From: a virus
Reading direction: 5' to 3' (one strand)
Length of the DNA: 40,865 bases
IMG/VR virus record: IMGVR_UViG_3300032288_002266
Coordinates: 1-40,865 of that record
Position 1 is the first letter of the stretch. Each line of letters opens with the position of its first letter. Shown piece by piece: positions 1-40,865 of this stretch. A model generated the notes under the pieces. That model had not been told where the DNA came from and ran no database searches. It worked only from the letters and a program-made list of their open reading frames with translations. The translations under genes were made by a program, and so were the position numbers.

Positions 1-1353
1 CCAAAATCTGTAATTTACTGCTTTTGCCAGAACGAAAGCGTTAGCATCGAAGTCCAGCAGGCGGCGGTTTACCAGCAACTTCCTGCCGAGTTGAAGCGCA
101 AGAACACAGGCGACGTTCATTACATCAGCTACTCCGTGCAAAACGGGTTCACGGGGCGTGGCTTTATCCTTCCAAACGGCTCCCGGTGCAAATTCCTCTA
201 CTATACCCAGTTCGCTCAAGATCAAAGCATTCTGGAAGGTATGGAGCTTGGATCAAGGAATCCGTCGTGGATCAATTTAGGCGCGTGGGCCGATGAATAC
301 TTGGGTTCAATGGAATTGCTCGACCGGCTTTATCTCCGACTTGCTACCAGAAACGCCAAGCTGCTTTTGACGTTTACCCCCAAGGACGGAATCACAGAAA
401 CGGTGGCAAACTTTCTCCGCGAAGCTGTTACCAAGGAGCGGCGGGAGGCGGTGCTACTCAAAACGCTTCACAAGCAGCAGAATTGCGAGGTGCCATACGT
501 GCAAGTCAACGACCGAAAAAGCACGGCGATTCTCTACTTCCACACGGCAGACAACCCTTGGAGCGGCTACAATAGCGTCGTGGAAATGTGCGCGGCGAAA
601 GGAGATGTGAACTACACCCTTACGGCGGCTTACGGAGTTCCAACCAAGAGCTATTCAACGAAATTCCCCAAGTTTTCAACTTCCGTCAACGTGGTGAAAC
701 CGGAAGCGGTGCCAAAAGAAAACGTGAGCATTTACCACGTAATCGACCCAGCGGGAAAAAAGAACTGGTTCATGTGCTGGATTGCCGTTCAAGAAGATGG
801 GACTTGGTACGTGTTCCGCGAATGGCCAGACGTTCCTACTCACGGCAAATGGGCGGAACCTGGCAAAGAAGGGAAATGGAAACCCGGCGAGGCATCGCGA
901 GGACTTGGATATGGCTACCAGCGATACATCGAAACGATCACGGAGCTTGAAGACGGCGAGGAAATCTTTGAAAGACTGATTGACCCAAGGCTAGGGGCGC
1001 AGCGATTCCAGAGAGACGAAGGCGATTCTTGCATGATGGACGAACTTGACCGGCTTGACTTCATCGTAAAGCCCGCTCCCGGAATGGAGATTGAAGACGG
1101 GCTGCAAGACCTTGTTGACCTAATGGACTACGACACTTCTCGGCCAATTGACGCAACAAATCGCCCATATTTCTACATTTCAGAAGATTGTCAAAACATC
1201 ATTGAAGCGATGTCGGAATACACCGGGGAAGGCGGCAAATCGGAGGCTCACAAGGATTGTATCGACGTTCTTCGCTACGCAGCATCCGCCAAGATTGACC
1301 ACGTTCCGAAATCCAAGATGTATGCGGCGAGAGTGGGCGCAGGCGGTTATTGA
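1..1353 (+). CDS. terL: Terminase large subunit, C-terminal part (continues from 40584)
   Basis: ATP-driven DNA packaging motor and headful or end-cutting nuclease, acting at the portal vertex. The reading frame is open from base 1, so the gene is cut by the window edge; its N-terminus with the Walker A loop is at 40584-40865. Visible here are a Walker B-like WADE (Asp and Glu at 292-297), a coupling-type segment LLTFTPKDG shortly after it, and a C-terminal RNase H-like nuclease region starting at VIDPAG (Asp codon 745-747) and ending in a conserved Asp-rich helix (KDCIDVLRYA). Joined across the ends the protein would be about 542-544 residues, normal for TerL. The TTG at 91 is not the start: frame-continuous codons lie upstream. 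Family recognition is by motif layout and by its place after a TerS-like gene. Confidence 0.9.
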   Translation, partial: PKSVIYCFCQNESVSIEVQQAAVYQQLPAELKRKNTGDVHYISYSVQNGFTGRGFILPNGSRCKFLYYTQFAQDQSILEGMELGSRNPSWINLGAWADEYLGSMELLDRLYLRLATRNAKLLLTFTPKDGITETVANFLREAVTKERREAVLLKTLHKQQNCEVPYVQVNDRKSTAILYFHTADNPWSGYNSVVEMCAAKGDVNYTLTAAYGVPTKSYSTKFPKFSTSVNVVKPEAVPKENVSIYHVIDPAGKKNWFMCWIAVQEDGTWYVFREWPDVPTHGKWAEPGKEGKWKPGEASRGLGYGYQRYIETITELEDGEEIFERLIDPRLGAQRFQRDEGDSCMMDELDRLDFIVKPAPGMEIEDGLQDLVDLMDYDTSRPIDATNRPYFYISEDCQNIIEAMSEYTGEGGKSEAHKDCIDVLRYAASAKIDHVPKSKMYAARVGAGGY

Positions 1354-1384
1354 CATGCGACGAATATTTTCGGAGTCTTAGCGC

Positions 1385-2026
1385 ATGCCAAAAAGAGGTG
1401 ACGCTGGGCCGAATGGATTGATTTTTTACCGTAGAAAACGCGGGAAAGAAATCTGGTTGTTGCCAGAATCGTTTGCAAAAAAAGCGGAGGCAGACTTGGC
1501 ATGGAGGAAAGAGAATTACGCGAAAAATCGCGATGAGCTTTTGCAAAAAGCAAAGGAGTATTACTGCGCAAAAAAGGATACTGAGGAACACAAAAAAGCC
1601 AATCGACAAAGAGCGGCAAAATACCGAAAGGAACACCCTGAAAAGAATCGCGCTGCCATCAAGCGATGGGAAGCCGCGCACCCAGACACCATGAAGGCAA
1701 CCAAGTTGCGGTGGGTGAAAAATAATCCCGAGGCCGTGAAGGCTATTCGGATCACGGCTGAAGCCAATCGAAGATCGCGCAAGAAAAGCAACGGCGGGCA
1801 AATTTCACACGCCGAGATGGCGGAAATCAAAAAGAGGGCAGGAGGAATTTGCTATTACTGCAAACAAAAGGCAAAAAGTCTGACTTTTGATCATATTGTT
1901 CCGATTGCAAAAGGCGGACGGCATGCAAAAGACAATCTAGTGATGGCTTGTCCCAAGTGCAATTCTTCAAAAAACGACCAAGACCCGCACGTTTATGCCG
2001 CCAAGATTGGGAGACTTCTCATCTAG
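1385..2026 (+). CDS. HNH endonuclease, 213 aa
   Basis: Free-standing HNH nuclease. The C-terminal half has the zinc-finger-supported HNH core: CYYC near residue 156, DHIVPIAKGG as the His-metal motif, then N in DNLV and CPKCN. The N-terminal 110 residues are Lys/Arg/Glu-rich and contain repeated short modules (KNRDELL, YRKEHPEKN, WVKNNPEA) typical of phage HNH homing-type enzymes. The gene is more A-rich than its neighbours (runs such as gcaaaaaaggata), suggesting recent arrival. HNH proteins next to terminase are known to assist packaging cleavage in HK97-like phages, so either a homing or a packaging role is possible. The HNH call is firm; the role is open. Confidence 0.87.
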   Translation: MPKRGDAGPNGLIFYRRKRGKEIWLLPESFAKKAEADLAWRKENYAKNRDELLQKAKEYYCAKKDTEEHKKANRQRAAKYRKEHPEKNRAAIKRWEAAHPDTMKATKLRWVKNNPEAVKAIRITAEANRRSRKKSNGGQISHAEMAEIKKRAGGICYYCKQKAKSLTFDHIVPIAKGGRHAKDNLVMACPKCNSSKNDQDPHVYAAKIGRLLI

Positions 2027-2068
2027 CCTTGCTAAATCGTTGGTTTCAAATTAAAAAAACGCGCCGCA

Positions 2069-2929
2069 ATGACCGATCGCCAAACCATCAACCAAATCCT
2101 CATCAGGCTCAGAAAGCTTGAGCTGCAAAACGGCGGCGGGGGAGGTGGAGGCGCGGCATGGGGCGATATTACCGGCACTCTTTCGGATCAAACCGACCTG
2201 CAATCGGCGCTTGATGGGAAACAAGCAAGCGATGCCGACCTGACATCGTGGGCAGCAATTACGCGAGCTAGTGGGTTTGATTCCTTTACCGCTACTCCAA
2301 GCAGCGCAAACCTATCGTCGCTAGTTACTGATGAAACCGGCAGCGGTGCGCTTGTTTTTGGAACACTTCCGGCATTGGCTGGCTTTTCTAATACTGGATC
2401 AGTCACCTTTTCAACAGGATCAACTTTTACGTATGCCTCTGGTATTGCAGAAGTTCACCGCGCAGCGTTGCTAGGAGAAATTCTGAAATACGACCCAAAT
2501 GCGGCAGCAACCAGAACCAATCCGTCAGCTTACGCCGATGACGATGTTTTGGCCGGAAGCAACTTAACGAGTGGAATGTGGGAAATTTCATTTTATGCAT
2601 CGTTCAATGCTGGTCTTTGCGGTGTCATTCCGAGGCTTCTTTTTGGGACTGCCGCCAATGTTGACATGACGACAACTGGATACAACCTAGGAGGATATTT
2701 TCGAGGAAACCAAGCAATTGCGGCACTCCCATACACTACGGCAACCGGAGCAATAACAATGGCAGCACTAGCTGGAGCAAATTCAAATTGGCAATACACC
2801 GGATTCGCCACGGCGAGAATCACAGGCAACACCACGCTTGCGCTACAATACCAAAGAAATGCGGATTCGGCAGGTGCGACAATTATTCGTCGTGCTGGAG
2901 CATTTTTGCGAGCGCGGCGAATCAATTGA
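2069..2929 (+). CDS. Fibre-like virion protein with poly-Gly hinge
   Basis: A 286-residue protein, probably a tail or head fibre. A short N-terminal helix (residues 1-20) is followed by a run of eight glycines, then a repeat-like WGDITGTLSDQTDLQSALDGK segment. Such segments are common where trimeric phage fibres begin. The remainder is rich in Ser, Thr, Ala and Gly and predicted beta, with no enzymatic motif. It sits between the HNH gene and a small gene before the portal, an unusual place for a fibre. The start ATG follows an A-rich stretch without a Shine-Dalgarno sequence. Receptor binding is inferred from architecture only. Confidence 0.62.
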   Translation: MTDRQTINQILIRLRKLELQNGGGGGGGAAWGDITGTLSDQTDLQSALDGKQASDADLTSWAAITRASGFDSFTATPSSANLSSLVTDETGSGALVFGTLPALAGFSNTGSVTFSTGSTFTYASGIAEVHRAALLGEILKYDPNAAATRTNPSAYADDDVLAGSNLTSGMWEISFYASFNAGLCGVIPRLLFGTAANVDMTTTGYNLGGYFRGNQAIAALPYTTATGAITMAALAGANSNWQYTGFATARITGNTTLALQYQRNADSAGATIIRRAGAFLRARRIN

Positions 2930-2981
2930 CCGGCTCCGATAGTCTTGCCAACGTGATCTGAATGAAGTAATCAACGAACCA

Positions 2982-3362
2982 ATGAGCGACACGAAACTTG
3001 AAGGCGTAAAACGGAAGCTGGTTGCGGAGGATGCCGCCGCTTTGCGCGAGTTCCAAAAGACCCTGGTTGAAGGCGTCGATTGGTGGAAAGAAGGCGTTTC
3101 GACTTACTGGACTCACGAAGCCGCCGCCAAGTTCCACCAAACGCCAGCTATTGATGAAATCATTGCGGAACCGGTAGCGGAAATCATGATGCTCCGCGTC
3201 ACAAAGCCCGCAAAAAACAGCTATTTTGTGATGTGCGCAAGCCACGACGAAGCGGGTTGCTCCGTTCCCGTCCGGCTTCTCAAAAAAGGTTCCGGCATGA
3301 AACTCATCAAAAAGACCATCAGCGTCATCCGGCGTGACGGTCAATTCCAACAAGTGCGATGA
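2982..3362 (+). CDS. Hypothetical protein, 126 aa, coupled to portal
   Basis: Not recognised. A soluble mixed alpha/beta protein with a helical N-terminus (residues 1-40) and a basic C-terminus (KKTISVIRRDGQ). Its stop overlaps the portal start (ATGA at 3359-3362), so it is translated with the portal and probably serves head assembly. No membrane segment or metal motif is visible. Confidence 0.72.
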   Translation: MSDTKLEGVKRKLVAEDAAALREFQKTLVEGVDWWKEGVSTYWTHEAAAKFHQTPAIDEIIAEPVAEIMMLRVTKPAKNSYFVMCASHDEAGCSVPVRLLKKGSGMKLIKKTISVIRRDGQFQQVR

Positions 3363-5446
3363 CTGAAGACTTTGACGACATGGTTTACACCGAGGACGAA
3401 CCGGACATTCCGGTTTTGGCTCAATACTACGCGCAGACTACTTCCGACCTTGGTTTTTACTTTGACCAGTGCCGCCGGAATTATGATGACCGGCGCAATC
3501 TTTGGGCGGGAAAATCGTGGGATCTTCGCAAAAATGCAGTGGATGCGTTCCCGTGGCAGGGCGCAAGCGACCAAGAAACGCACGTTGTAGGCGAGCGGCT
3601 GGACACTCACGTTGCGCTGGCGATGAATGCCATGCAGCGCAGCAACGTCAAGGCGCTGGCGACTAAGGTCGAAAGCTTGCCGCGCGCTTCAAATGTTACC
3701 GCGTTTGCGAAATGGATGCGCTCAAATTACATCCGAAATTTCATGACCGAGCATGAAAAGGCGTGCAACTACGGTTTTGAGAAAGGGCTGATGGTCACTT
3801 ACGTCGGATGGGAGAAGATCGAGCAAACCTTCCAGCAAGAATTCACCCTTGAAGAAATCGCGGCGACCAATCCAGACGTTGCCGACATGATCGCACTTGG
3901 AGAAAATGACGACATGCTCGCTGAAATGCTGATTCAGGCGTTTCCGAAGCTCAAGCCAGCCCGCGCCAAAAAGGCAATCCGCCAGCTCCGTCAAAACGGT
4001 TCAGCTGTGCTTGTCGTGTCACGTTCCGGCCCGCTCCAATCCCGCCCGTTTGTCAAAGCATGCGCCCCCGATGGCGAGGTTTTCTTCCCTGCATACTGCA
4101 TGGACCCACAGAAAGCGCCTTACGTCTTTTGGAGGCAGCTTTACACTCCTCAAGAGATCGAGAACAAGGTCACGAACGAAGGATGGGACCGCGATTGGGC
4201 GGAAAAGATGATTGAGAACTTCCGGGGGATCGGCGTTGCTGAACTCACTTTTGATACGCAATACCAAAACCGCATTGCGGGCGGATACCCACGCGATATT
4301 TCCGGCAATAACGAGCTAATTTTGGTCGTTCATTGCTACCAGCGGCTAATCGACGAAGAAGACGGCAGCGAGGGAATCTACTGCACCGTTTTCAACCCTT
4401 ATTGGACAGGCGTGGATGGCGAGGATTGCCCCGCTTACGCCAAACGGGAGCTAATGAACGGTTACGACCAATACCCGTTTGCTGTAACCCGCATGAGCGC
4501 GGACAATGATCGGGTTTACGACCTTCAAGCCATGCCGGAACGCCTTCGGGGCGCTCAATGGCAAATCAAAGTTGAGCGGGACAGCCGGATTGACCGGACT
4601 AGTCTCGCAACCTGCCCGCCGCGTGAGGGACCGGCAGGACGCCCGCCGCCAGAGTGGGGGCCAGGGCGATACATCCCGACCCGTCGTCGCGGGGAATACG
4701 GGTATTCAGAAATTCCGCGCTTTGACCCAGGATCAATTGAGATCGAAAATACGCTGTCGGCAATGGCGGACAAGATCGTTGGGCTTGACCCAAGTTCGCC
4801 CTACACTCCGACACGCCAGCAGTTTTACGTCAACAAGACGCTGGAACACGGGTGCGCGGTCCTCAAGCTTGCTTACACTTGTTTCCAGCGTTTTGGCCCC
4901 GACGAAGTTTTCTTCAATGTCACTGGCGTTCCCGACCCAATCACAATGGAAAATATCGAGGACGACGCCTTTGACATTACCATGACGTTTGACACGCTTT
5001 CAAGCGACCCAGAAACCATGAAAGCGCGGGCGGAACAAATGGCTTCGCTGATGGCGTTTGACAAGAACGGGCGGATGGATGCTTCCAAACTTGTGGAATT
5101 CCTCGCCTACACTATCGACCCGGCGTTTGCCTCGCACGTTCTTTTGCCCGCCGAGGAAAACAGCCAGAAGCTTGTCAAAGCGATCACGGACGACTTCGCT
5201 AAACTCTTCGGAGGAGTTGCTGTTGGACCGCAACCAAATGGGGCGCAAGTCACCTTGCAGCTTGGTCAGCAATGGATGCAACAACCAGACGTTGCCCAGC
5301 GTTACCAAGGCGACGAGTCATTTAAAGCCCGCGTTGACGGATACTTCCAGCAAGCACAATTCCAAATCCAGCAGGCGCAAAACGCGCAAATTGGACGCAT
5401 CGGAGCCGCTCCAGCCGAGTTCCAAGGAACTAATCTTCAACCATGA
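3359..5446 (+). CDS. Portal protein, 695 aa
   Basis: Dodecameric head-vertex ring through which DNA is packaged and ejected. The call rests on size (695 residues, as in podophage portals), on position between terminase and scaffold/capsid, and on a typical portal make-up: an N-terminal stretch with WQGASDQETHVVGERLDTHV (reminiscent of P22/SU10-type portals), a central region with aromatic-rich strands (CYQRL, YPFAVTRMSADNDRVYDLQ) and a Gln-rich C-terminal helix (QQAQFQIQQAQNAQ) like the barrel or stem helices of large portals. It overlaps the genes on both sides by ATGA, indicating coupled translation. There is no enzymatic motif. Confidence 0.83.
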   Translation: MTEDFDDMVYTEDEPDIPVLAQYYAQTTSDLGFYFDQCRRNYDDRRNLWAGKSWDLRKNAVDAFPWQGASDQETHVVGERLDTHVALAMNAMQRSNVKALATKVESLPRASNVTAFAKWMRSNYIRNFMTEHEKACNYGFEKGLMVTYVGWEKIEQTFQQEFTLEEIAATNPDVADMIALGENDDMLAEMLIQAFPKLKPARAKKAIRQLRQNGSAVLVVSRSGPLQSRPFVKACAPDGEVFFPAYCMDPQKAPYVFWRQLYTPQEIENKVTNEGWDRDWAEKMIENFRGIGVAELTFDTQYQNRIAGGYPRDISGNNELILVVHCYQRLIDEEDGSEGIYCTVFNPYWTGVDGEDCPAYAKRELMNGYDQYPFAVTRMSADNDRVYDLQAMPERLRGAQWQIKVERDSRIDRTSLATCPPREGPAGRPPPEWGPGRYIPTRRRGEYGYSEIPRFDPGSIEIENTLSAMADKIVGLDPSSPYTPTRQQFYVNKTLEHGCAVLKLAYTCFQRFGPDEVFFNVTGVPDPITMENIEDDAFDITMTFDTLSSDPETMKARAEQMASLMAFDKNGRMDASKLVEFLAYTIDPAFASHVLLPAEENSQKLVKAITDDFAKLFGGVAVGPQPNGAQVTLQLGQQWMQQPDVAQRYQGDESFKARVDGYFQQAQFQIQQAQNAQIGRIGAAPAEFQGTNLQP

Positions 5447-5736
5447 CCGAAACCACCGAACAAACGATTGCCCGACTCGCGAAAGAGCGGGCGAAAACCA
5501 TCCTCGAAAACGGCGACTTTTGGGGAAGCCCAGGAGCAGCGAATACCAGTGCGCAGTGCATCGGCACGCTTCTTTCCTACCGCTACCAACTGCAACCCGA
5601 TCCCGAGCCAGTAAAGTTTCCGGCACTTGAGGAAACGCCCGCCATCATCGTGAAGGCAAAACGCGCCGAAAAAGTGAAGGAACCAGCATCCGCAAACATC
5701 GAAGCCAATGCAGAACCCGACCCCGCCGACGTTTGA
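5443..5736 (+). CDS. Hypothetical protein, 97 aa
   Basis: Not recognised. It overlaps the portal stop by four bases and the next gene by 29 bases. The N-terminal 50 residues form a helix then a loop (GDFWGSPGAANTS); the C-terminus is low-complexity Ala/Glu/Pro/Lys. Probably a head-assembly accessory, by position only. Confidence 0.65.
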   Translation: MTETTEQTIARLAKERAKTILENGDFWGSPGAANTSAQCIGTLLSYRYQLQPDPEPVKFPALEETPAIIVKAKRAEKVKEPASANIEANAEPDPADV

Positions 5737-5932
5737 GCAAGCCATCAAAGAGCTTGCTTTCAACGACTACTTTAAAGCCGTGGTCTTTGACCTGCTCGAA
5801 AGACGCGAGGCTGCAATCAAAGAGCTAGGCGCTTACAAGGACGATTCAGGCTTGCGCAAAGCAGCGGCAGAAGTAACCGTGTTCACGGACCTGCTTGACG
5901 CTTACCAAGTGCCAATCGGCGTCCCTGTTTAG
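5708..5932 (+). CDS. Hypothetical protein, 74 aa
   Basis: A small helical acidic protein starting inside the preceding gene in another frame (29-base overlap). It ends just before a strong terminator, so it closes the portal transcription unit. No family recognised. The overlap and the well-formed helical sequence (FEQAIKELAFNDYFKAVVFD) support it as a real gene. Confidence 0.62.
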   Translation: MQNPTPPTFEQAIKELAFNDYFKAVVFDLLERREAAIKELGAYKDDSGLRKAAAEVTVFTDLLDAYQVPIGVPV

Positions 5933-5954
5933 TGTGTCGTTTCGTGCGTGTCAG

Positions 5955-5985
5955 GCCCGCCCCTAGCAATGGGGGCGGGCTTTTT
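5955..5985 (+). terminator. Rho-independent terminator after the portal unit
   Basis: A perfect 9-bp GC stem, GCCCGCCCC (5955-5963) with GGGGCGGGC (5972-5980), an 8-base loop and then TTTTT (5981-5985). It separates the portal unit from the scaffold/capsid unit. Confidence 0.9.
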
Positions 5986-5990
5986 CGTGC

Positions 5991-6096
5991 CGTTCCGTAT
6001 CAAATCATTAGCAAGTTTATAAACATGCTTGCCATTTCGTAAATGAGACGCTAAGGATTCGCCATCGCCTACCTACCGGGGCGCAAATTCGGTTGC
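5991..6096 (+). promoter_or_regulatory. Probable capsid-operon promoter region
   Basis: An AT-richer gap between a terminator and the scaffold gene. It contains the 10-bp palindrome GTTTATAAAC (6015-6024) inside a wider GCAAG...CTTGC inverted repeat (6011-6032), and the 9-mer CTAAGGATT (6051-6059). That 9-mer recurs at 29431-29439 in front of the other structural operon. No convincing sigma70 -35/-10 pair is seen. A promoter here is inferred from position and the shared motif. Confidence 0.5.
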
Positions 6097-7125
6097 ATGA
6101 GTATCCAAGTCACGCCTAACGAGGGAGGCAAAACCCCGATTGACGACAGCCTGACCGTGGACGCGCTTGCCGCGATCCTCGCAGGGGAAGAAGTTCAAGA
6201 GACGGAAACTGAGGAAGCCCAAGAGGAATCCGAGGAAACGACCGAACCCGAGGAAACGGAGCAATCCGACGAGACGGAAGAGGAAGAAACCGAGGAGGAA
6301 CCTGAAGCGACCGAAGAAACCGACCTCGACAACCTGACCGACGAGCAGCTTGAAGCCTACCGAATCAAGTTCAAATCGAAGCTAGCCGCTGATGTGGCAA
6401 AACTCCGCAAAGCGAACCGCGAGAAGGAAGCGATCATTGCTCAACTCCAATCCAGCCAACCACAGGCGACTCCCGTTGAAGAGGTGACGAGCCGGTTCCT
6501 TGAAGGAATCGACACGCCGCAAGCCCTTTCCGACAAGGTGAGCGAACTGAAAAAGCTCGGAAAGGAAACGGCCAGACTGCTACTCGACTACGAAGATTAC
6601 GGGGCTAATGACCTGATCGAAGTCGGCGGGGGCAAGACCTACACCAAAAAGCAGCTTCGGGCGCTCGACCTTGAGATCAAGGAAACGCTCATCGAAGCCG
6701 TTCCGTTCAAGCAGGAGCAATTCCGCAAACTTGCGTTCATTGAAGGCGAAGCGGTAAAAGTGCAAGAACGGCTCAAGGTGGAAGTCAAAGAGTTGTCTGA
6801 CGAGGAATCGCCCATCGCTAAGAACTTCAAAGAACTGACGGAAAGCGAGCTTTTCCAAAAGATCACCAAGCAATTCCCGGAAGCTAAGGCAGTTTTGCCC
6901 TACCTCGCCGGACATGCGCTGAAGTCGATCCACGGCAAGCAAAAGCCAGCGATTGCAACCACACCGGGAAAGACTCCGAAGGCAAAACCGCCCGGAAACC
7001 CGGCAGGCGTGGGGGCAGCACCGGCCAAGCAAGCCAACAACGGAGAGCCGACAAAACTCCGGGACCGTGCATCACAGAGCGGAACCCGCGAGGACTTGGA
7101 AAGATACCTGGAAAGCATCATCTAA
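6097..7125 (+). CDS. Capsid scaffolding protein, 342 aa
   Basis: Directs procapsid assembly and leaves or is lost before packaging completes. The protein is extremely acidic at residues 25-75 (Glu/Thr-rich low complexity), then helical and Lys/Glu-rich with coiled-coil character (KLRKANREKEAIIAQLQ), and ends in a disordered Pro/Gly/Ala basic tail. This composition, and the position directly before the capsid gene, is typical of scaffolds of SU10- and P22-like phages. No protease motif is visible. The assignment is by composition and synteny. Confidence 0.78.
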   Translation: MSIQVTPNEGGKTPIDDSLTVDALAAILAGEEVQETETEEAQEESEETTEPEETEQSDETEEEETEEEPEATEETDLDNLTDEQLEAYRIKFKSKLAADVAKLRKANREKEAIIAQLQSSQPQATPVEEVTSRFLEGIDTPQALSDKVSELKKLGKETARLLLDYEDYGANDLIEVGGGKTYTKKQLRALDLEIKETLIEAVPFKQEQFRKLAFIEGEAVKVQERLKVEVKELSDEESPIAKNFKELTESELFQKITKQFPEAKAVLPYLAGHALKSIHGKQKPAIATTPGKTPKAKPPGNPAGVGAAPAKQANNGEPTKLRDRASQSGTREDLERYLESII

Positions 7126-7138
7126 CCGAATCAAAATC

Positions 7139-8119
7139 ATGGCTATTTCTACTACCTACGCGCCTAGTGCGCTTTCCGCCCGAACCGGACAAGGTTCCGC
7201 CATCGGCAACCGCGAAGACCTATCGGGGCTTGTCGCAATGCTCGACGCCAAGGACACCCCGTTGCTGTCCATCGCCAGCCGCACCGCCGCTAAGGCCACT
7301 TACCACGAGTGGATCGTGGACAAACTGGACGATCCGACCAACGATGCCGTCAACGAAGGCGCTGACGTTACCTCGTTTTCGGATGCGTTCAACAAAGTCG
7401 CCCGCCTCGGCAATCGCACCCAGCACTTCCGCCGCGACTGGCGCGTATCCAAAGAACAGGAGATCGTCAACAGCGCCGGGAAGCAGGATGTCGCCCGCGC
7501 CATCAGCAAAAAGCTCACCGAGCTGAAGCGCGATGTCGAAAAGCGGTTCTTGTCCGACGAGGACAGCGCCACGGAGAACGGCACCACCGCCAACGCCGCT
7601 CGCGGTCTTGGCGACTGGCTCGACAGCGCCGGACCTTCCGACGTTGCCGCCGACTACCGGACCCCTGCCGCGTCGATCATCGCCGCTGCTCCGACGGAAA
7701 TCACCTTGAACGACGTGATCGCGTCGATCTTCAATGTGAACGGCTCGATGAACAACCTGACCTGCCTTGCGGGCATCACGCTTCGCAAGCGCATTAGCGA
7801 GTTCACCCGCACGGACAACAACGCCTCGGAAACTGTTTACAACAGCGTTCAGTACACCGATACCAAGAAGGTCACGCTTGCCGTGAACATTTTCGACAGT
7901 GATTTCGGCATCTTGAACGTCATCAACGGCAACCCTCGTTGCATGCCTTCCGCTACCCGTGGCTACATCGTCAACCCGGCTTACGTCGGAGTTGCCTCGC
8001 TCATGCCGACCGGCACCGTCCGGCTGGAAGACCAGGGCGGCGGTCCTCGCGGTTACGTTGACTGCATGGAAACCCTCATCGTTCGCGACCCTCGCGCCCA
8101 TGGCAAGATCGCTTACTAA
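7139..8119 (+). CDS. Major capsid protein, SU10/DUF5309 type, 326 aa
   Basis: HK97-fold shell subunit. The N-terminal half reads like the DUF5309 (SU10 major capsid) family: DTPLLSIASRTAA, then HEWIVDKL, EGADV, RLGNRTQ, VSKEQEIVNSAGK and ELKRDVEKRFLSDE, in the order I know from that family. Codon use is strongly biased (Cys, Gly and Asp codons almost all end in C), as expected of the most abundant virion protein. The ATG at 7139, giving MAISTTYAPS, is chosen because the longer open frame upstream overlaps the scaffold and is basic nonsense. It is followed by a 31-base gap and a probable decoration protein. Confidence 0.9.
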   Translation: MAISTTYAPSALSARTGQGSAIGNREDLSGLVAMLDAKDTPLLSIASRTAAKATYHEWIVDKLDDPTNDAVNEGADVTSFSDAFNKVARLGNRTQHFRRDWRVSKEQEIVNSAGKQDVARAISKKLTELKRDVEKRFLSDEDSATENGTTANAARGLGDWLDSAGPSDVAADYRTPAASIIAAAPTEITLNDVIASIFNVNGSMNNLTCLAGITLRKRISEFTRTDNNASETVYNSVQYTDTKKVTLAVNIFDSDFGILNVINGNPRCMPSATRGYIVNPAYVGVASLMPTGTVRLEDQGGGPRGYVDCMETLIVRDPRAHGKIAY

Positions 8120-8150
8120 GCAACCCCACAACTAAGAAAGACGAACTACC

Positions 8151-8678
8151 ATGGCTGATACAGCACTTACCACCCTGCTCGTCAAAGGACCGGCAGCGAA
8201 CAACGAAGTCGGGCGCGGATGGACGCATAAGCTGGAGATTTCCTACGCGGATTTCCTCGGCATTGCCTCCGCGTCGGACGGCGACACCGTAACCGTTTCG
8301 TGCTTCACGATTCCGGCCTACAGCATCGTGCGCAACGTCGGATACCGTCTCGTCACGGCATTCGACGATAGCGGCGGTGGCACCACTGCCACGCTGTTGT
8401 TGGGCGACGAGGATGACACTGACGGATTCCTCACTTCGTCTGTTATCCACGTTGACGGGACTGAAGTGTTCATCGGTGCGAATACCGGAGCTTACTTCAC
8501 CGGCACGGACTCGGGCGCGGCTACTACGGCCAACGTCATCAAGGGCAAGACCTACACCGCCGCCAAGACGGTGAAGGCCATCTTCACCCCGTCCTCGTTC
8601 AAGATGGAGGAATCGACTCAAGGCAAGATTGTGATCTTTGCCGAGATCCTCGACACCAACATCCTGATCGCCAACTGA
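8151..8678 (+). CDS. Probable head decoration/minor capsid protein, 175 aa
   Basis: A beta-rich, Gly/Thr/Ala-rich acidic protein directly downstream of the capsid gene, with the same strong C-ending codon bias, which suggests high expression. It is followed at once by a terminator, so scaffold, capsid and this protein form one unit. Position, composition and bias argue for a capsid-associated decoration or fibre-base protein. No specific family recognised. Confidence 0.66.
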   Translation: MADTALTTLLVKGPAANNEVGRGWTHKLEISYADFLGIASASDGDTVTVSCFTIPAYSIVRNVGYRLVTAFDDSGGGTTATLLLGDEDDTDGFLTSSVIHVDGTEVFIGANTGAYFTGTDSGAATTANVIKGKTYTAAKTVKAIFTPSSFKMEESTQGKIVIFAEILDTNILIAN

Positions 8679-8689
8679 ACCACACCCAA

Positions 8690-8726
8690 GGCGGCAGTCC
8701 TTTACGGGGCTGCCGCCTACCTTTTT
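8690..8726 (+). terminator. Rho-independent terminator after capsid unit
   Basis: An 8-bp perfect stem GGCGGCAG (8690-8697) / CTGCCGCC (8710-8717) with a 12-base loop, followed by TACCTTTTT (T-run 8722-8726). The next gene starts four bases later, so read-through probably supplies it. Confidence 0.88.
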
Positions 8727-8729
8727 CCC

Positions 8730-9026
8730 ATGTCCGTCCTGCACTTCGCCCCCGGCGAGCTGAATGACCTGATCGTTGCCGAGCTTGTCTCTGGCCGCAA
8801 ATACGTGGACGCGCAGGAAAAAGCGCGTGAACGAGCGGCAGCGCAAGAAGCAGTTGCGGCACGCGGTCACAAAACGATTCCAGGACTTGGCAAACTCGCC
8901 ATTTCGCTTCCTCAACAAGAGTATTTCGATCTGATTGGCAAATACGGGAACGACTGTATGCATGACCGCGAGTTCTTGAAGGACTTGCAGAAGAAAGAAC
9001 CGCAGTTCAAAGTCGCTTCGCTATGA
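8730..9026 (+). CDS. Hypothetical protein, 98 aa
   Basis: A small helical protein with an Ala/Glu/Arg-rich central segment (residues 30-48). It ends with an ATGA overlap onto the adaptor-like gene. Not recognised. By position it is a head-completion or connector accessory. Confidence 0.68.
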   Translation: MSVLHFAPGELNDLIVAELVSGRKYVDAQEKARERAAAQEAVAARGHKTIPGLGKLAISLPQQEYFDLIGKYGNDCMHDREFLKDLQKKEPQFKVASL

Positions 9027-9934
9027 CGACAATTCCATACTCCGATTTGCTCGCACAGGTTGAAGCTCTCGCAGGCGCAACGCTGGCGACACCGGAGCGG
9101 AACCGCGTGAAGATTTTTGCCAACCGGCGAGCGCGATACGCTCACCGCGAGTGCGATTTTTGGCCGCATTTGCTTTACGTCGGGGAAGAGCGTATCGTGT
9201 CCGATGCGGGGCTTTTGCCAATCCAGCAAACCGGCTTGCAGGACATTGACAAGATCATCCGCATCCACGCGGAAGACCCGTTCAAGTCGCAAGCTGTTTA
9301 CGAATACACGGAGTATTACGAAGCGAACGGCGGCATTCAGATCACCGGATACACAGCGAGCGAATGGCCGCGCTCAAACTACACCGTCAGCGGCAGCATC
9401 AACCCAAACCTTTCAGGGTTTTACGAGTATTCCTACACCGATTCAATTGGTAACGACTACTACGCAAATTCTTCCAATTCAACGTTTGAGCTTATCGGTT
9501 CATACTCGTTGAGCGACGAAGTGATTAACCGATGGCTTCTCATCGACTCAAATTTCGACGGCTGGCAATCGGAGCTTGGAGTAACCACTCCTGACGAAGC
9601 TACGACTTGGGCAAATTTAGGTGGATCGACCGGAACGCCGGAATTTGAGCGGCATCCGCTTTATTCCGCCTTTATCACCTATCTCGCCAAGATTCCATCG
9701 ACCTACGGCGACGGAGACAGCGAGGAAAGCGACGTTCCAGAGCCATGGTTTGAATACATGGCGCAGGGGGCGTATGCCGACTGGCTCCGAAGCGACGGGC
9801 AGACCGAAAAAGCAATGGCGGAAGAAGCTATTGCGGTTGGACTGCTCAACCAGCAGCTTGAAAAGGTCAGCCGCTCCAACGGAAACCAAGTCATAACCCG
9901 CATGATGTCACACGGAACCAAACAAGCCCGATGA
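9023..9934 (+). CDS. Probable head-tail adaptor protein, 303 aa
   Basis: The N-terminal helices (SDLLAQVEALAGATLATPERNRV, split by a loop) and the C-terminal helical block (YMAQGAYADWLRSDGQTEKA, then QQLEKVS) resemble the adaptor or tail-tubular-A-like proteins that bind under podophage portals. A beta-rich Tyr/Ser/Asn insertion lies at residues about 105-170 and is less typical. It overlaps the genes on both sides by ATGA. The role is inferred from architecture and position after the capsid unit. Confidence 0.6.
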   Translation: MTTIPYSDLLAQVEALAGATLATPERNRVKIFANRRARYAHRECDFWPHLLYVGEERIVSDAGLLPIQQTGLQDIDKIIRIHAEDPFKSQAVYEYTEYYEANGGIQITGYTASEWPRSNYTVSGSINPNLSGFYEYSYTDSIGNDYYANSSNSTFELIGSYSLSDEVINRWLLIDSNFDGWQSELGVTTPDEATTWANLGGSTGTPEFERHPLYSAFITYLAKIPSTYGDGDSEESDVPEPWFEYMAQGAYADWLRSDGQTEKAMAEEAIAVGLLNQQLEKVSRSNGNQVITRMMSHGTKQAR

Positions 9935-11097
9935 TTCTAGCACTTGGAAACATGCTCGGGAGAGCTGGAAGAGGTGGCAGCTACGGAGTCGCCCGCAACA
10001 TCGCATTCACCGGCGATAGCATCACGCGGCAAAACTCCACGGTAGTCACGCAGCTAGATGCGATTGGATACGCTGCATGGGCGCGTGCATTTGGTGGCAG
10101 CGTTTGGGATTTTGAACCAAACGGGTCTAGCGATTTGCTTTTTGCGACTAACGGATACACCTGCTTTCAAGTTGGCAGCGTTCACATCCCGCAGGTTCTT
10201 GCAAGCAACGCTGATACGTGCTTTGTTCACGCTGGCACTAACGACAGCGCCAACACGTCCGCCAATGTCGCCAACGAGCTTTTGCGCATTTGGTTGGAAC
10301 TTCGAGATGGAGGAATTACGCCTATTGCAAGCACGATTCTTCCCGTCACTGGACCAGCCCTTAAATCGGCGTGGATTGTTGCAACAAACGAGCTTATTCG
10401 GGCGGCAGCTCGCTCCAATAATATCCCGCTTTGCGATTGGACCAACGTCATTGACCTTGGAACAAACACGGGCGTAACCAATACGACATTTTGCCCGGAC
10501 GGATTGCACCCTGGACAAACTGGAGCGGCAGCACTTGGCCGGTTTTTGTCCGAGTTCCTTGCAACCAACTTTACGCTCAATTTCGACCCATGGTCGGCAC
10601 CCGGAACTCTTAAAACGAGAAACCCGCAATTTGCCGGAACCACCGGCAGCCCGCCGACTTCATGGCGAGCGCCTACCGTCCCGTCCGGCGGTACCCTCAA
10701 CTCGCAATCGTTGGTTGCTGATTCCGAAACCGGCGGAAATTGGTGGACGCTGGATGTTACCCAAGGGGCGGCAACTGGATTCTTTACCCTTACGCTCGAT
10801 TTCGTCGGCCAACCTTCGATCCTAAATCTGAGCTGTTACGCCATCATGGACGTAGAGGTTGTTTCAGGCACGTTTGCGACCGTTGGGCTACAAGGCCCAT
10901 CGTTTGCAACTGCTGTTTGGGACATCCAAGCAGGAAGCAGCACCAACGGAGCTGGACTGACTTCAAGTGATGGCGTTGTTACGCTTCGCACGCCTACGGT
11001 CGTGGTGAATTCGTCCGGCTACTACACCCCCGGCGTGAATTTCAAAGGCACCGGAGTCATCCGCGTCCGCCGCTCATCGTTCTATTCTGTTCCTTAA
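9931..11097 (+). CDS. SGNH/GDSL-family hydrolase, 388 aa
   Basis: An esterase- or deacetylase-type enzyme. Residues 20-215 hold the SGNH blocks: TGDS with nucleophile Ser30, HAGTNDS with Asn near 103, and DGLHPGQTG with the Asp/His pair near 189-192. Residues about 220-388 are a beta-rich, carbohydrate-binding-like module without catalytic motifs. In phages such enzymes usually sit on tail fibres or spikes and deacylate surface polysaccharide. Here it lies between the adaptor-like gene and the lysis cassette, overlapping the former by four bases, so a virion-borne depolymerase or a lysis helper are both possible. Confidence 0.85.
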   Translation: MILALGNMLGRAGRGGSYGVARNIAFTGDSITRQNSTVVTQLDAIGYAAWARAFGGSVWDFEPNGSSDLLFATNGYTCFQVGSVHIPQVLASNADTCFVHAGTNDSANTSANVANELLRIWLELRDGGITPIASTILPVTGPALKSAWIVATNELIRAAARSNNIPLCDWTNVIDLGTNTGVTNTTFCPDGLHPGQTGAAALGRFLSEFLATNFTLNFDPWSAPGTLKTRNPQFAGTTGSPPTSWRAPTVPSGGTLNSQSLVADSETGGNWWTLDVTQGAATGFFTLTLDFVGQPSILNLSCYAIMDVEVVSGTFATVGLQGPSFATAVWDIQAGSSTNGAGLTSSDGVVTLRTPTVVVNSSGYYTPGVNFKGTGVIRVRRSSFYSVP

Positions 11098-11111
11098 CCC
11101 CCACATTGCCG

Positions 11112-11471
11112 ATGTTTCACACCATTGCAGATTCCGCCGGAATGTCCGAAAAGGTCATAATTTACACGCTGATTGCCGGACATGTCGTTACTTTAGTAAC
11201 GCTTGCAATCAAAGCAATGATTGACCAAGCGAACCGGGTGCAAGACCGGCTTGATGCAGAATCCAAGGCAAAGATTCTACTTGCTGAAGGCGCGGAAAGG
11301 GAGCGGCGAATCAAAGAGAAGATTGACGAAAACACGCGGATTTCAGAACGGGCATTTGATGCCGCCAATGGGCACAATGAGAAGATTGCAACACTGACGG
11401 AAGCAATGACACGCTCAGTCGGTGAAGGAATGAAAGACATCCACGTTACCATCGACCGCGAGGACAAATGA
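11112..11471 (+). CDS. Spanin-like or holin-like membrane protein, 119 aa
   Basis: One transmembrane helix (about residues 15-35, VIIYTLIAGHVVTLVTLAI) followed by a long charged coiled coil (residues 36-119). That is the layout of inner-membrane spanin subunits, though single-span holins look similar. It overlaps the downstream lipoprotein gene by four bases and lies two genes before the amidase. The ATG at 11112 is preferred over a TTG six bases upstream. Confidence 0.65.
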   Translation: MFHTIADSAGMSEKVIIYTLIAGHVVTLVTLAIKAMIDQANRVQDRLDAESKAKILLAEGAERERRIKEKIDENTRISERAFDAANGHNEKIATLTEAMTRSVGEGMKDIHVTIDREDK

Positions 11472-11677
11472 AAACGCTTGCCATTCTAACCTTGTTCCTC
11501 GCGTCCTGCTCGGTCGAAGAAGTGACCGTCACGGAGTCGAGCAAGGGCGGCACTGTCACCACGACCCGCAAAAGCCGCAAGGTTGACCAAGAAGCCTGGC
11601 GCATTGCGGAGATTGGAGCGGGCTACATCACTCGCCAAGAGATTGAAAAGCGTTACCGACCGCTTGACGAGAAATGA
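11468..11677 (+). CDS. Small lipoprotein, candidate outer-membrane spanin, 69 aa
   Basis: Begins with a clear lipoprotein signal: MKTLAILTLFLASC, lipobox LASC with Cys14. The remaining 55 residues are short, charged and without a fold signature. A lipoprotein overlapping a single-span coiled-coil protein next to an endolysin fits an Rz/Rz1-like pair that fuses inner and outer membranes at lysis. This supports a Gram-negative host. Not similar to Rz1 in sequence (no Pro-rich mature part), so the role is inferred. Confidence 0.68.
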   Translation: MKTLAILTLFLASCSVEEVTVTESSKGGTVTTTRKSRKVDQEAWRIAEIGAGYITRQEIEKRYRPLDEK

Positions 11678-12318
11678 ACCTAATTGCCGAGTTCGCCGCA
11701 TACCTCGCGGGGCGCATCGGCGATGCAATTCTTCCACGACCCATGAACACGCCACTCATTGCCATCTGCGTCGGACATTCCCGCTTCATCGGAGCCAAGC
11801 GCGACGGCGGGGCTGTATCCGCTGGCGGGGTTTCCGAGTGGGTTTACAATCGCGACCTCGCCTTCACGATTGAGCGAATTCTGCGCGAGCGCGGCATCAT
11901 CGGGTTCGTCTGCGACAAATACGAGGGCAGCGGATACACCGATTCGATGCGCTGGGTCGCCAGCCACATCAAGGGCAAGCAAGCAACGTTGGCGATTGAG
12001 CTTCACTTCAACGCCGCGACCGGAACTGCCAAGGGGCATGAGTGGCTTCATTGGGGCACCAGCAAGGGCAGCAAGCTTCTTGCCGACTCCTTACGTGAGG
12101 CATACTCCAAAGCATTCCCTAGCGCCGTCTCACGGGGCAGCAAGGCCAAGGGCAGCGGCGAGCGTGGCGGGGAGTTCCTAAAGCTCACGCACTGCCCTGC
12201 GGTCATCTGCGAGCCGTTCTTTGGAGACAACCCGCAAGAATGGGAATTTGCCAGCACGCATCAGACTTCGATTGCGGAGGCGATCTGCGACGGGATCGAG
12301 GATTACCTCAAAGCTTGA
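11674..12318 (+). CDS. Endolysin: N-acetylmuramoyl-L-alanine amidase, 214 aa
   Basis: Cleaves the bond between MurNAc and L-Ala in peptidoglycan, using zinc. The Amidase_3 metal and catalytic set is in order: His35 (VGHSR), Glu55 (SEWVYNRDLA), His111 (IELHFNA) and Glu180 (ICEPFFGDN). The first 22 residues are hydrophobic/amphipathic and could act as a weak signal-anchor; an internal ATG at 11743 (MNTPLIAICVGH) would give a shorter cytosolic form. The upstream start is favoured because it overlaps the lipoprotein stop (ATGA). Confidence 0.9.
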   Translation: MNLIAEFAAYLAGRIGDAILPRPMNTPLIAICVGHSRFIGAKRDGGAVSAGGVSEWVYNRDLAFTIERILRERGIIGFVCDKYEGSGYTDSMRWVASHIKGKQATLAIELHFNAATGTAKGHEWLHWGTSKGSKLLADSLREAYSKAFPSAVSRGSKAKGSGERGGEFLKLTHCPAVICEPFFGDNPQEWEFASTHQTSIAEAICDGIEDYLKA

Positions 12319-12372
12319 CCAAGCTAGCTGGTTTTCCTTTGCGGCTGTAGCACTTGCTGGCGGTCAAGTTTT

Positions 12373-12400
12373 TCTGTCGTGTATGACAGAACTATTTTTT
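12373..12400 (+). terminator. Weak terminator-like hairpin after lysis genes
   Basis: A 6-bp inverted repeat TCTGTC (12373-12378) / GACAGA (12385-12390), 6-base loop, then ACTATTTTTT. The stem is AT-rich for a terminator. The 12319-12458 gap otherwise shows T-rich sequence and no gene; it may also hold the promoter of the early block. Confidence 0.4.
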
Positions 12401-12458
12401 CCACTTTTTCTCGCCAAGGCGGCGGGTCGGGAGGATTGTGCGGCTGTCAACCGACACA

Positions 12459-12629
12459 ATGAAACCGACACCAAAACAGCAGGCCGAGGACATCGTGGCC
12501 GAGGCAAAGAAGCGAGCCGAGAGCTACGGCTACACGGGCGAGATCGCCGCCCACTTCGTAATCGGCGCTCTCACCGTGCAGCTTGAGCTGGCGCTGACCC
12601 GCAAAACCCGAGCCACTGCCAAGCCATGA
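12459..12629 (+). CDS. Hypothetical protein, 56 aa
   Basis: A small helical protein. The ATG at 12459 (MKPTPKQQAEDIVAEAKKRA) is chosen over a GTG at 12438 because it has the common CGACACAATG start context of this genome. It ends in an ATGA overlap with the next mini-gene. Not recognised. Confidence 0.62.
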   Translation: MKPTPKQQAEDIVAEAKKRAESYGYTGEIAAHFVIGALTVQLELALTRKTRATAKP

Positions 12630-12718
12630 CAGTCCTAGCCGTCATCTTTTGCGTAGCGGCCGCCGAGGTTTTTGCACTCCTGATTTTCCGCGCTCTTGCG
12701 CACCGAAACGACCAATGA
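12626..12718 (+). CDS. Single-span membrane mini-protein, 30 aa
   Basis: Reads MTVLAVIFCVAAAEVFALLI then FRALAHRNDQ: one hydrophobic helix and a basic tail. Overlapping ATGA on both sides makes translation likely. It could be a holin-like or regulatory membrane peptide; function unknown. Confidence 0.5.
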   Translation: MTVLAVIFCVAAAEVFALLIFRALAHRNDQ

Positions 12719-12960
12719 AACTGACCATTACCAACCCTCCAGTTGTGGAGGAGAATCCATCAATCATCGTCCGCACCAGCAAGCCCTCGGATGTCAAATA
12801 CGAGAGCGAGAACCGCCGCTACGACGGCAAGCTTGCTCGCGTGAATGTATCGAACGGATACGATCTAGCATTGATCCGAATGCTGCGCCACGGCATCGAC
12901 TATTTTGCTCCCTCAACCGGCAACGGCATCCTCGTCAAACCCGAACTCTTGATCCGATGA
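12715..12960 (+). CDS. Hypothetical protein, 81 aa
   Basis: A mixed-fold small protein, basic, ATG at 12715 overlapping the previous stop. It has a pattern VSNGYDLALIRMLRHGIDYF but no known motif. Not recognised. Confidence 0.65.
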   Translation: MKLTITNPPVVEENPSIIVRTSKPSDVKYESENRRYDGKLARVNVSNGYDLALIRMLRHGIDYFAPSTGNGILVKPELLIR

Positions 12961-13121
12961 AAGCAGACACCGCCCGATTCCTTGCATCCGCCGCCGTGGT
13001 TCTCTCCGTGGTCGCCATCGTCCTGCTGGCAGCCTCTGGTTGCCGCGACTTTGAAGCCTACGTGGCGACCGTTGGAGTCGCCATCATGGCAGGCTTCGTA
13101 GCCAAGACCCAGGACGTCTAA
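12957..13121 (+). CDS. Two-span small membrane protein, 54 aa (holin candidate)
   Basis: Two hydrophobic segments (about residues 7-27 and 35-49) joined by a short CRDFEAY loop. Size and topology match small class II holins. It lies 640 bases after the amidase, and no other clear two-span holin is present near the lysis cassette. A lipobox-like AASGC is present at residues 25-29 but too far inside for a typical signal. Its start overlaps the previous stop. Confidence 0.58.
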   Translation: MKADTARFLASAAVVLSVVAIVLLAASGCRDFEAYVATVGVAIMAGFVAKTQDV

Positions 13122-13128
13122 CACCTTC

Positions 13129-13157
13129 GCCTAGTGGCAAGCCGGGGCCTAGTGGCA
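13129..13157 (+). repeat. Direct repeat GCCTAGTGGCA x2, possible operator
   Basis: The 11-mer occurs at 13129-13139 and 13147-13157, an 18-bp period, directly upstream of a small helix-turn-helix gene. Could be an operator for it; no binding data. Confidence 0.55.
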
Positions 13158-13186
13158 CGTCGCGCCTGTTCCCGTCAGGGGCTGGA

Positions 13187-13477
13187 TTGCTCGCGACACC
13201 CGGAAACTCTACAGACACCATTAAAACGACCAAGAAACAGACACAGTGCCAGCGGCTTCTCGCCTACCTGCGCAAGAACCGCAAGGGCATCACTACGATG
13301 GAGGCTTTCGAGCATCTCCGCATTACGTGCGTCCACAAGCGCATCGCGGAGATCGACGGATGCGAAGAGCATTGGATCACCGCTCAAAAAGGGCCGTCTG
13401 CCATGATTCGGATCGACCGCATCCGCGAAAAAACCGCATCTGGCGCGACAGTCACCCGCTACAAGCTCGCACGCTAA
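13187..13477 (+). CDS. Winged helix-turn-helix protein, 96 aa
   Basis: Residues about 20-60 (QCQRLLAYLRKN, then GITTMEAFEHL, then CVHKRIAEID) fit the small HTH_39-type winged-helix domain of phage proteins, where TxxEA-xxHL is the recognition-helix region. Likely a DNA-binding regulator of the early block. The start is uncertain: the frame opens with TTG at 13187, and no ATG precedes the domain. Direct repeats lie just upstream. Confidence 0.68.
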   Translation: MLATPGNSTDTIKTTKKQTQCQRLLAYLRKNRKGITTMEAFEHLRITCVHKRIAEIDGCEEHWITAQKGPSAMIRIDRIREKTASGATVTRYKLAR

Positions 13478-13495
13478 TTTCCAGCACCGCAAAAT

Positions 13496-14020
13496 ATGGC
13501 ATCTCCAAAACAAGTCCCGAAACTATCAGGCAAAGACCTAGCTAGATTTGAAGCTAGCTTCATCAAGGCCAGCGAAACCGAATGTTGGGAATGGATAGCG
13601 GGTAAAAGGCCCGCTGGCTATGGCAAGTTTTGGATACGAAACAACGCTTTTGGGGCTCACCGCGTTGCTTTCTCTGTAAACTTTGGAGCCGTCCCGGACG
13701 GATATTCGGTTTGCCATCGCTGTGACAATCCGGGGTGCGTCAATCACCATCATTTGTTTGCAGCGACTCACGCAGAAAACATGCGAGACATGGCGATTAA
13801 AGGAAGAGCAATCAACCCGCGAAGGGACATCTTCATTTTGAACCCCGAATCAATCCTTCGCGGAGAACGTCACGGAAGCTCCAAATTGTCAGCCTTGGAC
13901 GTATTGGAAATTCGCAGACTCCGTGGAATAACCCCGCAAAAGCAAATTGCGGAAAGATTTAAAATTGCGCCGGGTCAAGTTTGCAGAATCCAGAAACGCC
14001 AACAGTGGGCCCACATCTAA
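13496..14020 (+). CDS. HNH homing endonuclease with C-terminal HTH, 174 aa
   Basis: The layout is that of phage free-standing HNH enzymes: ECWEWIAGKRPAGYGKFW (residues about 21-38), AHRVAF, then CHRCDNPGCVNHHHLFAATHAENM with the metal-binding Cys/His cluster. A C-terminal helix-turn-helix follows (LSALDVLEIRRL, QKQIAERFKI, QVCRIQKRQQW) for site choice. Base composition is more AT-rich than neighbours, consistent with mobile arrival. Confidence 0.9.
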   Translation: MASPKQVPKLSGKDLARFEASFIKASETECWEWIAGKRPAGYGKFWIRNNAFGAHRVAFSVNFGAVPDGYSVCHRCDNPGCVNHHHLFAATHAENMRDMAIKGRAINPRRDIFILNPESILRGERHGSSKLSALDVLEIRRLRGITPQKQIAERFKIAPGQVCRIQKRQQWAHI

Positions 14021-14173
14021 GCAAAAAACTTTGTAGCGCACCTTGATGCCGGACCTCTAGGGAGACAGCACCGGCACAAGGGAATCTTTCCGGCTCAATA
14101 AACGTGGTGACGCCGCCGGTCAACTTGCAACCTACGCGACAGCCGGAGAGACGGCAACTTTCCAAAACGAAGC

Positions 14174-14250
14174 GGCAGCGGCAAAATCAATCATCATGCG
14201 CGGCGTCCCCATTGGTCGCGCATGTAGAACGGGGATCACTTGCCGCTGCC
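14174..14250 (+). promoter_or_regulatory. Nested hairpin leader upstream of the ERF gene
   Basis: Perfect 11-bp arms GGCAGCGGCAA (14174-14184) and TTGCCGCTGCC (14240-14250) enclose a second perfect 8-bp hairpin, CATGCGCG (14195-14202) / CGCGCATG (14217-14224). The ERF start codon follows 17 bases later. The 14021-14267 gap has no gene I can support; it also holds a 6-bp stem TGCCGG/CCGGCA at 14047-14076. A structured 5' leader or DNA-level site is inferred. Confidence 0.6.
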
Positions 14251-14267
14251 CTTCACCTTTTACGACC

Positions 14268-14981
14268 ATGAACGAACTAGCACAACCGGCCAACAGCGCC
14301 GTTTCAATCATCCAATCCGCGCTGGCAAACAACGTGGACCCGGCAACCCTCCGCGAGCTTCTTAGCGTTCGCCGCGAGTGGGAAGCTGACGAGGCGCGCA
14401 AAAGCTACAACCGAGCCATGACGGCTTGCCAGCAGGCGCTCCCTGTTGTGGTCAAGTTTAACGCGACGAACTCTCACACCAATAGCGATTACGTCCGGTA
14501 TGACGAGCTGATGCGCGTCTGCAAGCCGATCATCCGCAACCATGGAATCACTATCAGCTTTGGGGAGAAGCCTTGCGACCGCGAGGGCTTCATTCTGGTT
14601 GTCGCTATCGTCCGCCATGAGGACGGGCACGCGGAAGAGTTCCACCGCTTCGCTCCGATTGACAACGTCGGAGCAAAGGGGAATGCAACCAAGACGTTGC
14701 TTCATGGTTGCCAGAGCGCGATGAGCTACATGCAGCGAAAGCTGATTGAGTCAATCTTTGGAATCGCTGAAAGCGGCGAGGACGACGACGCCAACGCAGC
14801 CGGAACCGCCTACGTCACCAAGGAGCAAGCCGACGAACTAGCATCACTGGTCCGCAACACGCCCCAAGGCACGCTAGAAGCTCTCCTTGAGTGGGCGGCT
14901 TGCGACTCACTCACCGACATCCCGGCGAGCAAGTTCAACGGGGCGAAGAAGGCACTCACCGCAAAGCAGATCAAGCCATGA
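14268..14981 (+). CDS. erf: ERF-family single-strand annealing protein, 237 aa
   Basis: A phage recombinase that anneals complementary single strands. The family pattern is visible: ...DEARKSYNRAMTACQQALP at residues about 42-60, the SDYVRYDELMRVCKPIIRNHG block, and the GNATKTLLHGCQSAMSYMQRKLIESIFGIA core (about 130-165), followed by an acidic GEDDDANAAG linker and a small C-terminal helical domain. The ATG at 14268 is chosen over the upstream ORF extension at 14196, which lies inside the leader hairpins. Works with the exonuclease three genes downstream. Confidence 0.88.
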   Translation: MNELAQPANSAVSIIQSALANNVDPATLRELLSVRREWEADEARKSYNRAMTACQQALPVVVKFNATNSHTNSDYVRYDELMRVCKPIIRNHGITISFGEKPCDREGFILVVAIVRHEDGHAEEFHRFAPIDNVGAKGNATKTLLHGCQSAMSYMQRKLIESIFGIAESGEDDDANAAGTAYVTKEQADELASLVRNTPQGTLEALLEWAACDSLTDIPASKFNGAKKALTAKQIKP

Positions 14982-15217
14982 GCAACCAAGACGACGGAGG
15001 ACATGCGTTTCCAATTCCGGTTGGAGAACGCGAATTTTGGGATCGTGAATCAGATGGAAGCCCAAACGGCATGACTCTCCGCGACTACTTCGCGGCGGCG
15101 GCTTTACAAGGTTTGATGAACCAAGCGACCAATCATCGATCTATCCCAATCGAAGAAACGAAATATTGTTACTCAATTGCCGACGCCATGCTCGCCGCTA
15201 GAAAGGAGAAGGCATGA
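14978..15217 (+). CDS. Hypothetical phage protein (TLRDYFAAAALQG type), 79 aa
   Basis: Contains GMTLRDYFAAAALQGL and a C-terminal SIADAMLAARKEKA, a pattern I know from many small phage proteins of unknown function. ATGA overlaps on both sides tie it to erf and the next gene. Confidence 0.75.
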   Translation: MSNQDDGGHAFPIPVGEREFWDRESDGSPNGMTLRDYFAAAALQGLMNQATNHRSIPIEETKYCYSIADAMLAARKEKA

Positions 15218-15525
15218 GAGCAAAGCACACACCCGGCCCTTGGTCGGTAAAGTCTGACCCATGCCATTTTGATACGCTTTCAAGCGTTGTTGGCGGAAGA
15301 GACAACGGGAAAGGATGGACGCCGCTGATGGTCGAGATTGGCGGATTGGCAAATGTTGACGAGCAGGAAGCGAATGCCCGACTTGTATCGGCAGCGCCAG
15401 ATTTGCTTTCAGCGTTGGAAGACCTTTACGAAGTTACGCCGGACAATGAAGGAGGGGTTTTAGGGGCGGCTTGCCGAATGGCTCGCTATGCAATCTCCAA
15501 GGCTACCGGAAAGGAAAATCCATGA
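15214..15525 (+). CDS. Hypothetical phage protein (HTPGPW type), 103 aa
   Basis: Starts with AKHTPGPWSV and has EANARLVSAAPDLLSALEDLYE in the middle, the hallmark of a widespread but uncharacterised phage family found in recombination and replication clusters. A Shine-Dalgarno-like AAGGAGAAGG precedes the ATG. It overlaps the exonuclease start. Confidence 0.78.
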   Translation: MRAKHTPGPWSVKSDPCHFDTLSSVVGGRDNGKGWTPLMVEIGGLANVDEQEANARLVSAAPDLLSALEDLYEVTPDNEGGVLGAACRMARYAISKATGKENP

Positions 15526-16190
15526 GGGAGATTAACATACAGCAAGGCACGAAGGAGTGGCTAAAGCTAAGGACAGGCCTGCCAACAGCCTCCAACTTCA
15601 AGCGCATATGCACTGCCGCGAAGGCTCAGTATGCCGCCGGGGCTGACGAATACGCAGCCGACTTGCTTGCCGACACGCTCGGGGTTTACCGTAGCGACGC
15701 CAGCGGCGAGGACATCGAGCGAGGCCACCGTCTTGAAGACGAGGCGCGACGCTGGACCCGCTTGCAACTCGGCATCCCGATCCGGCAGGTTGGCTTCATT
15801 CTCTCCGACTGCGGGCGCTACGGTTACTCCCCTGATGGCATCCTGGCCGATGGTCGCCCGCTCGAAATCAAAGCGCCGAACGTCAAAACGATCATCGGGT
15901 GGAAGCTAAAGGGCGTATTGCCACCGGAACACGCACCCCAGGTCCACGGCGCGATGTGGGTAACGGGCGCGACGTCTGCCGTGTTTGTCGCCTACTCCGA
16001 CCACCCGGCAATCGAAAACATGCTGGTTGAGGTGGAACGCTCCGACTTCACCGAAAAGCTCGGAGAGTGCGTTGTGCGATTCTGCGACCGGCTAGACGAG
16101 ATCCGCCGTCAGATCCTCGGGGACGAGCATGAGGTTTACTTTCCGAACGAAAAAAGCCCAGACGCGGGCGCAACTGAGATGAAACCATGA
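15522..16190 (+). CDS. YqaJ/lambda-Exo-like 5'-3' exonuclease, 222 aa
   Basis: Resects double-strand ends to feed the ERF annealing protein. YqaJ motifs: QQGTKEWLKLRTGLPTASNF at residues 8-27, Glu72/Glu74 region, GYSPDG with Asp105, LEIKAP with Glu115 and Lys117, and a following helix with HAPQVHGAMWV. This D..ExK layout is the PD-(D/E)XK nuclease core. Size (222 aa) matches lambda Exo. Start overlaps the previous stop. Confidence 0.9.
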   Translation: MREINIQQGTKEWLKLRTGLPTASNFKRICTAAKAQYAAGADEYAADLLADTLGVYRSDASGEDIERGHRLEDEARRWTRLQLGIPIRQVGFILSDCGRYGYSPDGILADGRPLEIKAPNVKTIIGWKLKGVLPPEHAPQVHGAMWVTGATSAVFVAYSDHPAIENMLVEVERSDFTEKLGECVVRFCDRLDEIRRQILGDEHEVYFPNEKSPDAGATEMKP

Positions 16191-16732
16191 GCGGACTAGA
16201 CGGCCTCGGGTGGCCTAACCCCGAAGATGAACGAAACGACTCTAGCGAGAGAGATGCTCCTCCCCGTCGATCTGCGGCGTCTTGTTCTCCGTCTTCCGAT
16301 GCGCCGGAAACGCTTGAGGCATGGAAGAAGTTCGAGAAAAATAAGAAGATCGTGGCGTTCTTGAAGCACGCGATCCGCATAGAGCGCGAGCGGGACGAGT
16401 GGCAACTCCACGCGCTCATGAAGATGGCGGTCAAACAACTGGCGTGCATGTGGTGCGGGGAAATCGTCCATGCCCCAACGGGATATGAGCCTGGAACGCC
16501 GCTATCTGAGGAACAACGAGGGCAGGCATACCGCGAGCACGTCGCCATCTGCCCGAAACATCCGGTGGCACCGCTGCGCGAAGCTCTGAAATTCATCGCC
16601 ACGGACAAGATCGCCAATGCTGCGGACATGCGATACCGCGCCGCCCGCGCCCTGGAATCTCTTCCGGAGAACACTCCAGCCCTGCCGCCAACGGTCGGCA
16701 GCGGCGACAGTTCAACCAACCAAAAGCCATGA
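16187..16732 (+). CDS. Hypothetical protein with a zinc-knuckle-like motif, 181 aa
   Basis: The N-terminal 45 residues are polar, Ser/Pro/Asp-rich and probably disordered. The middle is helical (EAWKKFEKNKKIVAFLKHAI). A CMWC ... HVAIC cluster (residues about 88-125) could bind zinc. The C-terminus is again low complexity. Coupled by ATGA overlaps to the exonuclease and the next gene. Not recognised. Confidence 0.7.
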   Translation: MSGLDGLGWPNPEDERNDSSERDAPPRRSAASCSPSSDAPETLEAWKKFEKNKKIVAFLKHAIRIERERDEWQLHALMKMAVKQLACMWCGEIVHAPTGYEPGTPLSEEQRGQAYREHVAICPKHPVAPLREALKFIATDKIANAADMRYRAARALESLPENTPALPPTVGSGDSSTNQKP

Positions 16733-16923
16733 TGGGATTCCGAGACATGACATTTTGCAGCGGTGACGGATGCCTAGCGTTTGACCGATGCCCGCGAGCG
16801 ATCACCGAGAAAGTGAAAGAGGACGCCCGTCGATGGTGGGGAGGGGACGACTACCCTATTATTCAATGGGAGAACCCGAAAGCACTGGCTTGCTACGAGC
16901 CTTCAACTGCTACCGATCCATGA
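16729..16923 (+). CDS. Cys-rich small protein, 64 aa
   Basis: Has four cysteines (FCSGDGC, FDRC, LACYE) near a WWGGDDYP segment. Small phage proteins of this FCS...C...C type are common and uncharacterised; metal binding is possible. ATGA overlaps on both sides. Confidence 0.62.
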   Translation: MMGFRDMTFCSGDGCLAFDRCPRAITEKVKEDARRWWGGDDYPIIQWENPKALACYEPSTATDP

Positions 16924-17063
16924 GAATCACCCGCACCGCCGTCCTGCTCGACTACGAGGGCGACACCGTCGTCATTGCCGCGATGGGCCGCGACGGGCTG
17001 GCCCGCGCTCTCAAGCGGTTTGGGCTGGACCTCGACCGCACCAAACACTCACCGTCACCATAA
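16920..17063 (+). CDS. Hypothetical protein, 47 aa
   Basis: A short gene, MRITRTAVLLDYEGDTVVIA then AMGRDGLARALKRFG. Start overlaps the previous stop. Not recognised. Confidence 0.55.
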   Translation: MRITRTAVLLDYEGDTVVIAAMGRDGLARALKRFGLDLDRTKHSPSP

Positions 17064-17085
17064 CCAAAGCAACACCTAGAAAACG

Positions 17086-17295
17086 ATGAACGACAAGCTA
17101 TTTGACATCCCGGAATCACCAAGCCCGCGCCTTCAATGGTTGCGGAAGCACGACATACGAATTCACCGCGACTCTGAAGAGGCGCACGAATACACCGCTT
17201 GGACGCTTCCAGACGTTAGCGGCTACGGCGCGACGGAAGACGAGGCCATTGCCGACCTTGCCCGCAAGCTCAACCTCAAGCTTTGGAACCAATGA
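17086..17295 (+). CDS. Hypothetical phage protein, 69 aa
   Basis: Ends in YGATEDEAIADLARKLNLKLW, a pattern (GxTEDEAI.DLA) seen in many small phage and HicB-like antitoxin-fold proteins. No toxin partner is adjacent. The strand-helix arrangement is consistent with a small dsRBD-like HicB fold, which I infer weakly. Overlaps the next start. Confidence 0.65.
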   Translation: MNDKLFDIPESPSPRLQWLRKHDIRIHRDSEEAHEYTAWTLPDVSGYGATEDEAIADLARKLNLKLWNQ

Positions 17296-17537
17296 ACGAA
17301 CGACCGACACCGGAATCTGACGCCGCAGAAATCTACCAAACTTTTCATTCGATTCCGCCAGTAAAAACGGGGCGCGTCACCGTGGACTTTGCCCGCCGCC
17401 TAGAGCGCCAGCGCGACGAGTTGCTGGAGGTTTTGCAGTCATTTCCGGGATTCACCAAGGATGACATGATCCAACTTCTGTGGATGCAGCGATGCATTGA
17501 CGCAATCGCCGCAGTGAGGGAGGGGAAAGAGTCATGA
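17292..17537 (+). CDS. Hypothetical phage protein (PTPESDAA/FARRLERQRDE), 81 aa
   Basis: Starts MNERPTPESDAAEIY and has a central helix VDFARRLERQRDELLEVL. This family of unknown function recurs in this genome at 21304. The ATG at 17292 overlapping the previous stop is preferred to the TTG nine bases upstream. Confidence 0.72.
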   Translation: MNERPTPESDAAEIYQTFHSIPPVKTGRVTVDFARRLERQRDELLEVLQSFPGFTKDDMIQLLWMQRCIDAIAAVREGKES

Positions 17538-17998
17538 CCATGATCGGTATAGACCCAGGCCAATCCGGCGGCATCGCGTGGATTGACGCAAAAGGGCGGG
17601 CTTGCGCTGACAAGATGCCTGAGACGTTAGCCGACCTTTGGGAGCTTTTTGAAAGCATCCGCATGGGCGCTAGCGCCACGCCAGAGACGCGGCTTGATCT
17701 AGTTGTTACCGGATGCCACGCCTACATTGAGCAAGTGCATTCCTCGCCTCAGATGGGAGTCAAAAGTGCATTTACCTTTGGGCAAGGATTTGGACACTTA
17801 GAAATGGCACTAACAGCCGCAGGAATTCCTTTTGAGCGAGTAAGACCTCAGAAGTGGCAGCAAGCCATGGGCTGCATGACGAAGGGAGATAAGAACGTCA
17901 GCAAGCGGCGGGCGCAAGAGCTTTACCCGCAACTCAAGGTGACGCATGCGACAGCGGATGCCCTTCTAATCGCAACTTACGGAACGCGCCAACTTTGA
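17534..17998 (+). CDS. RuvC-like Holliday junction resolvase, 154 aa
   Basis: An RNase H-fold resolvase expected to cut recombination junctions or branched replication DNA before packaging. Signature pieces: GIDPGQSGGIAW with Asp7, AYIEQVHSSPQMG with Glu66, SAFTFGQGFGHLE, VRPQKWQQAMG, and HATADALLIA with Asp142 as the last metal ligand. A strong GGGAGGGGAAAG lies just before the ATG. Size fits phage RuvC-like proteins. Confidence 0.9.
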   Translation: MTMIGIDPGQSGGIAWIDAKGRACADKMPETLADLWELFESIRMGASATPETRLDLVVTGCHAYIEQVHSSPQMGVKSAFTFGQGFGHLEMALTAAGIPFERVRPQKWQQAMGCMTKGDKNVSKRRAQELYPQLKVTHATADALLIATYGTRQL

Positions 17999-18023
17999 GA
18001 CGGTTACAAAACGACACCGACTG

Positions 18024-18761
18024 ATGAAAAACGACACACCAGAACCAGACCAAGACCTCTTCAAATTCATTGAAACGATTCAGCAAGTGAAGCCGCAACC
18101 ACAGCGGAGCGAGTTTGCGGAAATGGCTTTTGAGCATCTTTCAAAGCTTTCCGGCGAGGAACTCATTGACGAAATCAACGCAATTAGAAAGCGCATTCAC
18201 GATTGCAGCCCATTCAAGCAAGAGCCGGTTGACCTTGTTTTGTGGGTAAAGTCGGGAGCAGTAAGGGCAAACGACTACAACCCAAATAATGTCGCGCCTC
18301 CAGAAATGGAACTGCTTAGGCTTTCAATCGCGGAGGATGGATACACGCAGCCAATCGTCACGTTTGATTGCGTGGACACAAGAGAGGTGATCGACGGATT
18401 TCACCGGCATCGAGTCGGCAAGGAGTGCCCGGAGATTCAAACTAGGATTCACGGCTATCTCCCGGTCGTCACGATCAACGAGTCTAGACAAGACAAGGGC
18501 GACCGTATCGCTTCAACTATTCGCCACAACCGCGCACGAGGAAAGCACAAGGTCGATTCAATGTCCGACATCGTGGTTGAGCTTCGCCGCAGGAACTGGA
18601 GCGATGAGAAGATTGCCAAGCACCTTGGCATGGACCCTGACGAAGTTTTGCGCCTTACTCAAATCTCCGGTCTGTCCGAGCTTTTTGCGGATCAGGAGTT
18701 TTCCAAGTCGTGGGAGATTGGCGAGATGGAATCCGATCTTGAGGAGGTGGAACTAGCATGA
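18024..18761 (+). CDS. ParB/IbrB-like nuclease-fold DNA-binding protein, 245 aa
   Basis: The ParB N-terminal domain spans about residues 68-150: VRANDYNPNNVAPPEMELL, EDGYTQPIV, and EVIDGFHRHR (125-130 is the GFHRHR loop corresponding to the ParB GERR nucleotide-binding box). A helix-turn-helix-like region follows (RRRNWSDEKIAKHLGMDPDEV), then an acidic C-terminus (ESDLEEVELA). Phage proteins of this sub-type typically neighbour a PAPS-reductase-like gene, as here (compare IbrB/IbrA of E. coli prophages). First gene of a four-gene coupled operon. Its biochemical role is unknown; nucleotide-dependent DNA binding is inferred. Confidence 0.85.
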   Translation: MKNDTPEPDQDLFKFIETIQQVKPQPQRSEFAEMAFEHLSKLSGEELIDEINAIRKRIHDCSPFKQEPVDLVLWVKSGAVRANDYNPNNVAPPEMELLRLSIAEDGYTQPIVTFDCVDTREVIDGFHRHRVGKECPEIQTRIHGYLPVVTINESRQDKGDRIASTIRHNRARGKHKVDSMSDIVVELRRRNWSDEKIAKHLGMDPDEVLRLTQISGLSELFADQEFSKSWEIGEMESDLEEVELA

Positions 18762-19180
18762 ACCGCATTTACCATACGTGGGACAAGTGGGAGTGCTATC
18801 CAGCTGGATTCTACAACACGCAGGCACCCAAGGGGCTTTCGTCCGACGAATGCTTAGAAATGTATCGGGCATTTTTGGCTGACATTCCGCGATTCCAAGC
18901 CGCTATGGTCCGGGTGGTTTCCGAGTGGAAAAACTCCTGCGAGCATTACCTATCTAACGAGTGTATGAACCGCATCGCATGGCTTGGCCAATCGGCAATG
19001 TGCATTGAAACGGGAATCCCCGCCCAATTTCGCGGAGGCTACAACCTTTTGACGGAAGATCAAAAAAAGAAAGCCGATGAAGCAGCGCTGGCCGTGTTGA
19101 ATCTCTGGATGAAAAACAACGGGGAGCAGGAATTGAACTTTGAATCCGCGCAATCTAAAACCCAAGCAAACCTTTACTGA
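18758..19180 (+). CDS. Unknown partner protein of ParB/PAPS operon, 140 aa
   Basis: A helical protein, W/Y-rich at the N-terminus (YHTWDKWECYPAGFYN) and carrying a WLGQSAMCIETGIPAQFRGGY segment. It starts inside the ParB stop (ATGA) and ends in the TGATG of the PAPS-reductase-like gene, so the three are made together. I know proteins of this look only from the same gene neighbourhood. No domain named. Confidence 0.75.
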   Translation: MNRIYHTWDKWECYPAGFYNTQAPKGLSSDECLEMYRAFLADIPRFQAAMVRVVSEWKNSCEHYLSNECMNRIAWLGQSAMCIETGIPAQFRGGYNLLTEDQKKKADEAALAVLNLWMKNNGEQELNFESAQSKTQANLY

Positions 19181-20397
19181 TGAGTCTGAAGCAATACAGA
19201 GAAAAGAACGTGCTAGAAGCTGCACGCGAGCGTGTCGCCATTGCGTTTGATAGATTCGAGAAAATCTACGTCAGTTTTTCGGGCGGCAAGGATTCGTCTG
19301 TGATGATGCACCTTGTTCTTGCCGAAGCCATCAAGCGCAACCGCAAGGTTGGCGTTTTGGTGATCGACCTTGAAGCGCAATATAAATCGACCATTGAGCA
19401 TATCAGGGAAATGGTTGAGCATTACCGCGAGTCAATCGACCTTTATTGGGTTTGCCTCCCGATGGCTCTCCGCAACGCTGTGAGCAACTACGAGCCGAAA
19501 TGGTGTTGCTGGGAAGAGAGGGCAAAGGATTCATGGGTTAGGCAGTTTCCGCAAGTTGCTGGCGTCATCACCGATTACGACTACTTTGATTTCTTTGTTC
19601 CAGGCATGGAGTTTGAAGAGTTCATGGTTCTATTTGGACTTTGGTTTGGCGGCGGCGATCCGGCTTGCGGGTTTGTTGGAATCAGGGCCGACGAGTCTTT
19701 GAATCGGTTCCGCACGATTGCCTCGTCAACCAAGGAATGTTTGGACGGAATGAAGTGGACCACGTTGGTCGAGCCAGGGCTTTACAACGCCTACCCGATT
19801 TACGATTGGCGCACAGAAGACATTTGGAGATTCCACGGAGCGAATCCCGCCCTAATGCACAATTCGGTTTACGACATGATGCACAAGGCGGGTCTTTCAA
19901 TCCACCAGATGCGCCTTTGCCAGCCATACGGGGACGACCAGAAGAAGGGTTTGTGGCTCTACCACATCCTTGAGCCGGAAACGTGGGCAAAGATTGTGGC
20001 GCGTGTCAATGGTGCTAACTCTGGCGCTCTTTACGTGTCAGAAACCGGCAACATTTCAGGCAGCATCAAGATCACAAAGCCCGCTGGCCATTCGTGGAAA
20101 TCGTTCTGCGACCTGCTGCTTTCCGGTCTCCCAAAGCGGACGCAAGAGCATTACCTTTCCCGGTTTAGAGGATTCATTAAAGGGTGGAAAGGAAGAGGAT
20201 ATACTGAAGGCATCCCAGATGAAGCGCCTGCCATTTTGGAGGCAAAGCATTGGGCTCCGTCTTACCGCCGACTTTGCAAAGTTTTGCTTCGGAATGATTG
20301 GTATTGCAAAGGGCTTGGACTCACTCAGCCAAAGTCCGAATCCTACGGGAAATATCTGGAAATCAAGAAAGCCAAAAAGGAGGCAGCAAGCGCATGA
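19180..20397 (+). CDS. PAPS reductase / IbrA-like ATP-pyrophosphatase, 405 aa
   Basis: A PP-loop (adenine nucleotide alpha hydrolase) enzyme. The PP-loop SGGKDS is at residues 34-39, followed by the helix VMMHLVLAEA; a CCWEE and a GIRADES block, then YPIYDWRTEDIWRF, are typical of the IbrA/DUF3440 and DndC-like branch rather than assimilatory CysH. Enzymes of this fold activate or transfer sulfur using ATP; DndC does so for DNA phosphorothioation. Whether this protein acts on DNA, tRNA or a metabolite is not shown. It is sandwiched between the ParB pair and a RecB-type nuclease with stop/start overlaps on both sides. Confidence 0.87.
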   Translation: MSLKQYREKNVLEAARERVAIAFDRFEKIYVSFSGGKDSSVMMHLVLAEAIKRNRKVGVLVIDLEAQYKSTIEHIREMVEHYRESIDLYWVCLPMALRNAVSNYEPKWCCWEERAKDSWVRQFPQVAGVITDYDYFDFFVPGMEFEEFMVLFGLWFGGGDPACGFVGIRADESLNRFRTIASSTKECLDGMKWTTLVEPGLYNAYPIYDWRTEDIWRFHGANPALMHNSVYDMMHKAGLSIHQMRLCQPYGDDQKKGLWLYHILEPETWAKIVARVNGANSGALYVSETGNISGSIKITKPAGHSWKSFCDLLLSGLPKRTQEHYLSRFRGFIKGWKGRGYTEGIPDEAPAILEAKHWAPSYRRLCKVLLRNDWYCKGLGLTQPKSESYGKYLEIKKAKKEAASA

Positions 20398-20933
20398 AAA
20401 CTACACGAAAACCATCTGTTACGGAACTAGTCGGGATGCTCGACAAGCCAGCCTTGCTTGGATGGGCAAACAGACTTGGTCTTGAGGGAAAATCACTTGT
20501 TGAGGCTCGCCGCCAAAATATGAAAGACGGCGCATCCTTGCACAAGCAGCTTGAGCGTTGGTTGCTAAATGGCACGCCAATCCCAGACGAAAGCTTCCAA
20601 TCAAAAGCCAGGGCCTTCTTTCAGGACAAGAACGTGATCGCCTGCGAAAAGTCGGTTGAACACGACAAGTTTACAGGGAGGCTTGATGTCAAGTATCAGA
20701 CGGAAGACGGGACCGAGTGGATTTGCGACTTCAAGACCAATCAAAGCAATCTCTACCGTGAGAATAAATTACAGCTTGCGGCTTATCGAATGATCGAAGG
20801 CTGCGACCGCGTGGCAGTCATCAGCATCCCTGACATGAAGCTGATCGAAGCGCGAATTCCCGACTTCGCCCCATACGAGCAAATTGTTTTGCACCTAGCG
20901 GAAATCTACAAGTTGAACCAGGAAATTCAGTAA
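20394..20933 (+). CDS. RecB/Cas4-type PD-(D/E)XK nuclease, 179 aa
   Basis: All four motifs of RecB-family nucleases are visible in order: GxxxH at 46-50 (GASLH), GRLD at 95-98, DFK at 112-114 and QLAAY at 127-131. No Cys cluster for a Cas4 iron-sulfur centre is present. It has the best Shine-Dalgarno of the region (AAGGAGGC, 8 bases before ATG) although it overlaps the previous stop, suggesting it can be made at higher level. It may process DNA ends for the ERF system, or be the nuclease arm of the ParB/PAPS module. Confidence 0.87.
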   Translation: MKTTRKPSVTELVGMLDKPALLGWANRLGLEGKSLVEARRQNMKDGASLHKQLERWLLNGTPIPDESFQSKARAFFQDKNVIACEKSVEHDKFTGRLDVKYQTEDGTEWICDFKTNQSNLYRENKLQLAAYRMIEGCDRVAVISIPDMKLIEARIPDFAPYEQIVLHLAEIYKLNQEIQ

Positions 20934-20937
20934 AACC

Positions 20938-20994
20938 ATGAACGACGACGACCACGACAGCCACGACGAAACAACATACGACGAAAGACCATGA
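20938..20994 (+). CDS. 18-aa Asp/His-rich mini-ORF, possible coupling peptide
   Basis: Reads MNDDDHDSHDETTYDERP. The ATG has the genome's usual ACCATGAACGAC context and its stop overlaps the next gene's ATG. It may exist to couple translation; whether a peptide accumulates is unknown. Confidence 0.35.
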   Translation: MNDDDHDSHDETTYDERP

Positions 20995-21311
20995 ACGACA
21001 CCAAGACCCTAGCCGCCGAGTTGCGGCACTTCAACCGATGGAGGCGCGGAGTTGATGCGATTGCACATCCTGAACCATACAAGATCGGCGCGATGCTGGA
21101 CCGTGCCGCCGACCGTCTGGAGGAGCTGGAGCGCGAGCTTCAAGAAGAGCGGCAGGACCGTAAGCAAGCCGACCTCGACACGATCCGGGCGCTTGGCGAG
21201 CGGAACGACGAGCGGGCGCTTGCGGACAGGCTAGCGGGCGTCATGTTTGGATGCCCATCACGCGACCAGAACGACGCTTACGACGCATGGAAGGAGGCCC
21301 GCAGTGAGTGA
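20991..21311 (+). CDS. Hypothetical coiled-coil protein, 106 aa
   Basis: Begins LAAELRHFNRWRRGVDAI (a common phage N-terminus before PEPxxIGxxLDxAAD) and continues as a charged coiled coil (LEELERELQEERQDRKQ). Unknown function; overlaps the next gene. Confidence 0.7.
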   Translation: MNDTKTLAAELRHFNRWRRGVDAIAHPEPYKIGAMLDRAADRLEELERELQEERQDRKQADLDTIRALGERNDERALADRLAGVMFGCPSRDQNDAYDAWKEARSE

Positions 21312-21594
21312 CACGCCGAGAACAGATGAAGCCGTTCGCGCTTCCAAAGGGCAATGGAGCTTTGAGCTTCGCGAGCTTTGCCAGAATTTGGAGCGAGAGC
21401 TTGCCGAGATGGCAGAACAGTGCCAGTCCTGGGCCGACTCGTCGCGAGCTTGGAAGGTCCGAGCCGACAAGAACTGGCGCGAGCTGGAGCAAAAGAAGGC
21501 AATTTTAGATTCGCTTCGCGCCCTTGTGACGACCGACCACGAAAGCAAAGAAGCGTTTATCGGACGGGTGAACTTTACGCTCAACCAGCCATAA
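21304..21594 (+). CDS. Hypothetical phage protein (TPRTDEA/LERELAE), 96 aa
   Basis: The GTG at 21304 gives SDTPRTDEAV, the usual start of this phage family; the longer ORF to 21247 runs over the previous gene. The middle is a coiled coil (NLERELAEMAEQCQSW). Paralogue-like in layout to the 17292 gene. Confidence 0.68.
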   Translation: MSDTPRTDEAVRASKGQWSFELRELCQNLERELAEMAEQCQSWADSSRAWKVRADKNWRELEQKKAILDSLRALVTTDHESKEAFIGRVNFTLNQP

Positions 21595-21633
21595 CCCCGA
21601 AGCTACGCTTGCATATTATCAGATAAAGTGTAG

Positions 21634-21761
21634 TCTTGCCCTGTCGCAAGACCCGGTTTGAGACCCGGATACAACGATGCAGAATTATAAACAGCCTCCA
21701 AATCCCTCGCCAGCCGGTTGCATCACCGGGTCTCAACTGGCGGTGGGTTTGGGGGCTTTTT
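21634..21761 (+). ncRNA. Structured leader with terminator hairpin before replication genes
   Basis: The 186-base gap holds a 6-bp hairpin (21634-21639/21646-21651), a direct repeat GACCCGG (21650-21656, 21662-21668), and a 21-bp nearly continuous stem, 21693-21713 with 21737-21757, ending in TTTTT (21757-21761). The stem has one mismatch and three G-U pairs. The hairpin loop carries CCGGGTCTCAA (21726-21736), perfectly complementary to TTGAGACCCGG at 21658-21668. This is either an attenuator controlling the initiator gene 19 bases downstream or the 3' end of a small RNA. No strong promoter is seen; TATTAT at 21614-21619 is a possible -10. Confidence 0.65.
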
Positions 21762-21780
21762 GTTGCTATGATTTCAAGCC

Positions 21781-22470
21781 ATGAGGATTAGAACCATCAA
21801 ACCAGAGTTTTTTACACATGAAGCTCTATTCGACGCGGAAATGGAATTTAAGCTACCGCTGCGAATTGCGTTCGTCGGCTTGTGGTGCGCCGCCGATAGG
21901 GAAGGACGGTTTCGATGGGAACCTCGCCGCCTTGGGATTCAGATCATGCCATATGATAAGATGGACTTTTCACGCGTGCTTGACGCGTTAGTAACGCGTG
22001 GATTCATCCGTCAATATCGCGTCAATGACGCGGTTTTTGGGTGCATCCCGTCGTTCTCGCGTCATCAAGTGATTAACAACCGCGAGCGGGAAAGCGATTT
22101 GCCGGAACCTCTGGATTTCAACGACATCGACGCGTGCCCCACGCGTGCCCCACGCGTTGACGACGCGGGGAAAGCGGAAGGGAAGGGAAGGGAAGGGAAA
22201 GGAAAGGAACAGAAGGGAAGGGGAACACGCGACGAGCTACGCTCATACGCGGTCGAAATTTCCCTTCCTGACTCAGACGGTGATTTCTTTTTCGATCACA
22301 TGGAGGAAGGCGGATGGACACGCAGCGGTCAACCAATCAAAGATTGGAGGGCGGCTATGAGGAAATGGAAAGCGGCGGGATGGCTTCCTAGCCAAAAAGC
22401 ATCCCAGACCAAACACGCCGCTTACGCCAACGGCTACAACGAACAAATTCCACTTCCGCCAGCACTATGA
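21781..22470 (+). CDS. Replication initiator / replisome organiser, 229 aa
   Basis: The N-terminus MRIRTIKPEFFTHE followed by LRIAFVGLWCAADREGRFRWEPRRLGIQI is the winged-helix start of many phage replication proteins (O/DnaD-like). LDALVTRGFIRQYRVN and the HQVINNRERESDLP segment follow. Residues about 118-150 are a Lys/Gly/Glu linker encoded by a homopurine tract, and the C-terminal 70 residues form a small domain. The next gene is an AAA+ helicase loader, as expected. The gene body contains phased ACGCGT arrays, so it probably carries the origin. Confidence 0.82.
   Translation: MRIRTIKPEFFTHEALFDAEMEFKLPLRIAFVGLWCAADREGRFRWEPRRLGIQIMPYDKMDFSRVLDALVTRGFIRQYRVNDAVFGCIPSFSRHQVINNRERESDLPEPLDFNDIDACPTRAPRVDDAGKAEGKGREGKGKEQKGRGTRDELRSYAVEISLPDSDGDFFFDHMEEGGWTRSGQPIKDWRAAMRKWKAAGWLPSQKASQTKHAAYANGYNEQIPLPPAL
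21972..22168 (+). repeat. Two arrays of ACGCGT at exact 11-bp spacing (candidate iterons)
   Basis: ACGCGT occurs at 21972, 21983 and 21994, and again at 22130, 22141 and 22152, with a near copy ACGCGG at 22163; each step is exactly 11 bp. A weaker pair TCGCGT 22017 / ACGCGG 22028 keeps the 11-bp step. The second array includes two identical 11-mers ACGCGTGCCCC. Eleven is not a multiple of three, so the protein sequence does not explain the period; binding sites on one DNA face are inferred. Confidence 0.8.
22167..22225 (+). repeat. Homopurine tract with GGGAA repeats
   Basis: Almost pure purine on the plus strand, interrupted only by C at 22175 and 22210; the longest pure run is 22176-22209, built from GGGAA/GGAAA units. 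It follows directly on the ACGCGT array inside the initiator gene and encodes a Lys/Gly/Glu linker. It may help unwinding or form unusual structure. Confidence 0.75.
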
Positions 22471-23156
22471 ACAGCCTCGACAAATTCATCAACAGCCTCG
22501 ACGAACTGATCGAGAAGGCGCCAGATTCTCGAGAACCCGAACAAACAACCCATCAGCTTGAAGCAAGAAAGCCAGAGCCTCAAGTAGCGCTTGAGGGATG
22601 GGAACAGCGGTGGAGAAAAGCGGAATCTCAGCCAACAGGCGACCAGTGGCTTGATGCATTCGACAAGGCCAAGCGCGTGATCGAGCGAGGAAGCATCCTG
22701 ATTCTCCACGGGACGCGAGGCGCGGGGAAAACCCGGATGGCATACGAGGCCGCAATTTCTGCCGCTTTGCCAAAGGACAAATCCGGACATTTCGACGGCA
22801 TCAGGACACATCGCAAGACCACCGCCAGATACACGACGGCAATGGCGTTCTTCCTCGATGTTCGCGCCACATTCTCCAAGAAAGCCAGCAAGACGGAGCG
22901 CGACATCGTGGAGTCATTGACCGACCCCGCTTTGTTGGTCATCGACGAAATCCAAGAGCGCAGCGAATCCGCATGGGAGAACCGGCTACTCACTCACGTT
23001 CTTGATTCCCGCTACGCATCAATGCGCCCGACCATCATCATTGCCAACCTGACATCCGCCGAGCTGGCCGCTTCGCTTGGACCATCAATCATGGACAGAA
23101 TCCACGAAGGCGGCGGGCACATAGAGTTTACGTGGCCTAGCTACCGCCGCGCATGA
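22467..23156 (+). CDS. DnaC/DnaA-like AAA+ helicase-loader ATPase, 229 aa
   Basis: Walker A GTRGAGKT at residues 82-89 and Walker B LLVIDE with Asp160-Glu161, followed by a sensor-like RPTIIIANLT. The layout ALPKD...FFLDVRATF before Walker B is typical of DnaC/IstB-type loaders. The N-terminal 60 residues form helices that probably contact the initiator or helicase. No helicase or primase gene is visible in the phage, so the loader presumably recruits the host DnaB. Confidence 0.88.
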   Translation: MNSLDKFINSLDELIEKAPDSREPEQTTHQLEARKPEPQVALEGWEQRWRKAESQPTGDQWLDAFDKAKRVIERGSILILHGTRGAGKTRMAYEAAISAALPKDKSGHFDGIRTHRKTTARYTTAMAFFLDVRATFSKKASKTERDIVESLTDPALLVIDEIQERSESAWENRLLTHVLDSRYASMRPTIIIANLTSAELAASLGPSIMDRIHEGGGHIEFTWPSYRRA

Positions 23157-23209
23157 AGCGCAAGGTTGCGCCGATCCTTGAATACATGCTCCGAAAACTG
23201 AACCAATGA
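23153..23209 (+). CDS. 18-aa basic mini-ORF between loader and DnaA-IV-like gene
   Basis: Reads MKRKVAPILEYMLRKLNQ. Both ends overlap neighbouring genes by ATGA, giving an unbroken coupling chain. It may only relay ribosomes. Confidence 0.4.
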   Translation: MKRKVAPILEYMLRKLNQ

Positions 23210-23532
23210 CAACGACCGCAAATCCCCCAAGCCCCTACCAAATCCTGCACGCCGTTGAGATGGCAACCGGCGTTCCGACGTTCGCGATCCTGGCAGACAA
23301 CCGGCTTCAGGCGACGAGCTACGCCCGCTTCCTTGCAATGCTCATGGTCAAGGAGCTTCGCCCGTGGTCAACGAACCTCGACGCGGCAGTAGCGGTTGGC
23401 AAAAAGGATGCCGGAACCGGCAGGCATGGGCTGATGCGAGCCGCTTACCTACTGGCCAACGACGAGCAGTTTAAGGCTGCTTACGCCAAGGTGAAAGCCA
23501 TGATCGCCGCGCCCGAACCCTTGCCGCTCTAG
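23206..23532 (+). CDS. Stand-alone DnaA domain-IV-like DNA-binding protein, 108 aa
   Basis: The order PYQILHAVEMATGVPTFAI, then LQATSYARFLAMLMVKEL, then VAVGKKDAGTGRHGLMRAAY, mirrors the DnaA C-terminal domain: the basic-loop helix, the R-x3-R/A-x-Q-x-AM helix, and the signature loop equivalent to GxxDHTTVxHA. No ATPase domain is attached; the preceding gene supplies one. Probably binds the phage origin or host DnaA boxes. Family recognition is from pattern only. Confidence 0.68.
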   Translation: MTTTANPPSPYQILHAVEMATGVPTFAILADNRLQATSYARFLAMLMVKELRPWSTNLDAAVAVGKKDAGTGRHGLMRAAYLLANDEQFKAAYAKVKAMIAAPEPLPL

Positions 23533-23547
23533 GGCTGGAAAGAAAGA

Positions 23548-23598
23548 ATGAAAAAGATCTTGCCGGATTCAAAGCGGGGGGGTAGGTTCGCGGCGTAA
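23548..23598 (+). CDS. 16-aa mini-ORF with good RBS
   Basis: MKKILPDSKRGGRFAA behind GGAAAGAAAGA. It fills part of the short gap before the next gene. Expression is uncertain. Confidence 0.25.
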   Translation: MKKILPDSKRGGRFAA

Positions 23599-23611
23599 CG
23601 AACGACACGAC

Positions 23612-23860
23612 ATGACTCTTCCACTCATTCACCTCAACGGCACCAGCAAAGAAACTCTCGCGGAAGGCTATGATAACGCTGCTTGCAAGCTCCGCGAGTT
23701 CATTGACGCATGGGAGGGAGTCGAATTTAACGCTCGCGACTATTACCCGCAGGGACCAGAAGCTTGGAATGAAGCTCTTGCCAAGCGCGAAGAAATGAAT
23801 GCAAAAATCGTTGAGGTTCTGGAATACCTCACGGATCACCGCGAAGTCATTCACGCTTAA
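23612..23860 (+). CDS. Hypothetical protein, 82 aa
   Basis: An acidic helical protein (LREFIDAWEGVEFNARDYYP and AWNEALAKREEMNAKIVEVL). It fits a small phage family of unknown function. Start context is CGACACGACATG. Confidence 0.66.
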   Translation: MTLPLIHLNGTSKETLAEGYDNAACKLREFIDAWEGVEFNARDYYPQGPEAWNEALAKREEMNAKIVEVLEYLTDHREVIHA

Positions 23861-23899
23861 TCAACCACCGGGGCGCGGCGGACACGCGCAAGACGAACC

Positions 23900-24157
23900 A
23901 TGATCCAAGAATACCAACCCGAGCAGTGGACGGTCCTTAAAGATCACATCTACGCCGCCCGTGAGGCCATCCGAAACGGCATCGAATACACGCAGGAGCT
24001 TCTAGCCAACCGCGACGTTGAGCTTGGCCGCGACCACCGTTCCAACCGCAAAACATCGGAACGGATTGAGCGTGAAATCGAACAGATGAAGATCGCGCTG
24101 GCCAACCTTGATCGCCCCCTTCCTCCCGCCCCTGACCATCACCAAACAACCGACTGA
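23900..24157 (+). CDS. Hypothetical protein, 85 aa
   Basis: A helical, charged protein with a coiled-coil half (RIEREIEQMKIALANLD) and a Pro/His tail. Ends one base before the SSB-like start. Unknown role, probably replication by position. Confidence 0.66.
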   Translation: MIQEYQPEQWTVLKDHIYAAREAIRNGIEYTQELLANRDVELGRDHRSNRKTSERIEREIEQMKIALANLDRPLPPAPDHHQTTD

Positions 24158-24158
24158 A

Positions 24159-24575
24159 ATGATCCGACTGAAACTAAACCTCCGCAAACTCACCGATTTC
24201 CGCACCTTCACCGGCAAGGACGGAGTCGAATACGCCGCGTTCCCGATCAAGGCGAACGCGATCTACATGACCGACAAAACCGCCAGCATGGACGTCACGC
24301 TGGTAAGCAATCGGGACGGCAAGGACCAATACGACAATGATGGATTTGCCACGCTCGACCTCGGAAAGGAGCGCCGATTGGCTGGCGAACGCGGGCCGAT
24401 CCTTGGCAACTGGAAAGACCTGGACGCCGCGATTGGCCGCGACATCGCCGCCAAGGACGCGACCTACCGGGGAAACAAGAGCGCGCCTCAGCAACGCGAC
24501 AACAGCGCGGCGGATGGACCGGATGATTCCGACGAGATCCCTTTCAATCAGCGCCACGCCGGACTGCCCGTTTAA
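24159..24575 (+). CDS. Probable single-stranded DNA-binding protein, 138 aa
   Basis: The N-terminal 95 residues are beta-rich with an OB-like alternation (IRLKLNLRKL, VEYAAFPIKANAIYMTD, SMDVTLVSN, DNDGFATLDL). The C-terminal third is disordered, Gln/Ala/Asp-rich, with DDSDEIPF reminiscent of the SSB acidic tip, though followed by ten more residues. The position in the replication module agrees. The ATG at 24159 gives the compact form. Confidence 0.6.
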   Translation: MIRLKLNLRKLTDFRTFTGKDGVEYAAFPIKANAIYMTDKTASMDVTLVSNRDGKDQYDNDGFATLDLGKERRLAGERGPILGNWKDLDAAIGRDIAAKDATYRGNKSAPQQRDNSAADGPDDSDEIPFNQRHAGLPV

Positions 24576-24593
24576 TCCGTAACAGCTCGCACA

Positions 24594-24722
24594 ATGAACG
24601 ACGAACTCAAGCAACTCATTGAGCAGGCCGACGCCACCATGGCGCGACTCTGCGAGATCCTCGGTCGAATCGAATCGCGATTTGAGCTGATGGATGAAAT
24701 CACCAAACCAGCTGAGCAATGA
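24594..24722 (+). CDS. Small helical protein, 42 aa
   Basis: MNDELKQLIEQADATMARLC, then EILGRIESRFELMDEITKPAEQ: one amphipathic coiled-coil helix. ATG in ACAATGAACGAC context; stop overlaps the MazG-like start. Confidence 0.58.
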   Translation: MNDELKQLIEQADATMARLCEILGRIESRFELMDEITKPAEQ

Positions 24723-25042
24723 TCCAAGAACTCATCGACAACGTGCGCCAATGGGGCATCGACAAGGGCATCACCGGACCCAACGGCAAGGGGACGCTGC
24801 TGGCGCAGTTGTCCAAAACTCAAGAGGAGCTTACCGAAACGCGGGATGCCGCTGTTATGCATAAGGCGCATCCGATGTTCGACGAGATCGCCGACGGCAT
24901 TGGCGACTGCACCGTAACGCTTATCCTCGCCGCCGAAATGGCCGGTTTGCGCTTTGAGGACTGCCTGCAAGCCGCCTACGACGAGATCAAGGGCAGGACC
25001 GGAAAAATGGAGGGCGGGCAATTCATCAAGGACAAGCCATGA
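24719..25042 (+). CDS. MazG-like nucleotide pyrophosphohydrolase, 107 aa
   Basis: An all-alpha NTP pyrophosphatase pattern: KTQEELTE (metal-binding Glu pair), then DEIADGIGDCTVTLILAAEMAGL (Asp/Glu on the second helix), then CLQAAYDEIKGRTGKM. Phage MazG-like enzymes trim dNTPs or (p)ppGpp-type nucleotides to aid replication. Overlaps both neighbours. Confidence 0.82.
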   Translation: MIQELIDNVRQWGIDKGITGPNGKGTLLAQLSKTQEELTETRDAAVMHKAHPMFDEIADGIGDCTVTLILAAEMAGLRFEDCLQAAYDEIKGRTGKMEGGQFIKDKP

Positions 25043-25227
25043 CCGAGCCAACCAAACGAGGCGGCAAACGCCAGGGCGCAGGGCGAAAGCCTAACCCGTT
25101 AAAGCGCGTTAACCTCACGGTGTCACTCCCGCCAAAAAACAAGCTCTGGATCGTTGCCAAGGCCAAGCAGGACGGCATCAGCGCGTCCGAACTGGTCAAG
25201 CGGTGGAGCGACGGGGAGACGCCATGA
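25039..25227 (+). CDS. Small basic protein, RHH/AT-hook-like, 62 aa
   Basis: GGKRQGAGRKP at residues 8-18 is a common basic N-terminal tag on phage DNA-binding proteins. It is followed by VNLTVSLPPKNKLWIVAKAK and SASELVKRW, which resemble a ribbon-helix-helix fold. Probably binds DNA; partner unknown. Confidence 0.68.
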   Translation: MTEPTKRGGKRQGAGRKPNPLKRVNLTVSLPPKNKLWIVAKAKQDGISASELVKRWSDGETP

Positions 25228-25421
25228 AAGAATATTTTCCGTATTGCATGATCGGCTTTCTCGCCGCTGCCGCTTGGCATTTTTGGCCAGCAGGCAAGCT
25301 TGAATCCATTCTTGCTGGGTTTGGAGCTGCTATATGGTTGATCGCGGCATGGCAAGACGCGGAAATCCGCCGGTTAAAGCGAACTCTTCAAATCCTCAAG
25401 CGATGGGAGGACAAACCATGA
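25224..25421 (+). CDS. Two-span small membrane protein, 65 aa
   Basis: Hydrophobic segments at about residues 5-22 and 28-44, then a basic cytosolic helix (RRLKRTLQILKRW). ATG at 25224 overlaps the previous stop. Unknown; superinfection or host-takeover roles are typical for such genes but not shown. Confidence 0.6.
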   Translation: MKEYFPYCMIGFLAAAAWHFWPAGKLESILAGFGAAIWLIAAWQDAEIRRLKRTLQILKRWEDKP

Positions 25422-25609
25422 ACGACCCAAACAACCTTGAAGGCTCCCGAACCCGCGAGGAAATCGCCGAGAATTTCCGAGAGCTAAACCAAATCGCGCC
25501 GACGCCAGCGGACAAGTTCCGCCTAATGTTTGTGCAACCACCATTCCAGCACAATGAACACCGGACGACACCATCCGATTTGCCGCCGGAAGGCAGCGGC
25601 GAAAGCTGA
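25418..25609 (+). CDS. NDPNNLEGS-family protein, short copy, 63 aa
   Basis: Shares its first ~36 residues (MNDPNNLEGS, TREE, NFRELNQIAPTPA) with the 26058 gene, then diverges into a Pro/His tail. It looks like a truncated or degenerated duplicate. Its last part overlaps the next gene. Confidence 0.55.
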   Translation: MNDPNNLEGSRTREEIAENFRELNQIAPTPADKFRLMFVQPPFQHNEHRTTPSDLPPEGSGES

Positions 25610-25823
25610 CCGCGAGGCGACCACCAAGGACGACTGGCAGCGCGTGTTTGACGAGGAACTCGCCAGGCTAACCCAGCAGGCCGAGCAAGCCGCTCAGGAC
25701 CGCCGTCAAGGCATCCAGCGCAAGCCTAAGCGGTGGACCTACCACGGCGATACCTCGACATACAAAAAGCCCGTTTGCGAGCTTGGCCACATCGCACGGC
25801 AGAACGGGGACAAAATCGCATGA
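25554..25823 (+). CDS. Hypothetical protein, 89 aa
   Basis: A basic N-terminus (RHHPICRRKAAAKADREAT), Gln/Ala-rich helix, then a KRWTYHGDTSTYKKPVCELG tail. ATG at 25554 chosen for its ACAATGAACACC context. It overlaps 56 bases of the previous gene. Unknown. Confidence 0.55.
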   Translation: MNTGRHHPICRRKAAAKADREATTKDDWQRVFDEELARLTQQAEQAAQDRRQGIQRKPKRWTYHGDTSTYKKPVCELGHIARQNGDKIA

Positions 25824-25909
25824 AAGACACCGACACCATGAACCAACCCGACAACCTCCCCTCCGGCCTCCCGCCGAAGGTCGGGAGCGACGGAGGTTCT
25901 ACGCTATGA
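25820..25909 (+). CDS. 29-aa ORF, remnant copy of the 26420 gene start
   Basis: Contains MNQPDNLPSGLPPKVGSD, similar to the MNQPDDLPPATGIEAKV start of the 26420 gene, and the same upstream ACACCGACACC. ATGA overlaps exist on both sides. Probably a decayed duplicate kept for coupling. Confidence 0.35.
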   Translation: MKDTDTMNQPDNLPSGLPPKVGSDGGSTL

Positions 25910-26058
25910 AAGCAATCCTAGCCGTTCTCAAAATTGCCGTGCAGTCCGTGCTGCTATGCGCACTAATCGCGGTCGGAGTCGCGCTTTCGACGGCGCTAGT
26001 GTGGTTCATGTTTGCCGTTGCCCTCGTTACGGTCCAATTCCTTAACGACTTGATCTAA
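25906..26058 (+). CDS. Small membrane protein, 50 aa
   Basis: Almost entirely hydrophobic (MKAILAVLKIAVQSVLLCAL, then IAVGVALSTALVWFMFAVAL) with an acidic end. One long or two short spans. It sits between the two copies of the NDPNNLEGS genes. Unknown. Confidence 0.55.
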   Translation: MKAILAVLKIAVQSVLLCALIAVGVALSTALVWFMFAVALVTVQFLNDLI

Positions 26059-26423
26059 TGAACGACCCGAACAACCTCGAAGGCTCGCTAACCCGCGAGC
26101 AGCTAGTCGCCAACTTCCGAGAGCTTCAACGAATCGCCCCGACGCCAGCGCACAGGCTGATGCTGATGTGCGGGCAGTTGCACAAAGCGGCGAAGGAGAA
26201 CGACAAAGCGCCGAAACTTGATCCATCACTAGAGCGCGGGTGCATTCGCAAAGCCAAGCTCGGCAGGCACTACCAAAAGGAGGCGGACAAGCTTTCAAAG
26301 AAGAGGGGCAAGCAGTATATGGTCTATCGCTGCCCACACTGCGGAAATGCCCACCTAACGACTCAAATTCGTAAGCGGTTCGCATACAGGACTGAAATTC
26401 TCTACATGACACCGACACCATGA
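26058..26423 (+). CDS. NDPNNLEGS-family protein with zinc finger, 121 aa
   Basis: The N-terminal ~36 residues match the 25418 gene. The C-terminal half has RGCIRKAKLGRHYQKEADKL and YRCPHCGNAHLTTQ, a C-x2-C ... H zinc-knuckle (about residues 91-100). Starts at a TAATG overlap and ends in an ATGA overlap. Nucleic-acid binding inferred. Confidence 0.66.
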   Translation: MNDPNNLEGSLTREQLVANFRELQRIAPTPAHRLMLMCGQLHKAAKENDKAPKLDPSLERGCIRKAKLGRHYQKEADKLSKKRGKQYMVYRCPHCGNAHLTTQIRKRFAYRTEILYMTPTP

Positions 26424-26773
26424 ACCAACCAGACGACCTGCCACCCGCGACCGGCATCGAGGCCAAGGTCTGCGCCGACATCGCAGCACGCCAGAGGCTC
26501 GGGATTGCAAAGTATGGCGTCACAGTCGAGCAATCGCCCGACGACATGCTCCAGCACGCCTACGAAGAGGCGTTGGACCTCGCTGTTTACCTCAAGGCCG
26601 AAATCGACCGGAAACGCGACCTTGAGCGGAAGCTGGGAGAGGCGATGACGGCGCTATTGAAGATCGAGGAGCGATTCACGGACGGTGAGGACACCTACGA
26701 CGATTGGCGTTTTATGGTCACGGTAGCCCGCGAAGCACTCGCCCGCATCGACTCGACCGACATTCCCGCTTAA
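26420..26773 (+). CDS. Probable MazG-like/dNTPase-like phage protein, 117 aa
   Basis: The pattern VCADIAARQRLGIAKYGVTV, MLQHAYEEALDLAVYLKAEI belongs to a widespread small phage family whose helices resemble all-alpha NTP pyrophosphatases. A charged C-terminal helix pair follows. Exact activity unknown. Confidence 0.64.
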   Translation: MNQPDDLPPATGIEAKVCADIAARQRLGIAKYGVTVEQSPDDMLQHAYEEALDLAVYLKAEIDRKRDLERKLGEAMTALLKIEERFTDGEDTYDDWRFMVTVAREALARIDSTDIPA

Positions 26774-26786
26774 ACAACACGATACT

Positions 26787-27188
26787 ATGAAACCAGACAT
26801 CAAATTTACCCTCCACGTTTCGTCAACCAGCCCGTCCGCCGTTTGGCCGATGGATGGAAGCGCCGACGCCGACCTCGCCCAATGGATCGAGGACAGCTAC
26901 TACGACATCGACGAGGAAGCTTGTGCGACGTTTCAGCTTGAGGACATGGACGACCTTGTAACGCTGATGAAGTTTTACTCAGATCGCCCGGTTACCCTGC
27001 GCCTAACGGTCAGCATCGAAGCCCAGGAGTTCGCCACCCACGCCAGCCTCAACCCGATGTATCAGGGCGACATCCTAGGTGGATACCGGGCCATTGAAAA
27101 CGCCGACCTCTCACCAGCGACCGCAGCGAAAAAGCTGAGCGCAATCTCCCGCGCTCTATCAGACTGGGCGGACAAAAATCCCGCTTGA
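26787..27188 (+). CDS. Hypothetical acidic protein, 133 aa
   Basis: An Asp/Glu-rich N-terminal half (DADLAQWIEDSYYDIDEEAC) with alternating strands, and a helical C-terminus (ATAAKKLSAISRALSDW). No family recognised. Highly acidic small early proteins are sometimes DNA mimics, but nothing here proves that. Confidence 0.66.
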   Translation: MKPDIKFTLHVSSTSPSAVWPMDGSADADLAQWIEDSYYDIDEEACATFQLEDMDDLVTLMKFYSDRPVTLRLTVSIEAQEFATHASLNPMYQGDILGGYRAIENADLSPATAAKKLSAISRALSDWADKNPA

Positions 27189-27213
27189 CCTCGCCCGGTC
27201 AGGAAAAAGATTG
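27185..27213 (+). promoter_or_regulatory. TTGACCTCGCCCGGT element, copy 1
   Basis: The 15-mer at 27185-27199 overlaps the previous stop codon and is repeated exactly at 28436-28450. TTGACC is a good -35; the -10 here is poor (AGATTG or GATTGA around 27208). It opens a 90-base gap before the next small gene. Confidence 0.42.
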
Positions 27214-27277
27214 ATTTCGTTCTTGCGGAAATCATCCAGCGGGTCTACTCCTTCCAACGTCAACCGCAACGACACCA

Positions 27278-27454
27278 ATGAACAAAAATCTCACCTACCA
27301 GCACGAAGGCGGCAAAGGCGGCGACGAGCAGATTGTTTACTTTGCAGCATCAATGGGCTTTGAGTATGACGAAGCACTCGGTCATTACCGCTCGACCGCT
27401 GCACGCGCCGAGCAATTCTTGATCGACCTTGGCTACACCATCACCCACGAATGA
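27278..27454 (+). CDS. Hypothetical protein, 58 aa
   Basis: MNKNLTYQHEGGKGGDEQIV, then YFAASMGFEYDEALGHYRST, then ARAEQFLIDLGYTI. Compact mixed alpha/beta sequence and normal codon use. Start in CGACACCAATGAAC context; overlaps the next gene by ATGA. Confidence 0.62.
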   Translation: MNKNLTYQHEGGKGGDEQIVYFAASMGFEYDEALGHYRSTAARAEQFLIDLGYTITHE

Positions 27455-27633
27455 CCATGAACAGTATTGAAGACATCAAGGAAGCAGCTAAAAGCGGGGC
27501 AACCGTTCACTGGAAAAACACCGGCTACACCGTCAAAGTGGACCGAGACGGTGACTTCATTGTTGCCTGTTTCAACGGCAGTGCGTGCATCCTTTCTAAT
27601 CGCCATAATCCAGCCGATTTCTTTGTTGCATGA
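27451..27633 (+). CDS. Hypothetical protein, 60 aa
   Basis: A small beta-rich protein (GATVHWKNTGYTVKVDRDGD, FIVACFNGSACILSN). The start at 27451 overlaps the previous stop; 27457 is an alternative. Its stop overlaps the methyltransferase ATG. Confidence 0.62.
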   Translation: MTMNSIEDIKEAAKSGATVHWKNTGYTVKVDRDGDFIVACFNGSACILSNRHNPADFFVA

Positions 27634-28439
27634 AGCACCTAGACCTTTGCAGCGGCATCGGCGGATTCGCCTTAGCGGCAAGAATGAACGGCATCAAAAC
27701 CATAGCCTTTGCCGAGCCTGACCTAAAATGCCAAGCCGTCCTCGAAAAAAACTTCCCGAATGTTATCAATTATGGAGAACTCCAAAACATCGCAGTCAAT
27801 CCAGCAGATTATGCTCGATGCGAATGCTGCGACAATTACTGGTGCAAACGTCACGAAGCGCACCTTGGTGAGTGCCCGTGCGTCACTGAAGGAATGTGGG
27901 GAGTCGAAGGAGAAACGGACTGGCCAGACATTGTTACAGCTGGATGGCCTTGCCAGCCTTTCAGCGTTTCAGGCAAACGGCATGGCAAACAGGATGACCG
28001 TCACCTCTGGCCGGAAGTTCTGCGCATTCTTGAAACACTCAGGCCCACTTGGTTCCTTGGTGAAAATGTGCCTGGGATCATCAACATGGAACTCGACACG
28101 GTGCTATCTGACTTGGAAAGGATCGGCTACTCCACGCAAGCGTTCGATATTCCAGCTTCAGGAGTCGGCGCTATTCATCGACGACACAGGATATGGGTGG
28201 TTGCCCACGCCAACGAAAAACGAGGATGCGGCGGGAAGCCCGAACGGAGTGATGCAATTGATGCTGTCCAATCACCCATGGACTCGGGAGAATGGCGGCT
28301 ATCTCTCCCCGGAGTGGACCGAAATTGCGATGGGATACCCGGCAGGTTGGACCGCATTGGAATGATTGGAAATGCTATCGTGCCGCAAATTGCCGCCAGG
28401 TTCTTTTTTTGGATCAAGACCATTGAAAATGGGTGTTGA
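27630..28439 (+). CDS. DNA C5-cytosine methyltransferase, 269 aa
   Basis: Transfers methyl from SAM to C5 of cytosine, most likely protecting phage DNA from host restriction. Motif I DLCSGIGGFALA (residues 5-16), motif IV GWPCQPFS with catalytic Cys108, motif VI ENVPG at 145-149, motif VIII RRHRIWVVA, and the C-terminal GNAIVPQIA of motif X. A Cys-rich insert (C64, C66, C67, C72, C82, C84) before motif IV may bind zinc. The target-recognition region is short, so specificity is unclear. No cognate restriction enzyme is adjacent. The +1 frame at 27760-28365 is open for 201 codons. Confidence 0.92.
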   Translation: MKHLDLCSGIGGFALAARMNGIKTIAFAEPDLKCQAVLEKNFPNVINYGELQNIAVNPADYARCECCDNYWCKRHEAHLGECPCVTEGMWGVEGETDWPDIVTAGWPCQPFSVSGKRHGKQDDRHLWPEVLRILETLRPTWFLGENVPGIINMELDTVLSDLERIGYSTQAFDIPASGVGAIHRRHRIWVVAHANEKRGCGGKPERSDAIDAVQSPMDSGEWRLSLPGVDRNCDGIPGRLDRIGMIGNAIVPQIAARFFFWIKTIENGC

Positions 28440-28463
28440 CCTCGCCCGGTTCCGTGGTAAAAG
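28436..28463 (+). promoter_or_regulatory. Promoter candidate, TTGACC-16-TAAAAG
   Basis: TTGACC 28436-28441, 16-base spacer, TAAAAG 28458-28463. It includes the exact 15-mer also found at 27185 and overlaps the methyltransferase stop codon. A terminator follows about 60 bases later. Confidence 0.55.
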
Positions 28464-28469
28464 GGCGCG

Positions 28470-28555
28470 TCACCGCTGCCACGTAAGGCAAGAATCTCCA
28501 TCGTCCGGGGTTAAGGACCAAAGCCCGTCATTGTTGCAGCAGTGGCGGGCTTTTT
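28470..28555 (+). ncRNA. Candidate small RNA of about 86 nt
   Basis: The stretch between the promoter candidate and the terminator has no ORF. It contains a GTCC/GGAC hairpin (28503-28517 region) before the terminator stem. Not tRNA-like: no T-arm consensus or acceptor pairing. It could instead be a leader of the 28568 gene. Confidence 0.4.
28521..28555 (+). terminator. Rho-independent terminator
   Basis: A 10-bp stem AAGCCCGTCA (28521-28530) / TGGCGGGCTT (28543-28552) with one G-U pair, then T to 28555. Confidence 0.85.
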
Positions 28556-28567
28556 ACGTTTATCATT

Positions 28568-28780
28568 ATGCCATACCGACCAACAAAAGAACGCGACACA
28601 TACTTTGCCCGCACCGAGCCGCGCCCATTGCCAATCGAAGGCGACACCATCCAGATCGGAAAACACCGAGGAAAGAACGTCGATTTAATCCGCAAGAATG
28701 ACCCTCAATGGTTCAAATGGGCGTGCGAAAATGTAATGGACTTCAAATTGCTTGCCGCATCCGAAGCGACAAAGCTTTAA
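28568..28780 (+). CDS. Small ExoX-C/DUF3820-like protein, 70 aa
   Basis: IQIGKHRGKNVDLIRKNDPQWFKWACENV resembles the small domain (FGKYKG...P.YL.W) found at the C-terminus of exonuclease X-like proteins and as stand-alone phage genes. Probably DNA-related. It directly follows a terminator, and no clear RBS is visible. Confidence 0.6.
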   Translation: MPYRPTKERDTYFARTEPRPLPIEGDTIQIGKHRGKNVDLIRKNDPQWFKWACENVMDFKLLAASEATKL

Positions 28781-28815
28781 AGATCAAGCCTTGCAGCGCA
28801 AGTAGCACGCGACGC

Positions 28816-28845
28816 TTGACAATCGACTGCGAACAACCCGATATT
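28816..28845 (+). promoter_or_regulatory. Promoter candidate, TTGACA-18-GATATT
   Basis: A perfect -35 TTGACA (28816-28821) and GATATT (28840-28845; 4 of 6 matches to the -10). No gene follows before the terminator hairpin at 28912, so it may drive a short RNA. Confidence 0.48.
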
Positions 28846-28911
28846 CGCACGCCTCGCGCACGTGGACGCGATTGTGCTATAGACCACCCCAACGCCTCGA
28901 ACCTTCCAACA

Positions 28912-28945
28912 AAGCCCGCCAGCCCCAATGCTCGCGGGCTTCTTC
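28912..28945 (+). terminator. Terminator-like hairpin
   Basis: An 8-bp stem AAGCCCGC (28912-28919) / GCGGGCTT (28934-28941), 14-base loop, followed by the poor U-tract CTTCG. Likely terminates read-through from the early block or a ~95-nt RNA. Confidence 0.65.
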
Positions 28946-29279
28946 GTGTCAACATGGCAACGAGCGGTCAACCCCGGAAAGGCTGAAGCAGGCCAAGGTA
29001 AACGGAGCAAGCGCGGATAATCGCCAAATCATGGCAAGCTGATTCGTGTAATAAAATGCGTGAAAACAAATGCATGAAATATCGTTCATGTGTTACAGCC
29101 AGGCCTTGGCAATACGTGTGCGCGAGGGCCGGAAAGTGACGGGAATGACCACAATTCAGTGACAATTACGGGGCGAGCGGCGTAAGTCGTTGAGAAAGAA
29201 CAAAACCCGATTCCGCATTATTAGAGATTGTAACACGTTATAGACGGGATGAGGGGGCGGGGGGGATCGCCTTTTGGGT

Positions 29280-29400
29280 GGCCGTTTCAACGCTAAACGG
29301 TGCCCTCTCCCCCGATTGAAAATCAAAGTGGCCACTCTTGCTGAAATCAAACCCTGCTCATTTTGAAAAATCCCCAAAAGGCCGCTCTTGCTGTTTTCAA
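29280..29400 (+). repeat. Imperfect 50-bp-spaced repeat units
   Basis: GGCCACTCTTGCTG (29330-29343) and GGCCGCTCTTGCTG (29380-29393) are 13 of 14 identical and exactly 50 bp apart, each followed three bases later by TCAA. A weaker unit, GGCCGTTTCAA, begins at 29280, another 50 bp upstream. Confidence 0.65.
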
Positions 29401-29405
29401 TGGTG

Positions 29406-29439
29406 AATCCTTACAAACCTTAGCGAAAAACTAAGGATT
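29406..29439 (+). promoter_or_regulatory. Alternative hairpins with CTAAGGATT, before late operon
   Basis: AATCCTTA (29406-29413) pairs with TAAGGATT (29432-29439); CCTTAG (29418-29423) pairs with CTAAGG (29431-29436). The 9-mer CTAAGGATT is shared with 6051-6059. TTGACG at 29438 could be a -35, but no good -10 follows. The first late gene starts at 29473. Confidence 0.5.
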
Positions 29440-29472
29440 GACGCTTGCGGTTGTTTTGGTTAGTGGTTCGGC

Positions 29473-29745
29473 ATGGCAGAAGACGCTTACCAATTGCAGG
29501 GTTTGGATGGATGGGAGATTGTTGATTCTGGACAGACATTCACGGGCCGAAGCCGTGGGTTTCAGGTTCTTGTTGCTGGTTCATTTGATGCGACGACGCA
29601 ATCTCCGTTGAATATCCAGTCGACCTTTTCGGGAGTGCCGTTGACTCCTGGGTTTTACTCGGGTGGAATTATTTTAACGCTTACGCCATCATTGAGCGGA
29701 ACGGCATTGGTTTACCCGCTTGACTCGAATTACACGATTGTCTGA
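29473..29745 (+). CDS. Small virion-type protein, 90 aa
   Basis: A beta-rich, Ser/Gly/Thr-rich protein with no charge clusters (SRGFQVLVAGSFDATTQSPL, PGFYSGGIILTLTPSLSG). First gene of the structural block; its stop overlaps the nozzle gene (TGATG). Likely a minor tail or decoration protein. Confidence 0.65.
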   Translation: MAEDAYQLQGLDGWEIVDSGQTFTGRSRGFQVLVAGSFDATTQSPLNIQSTFSGVPLTPGFYSGGIILTLTPSLSGTALVYPLDSNYTIV

Positions 29746-32174
29746 TGGGTAAGTATCGGTCATCCGGTGGCCTTGATGACGCGGAGATCGTGATGGGCGA
29801 CCGTGCTTTTTTGCGGTTTAACGCTCGGCTGGAGCCGGATCAGTTGCGGGACGGGGAGTTGTCGGTGTCGTCGAACGGTCGAATGGATCGTGGAGTGTGG
29901 CAACCTCGGCGCGGGATTGAATCGTTGTCGGGTGCTTTGCAATTGGACGGCGATCCTTTGCGGATTCCGTTTTACCTCGTGGACGCGGTTGGAGGCGAAA
30001 CGATTGTTTCAGCGGATCGGGTGGACGAGGTGGTGACGGTTGAAGTCACTGGGCACGGTTTTGAGGTTGGATCGTCTGGGTATTTGGGGATTGAGTCGCT
30101 GACTGGCACGGTCGATCCAAATGGGGTTCAGTTCATCACGGTTATTTCCGCCGACGAGTTCACATTTGAGATTTCGGGCGCGACGGGATCGGAGACTTAT
30201 GCCGGGACTGGTAAGGTTCGTAGCGTGATCGACAACGATTCGGCGGCGGTGATTTATGGATCGTGCTTGTTCTCGGACCCTGCCGATGAGTCGGCGGAGG
30301 TCATCGTTGAAGCAGCAACCGGCACGGCTTTCTTGGTTTCGGTGGAGGACGGAACTTCAACTGCAATTGCCTACCCGACCGGCTCGACCATTGGATCGGC
30401 TGACTTGCTGCAAGCGTTTGACCGGGTTTACCTGTTCCGCGACGGGTTGCAGACTTGGGAATGGTTTGGGACACGCGGGCGGAATGTTTCGGCGGCAGTT
30501 CTCAATACGAACGTCGTGACGGTGACGTTGACGGACCACGGATTGACGACCGGCGACTCAGTGACGCTGGCGGCGATTGGCTACGTGACAACCAACCCGA
30601 ACGGAACGCGGGTTGTTACTGGCACCCCTACGGCGGACACCTTCACCTTTGCGCTGACAGGCGCGAACGAGACTTACACGGCAGGCACTGGAACGGCTGT
30701 CACGGGTTTCACAAAAGTTCCCGCCGGAACTTACACCCAACCCCAGGTTTTCGAGGTAGCGTCCCACGATGCTGACGTTGTTTCTGGATTGGCGACGTTT
30801 ACCGTAACTGGAAACACTACCGTTACGGCTGGCGACTCCATCACCATCTACGATTCGTCCGACGAGCATTTCGTGCCGTTTATTGGACGGTCGTTCATTG
30901 TCACGGCAGCGACCTCGACTGCCATCATCTTTTACATCCCAGTCGCTGACCATACCGGTAGCGGACATGCCCACTACGTCACCATTGGGAAGCTAGTTTC
31001 CGCAGGCGCTGGATTCTCGCACATGCCTGCCCCGCCGTGGGGAGTTTACCACCAGCGGCGGTTGATCGTGCCGTTCCGATACAGCCAGACTGGCACGACG
31101 GCATCACCGACCTACACCGACCGCGAAGTTCGTGACGAATTGGTCATGTCGGACATTCTCGACCCGAATACCTACGACGCCATCGCGAATCAGTTCCGCA
31201 TCACGGCGGGCATCGCGGATTTCATCGTGGCATTCCAACCGTTTTACGAGGACGGGCTGGTTGTTTTCAACCGAAACAGCCTACACCTCATCAACGGATT
31301 GTCCGGATCGCTGGCTGATTGCACGGTCAACGAGTTAACGAGAGAAATCGGGTGCTTGGCGCGGAAGACGATTGCGCAGCATGGCGCGGAAATTCTGTTT
31401 TTGTCAGACAACGGGGTTTATCAGGTTGGGTTTTTGGACCGTTACAACCTCCGTGGCGTGGATGTTCCGCTTTCCGACGCCATTCAGCCCATCATTGACC
31501 GCATCAACCCGGATTTGGCGGCTGAATCGGTCGGGATTTTCTTTGCGAACCGTTACTACATCGCCGTTCCGCTGGATTCCGCGCCTGGAGCCGGTGATGC
31601 GACCGGAAACAACTCGGTTTTGATCTACAATTTCCTGAATCAAGGATGGGAAAGCGTGGATTCCGTAGCTGATTCGCGATGGAACATCTTGAATTTCCAC
31701 ATTGCCCGTTCTGGCGAACGCAACGACTTGTATGCAGTCAATTCTTTGGGAGGAGTTCACCGTTTGGACGCGGTTGATTACGACTTCGACGAACTGGCTT
31801 TGATCCCTGGCGAGAATCTTGAGCTTGTCCGCGTATCATCGGAGCTTCAAACCCGCCAATACGACAACGAAAGCTTGGATCGGAAGCGATACACCGAGTT
31901 GCAAGTGCAGCTTGGGAACAGCGCCATGACATCCGAGGCTGACTTTGCTTTTGAGACAGAGGACATTGATTCATCCATTACGGTTGGGTCGATTTCCACG
32001 CTTTTGGGCGAGACACTTCCGCCAAATGAGGACGCATCGCTACGTGGCCGGATTGGAGGCTTGCGGGGACAAGGCGGAATTATTACCGTTACCCCGCAGA
32101 CCGGACGCCCGCGCGTGAAATCGGTGCGAGTTCTGGCAACGCAAGCTTTCGGATCGACTACCTCTGTCACCTGA
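29745..32174 (+). CDS. Probable tail nozzle / gp10-like tail protein, 809 aa
   Basis: Very beta-rich; residues about 60-420 consist of Ig-like or propeller-like repeats (repeated TVTLTDHGLTTGDSV and TGTGTAV patterns). Residues 440-700 contain ELVMSDILDPNTYDAI, ADFIVAFQPFYEDGLVVF and CLARKTIAQHGAEILFLSDN-type strands. These are typical of large podophage stabilisation/nozzle proteins that close the tail tube. No enzyme motif. By synteny it is the main tail-tube terminus protein; the assignment is from architecture only. Confidence 0.66.
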   Translation: MGKYRSSGGLDDAEIVMGDRAFLRFNARLEPDQLRDGELSVSSNGRMDRGVWQPRRGIESLSGALQLDGDPLRIPFYLVDAVGGETIVSADRVDEVVTVEVTGHGFEVGSSGYLGIESLTGTVDPNGVQFITVISADEFTFEISGATGSETYAGTGKVRSVIDNDSAAVIYGSCLFSDPADESAEVIVEAATGTAFLVSVEDGTSTAIAYPTGSTIGSADLLQAFDRVYLFRDGLQTWEWFGTRGRNVSAAVLNTNVVTVTLTDHGLTTGDSVTLAAIGYVTTNPNGTRVVTGTPTADTFTFALTGANETYTAGTGTAVTGFTKVPAGTYTQPQVFEVASHDADVVSGLATFTVTGNTTVTAGDSITIYDSSDEHFVPFIGRSFIVTAATSTAIIFYIPVADHTGSGHAHYVTIGKLVSAGAGFSHMPAPPWGVYHQRRLIVPFRYSQTGTTASPTYTDREVRDELVMSDILDPNTYDAIANQFRITAGIADFIVAFQPFYEDGLVVFNRNSLHLINGLSGSLADCTVNELTREIGCLARKTIAQHGAEILFLSDNGVYQVGFLDRYNLRGVDVPLSDAIQPIIDRINPDLAAESVGIFFANRYYIAVPLDSAPGAGDATGNNSVLIYNFLNQGWESVDSVADSRWNILNFHIARSGERNDLYAVNSLGGVHRLDAVDYDFDELALIPGENLELVRVSSELQTRQYDNESLDRKRYTELQVQLGNSAMTSEADFAFETEDIDSSITVGSISTLLGETLPPNEDASLRGRIGGLRGQGGIITVTPQTGRPRVKSVRVLATQAFGSTTSVT

Positions 32175-32178
32175 CATC

Positions 32179-32871
32179 ATGGCCAAGGCAACCACCACCA
32201 TTACATTTGCGGACGGCACTCAGGTAACGTCGGCGCGTCTCAACGAGATTATTTCGGGCTTTTCGCTCGATTCTGGATCGGTTGACGGCAGCACGATCAC
32301 GCTTTCCAGCGGAGTTCTATCGGTTGGCACTATCGCGGCGGGAAACATCGGCGCTCTAGCGGTTGGCACGGCGGCGATTGCAGCGGGAGCGGTCACGGCG
32401 GCAAAGCTCGGGGCGCAAGCGGTCGAAACGGCGAACATCAAGCTTTTGAACGTGACCGGTGCGACGATTGCGGAAGAAACAATTCCTTGGACTAAGACGC
32501 TGACTGCGGATCGAGCGGTTCAAGCCGACATGCAAAGCGAAACCGCCGCGCATTTCGTCGCTCCGTCCGTGGTTAAGTATCACCCTGGAGTTGCCAAGGC
32601 TTACGGTCGTGTTTCCGCTACCAACGGCAGCGCGGCACTGACTGGCGCTTACAACGTGACGAGCGCGACCGAGAGCGGGGCTGACCGGGTGATTGCGCTG
32701 GCAGTGACGATGGCGAACACCAACTACATCGTCCACGCCACGTATGAGGATGGAACCAGCGTCGGCAACACCCCCGGCATCCACACCAAGACCACCACTG
32801 GCTTTTCAATTGGCGTCACCGAAGCGGCATCACGCTTTGTAACCTTTACTGTTTTCGGGCAACTTGCGTGA
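32179..32871 (+). CDS. Tail fibre-like protein, 230 aa
   Basis: Begins with TTTITFADGTQVTSARLNEI, then repeated Ala/Gly/Thr strands (AAGNIGALAVGTAAIAAGAV, AAKLGAQAVETANIKLLNVTG) of the kind found in trimeric fibre shafts. The C-terminal half is a compact beta domain (YNVTSATESGADRVIALAVTM) that may contact the receptor. Follows the nozzle gene by four bases. Confidence 0.68.
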   Translation: MAKATTTITFADGTQVTSARLNEIISGFSLDSGSVDGSTITLSSGVLSVGTIAAGNIGALAVGTAAIAAGAVTAAKLGAQAVETANIKLLNVTGATIAEETIPWTKTLTADRAVQADMQSETAAHFVAPSVVKYHPGVAKAYGRVSATNGSAALTGAYNVTSATESGADRVIALAVTMANTNYIVHATYEDGTSVGNTPGIHTKTTTGFSIGVTEAASRFVTFTVFGQLA

Positions 32872-33185
32872 ATGAACCGATCCAACGAGCGGCAGCAGTT
32901 TACCAGTCAAACGGCGGGAACTTTAATGAAGACCTTGCCCACTGCCTTGCGTTCGGAGAAGTTCAAAGCAACCATCGGTTTTTTTGCATGGGCTATCCGG
33001 CAGGCGATGACTTTTACGTCAAGATGCTGGCAGGAGATTTCGGAGAGTGCGCCCGTCACAATATTTCGCGGTTCAAAACCATTTCATTTAAACGGCAGTT
33101 CAAGGGAGATGGGGAAACTCGCTCTTGCCCAATCGAAAAACTAGCACGCCATGGGAGACACATCACAATGGCTTTTCGGAATTAA
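32868..33185 (+). CDS. Hypothetical protein, 105 aa (GTG start)
   Basis: The GTG at 32868 overlaps the fibre stop. The frame reads like a protein (NHRFFCMGYPAGDDFYVKML, GECARHNISRF), while the ATG frame at 32872 does not. Could be a fibre chaperone or small tail protein; not recognised. Confidence 0.58.
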   Translation: MNEPIQRAAAVYQSNGGNFNEDLAHCLAFGEVQSNHRFFCMGYPAGDDFYVKMLAGDFGECARHNISRFKTISFKRQFKGDGETRSCPIEKLARHGRHITMAFRN

Positions 33186-33198
33186 CGGAGGCAGCATT

Positions 33199-34215
33199 AT
33201 GGGAGATACAGCAGGAGGAGGCGCACCGCCCGTCAGTGATCCAGGCAAAGACCTTTTGAAATACCTCAAGGGGCTTTCCACCGCATTGCCGCAGCTTTCG
33301 CAGCTTGAGGGGCAATACCGCCCGCGCTTCGGAGAGTTGAACTTAGGCGATGTCAGCACTTCGTTGTTCGGAACCAACGGACAAACCGGACTGCTCGGCA
33401 TGGGTAGTCAGGCAAACGTTGCATCACAACAGCAGATCGACGCGGCACGCCGAGCGGAACTTTCCGGCGCGACCGGACGAGCTGGCGATGTGCTTTCGTT
33501 GCTCGGCATGGTTGATCCGGCATCGCAGCGGCTTGCGGGACAAGCGGCAAGCATGGCTGACCAGCGTTTTGCATCCGCGCAGGGATTGAACATGCAGGAA
33601 AACCGCATGGCGCAGCAAACCGCCCGAGAGGCATTCGGAGCGCGTGGAAGGTTAAACGACACTTCATCGGTTGCCGCTGAAGTCCTTGGGCGGGAAGAGG
33701 TTCTTGCCGCAAAACGGGCTGAAGCCATGCAGACTGGACAGCAGGCAAGCCAGCTCAACCAGCAATTTACCAGTCCTGCGCTCGGGTTGCTCATGGGAAC
33801 TCCAGCAAGCACTGCTCTCGGCCAAGACTACCTCAACGCGGGACGTCAAGCTATTGGAGCCGCTACCCCTCAGATGATTGACACCGGAGCTGGTATCAAC
33901 CTCGGCCAGCAGCAGGCGAGCAACCTCGCATCGTGGCAGCAAAACCAGAACTCCGCAAAGCAGGCTCAGAACTCGCAGTATGCGCAGATTGCCTCCGCTC
34001 TCGCCATGGCCGCGATGTCTTACAGCGATAAGCGGGTCAAGAATGACATCAAGAAGGTCGGCAAGACCGACGACGGGCTTCCGATCTACACCTACAAATA
34101 CCTAGGCGACGACCGCACACAGATGGGCGTCATGGCGCAGGAACTTGAGAAGTCGAAACCCGGCGCGGTGAAGACCGTTGGCGGAATCAAGATGGTGGAC
34201 TACGCGAAAATCTAA
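33199..34215 (+). CDS. Virion/ejection protein with C-terminal S74-type chaperone, 338 aa
   Basis: The first 270 residues are helical, Gln/Ala-rich and mostly without charge (typical of ejection proteins or tail accessory helices). The end, SDKRVKNDIKKVGKTDDGLP then YTYKYLGDDRTQMGVMAQEL, is the intramolecular chaperone domain of endosialidase-type (peptidase S74) proteins, which trimerises and normally cuts itself off at Ser. The ATG at 33199 is chosen because GGAGG (33187-33191) precedes it by 7 bases; an in-frame ATG at 33151 overlaps the previous gene. Confidence 0.78.
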   Translation: MGDTAGGGAPPVSDPGKDLLKYLKGLSTALPQLSQLEGQYRPRFGELNLGDVSTSLFGTNGQTGLLGMGSQANVASQQQIDAARRAELSGATGRAGDVLSLLGMVDPASQRLAGQAASMADQRFASAQGLNMQENRMAQQTAREAFGARGRLNDTSSVAAEVLGREEVLAAKRAEAMQTGQQASQLNQQFTSPALGLLMGTPASTALGQDYLNAGRQAIGAATPQMIDTGAGINLGQQQASNLASWQQNQNSAKQAQNSQYAQIASALAMAAMSYSDKRVKNDIKKVGKTDDGLPIYTYKYLGDDRTQMGVMAQELEKSKPGAVKTVGGIKMVDYAKI

Positions 34216-34220
34216 CGATT

Positions 34221-35966
34221 ATGGCACTCATCGGACAAGGCGTGAACCCCGTTGCAATCGACTATTCTGCGATTGGCAACGACGCATGGCGTGCGGCAGC
34301 GTCGAACGTGTCAGCAATTAGTGGTGTAATTGATGCGGTGAAAGACCGTCGCGACAAAAAAGACGCCATCAAGACTAGCAAGGAGCTGGCGAAGGCAATG
34401 GCCACGCTTTACCCAGAAGCCGCATCCGCTCTTGATCCGGTGATTGCTGAACTCGACAACGAGGAAGCCCCGCTTTCCCAACGTGCCGCGCTTGGCTCGC
34501 AAATCGGATCACTCATCGAAATGGGGGTTCAGAAGTCGCGAGACGCGGCACAAATGGCTTTGGCCAATCGCGGAATGGCGATCCAAGAGGGTCAATTCGA
34601 CATAGACAAGGCGGCAGCGGAACGCGAATCAAACCTTATTGCAAAGGCGATGGAGGAAAAGGAAGCCCTTACCGGCTTCATGGCTCGCCCCGCACTGGAG
34701 CAGGCTTTGCGCGAAACCGTTGCGGCGGAACAGCGCGGCGAAACCCCGCTGATTGGATCGGAACGACTCAAGTCTGCATTCCTCAAGAAGCCGGAAGAAC
34801 AAATTCAGATTGTCGCCGCCGCCATGCAAGGCTTGCCGAAAGCCGCCCCGCTGGAGTTCCGCGACGTCGAGTTTACCCGCGACGGCCAACCCACGAAGGG
34901 AACCGCTGTCTTTGATCCGAAGAAGGGACAATTTACCCTTGTTCCGATTGCGGAAGCCGGTGTTGCCGCGCCGACCGGAGACTTGCTCGGATTCATCAAG
35001 AGCAAGGAAGGTTTCTACGCGGAACCATACGACGATTACGCGCAAACGAGCATCGGCTACGGAACCCGCGCCAAACCCGGCGAAACTTCCATCACCAAGG
35101 AAGAAGCGGAACGGCGGTTGCAGCAGGAAGTCGCTCAGGCGCGGAAGGGTGTTGACCGGGCGGTTGCGGAAGCGGGGCTTTCGCTTTCAAGCCAGCAACT
35201 CGACGCTCTTACGTCCTTCAACTACAACACCGGGGCGGTTGACACGCTTCTCAAGGGCGGGGCGCGGACACCGGAAGAAATTGCATCCGCCATGCTGCTT
35301 TACAACAAGGCTGGCGGCAAGACGCTACCCGGACTGGTTCAGCGCAGGAAGGAAGAATCCGCGATGTTTGCGGGAGGAATTCAACCGGGCGCTGCCAAGT
35401 CTCAAGCGGGCGCTCAGACCCCCGCGCAAATCCGCAAGGAAGAGTTGGAAATCCAGAGGCTTGAGGGCGAAGTGGCAGGGCAAGGCGCGGCGGCACGCAA
35501 AGAGGAAGACTTGAAAAAGGGCGCGGCTCTCAATGCGGAGGAAACCATTCAACTCACCTATGATTTGGAAAAGCACCCCGGATTTGAGGCAGCTATTGGC
35601 CAAGGATTAGGGAAGGCGATGAACGCATTGCCGCTTGTCGGGGATTGGGTGGCACCAGAAACCGGAACCGACCGCAAGGGCGCTCTGGCAATCGTCGATC
35701 AACTCAAAGGACGGACGTTCCTTGATAAAATCCAGCAAATGCGCGGCATGGGTCCGCTTTCCGATGCGGAGGGCGCTCGCGTGCAAGCGGCAGCGGCAAG
35801 ACTGGATCCAAACCAGAGCGAAGAAGACTTCAAGAAAGGTCTGGAGGAACTCAGGCAGGGATTGCGCAAGCTCACCACGGCAAATCAAAAAGAAGCATCA
35901 GGGGCACCTCCAGCAGCATCCGCAACCGACCGACTCAGAGCCGCAAAAGCAGCACTCGGCCAATGA
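34221..35966 (+). CDS. Ejection/internal virion protein with GH24 lysozyme domain, 581 aa
   Basis: Residues about 1-240 are helical and charged (internal virion protein style). Residues about 254-390 are a T4-lysozyme-type muramidase: LLGFIKSKEGFYAEPYDD then QTSIGYGTRAKPG with the Glu, Asp, Thr catalytic set, then LDALTSFNYNTGAV. The rest is helical Ala/Glu/Lys-rich. A virion-borne lysozyme would open the peptidoglycan during DNA entry, separate from the amidase used at lysis. Stop overlaps the next start (ATGA). Confidence 0.85.
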   Translation: MALIGQGVNPVAIDYSAIGNDAWRAAASNVSAISGVIDAVKDRRDKKDAIKTSKELAKAMATLYPEAASALDPVIAELDNEEAPLSQRAALGSQIGSLIEMGVQKSRDAAQMALANRGMAIQEGQFDIDKAAAERESNLIAKAMEEKEALTGFMARPALEQALRETVAAEQRGETPLIGSERLKSAFLKKPEEQIQIVAAAMQGLPKAAPLEFRDVEFTRDGQPTKGTAVFDPKKGQFTLVPIAEAGVAAPTGDLLGFIKSKEGFYAEPYDDYAQTSIGYGTRAKPGETSITKEEAERRLQQEVAQARKGVDRAVAEAGLSLSSQQLDALTSFNYNTGAVDTLLKGGARTPEEIASAMLLYNKAGGKTLPGLVQRRKEESAMFAGGIQPGAAKSQAGAQTPAQIRKEELEIQRLEGEVAGQGAAARKEEDLKKGAALNAEETIQLTYDLEKHPGFEAAIGQGLGKAMNALPLVGDWVAPETGTDRKGALAIVDQLKGRTFLDKIQQMRGMGPLSDAEGARVQAAAARLDPNQSEEDFKKGLEELRQGLRKLTTANQKEASGAPPAASATDRLRAAKAALGQ

Positions 35967-38900
35967 TTATTCCCGACGAACGACCGCAACAGCTCGCTCC
36001 ATCGGTTGACGCTGACCCGCTGATGGTCCGCGCCACGTTGGACGCGATGGACGAAGACGAGAAGCAGCGGCGGAAAAAGGAACTCGCCAAGACCGAAGCC
36101 GAAGCCGCTCGGATGCACGTTCTGGAGCAGGAGGCGCGGCTGGAAGCGATCAACCGGCAGTTGACGAGCGATGTTGACACCGTGCCGGTGCTTGGCGACA
36201 TGGCGGCAATGGCGAAGCCTGAAATGGAGCCGCTTCGCCGCGTTCCCGGCTTGAACGAGCCCGGCGCTTTTGAGATTCGCGGATACCTCGACGTGGACGG
36301 CAACGCCACGCCAGAAGGCGAGCTGTTCCTTGAGTTGCAGGATTCCGGCATCTACGACGAGAACGGAAACTTGACGACAAAAGGACGGGCGTTTTCGCTC
36401 AATCCAGAGGACGCGCTTGACCCGCAGAATCTCGACTTGTTCGCCATTCGCGACGAGTCGGGGCTGGAGGATGACGAAAACATGACGTTTGGCGGGGCAA
36501 TCGCTGGCGTCGGCGGATACCTTTGGGATGCGCTGAAGGGCGGGGCAAAGGCTGCTTGGCACGCTCAAACGGGCGGACTATTCACGACGGAAGCGGAAAC
36601 TGACTTGCGCATCAATGCGATGTTGATGGGTGGGGTAAAAGCCCCCGCGCAACTAGGGGCTGGAGTATTCCGTGCCGCCGAAAAACTCTGGCTTGATCCA
36701 GAGGAGGACCGCACGGCTTACTATGCAAGTAAGCAAGACTACAAACGGTCACTTCGCGACATTCAGGCGATGGATGAAGCCGAGTTTGTCGGAGGATTGG
36801 TCGGCAGCGCGGAAGTGCTAACTGACATGGAAAAAGCCCGACAAGCCCGCATCGCTGAAATTGGGCCGGAACGTGCCGCGCAAATTGAGCGCGAGGCGGA
36901 AGCATTTGGAAGCCTAGTTCTCGACCCGTCAAACGCGGCATCTTTTGGCGCTGGATTTTTCGTCAACTCGGCAACCAAAGCCCCGACACTTTTTGCCAAA
37001 CTCTCGCAGACCGTCGAAAAGGCGGCGGTGTTGAAGACTCAAACCGCTGCCGCTCAAACCGCGCTTGCGGCAGCGGAATCAACTTTTGCCCGCAGCGCCA
37101 AGATTGCAGAACTTGCCGCCAGCCAAGCGGACAACCTTGCAAGCATCGGAGACAACGCATCCGCTGAAGCTGTCCGGCAGATGTCCAACCGTTACGGGGC
37201 AAAAGCCTTTGCGGCCAAGTCAACGAGCGACCGACTCGCGGCGGAAGTGGCGCAAAGCACCGCGCAGCTCGACAAGATGGCGACCAAAGCAGGAATGGCG
37301 CAAGCCGCGCTTTTTACGGTCGAAACCGCCCGTCAACTCAAGGCTGTTCCGTTCCAAGCCGTCGCGGCGATCACGGAGAATGTCGGCAACATGCTGATTC
37401 GTGCGGACGAAGGGATTTCCGGCGTCCTCAGCGCCATGAATATTAGCAAGGATAGCCAGAAGCTTTTGAAATGGTTTGGGGCTGGCGTTGGAGTCACAGT
37501 CAACCCGGCTCTTGCAGCTATTCCAGGAGTCCTTGCCGCTGGGCCAGTTTTAAAAGGCGTCTCAAACCTTTCCCGCATCATCGGCAAGGAAACGCTTGCC
37601 GCACGCGGCAGCCTTCCATTCTGGCGGCGCGTTTCGCAGAACAGTGCGGCGGGACCGCTTGCCAAGGGAACCGCTCACCTTTTCGACGAAATGACGCTGG
37701 GCGGCAAAGTATTTGCTCCCGTCCGTGCAACCAAAGCTATTGCCAAAGGAACCGCCGCAGCCGCGCCTATGGATGTCGCATTTGAAGTGCTGGCATCCGG
37801 CGGTGAAATGGACGCGAACACGCTAAAACGCGGTCTTGCCGAGTCGCTGGTTTTCGGCGGTTCCGGCGCTCTTGCTGGTTCCGTGGTGCGCGGTTCACTA
37901 CAGCAGAAACGGGCACAAATGGCTGGCGATGAGATCAACTTCCGCGCCAACCTGCCGGACGCTCAAAAAGCGGCATTCAACCGCATGGGACGCGGTGCGC
38001 GGCAGACAATGGCGACGTTCGCGGCAATGAATCCGTCGCTGAATATCCGACTGACCGAAGAAGGGTCATCGGTTTACCATCGCGACATCAACACCGCGAC
38101 GATCAACGTCAACCAAAGCGACTGGCTCAAACCGCTGATCGCGCATGAGGTAAATCACTACATTGCCGCCCGCGCTCAGATGGAACCAGGGATTGCCGCG
38201 CTGGTTGTCGGGTTGGATGGGGTCGCTGGATTGATGCGCAAGGCGGACGGCACGCTTGACCCGACTTACAAAGCGGCGATGGATGCCTATAACGACCGGA
38301 TGGCAGCGCAGGGCGCAAAGGCGCTTTCGCCGGAAGAGTTCGCCGTGGAATACTTCAACGAATCGACCGTGGACGAACTGGTTGGGATGGTCGAATCCGG
38401 CGAGTATCAGCGCATGGGGCGAAGAACGGACACGGAGCGCGTCATGCGGGAAATCGCCGCGTCGTTTGTCTCAAAAACACCAATCATCCGCGACTTGGCG
38501 GTAAAGCTTGGCGCGGCATTCGACAAAGGCGGGAACATGGTGCAGGGCAACGGTTTGCTTGCCGGTGGCGTTCGCGAGCTGCCAGGCGCTAAGAAGCTCT
38601 TGCGGCAGATGCTGAAGAAAAGCGCGGGTCGGGTTGAAACTCCGATGGATACCCGCGTTACGGAAAAAGGCGCGAGCCGGGAAAAGGGCATTCCGCTTCC
38701 AAAGGATATGGTGCGCGACACCATGGCGGATTCGCTCTTTTCGCTGTTTGAGACTGACAAGGACGGCAACGTGCTTCGCGATAAAGACGGCGATCCGATC
38801 CCGCTTTCCCGAGCTACAGACGCAAAACGCCAGCTTGCCGGTCGAATCCTGATCGACATGCAAGAGGCGCGGATTCGCGCTGGCGAACAGTTGCCGGTCG

Positions 38901-40021
38901 GCGGGCTGACTTTTGATGAGGAAAGCGGGAACTGGAAAGGGACGCACCTTGACCCGTCGCAGATCAAAGCACTAGAGGACAGCGGGATTTTCAACGAGCG
39001 GCAGCTTGCCACGCTTCGCGGGATGAACCAATCTGCCAAAAAGCGCGACGGATCGACATGGGCGATGATCTATCAGCAATCGCTTGTGAAAGGCAAAAAC
39101 GGGAAAGTCCGATATGAAGGAGTTGCCCCGACCTTTCGCGAAGTCGTTCCGGTTGAAGTCGTCATCACTCAGGCGGGCAACATCCTGATTCAGACCATGA
39201 GCGTCACGCAGCTTGTGGAGAATATCCGCGAGCGAGCGGGGACAAAGCTCGGCAAGAAGCTCTACAACGGCGACCAAAAGGCAATCCGCGAGGACATTGA
39301 AAACGTCCTCGCGCTCCACCGGCAGGGCAAGCGGACGGATGCTTACTTCGCGGAGAAATACGGCGAGGGCGACGGACCATCACATAAAAACTTCGTCAAC
39401 ACGCTTTTCGGCCTGATGACCAAGGCGCAGCAGGACATCAACCCGCTGTTCAACGAAGAGGGCATCAAGTATTCGTCCAACGTATTCAAGTCCCGCCGCC
39501 TCGACCGGATCAACCACACGGCAAAACTGGTGGGGCGTCCGGCGCTGCCGTTTGGATACACCGAGGTCAAAGAAAACTGGTTCCCGCTGGGGATTCCGGG
39601 GGAAGCGCAAGCAAGAACCGAATCAGCACTTTCCCAAAAAGGATACACGTTCCACCGAGGAAAAGACCCCGCCACAAGTCGTGATATTGTTCAATTTTCA
39701 GACGACCCAAGCAGAATCACCAGCTACGGCGCAAATCAATATGCAATCCGCAAACAAGATTTGCCAATCGTTCCTGATTACGTAAAGAAGTTTGCAAACG
39801 AGTATTACGGGCAGGATGTTTCGGCTGAAATTGAACCCCGCGACATTGTTGAATCCGCTGGCGTGTGGGATGATCGGCAATTCGTTTCTGATTTATGGCA
39901 ACAGTTTGAATCGCGATTTGACCGAGAGGGCATCATCGGGTTCCAAACTCCGGATGGAGCGGTGTTGTTTCCTGGAATTGGGGAAGAGCAAGGAATCGTG
40001 AAAGTCGAAGACGAGCCATGA
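35963..40021 (+). CDS. Giant ejection protein with zincin motif and ART-like tail, 1352 aa
   Basis: The largest gene, at the end of the ejection block, so probably injected with the DNA. Residues 1-250 are charged; 320-480 are Ala-rich helices; 490-660 are hydrophobic and Gly/Ala-rich and may enter the inner membrane. Residues 728-732 carry HEVNH, a zinc metalloprotease HExxH motif, with a candidate third ligand in SPEEFAVEYF near 790. The last ~135 residues (about 1213-1345) are markedly AT-richer than the rest; the pattern YTFHRGK, QFSDDPSRITSYGANQYAI, EIEPRDIV, GIIGFQTPDGAVLFPG recalls ADP-ribosyltransferase domains of phage polyvalent proteins. Zincin: fairly sure; ART: tentative. Confidence 0.78.
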   Translation: MIIPDERPQQLAPSVDADPLMVRATLDAMDEDEKQRRKKELAKTEAEAARMHVLEQEARLEAINRQLTSDVDTVPVLGDMAAMAKPEMEPLRRVPGLNEPGAFEIRGYLDVDGNATPEGELFLELQDSGIYDENGNLTTKGRAFSLNPEDALDPQNLDLFAIRDESGLEDDENMTFGGAIAGVGGYLWDALKGGAKAAWHAQTGGLFTTEAETDLRINAMLMGGVKAPAQLGAGVFRAAEKLWLDPEEDRTAYYASKQDYKRSLRDIQAMDEAEFVGGLVGSAEVLTDMEKARQARIAEIGPERAAQIEREAEAFGSLVLDPSNAASFGAGFFVNSATKAPTLFAKLSQTVEKAAVLKTQTAAAQTALAAAESTFARSAKIAELAASQADNLASIGDNASAEAVRQMSNRYGAKAFAAKSTSDRLAAEVAQSTAQLDKMATKAGMAQAALFTVETARQLKAVPFQAVAAITENVGNMLIRADEGISGVLSAMNISKDSQKLLKWFGAGVGVTVNPALAAIPGVLAAGPVLKGVSNLSRIIGKETLAARGSLPFWRRVSQNSAAGPLAKGTAHLFDEMTLGGKVFAPVRATKAIAKGTAAAAPMDVAFEVLASGGEMDANTLKRGLAESLVFGGSGALAGSVVRGSLQQKRAQMAGDEINFRANLPDAQKAAFNRMGRGARQTMATFAAMNPSLNIRLTEEGSSVYHRDINTATINVNQSDWLKPLIAHEVNHYIAARAQMEPGIAALVVGLDGVAGLMRKADGTLDPTYKAAMDAYNDRMAAQGAKALSPEEFAVEYFNESTVDELVGMVESGEYQRMGRRTDTERVMREIAASFVSKTPIIRDLAVKLGAAFDKGGNMVQGNGLLAGGVRELPGAKKLLRQMLKKSAGRVETPMDTRVTEKGASREKGIPLPKDMVRDTMADSLFSLFETDKDGNVLRDKDGDPIPLSRATDAKRQLAGRILIDMQEARIRAGEQLPVGGLTFDEESGNWKGTHLDPSQIKALEDSGIFNERQLATLRGMNQSAKKRDGSTWAMIYQQSLVKGKNGKVRYEGVAPTFREVVPVEVVITQAGNILIQTMSVTQLVENIRERAGTKLGKKLYNGDQKAIREDIENVLALHRQGKRTDAYFAEKYGEGDGPSHKNFVNTLFGLMTKAQQDINPLFNEEGIKYSSNVFKSRRLDRINHTAKLVGRPALPFGYTEVKENWFPLGIPGEAQARTESALSQKGYTFHRGKDPATSRDIVQFSDDPSRITSYGANQYAIRKQDLPIVPDYVKKFANEYYGQDVSAEIEPRDIVESAGVWDDRQFVSDLWQQFESRFDREGIIGFQTPDGAVLFPGIGEEQGIVKVEDEP

Positions 40022-40587
40022 GCGAAGAACTAATCGCCGTTGACGACGCCGCGCTAGACCACTGGCGCAGCGTGGTAGCCGACCGTGCCGCGCAGGTCAT
40101 GGCGAAGGGCGTGACAAAGGCGCGGGCGCTAGAGGTGACGCAACCGGAAAAGGCCGCGATTGCGCTCTACTTGCTCAACGAGTTTCCCGACATGTCACGG
40201 CGTGAGGTGGCACGCCGCGTCAACGTTGCCAGAATCGACCTTGACCGGCTGGCGTATCACAACGCGATGAAGCTGGAGGACGCCCGCCCGGAGTTGGCGG
40301 CAAAGTTCACCCAAAATGCTTCCGCTCTAGCTGACCTTGTAGGACGGAAAATTGCCGCAATCAACGAGGATGACGACCAACTTGCGGCTACTTCGCTTAA
40401 AGACCTTTCGATTGCAATGGGTATTAGTGCGAGCAACGCCGCCACGATGGCGGGCGTTGCCACCACAATCATTGAGCATCGGACTGGACCTACCCTTGAT
40501 GACGCGATGAAAGCAATTGAGGAAGCAAAAGCAAAAATAGCCAACAAAGCCAAAATCGCGGCAATCGACGCGGAGGTGATTGCATGA
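40018..40587 (+). CDS. terS: Probable terminase small subunit, 189 aa
   Basis: Recognises packaging sites and feeds TerL. A small helical protein directly before the TerL gene with ATGA overlaps on both sides. Residues about 60-90 form a helix-turn-helix-like unit (MSRREVARRVNVARIDLDRLAY). The remainder is helical (oligomerisation). No close family can be named; position decides. Confidence 0.72.
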   Translation: MSEELIAVDDAALDHWRSVVADRAAQVMAKGVTKARALEVTQPEKAAIALYLLNEFPDMSRREVARRVNVARIDLDRLAYHNAMKLEDARPELAAKFTQNASALADLVGRKIAAINEDDDQLAATSLKDLSIAMGISASNAATMAGVATTIIEHRTGPTLDDAMKAIEEAKAKIANKAKIAAIDAEVIA

Positions 40588-40865
40588 TCGAGTGGCAAGC
40601 CCATGAGGTATTGAAGCCGCCATCGGACGAGGAAATGGCGACAATGGAGCCTTCCGATTTGGTGAAACTTCACAAGCTGTATCACGAAGCGATTGAGAAC
40701 AGCCAGCGCGACCCATACCGCTATGGGTTTGTTCTTCCAAACTGGAAAAAGGCTTGGGAATGGTGGTCGGAATATCGAACCCTATTCCTTAGTGGTGCGA
40801 ACCGCAGCGCGAAGACAAGCTTTGGAGCTAAGACCGTGATACGGGCGCTCTTGGACAACCCAAAA
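40584..40865 (+). CDS. terL: Terminase large subunit, N-terminal 94 codons (continues at 1)
   Basis: Starts in the TerS stop overlap. FLSGANRSAKTSFGAKT near the end is the Walker A loop of the ATPase, in the unusual form GANRSAKT (Ala where most terminases have Gly before Lys). The frame is open to the last base, and the residues meeting the window start (LLDNPK / PKSVIYCF) continue sensibly if CCAAAA is counted once. Confidence 0.88.
   Translation, partial: MIEWQAHEVLKPPSDEEMATMEPSDLVKLHKLYHEAIENSQRDPYRYGFVLPNWKKAWEWWSEYRTLFLSGANRSAKTSFGAKTVIRALLDNPK

Follow-up and report, generated by a model that had tools for sequence, protein, structure and literature searches.

The segment 21972-22225 is, with high probability, a phage replication origin embedded in the gene of its own initiator, combining initiator iterons with a tract for DNA opening and helicase entry. 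It lies in a virus record from IMG/VR that may be incomplete; the window, meaning the whole stretch analysed, covers 40,865 bp. Comparison of relatives shows the order of iterons and tract and ties both consistently to the initiator gene. The initial annotation had placed a candidate origin here, and the proposal is supported by the initiator homology of the gene and by the DnaC-like helicase loader next to it.

The initiator gene (21781..22470, plus strand) encodes a protein of 229 aa. This protein matches the PHROG 16167 profile, 'replication initiation protein', over aa 1-113 (E=2.7e-40), as well as several related PHROGs, and gave no match in a Pfam search. An AlphaFold2 model based on 38 homologues (mean pLDDT 81) comprises a confidently predicted winged-helix-like N-terminal domain (aa 1-110), a disordered linker (about aa 112-148), and a small helical C-terminal domain (aa 150-216). 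The closest PDB folds to the N-terminal domain are those of the RepA N-terminal domain (4pt7/5kbj), a weak match (E 0.017), and the RepA matches include one Rep-DNA complex. The gene is adjoined downstream by that of the loader, an AAA+ ATPase (22467..23156, plus strand; phrog_50, E=1.2e-35; IstB/DnaC-type ATPase). A small protein encoded at 23206-23532 is weakly similar to the DnaA C-terminal DNA-binding domain. Immediately upstream of the initiator start, a strong terminator-like hairpin with a T-run (21693-21761) forms a possible attenuator, and folding of 21640-21785 gave z = -3.3. A conserved attenuator was rejected, with a terminator-like hairpin present at just 4 of 46 loci, and an Rfam search returned no match.

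ACGCGT occurs six times in exact form in the window, always within this gene, in two triplets with an 11-bp step that reproduce the positions given by the initial annotation. Array 1 (21972..21999; sites at 21972, 21983, and 21994) falls in the codons of helix 63-72 (DFSRVLDALVTRG), which the model suggests is likely the recognition helix. Array 2 (22130..22157; sites at 22130, 22141, and 22152) is a tandem of ACGCGTGCCCC in the linker codons (DACPTRAPRV), 158 bp from array 1 start to start; neither array is assigned a strand. The degenerate copies reported earlier all exist, likewise without strand. The fourth copy of array 2, ACGCGG (22163..22168), continues the 11-bp step, whereas TCGCGT (22017) and ACGCGG (22028), a pair 11 bp apart at 22017..22033, lie off the step, beginning 23 rather than 22 bp after 21994. 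Among 5,000 synonymous-codon shuffles of the gene, the maximum was four ACGCGT sites, and any 11-bp triplet appeared in only 11 shuffles, compared with six sites and two triplets in the gene itself. For the whole window, dinucleotide shuffles predict 13.1 sites against the six observed. Avoidance specific to ACGCGT elsewhere in the genome was discarded as an explanation; depletion is as strong or stronger for many other 6-bp CpG palindromes, so the absence of the site outside the gene reflects general palindrome avoidance.

The pattern extends to 46 non-redundant homologues (<95% identity) that were picked by protein similarity and not by motif. Together they contain 265 ACGCGT sites, where codon shuffling within each gene predicts 37; pairs at 11 bp number 141 against a prediction of 1.3, and triplets 60 against 0.02. 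Spacings concentrate at 11, 22, 33, and 44, and 45 of the 46 genes carry at least one pair at 11 bp. The initial annotation had named loss of the phasing under a conserved protein as evidence against an origin; the relatives keep the 11-bp phasing. Its argument that the period breaks the codon frame and indicates selection on DNA also holds. The sites use all three reading frames (84, 109, and 72 in frames 0, 1, and 2), and their codons are nearly fixed: Thr is ACG in 84/84 cases within sites against 127/515 elsewhere in the same genes, and Asp is GAC in 80/80 against 410/705. At array 1, the 34 genes with the DFSRVLDALxTRGF segment use CGC for Arg in 33, with CGT for the Arg eight codons on, GCG for Ala, and ACG for Thr in all 34.

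Both arrays are present in subfamily A. Subfamily B (TSEDIVxLTPLARL...) has the linker array and lacks array 1, which indicates that two arrays are not essential. Strict helical phasing between arrays 1 and 2 was rejected, the distances ranging over 135-161 bp with no clear phase. The isolates Vibrio phage 1.176 and VvAW1 have ACGCGT sites in the linker; the distant homologues HK639, F10, JBD44, Fyn8, U8, and NL have no ACGCGT array. In the distant subfamily of F10, Fyn8, and JBD44 (L149, L152, and L156), the linker carries CTGATTCC-type repeats (LIPDSL) whose coding strand is pyrimidine-rich.

Behind array 2 lies a pentanucleotide purine tract of GGGAA/GGAAA units (22167..22225, plus strand), with its purines on the coding strand, encoding GKAEGKGREGKGKEQKGRG. 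The initial annotation had described a purine strand of about 58 bases following the arrays; this length is correct, with two pyrimidines (C22175 and C22210), and the tract is in fact a 5-bp repeat that also occurs in other initiator families. Tandem Repeats Finder reports 9.4 copies of the 5-bp unit. In each of the 46 homologues, no 45-nt stretch of the gene is richer in purines than the linker window close to array 2. Autocorrelation there has maxima at lags 5 and 10 and a low value at lag 3, and the best lag is 5 in 41/46 tracts, compared with 3/43 controls, the most purine-rich stretches downstream. Codon choice in the 46 homologues follows the purine strand, with Arg as AGR in 53/54 cases in the tract (188/1035 elsewhere), Glu as GAA in 144/150 (449/924), and Gly as GGR in 199/209 (288/669). 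Since the period is 5 nt and not 3, the EGKGR peptide repeat results from translating a DNA repeat of 5 nt, and the best explanation of the linker as protein is that it is little more than translated origin.

Together, these codon statistics show that iterons and purine tract are under selection at the DNA level and not at the protein level alone. Selection on the DASxTRxxRV peptide and the EGKGR linker, or expansion of a simple repeat, could in principle make the DNA pattern secondary; the peptide motifs are indeed conserved, and slippage can expand low-complexity linkers. However, synonymous sites are nearly fixed, the pattern is lost on codon shuffling, and periods of 11 and 5 nt misfit the reading frame. 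This explanation, already disfavoured, is extremely improbable.

The tract is G-rich and not A+T-rich. Unwinding elements are mostly A+T-rich, and opening of a G-rich tract would need active help. Several candidate principles for the tract were considered and rejected. A G-quadruplex motif occurs in 22/46 family A/B genes, 1/58 family D genes, and 0/3 DUF1376-type genes, and is thus not general. Hairpin formation by the tract as single-stranded DNA is weak. Opening through an R-loop with the purine-rich transcript is a possible route that leaves the 5-nt period unexplained; F10, Fyn8, and JBD44 have the pyrimidine-rich repeats instead.

The frequency of the motif was compared with controls. 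The exact ACGCGT triplet was found in at least 119 viral stretches, compared with 24 for the 12-bp spacing control and 5 for the AGCGCT control. A simple motif test places 100 of the 119 triplet stretches among the matches listed in homologues, and four others (L024, L059, L067, and L087) appear to be truncated or fragmentary homologues. ACGCGT arrays also lie in different initiator-like genes (L004, L025, L036, L084, and L099), including the DUF1376 proteins L036 and L084. Among 563 bacterial genomes from two classes, the two seed genomes contained the triplet and none of the other 561 did.

The control matches, for both the 12-bp spacing and AGCGCT, themselves often lie in linkers of other phage initiators. 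Family D was traced from one such match, and the families described here are selected ones rather than a census. In family D, 50 non-redundant genes contain 274 CGTNACG sites against 87 expected. These sites follow a 12-bp step and gather in two clusters, one around nt 120-180 and the other around nt 420-540. AGAAG pentamers follow these iterons, and lag 5 is best in 52/58 cases. Some members, including phage epsilon15 (L347), have GTCCGC repeats instead and keep the AGAAG tract. A family D structure model gave no meaningful match in the PDB. In DUF1376-type genes, ACGCGT arrays are paired with GGACA repeats. The plan of winged helix, iterons, pentanucleotide tract, and C-terminal domain therefore recurs while the iteron changes, and these two further phage initiator families with partly different iterons point to a general design. 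More tentatively, and with less than even confidence, the pentanucleotide purine tract (GGGAA, AGAAG, GGACA, and kin) may be a distinct origin element common to different initiator families, a coding-embedded, strand-specific signal for opening and helicase entry in a DnaA-trio-like role, which a shared factor would read five nucleotides at a time, with iterons diverging for each initiator.

With respect to the reader of ACGCGT, co-occurrence and the predicted winged helix suggest that it is likely the initiator itself, because the initiator is the constant partner of the arrays, the hosts are diverse, and the neighbours P0002 and P0003 are inconstant. Hosts of prophage homologues include alpha-, beta-, and gamma-Proteobacteria, Acidobacteria, and a Phycisphaerales bacterium, a diversity which makes a phage-encoded reader probable. 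A different DNA-binding protein of phage or host would be most improbable as the reader. The 23206 protein (P0003), which the initial annotation had offered as a possible binder, resembles the DnaA C-terminal domain weakly, and the arrays in other initiator-like genes might suit such a protein, but a homologue of P0003 is near the initiator in only 1/46 relatives (7/46 for P0002). The spread of hosts over several phyla, and the change of iteron along with initiator in family D, also argue against it.

It is also very unlikely that the arrays are mainly operators through which the initiator or another phage regulator adjusts copy number or the transcription of the gene that encodes it, the true origin then lying elsewhere. 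Palindromes repeated in a protein's own coding sequence could serve autorepression, and plasmid iterons can act both in replication and in autorepression. However, the arrays lie about 190-380 bp inside the gene rather than at a promoter, and operator function leaves unexplained the pentanucleotide tract behind the arrays in every homologue and the identical order in other initiator families. The GC-skew profile, proposed earlier as a check, gives the origin no support, with no minimum at 21972-22225.

For the origin, we infer binding by the initiator, tract opening, helicase loading, and origin activity. The 21781 protein would bind ACGCGT through its winged-helix domain, and since the sites recur every 11 bp, protomers would align on one face of the helix. 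In the simplest model, one protomer per turn would build a cooperative, bending filament over each array, and looping or wrapping of the DNA may bring arrays 1 and 2 into contact. The complex would strain the adjoining homopurine tract until it opens, with help from negative supercoiling and perhaps from the gene's own transcription. Opening would expose the pentanucleotide-repeat strand, on which the DnaC-like loader (22467-23156) could place the replicative helicase; opening and loading at this place are suggested by analogy with lambda and SPP1.

The window shares with known intragenic iteron origins both repeats within the initiator coding sequence and selection at the DNA level. In pSK41, the origin lies within rep, with repeats in the middle of the gene that encode a linker dispensable as protein (PMC5703833). 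Its RepA, the closest, albeit weak, fold match noted above, resembles the 21781 protein in its winged-helix N-terminal domain, mid-gene repeats encoding the linker, and separate C-terminal domain (PMC5703833). It differs in its RepA_N domain and in its repeats, which are four Rep boxes. The window instead repeats ACGCGT every 11 bp, places a second array in the codons of the DNA-binding domain, and has a tract of purine pentamers behind. RepA_N (PF06970) had no Pfam match in the 21781 protein, which sets the window apart from RepA_N replicons.

In lambda, a strand-asymmetric purine region comes after the iterons (PMC5043065), and the lambda sequence itself shows it. Ori-lambda resembles the probable origin of the window in lying within the initiator gene, in this order of elements, and in having a helicase-loading gene next to it. 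As the initial annotation had pointed out, the iterons are unlike: lambda has four annotated 18-bp iterons at 20-24-bp steps, while here 6-bp palindromes recur at 11 bp. Its tract is A+T-rich without a 5-nt period, compared with a G-rich pentamer tract here, and its loader is P, compared with a DnaC-like AAA+ protein. The window thus lacks the lambda O pattern, in which 18-bp iterons spaced by roughly two turns of the helix accompany an A+T-rich purine tract.

Phage SPP1 has direct repeats (oriL) within gene 38, the gene of its initiator G38P (PMC6316719). It and other phage replisome organizers resemble the window in their intragenic direct repeats and in having a phage-encoded helicase loader with a DnaB-type helicase (PMC6316719). 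SPP1 differs in its AT-rich unwinding element and its two origins about 13 kb apart, and the description in PMC6316719 includes neither ACGCGT nor a pentamer tract. Family D phages (L262-L341; epsilon15) are alike in their two iteron clusters, in N-terminal-domain codons and linker, and their AGAAG pentamer tract; they differ in their iterons, CGTNACG (12-bp step) or GTCCGC, with no protein sequence relation to 21781 established.

By sequence and repeat type, the window system is not a member of the lambda O or RepA_N groups. The very probable intragenic origin is a known type of arrangement written in a new DNA code, and no description of ACGCGT phage iterons was found in the open-access literature. 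Within that literature, an ACGCGT iteron in phased copies, an array in codons of the predicted recognition helix, and the pentanucleotide tract as a common element appear to be new. If these assignments are true, a sequence rule, phased palindromes plus a pentanucleotide purine tract in an initiator gene, would locate origins in many uncultured phages and prophages, and the odd charged linkers of phage initiators (EGKGR, REEKR, and GQDRT) would be translated origin DNA. This would also raise the question of what reads the 5-nt repeated strand as a GC-rich origin opens.

The viral contig L002 carries an AT-rich 11-bp tandem, ATTAAACGCGT, at 478-506, with no ORF of at least 60 aa over it. A Terriglobus genome contig (L348, 1478-1787) has a purine stretch along with ACGCGT arrays and no intact initiator gene over them, perhaps a decayed prophage origin.
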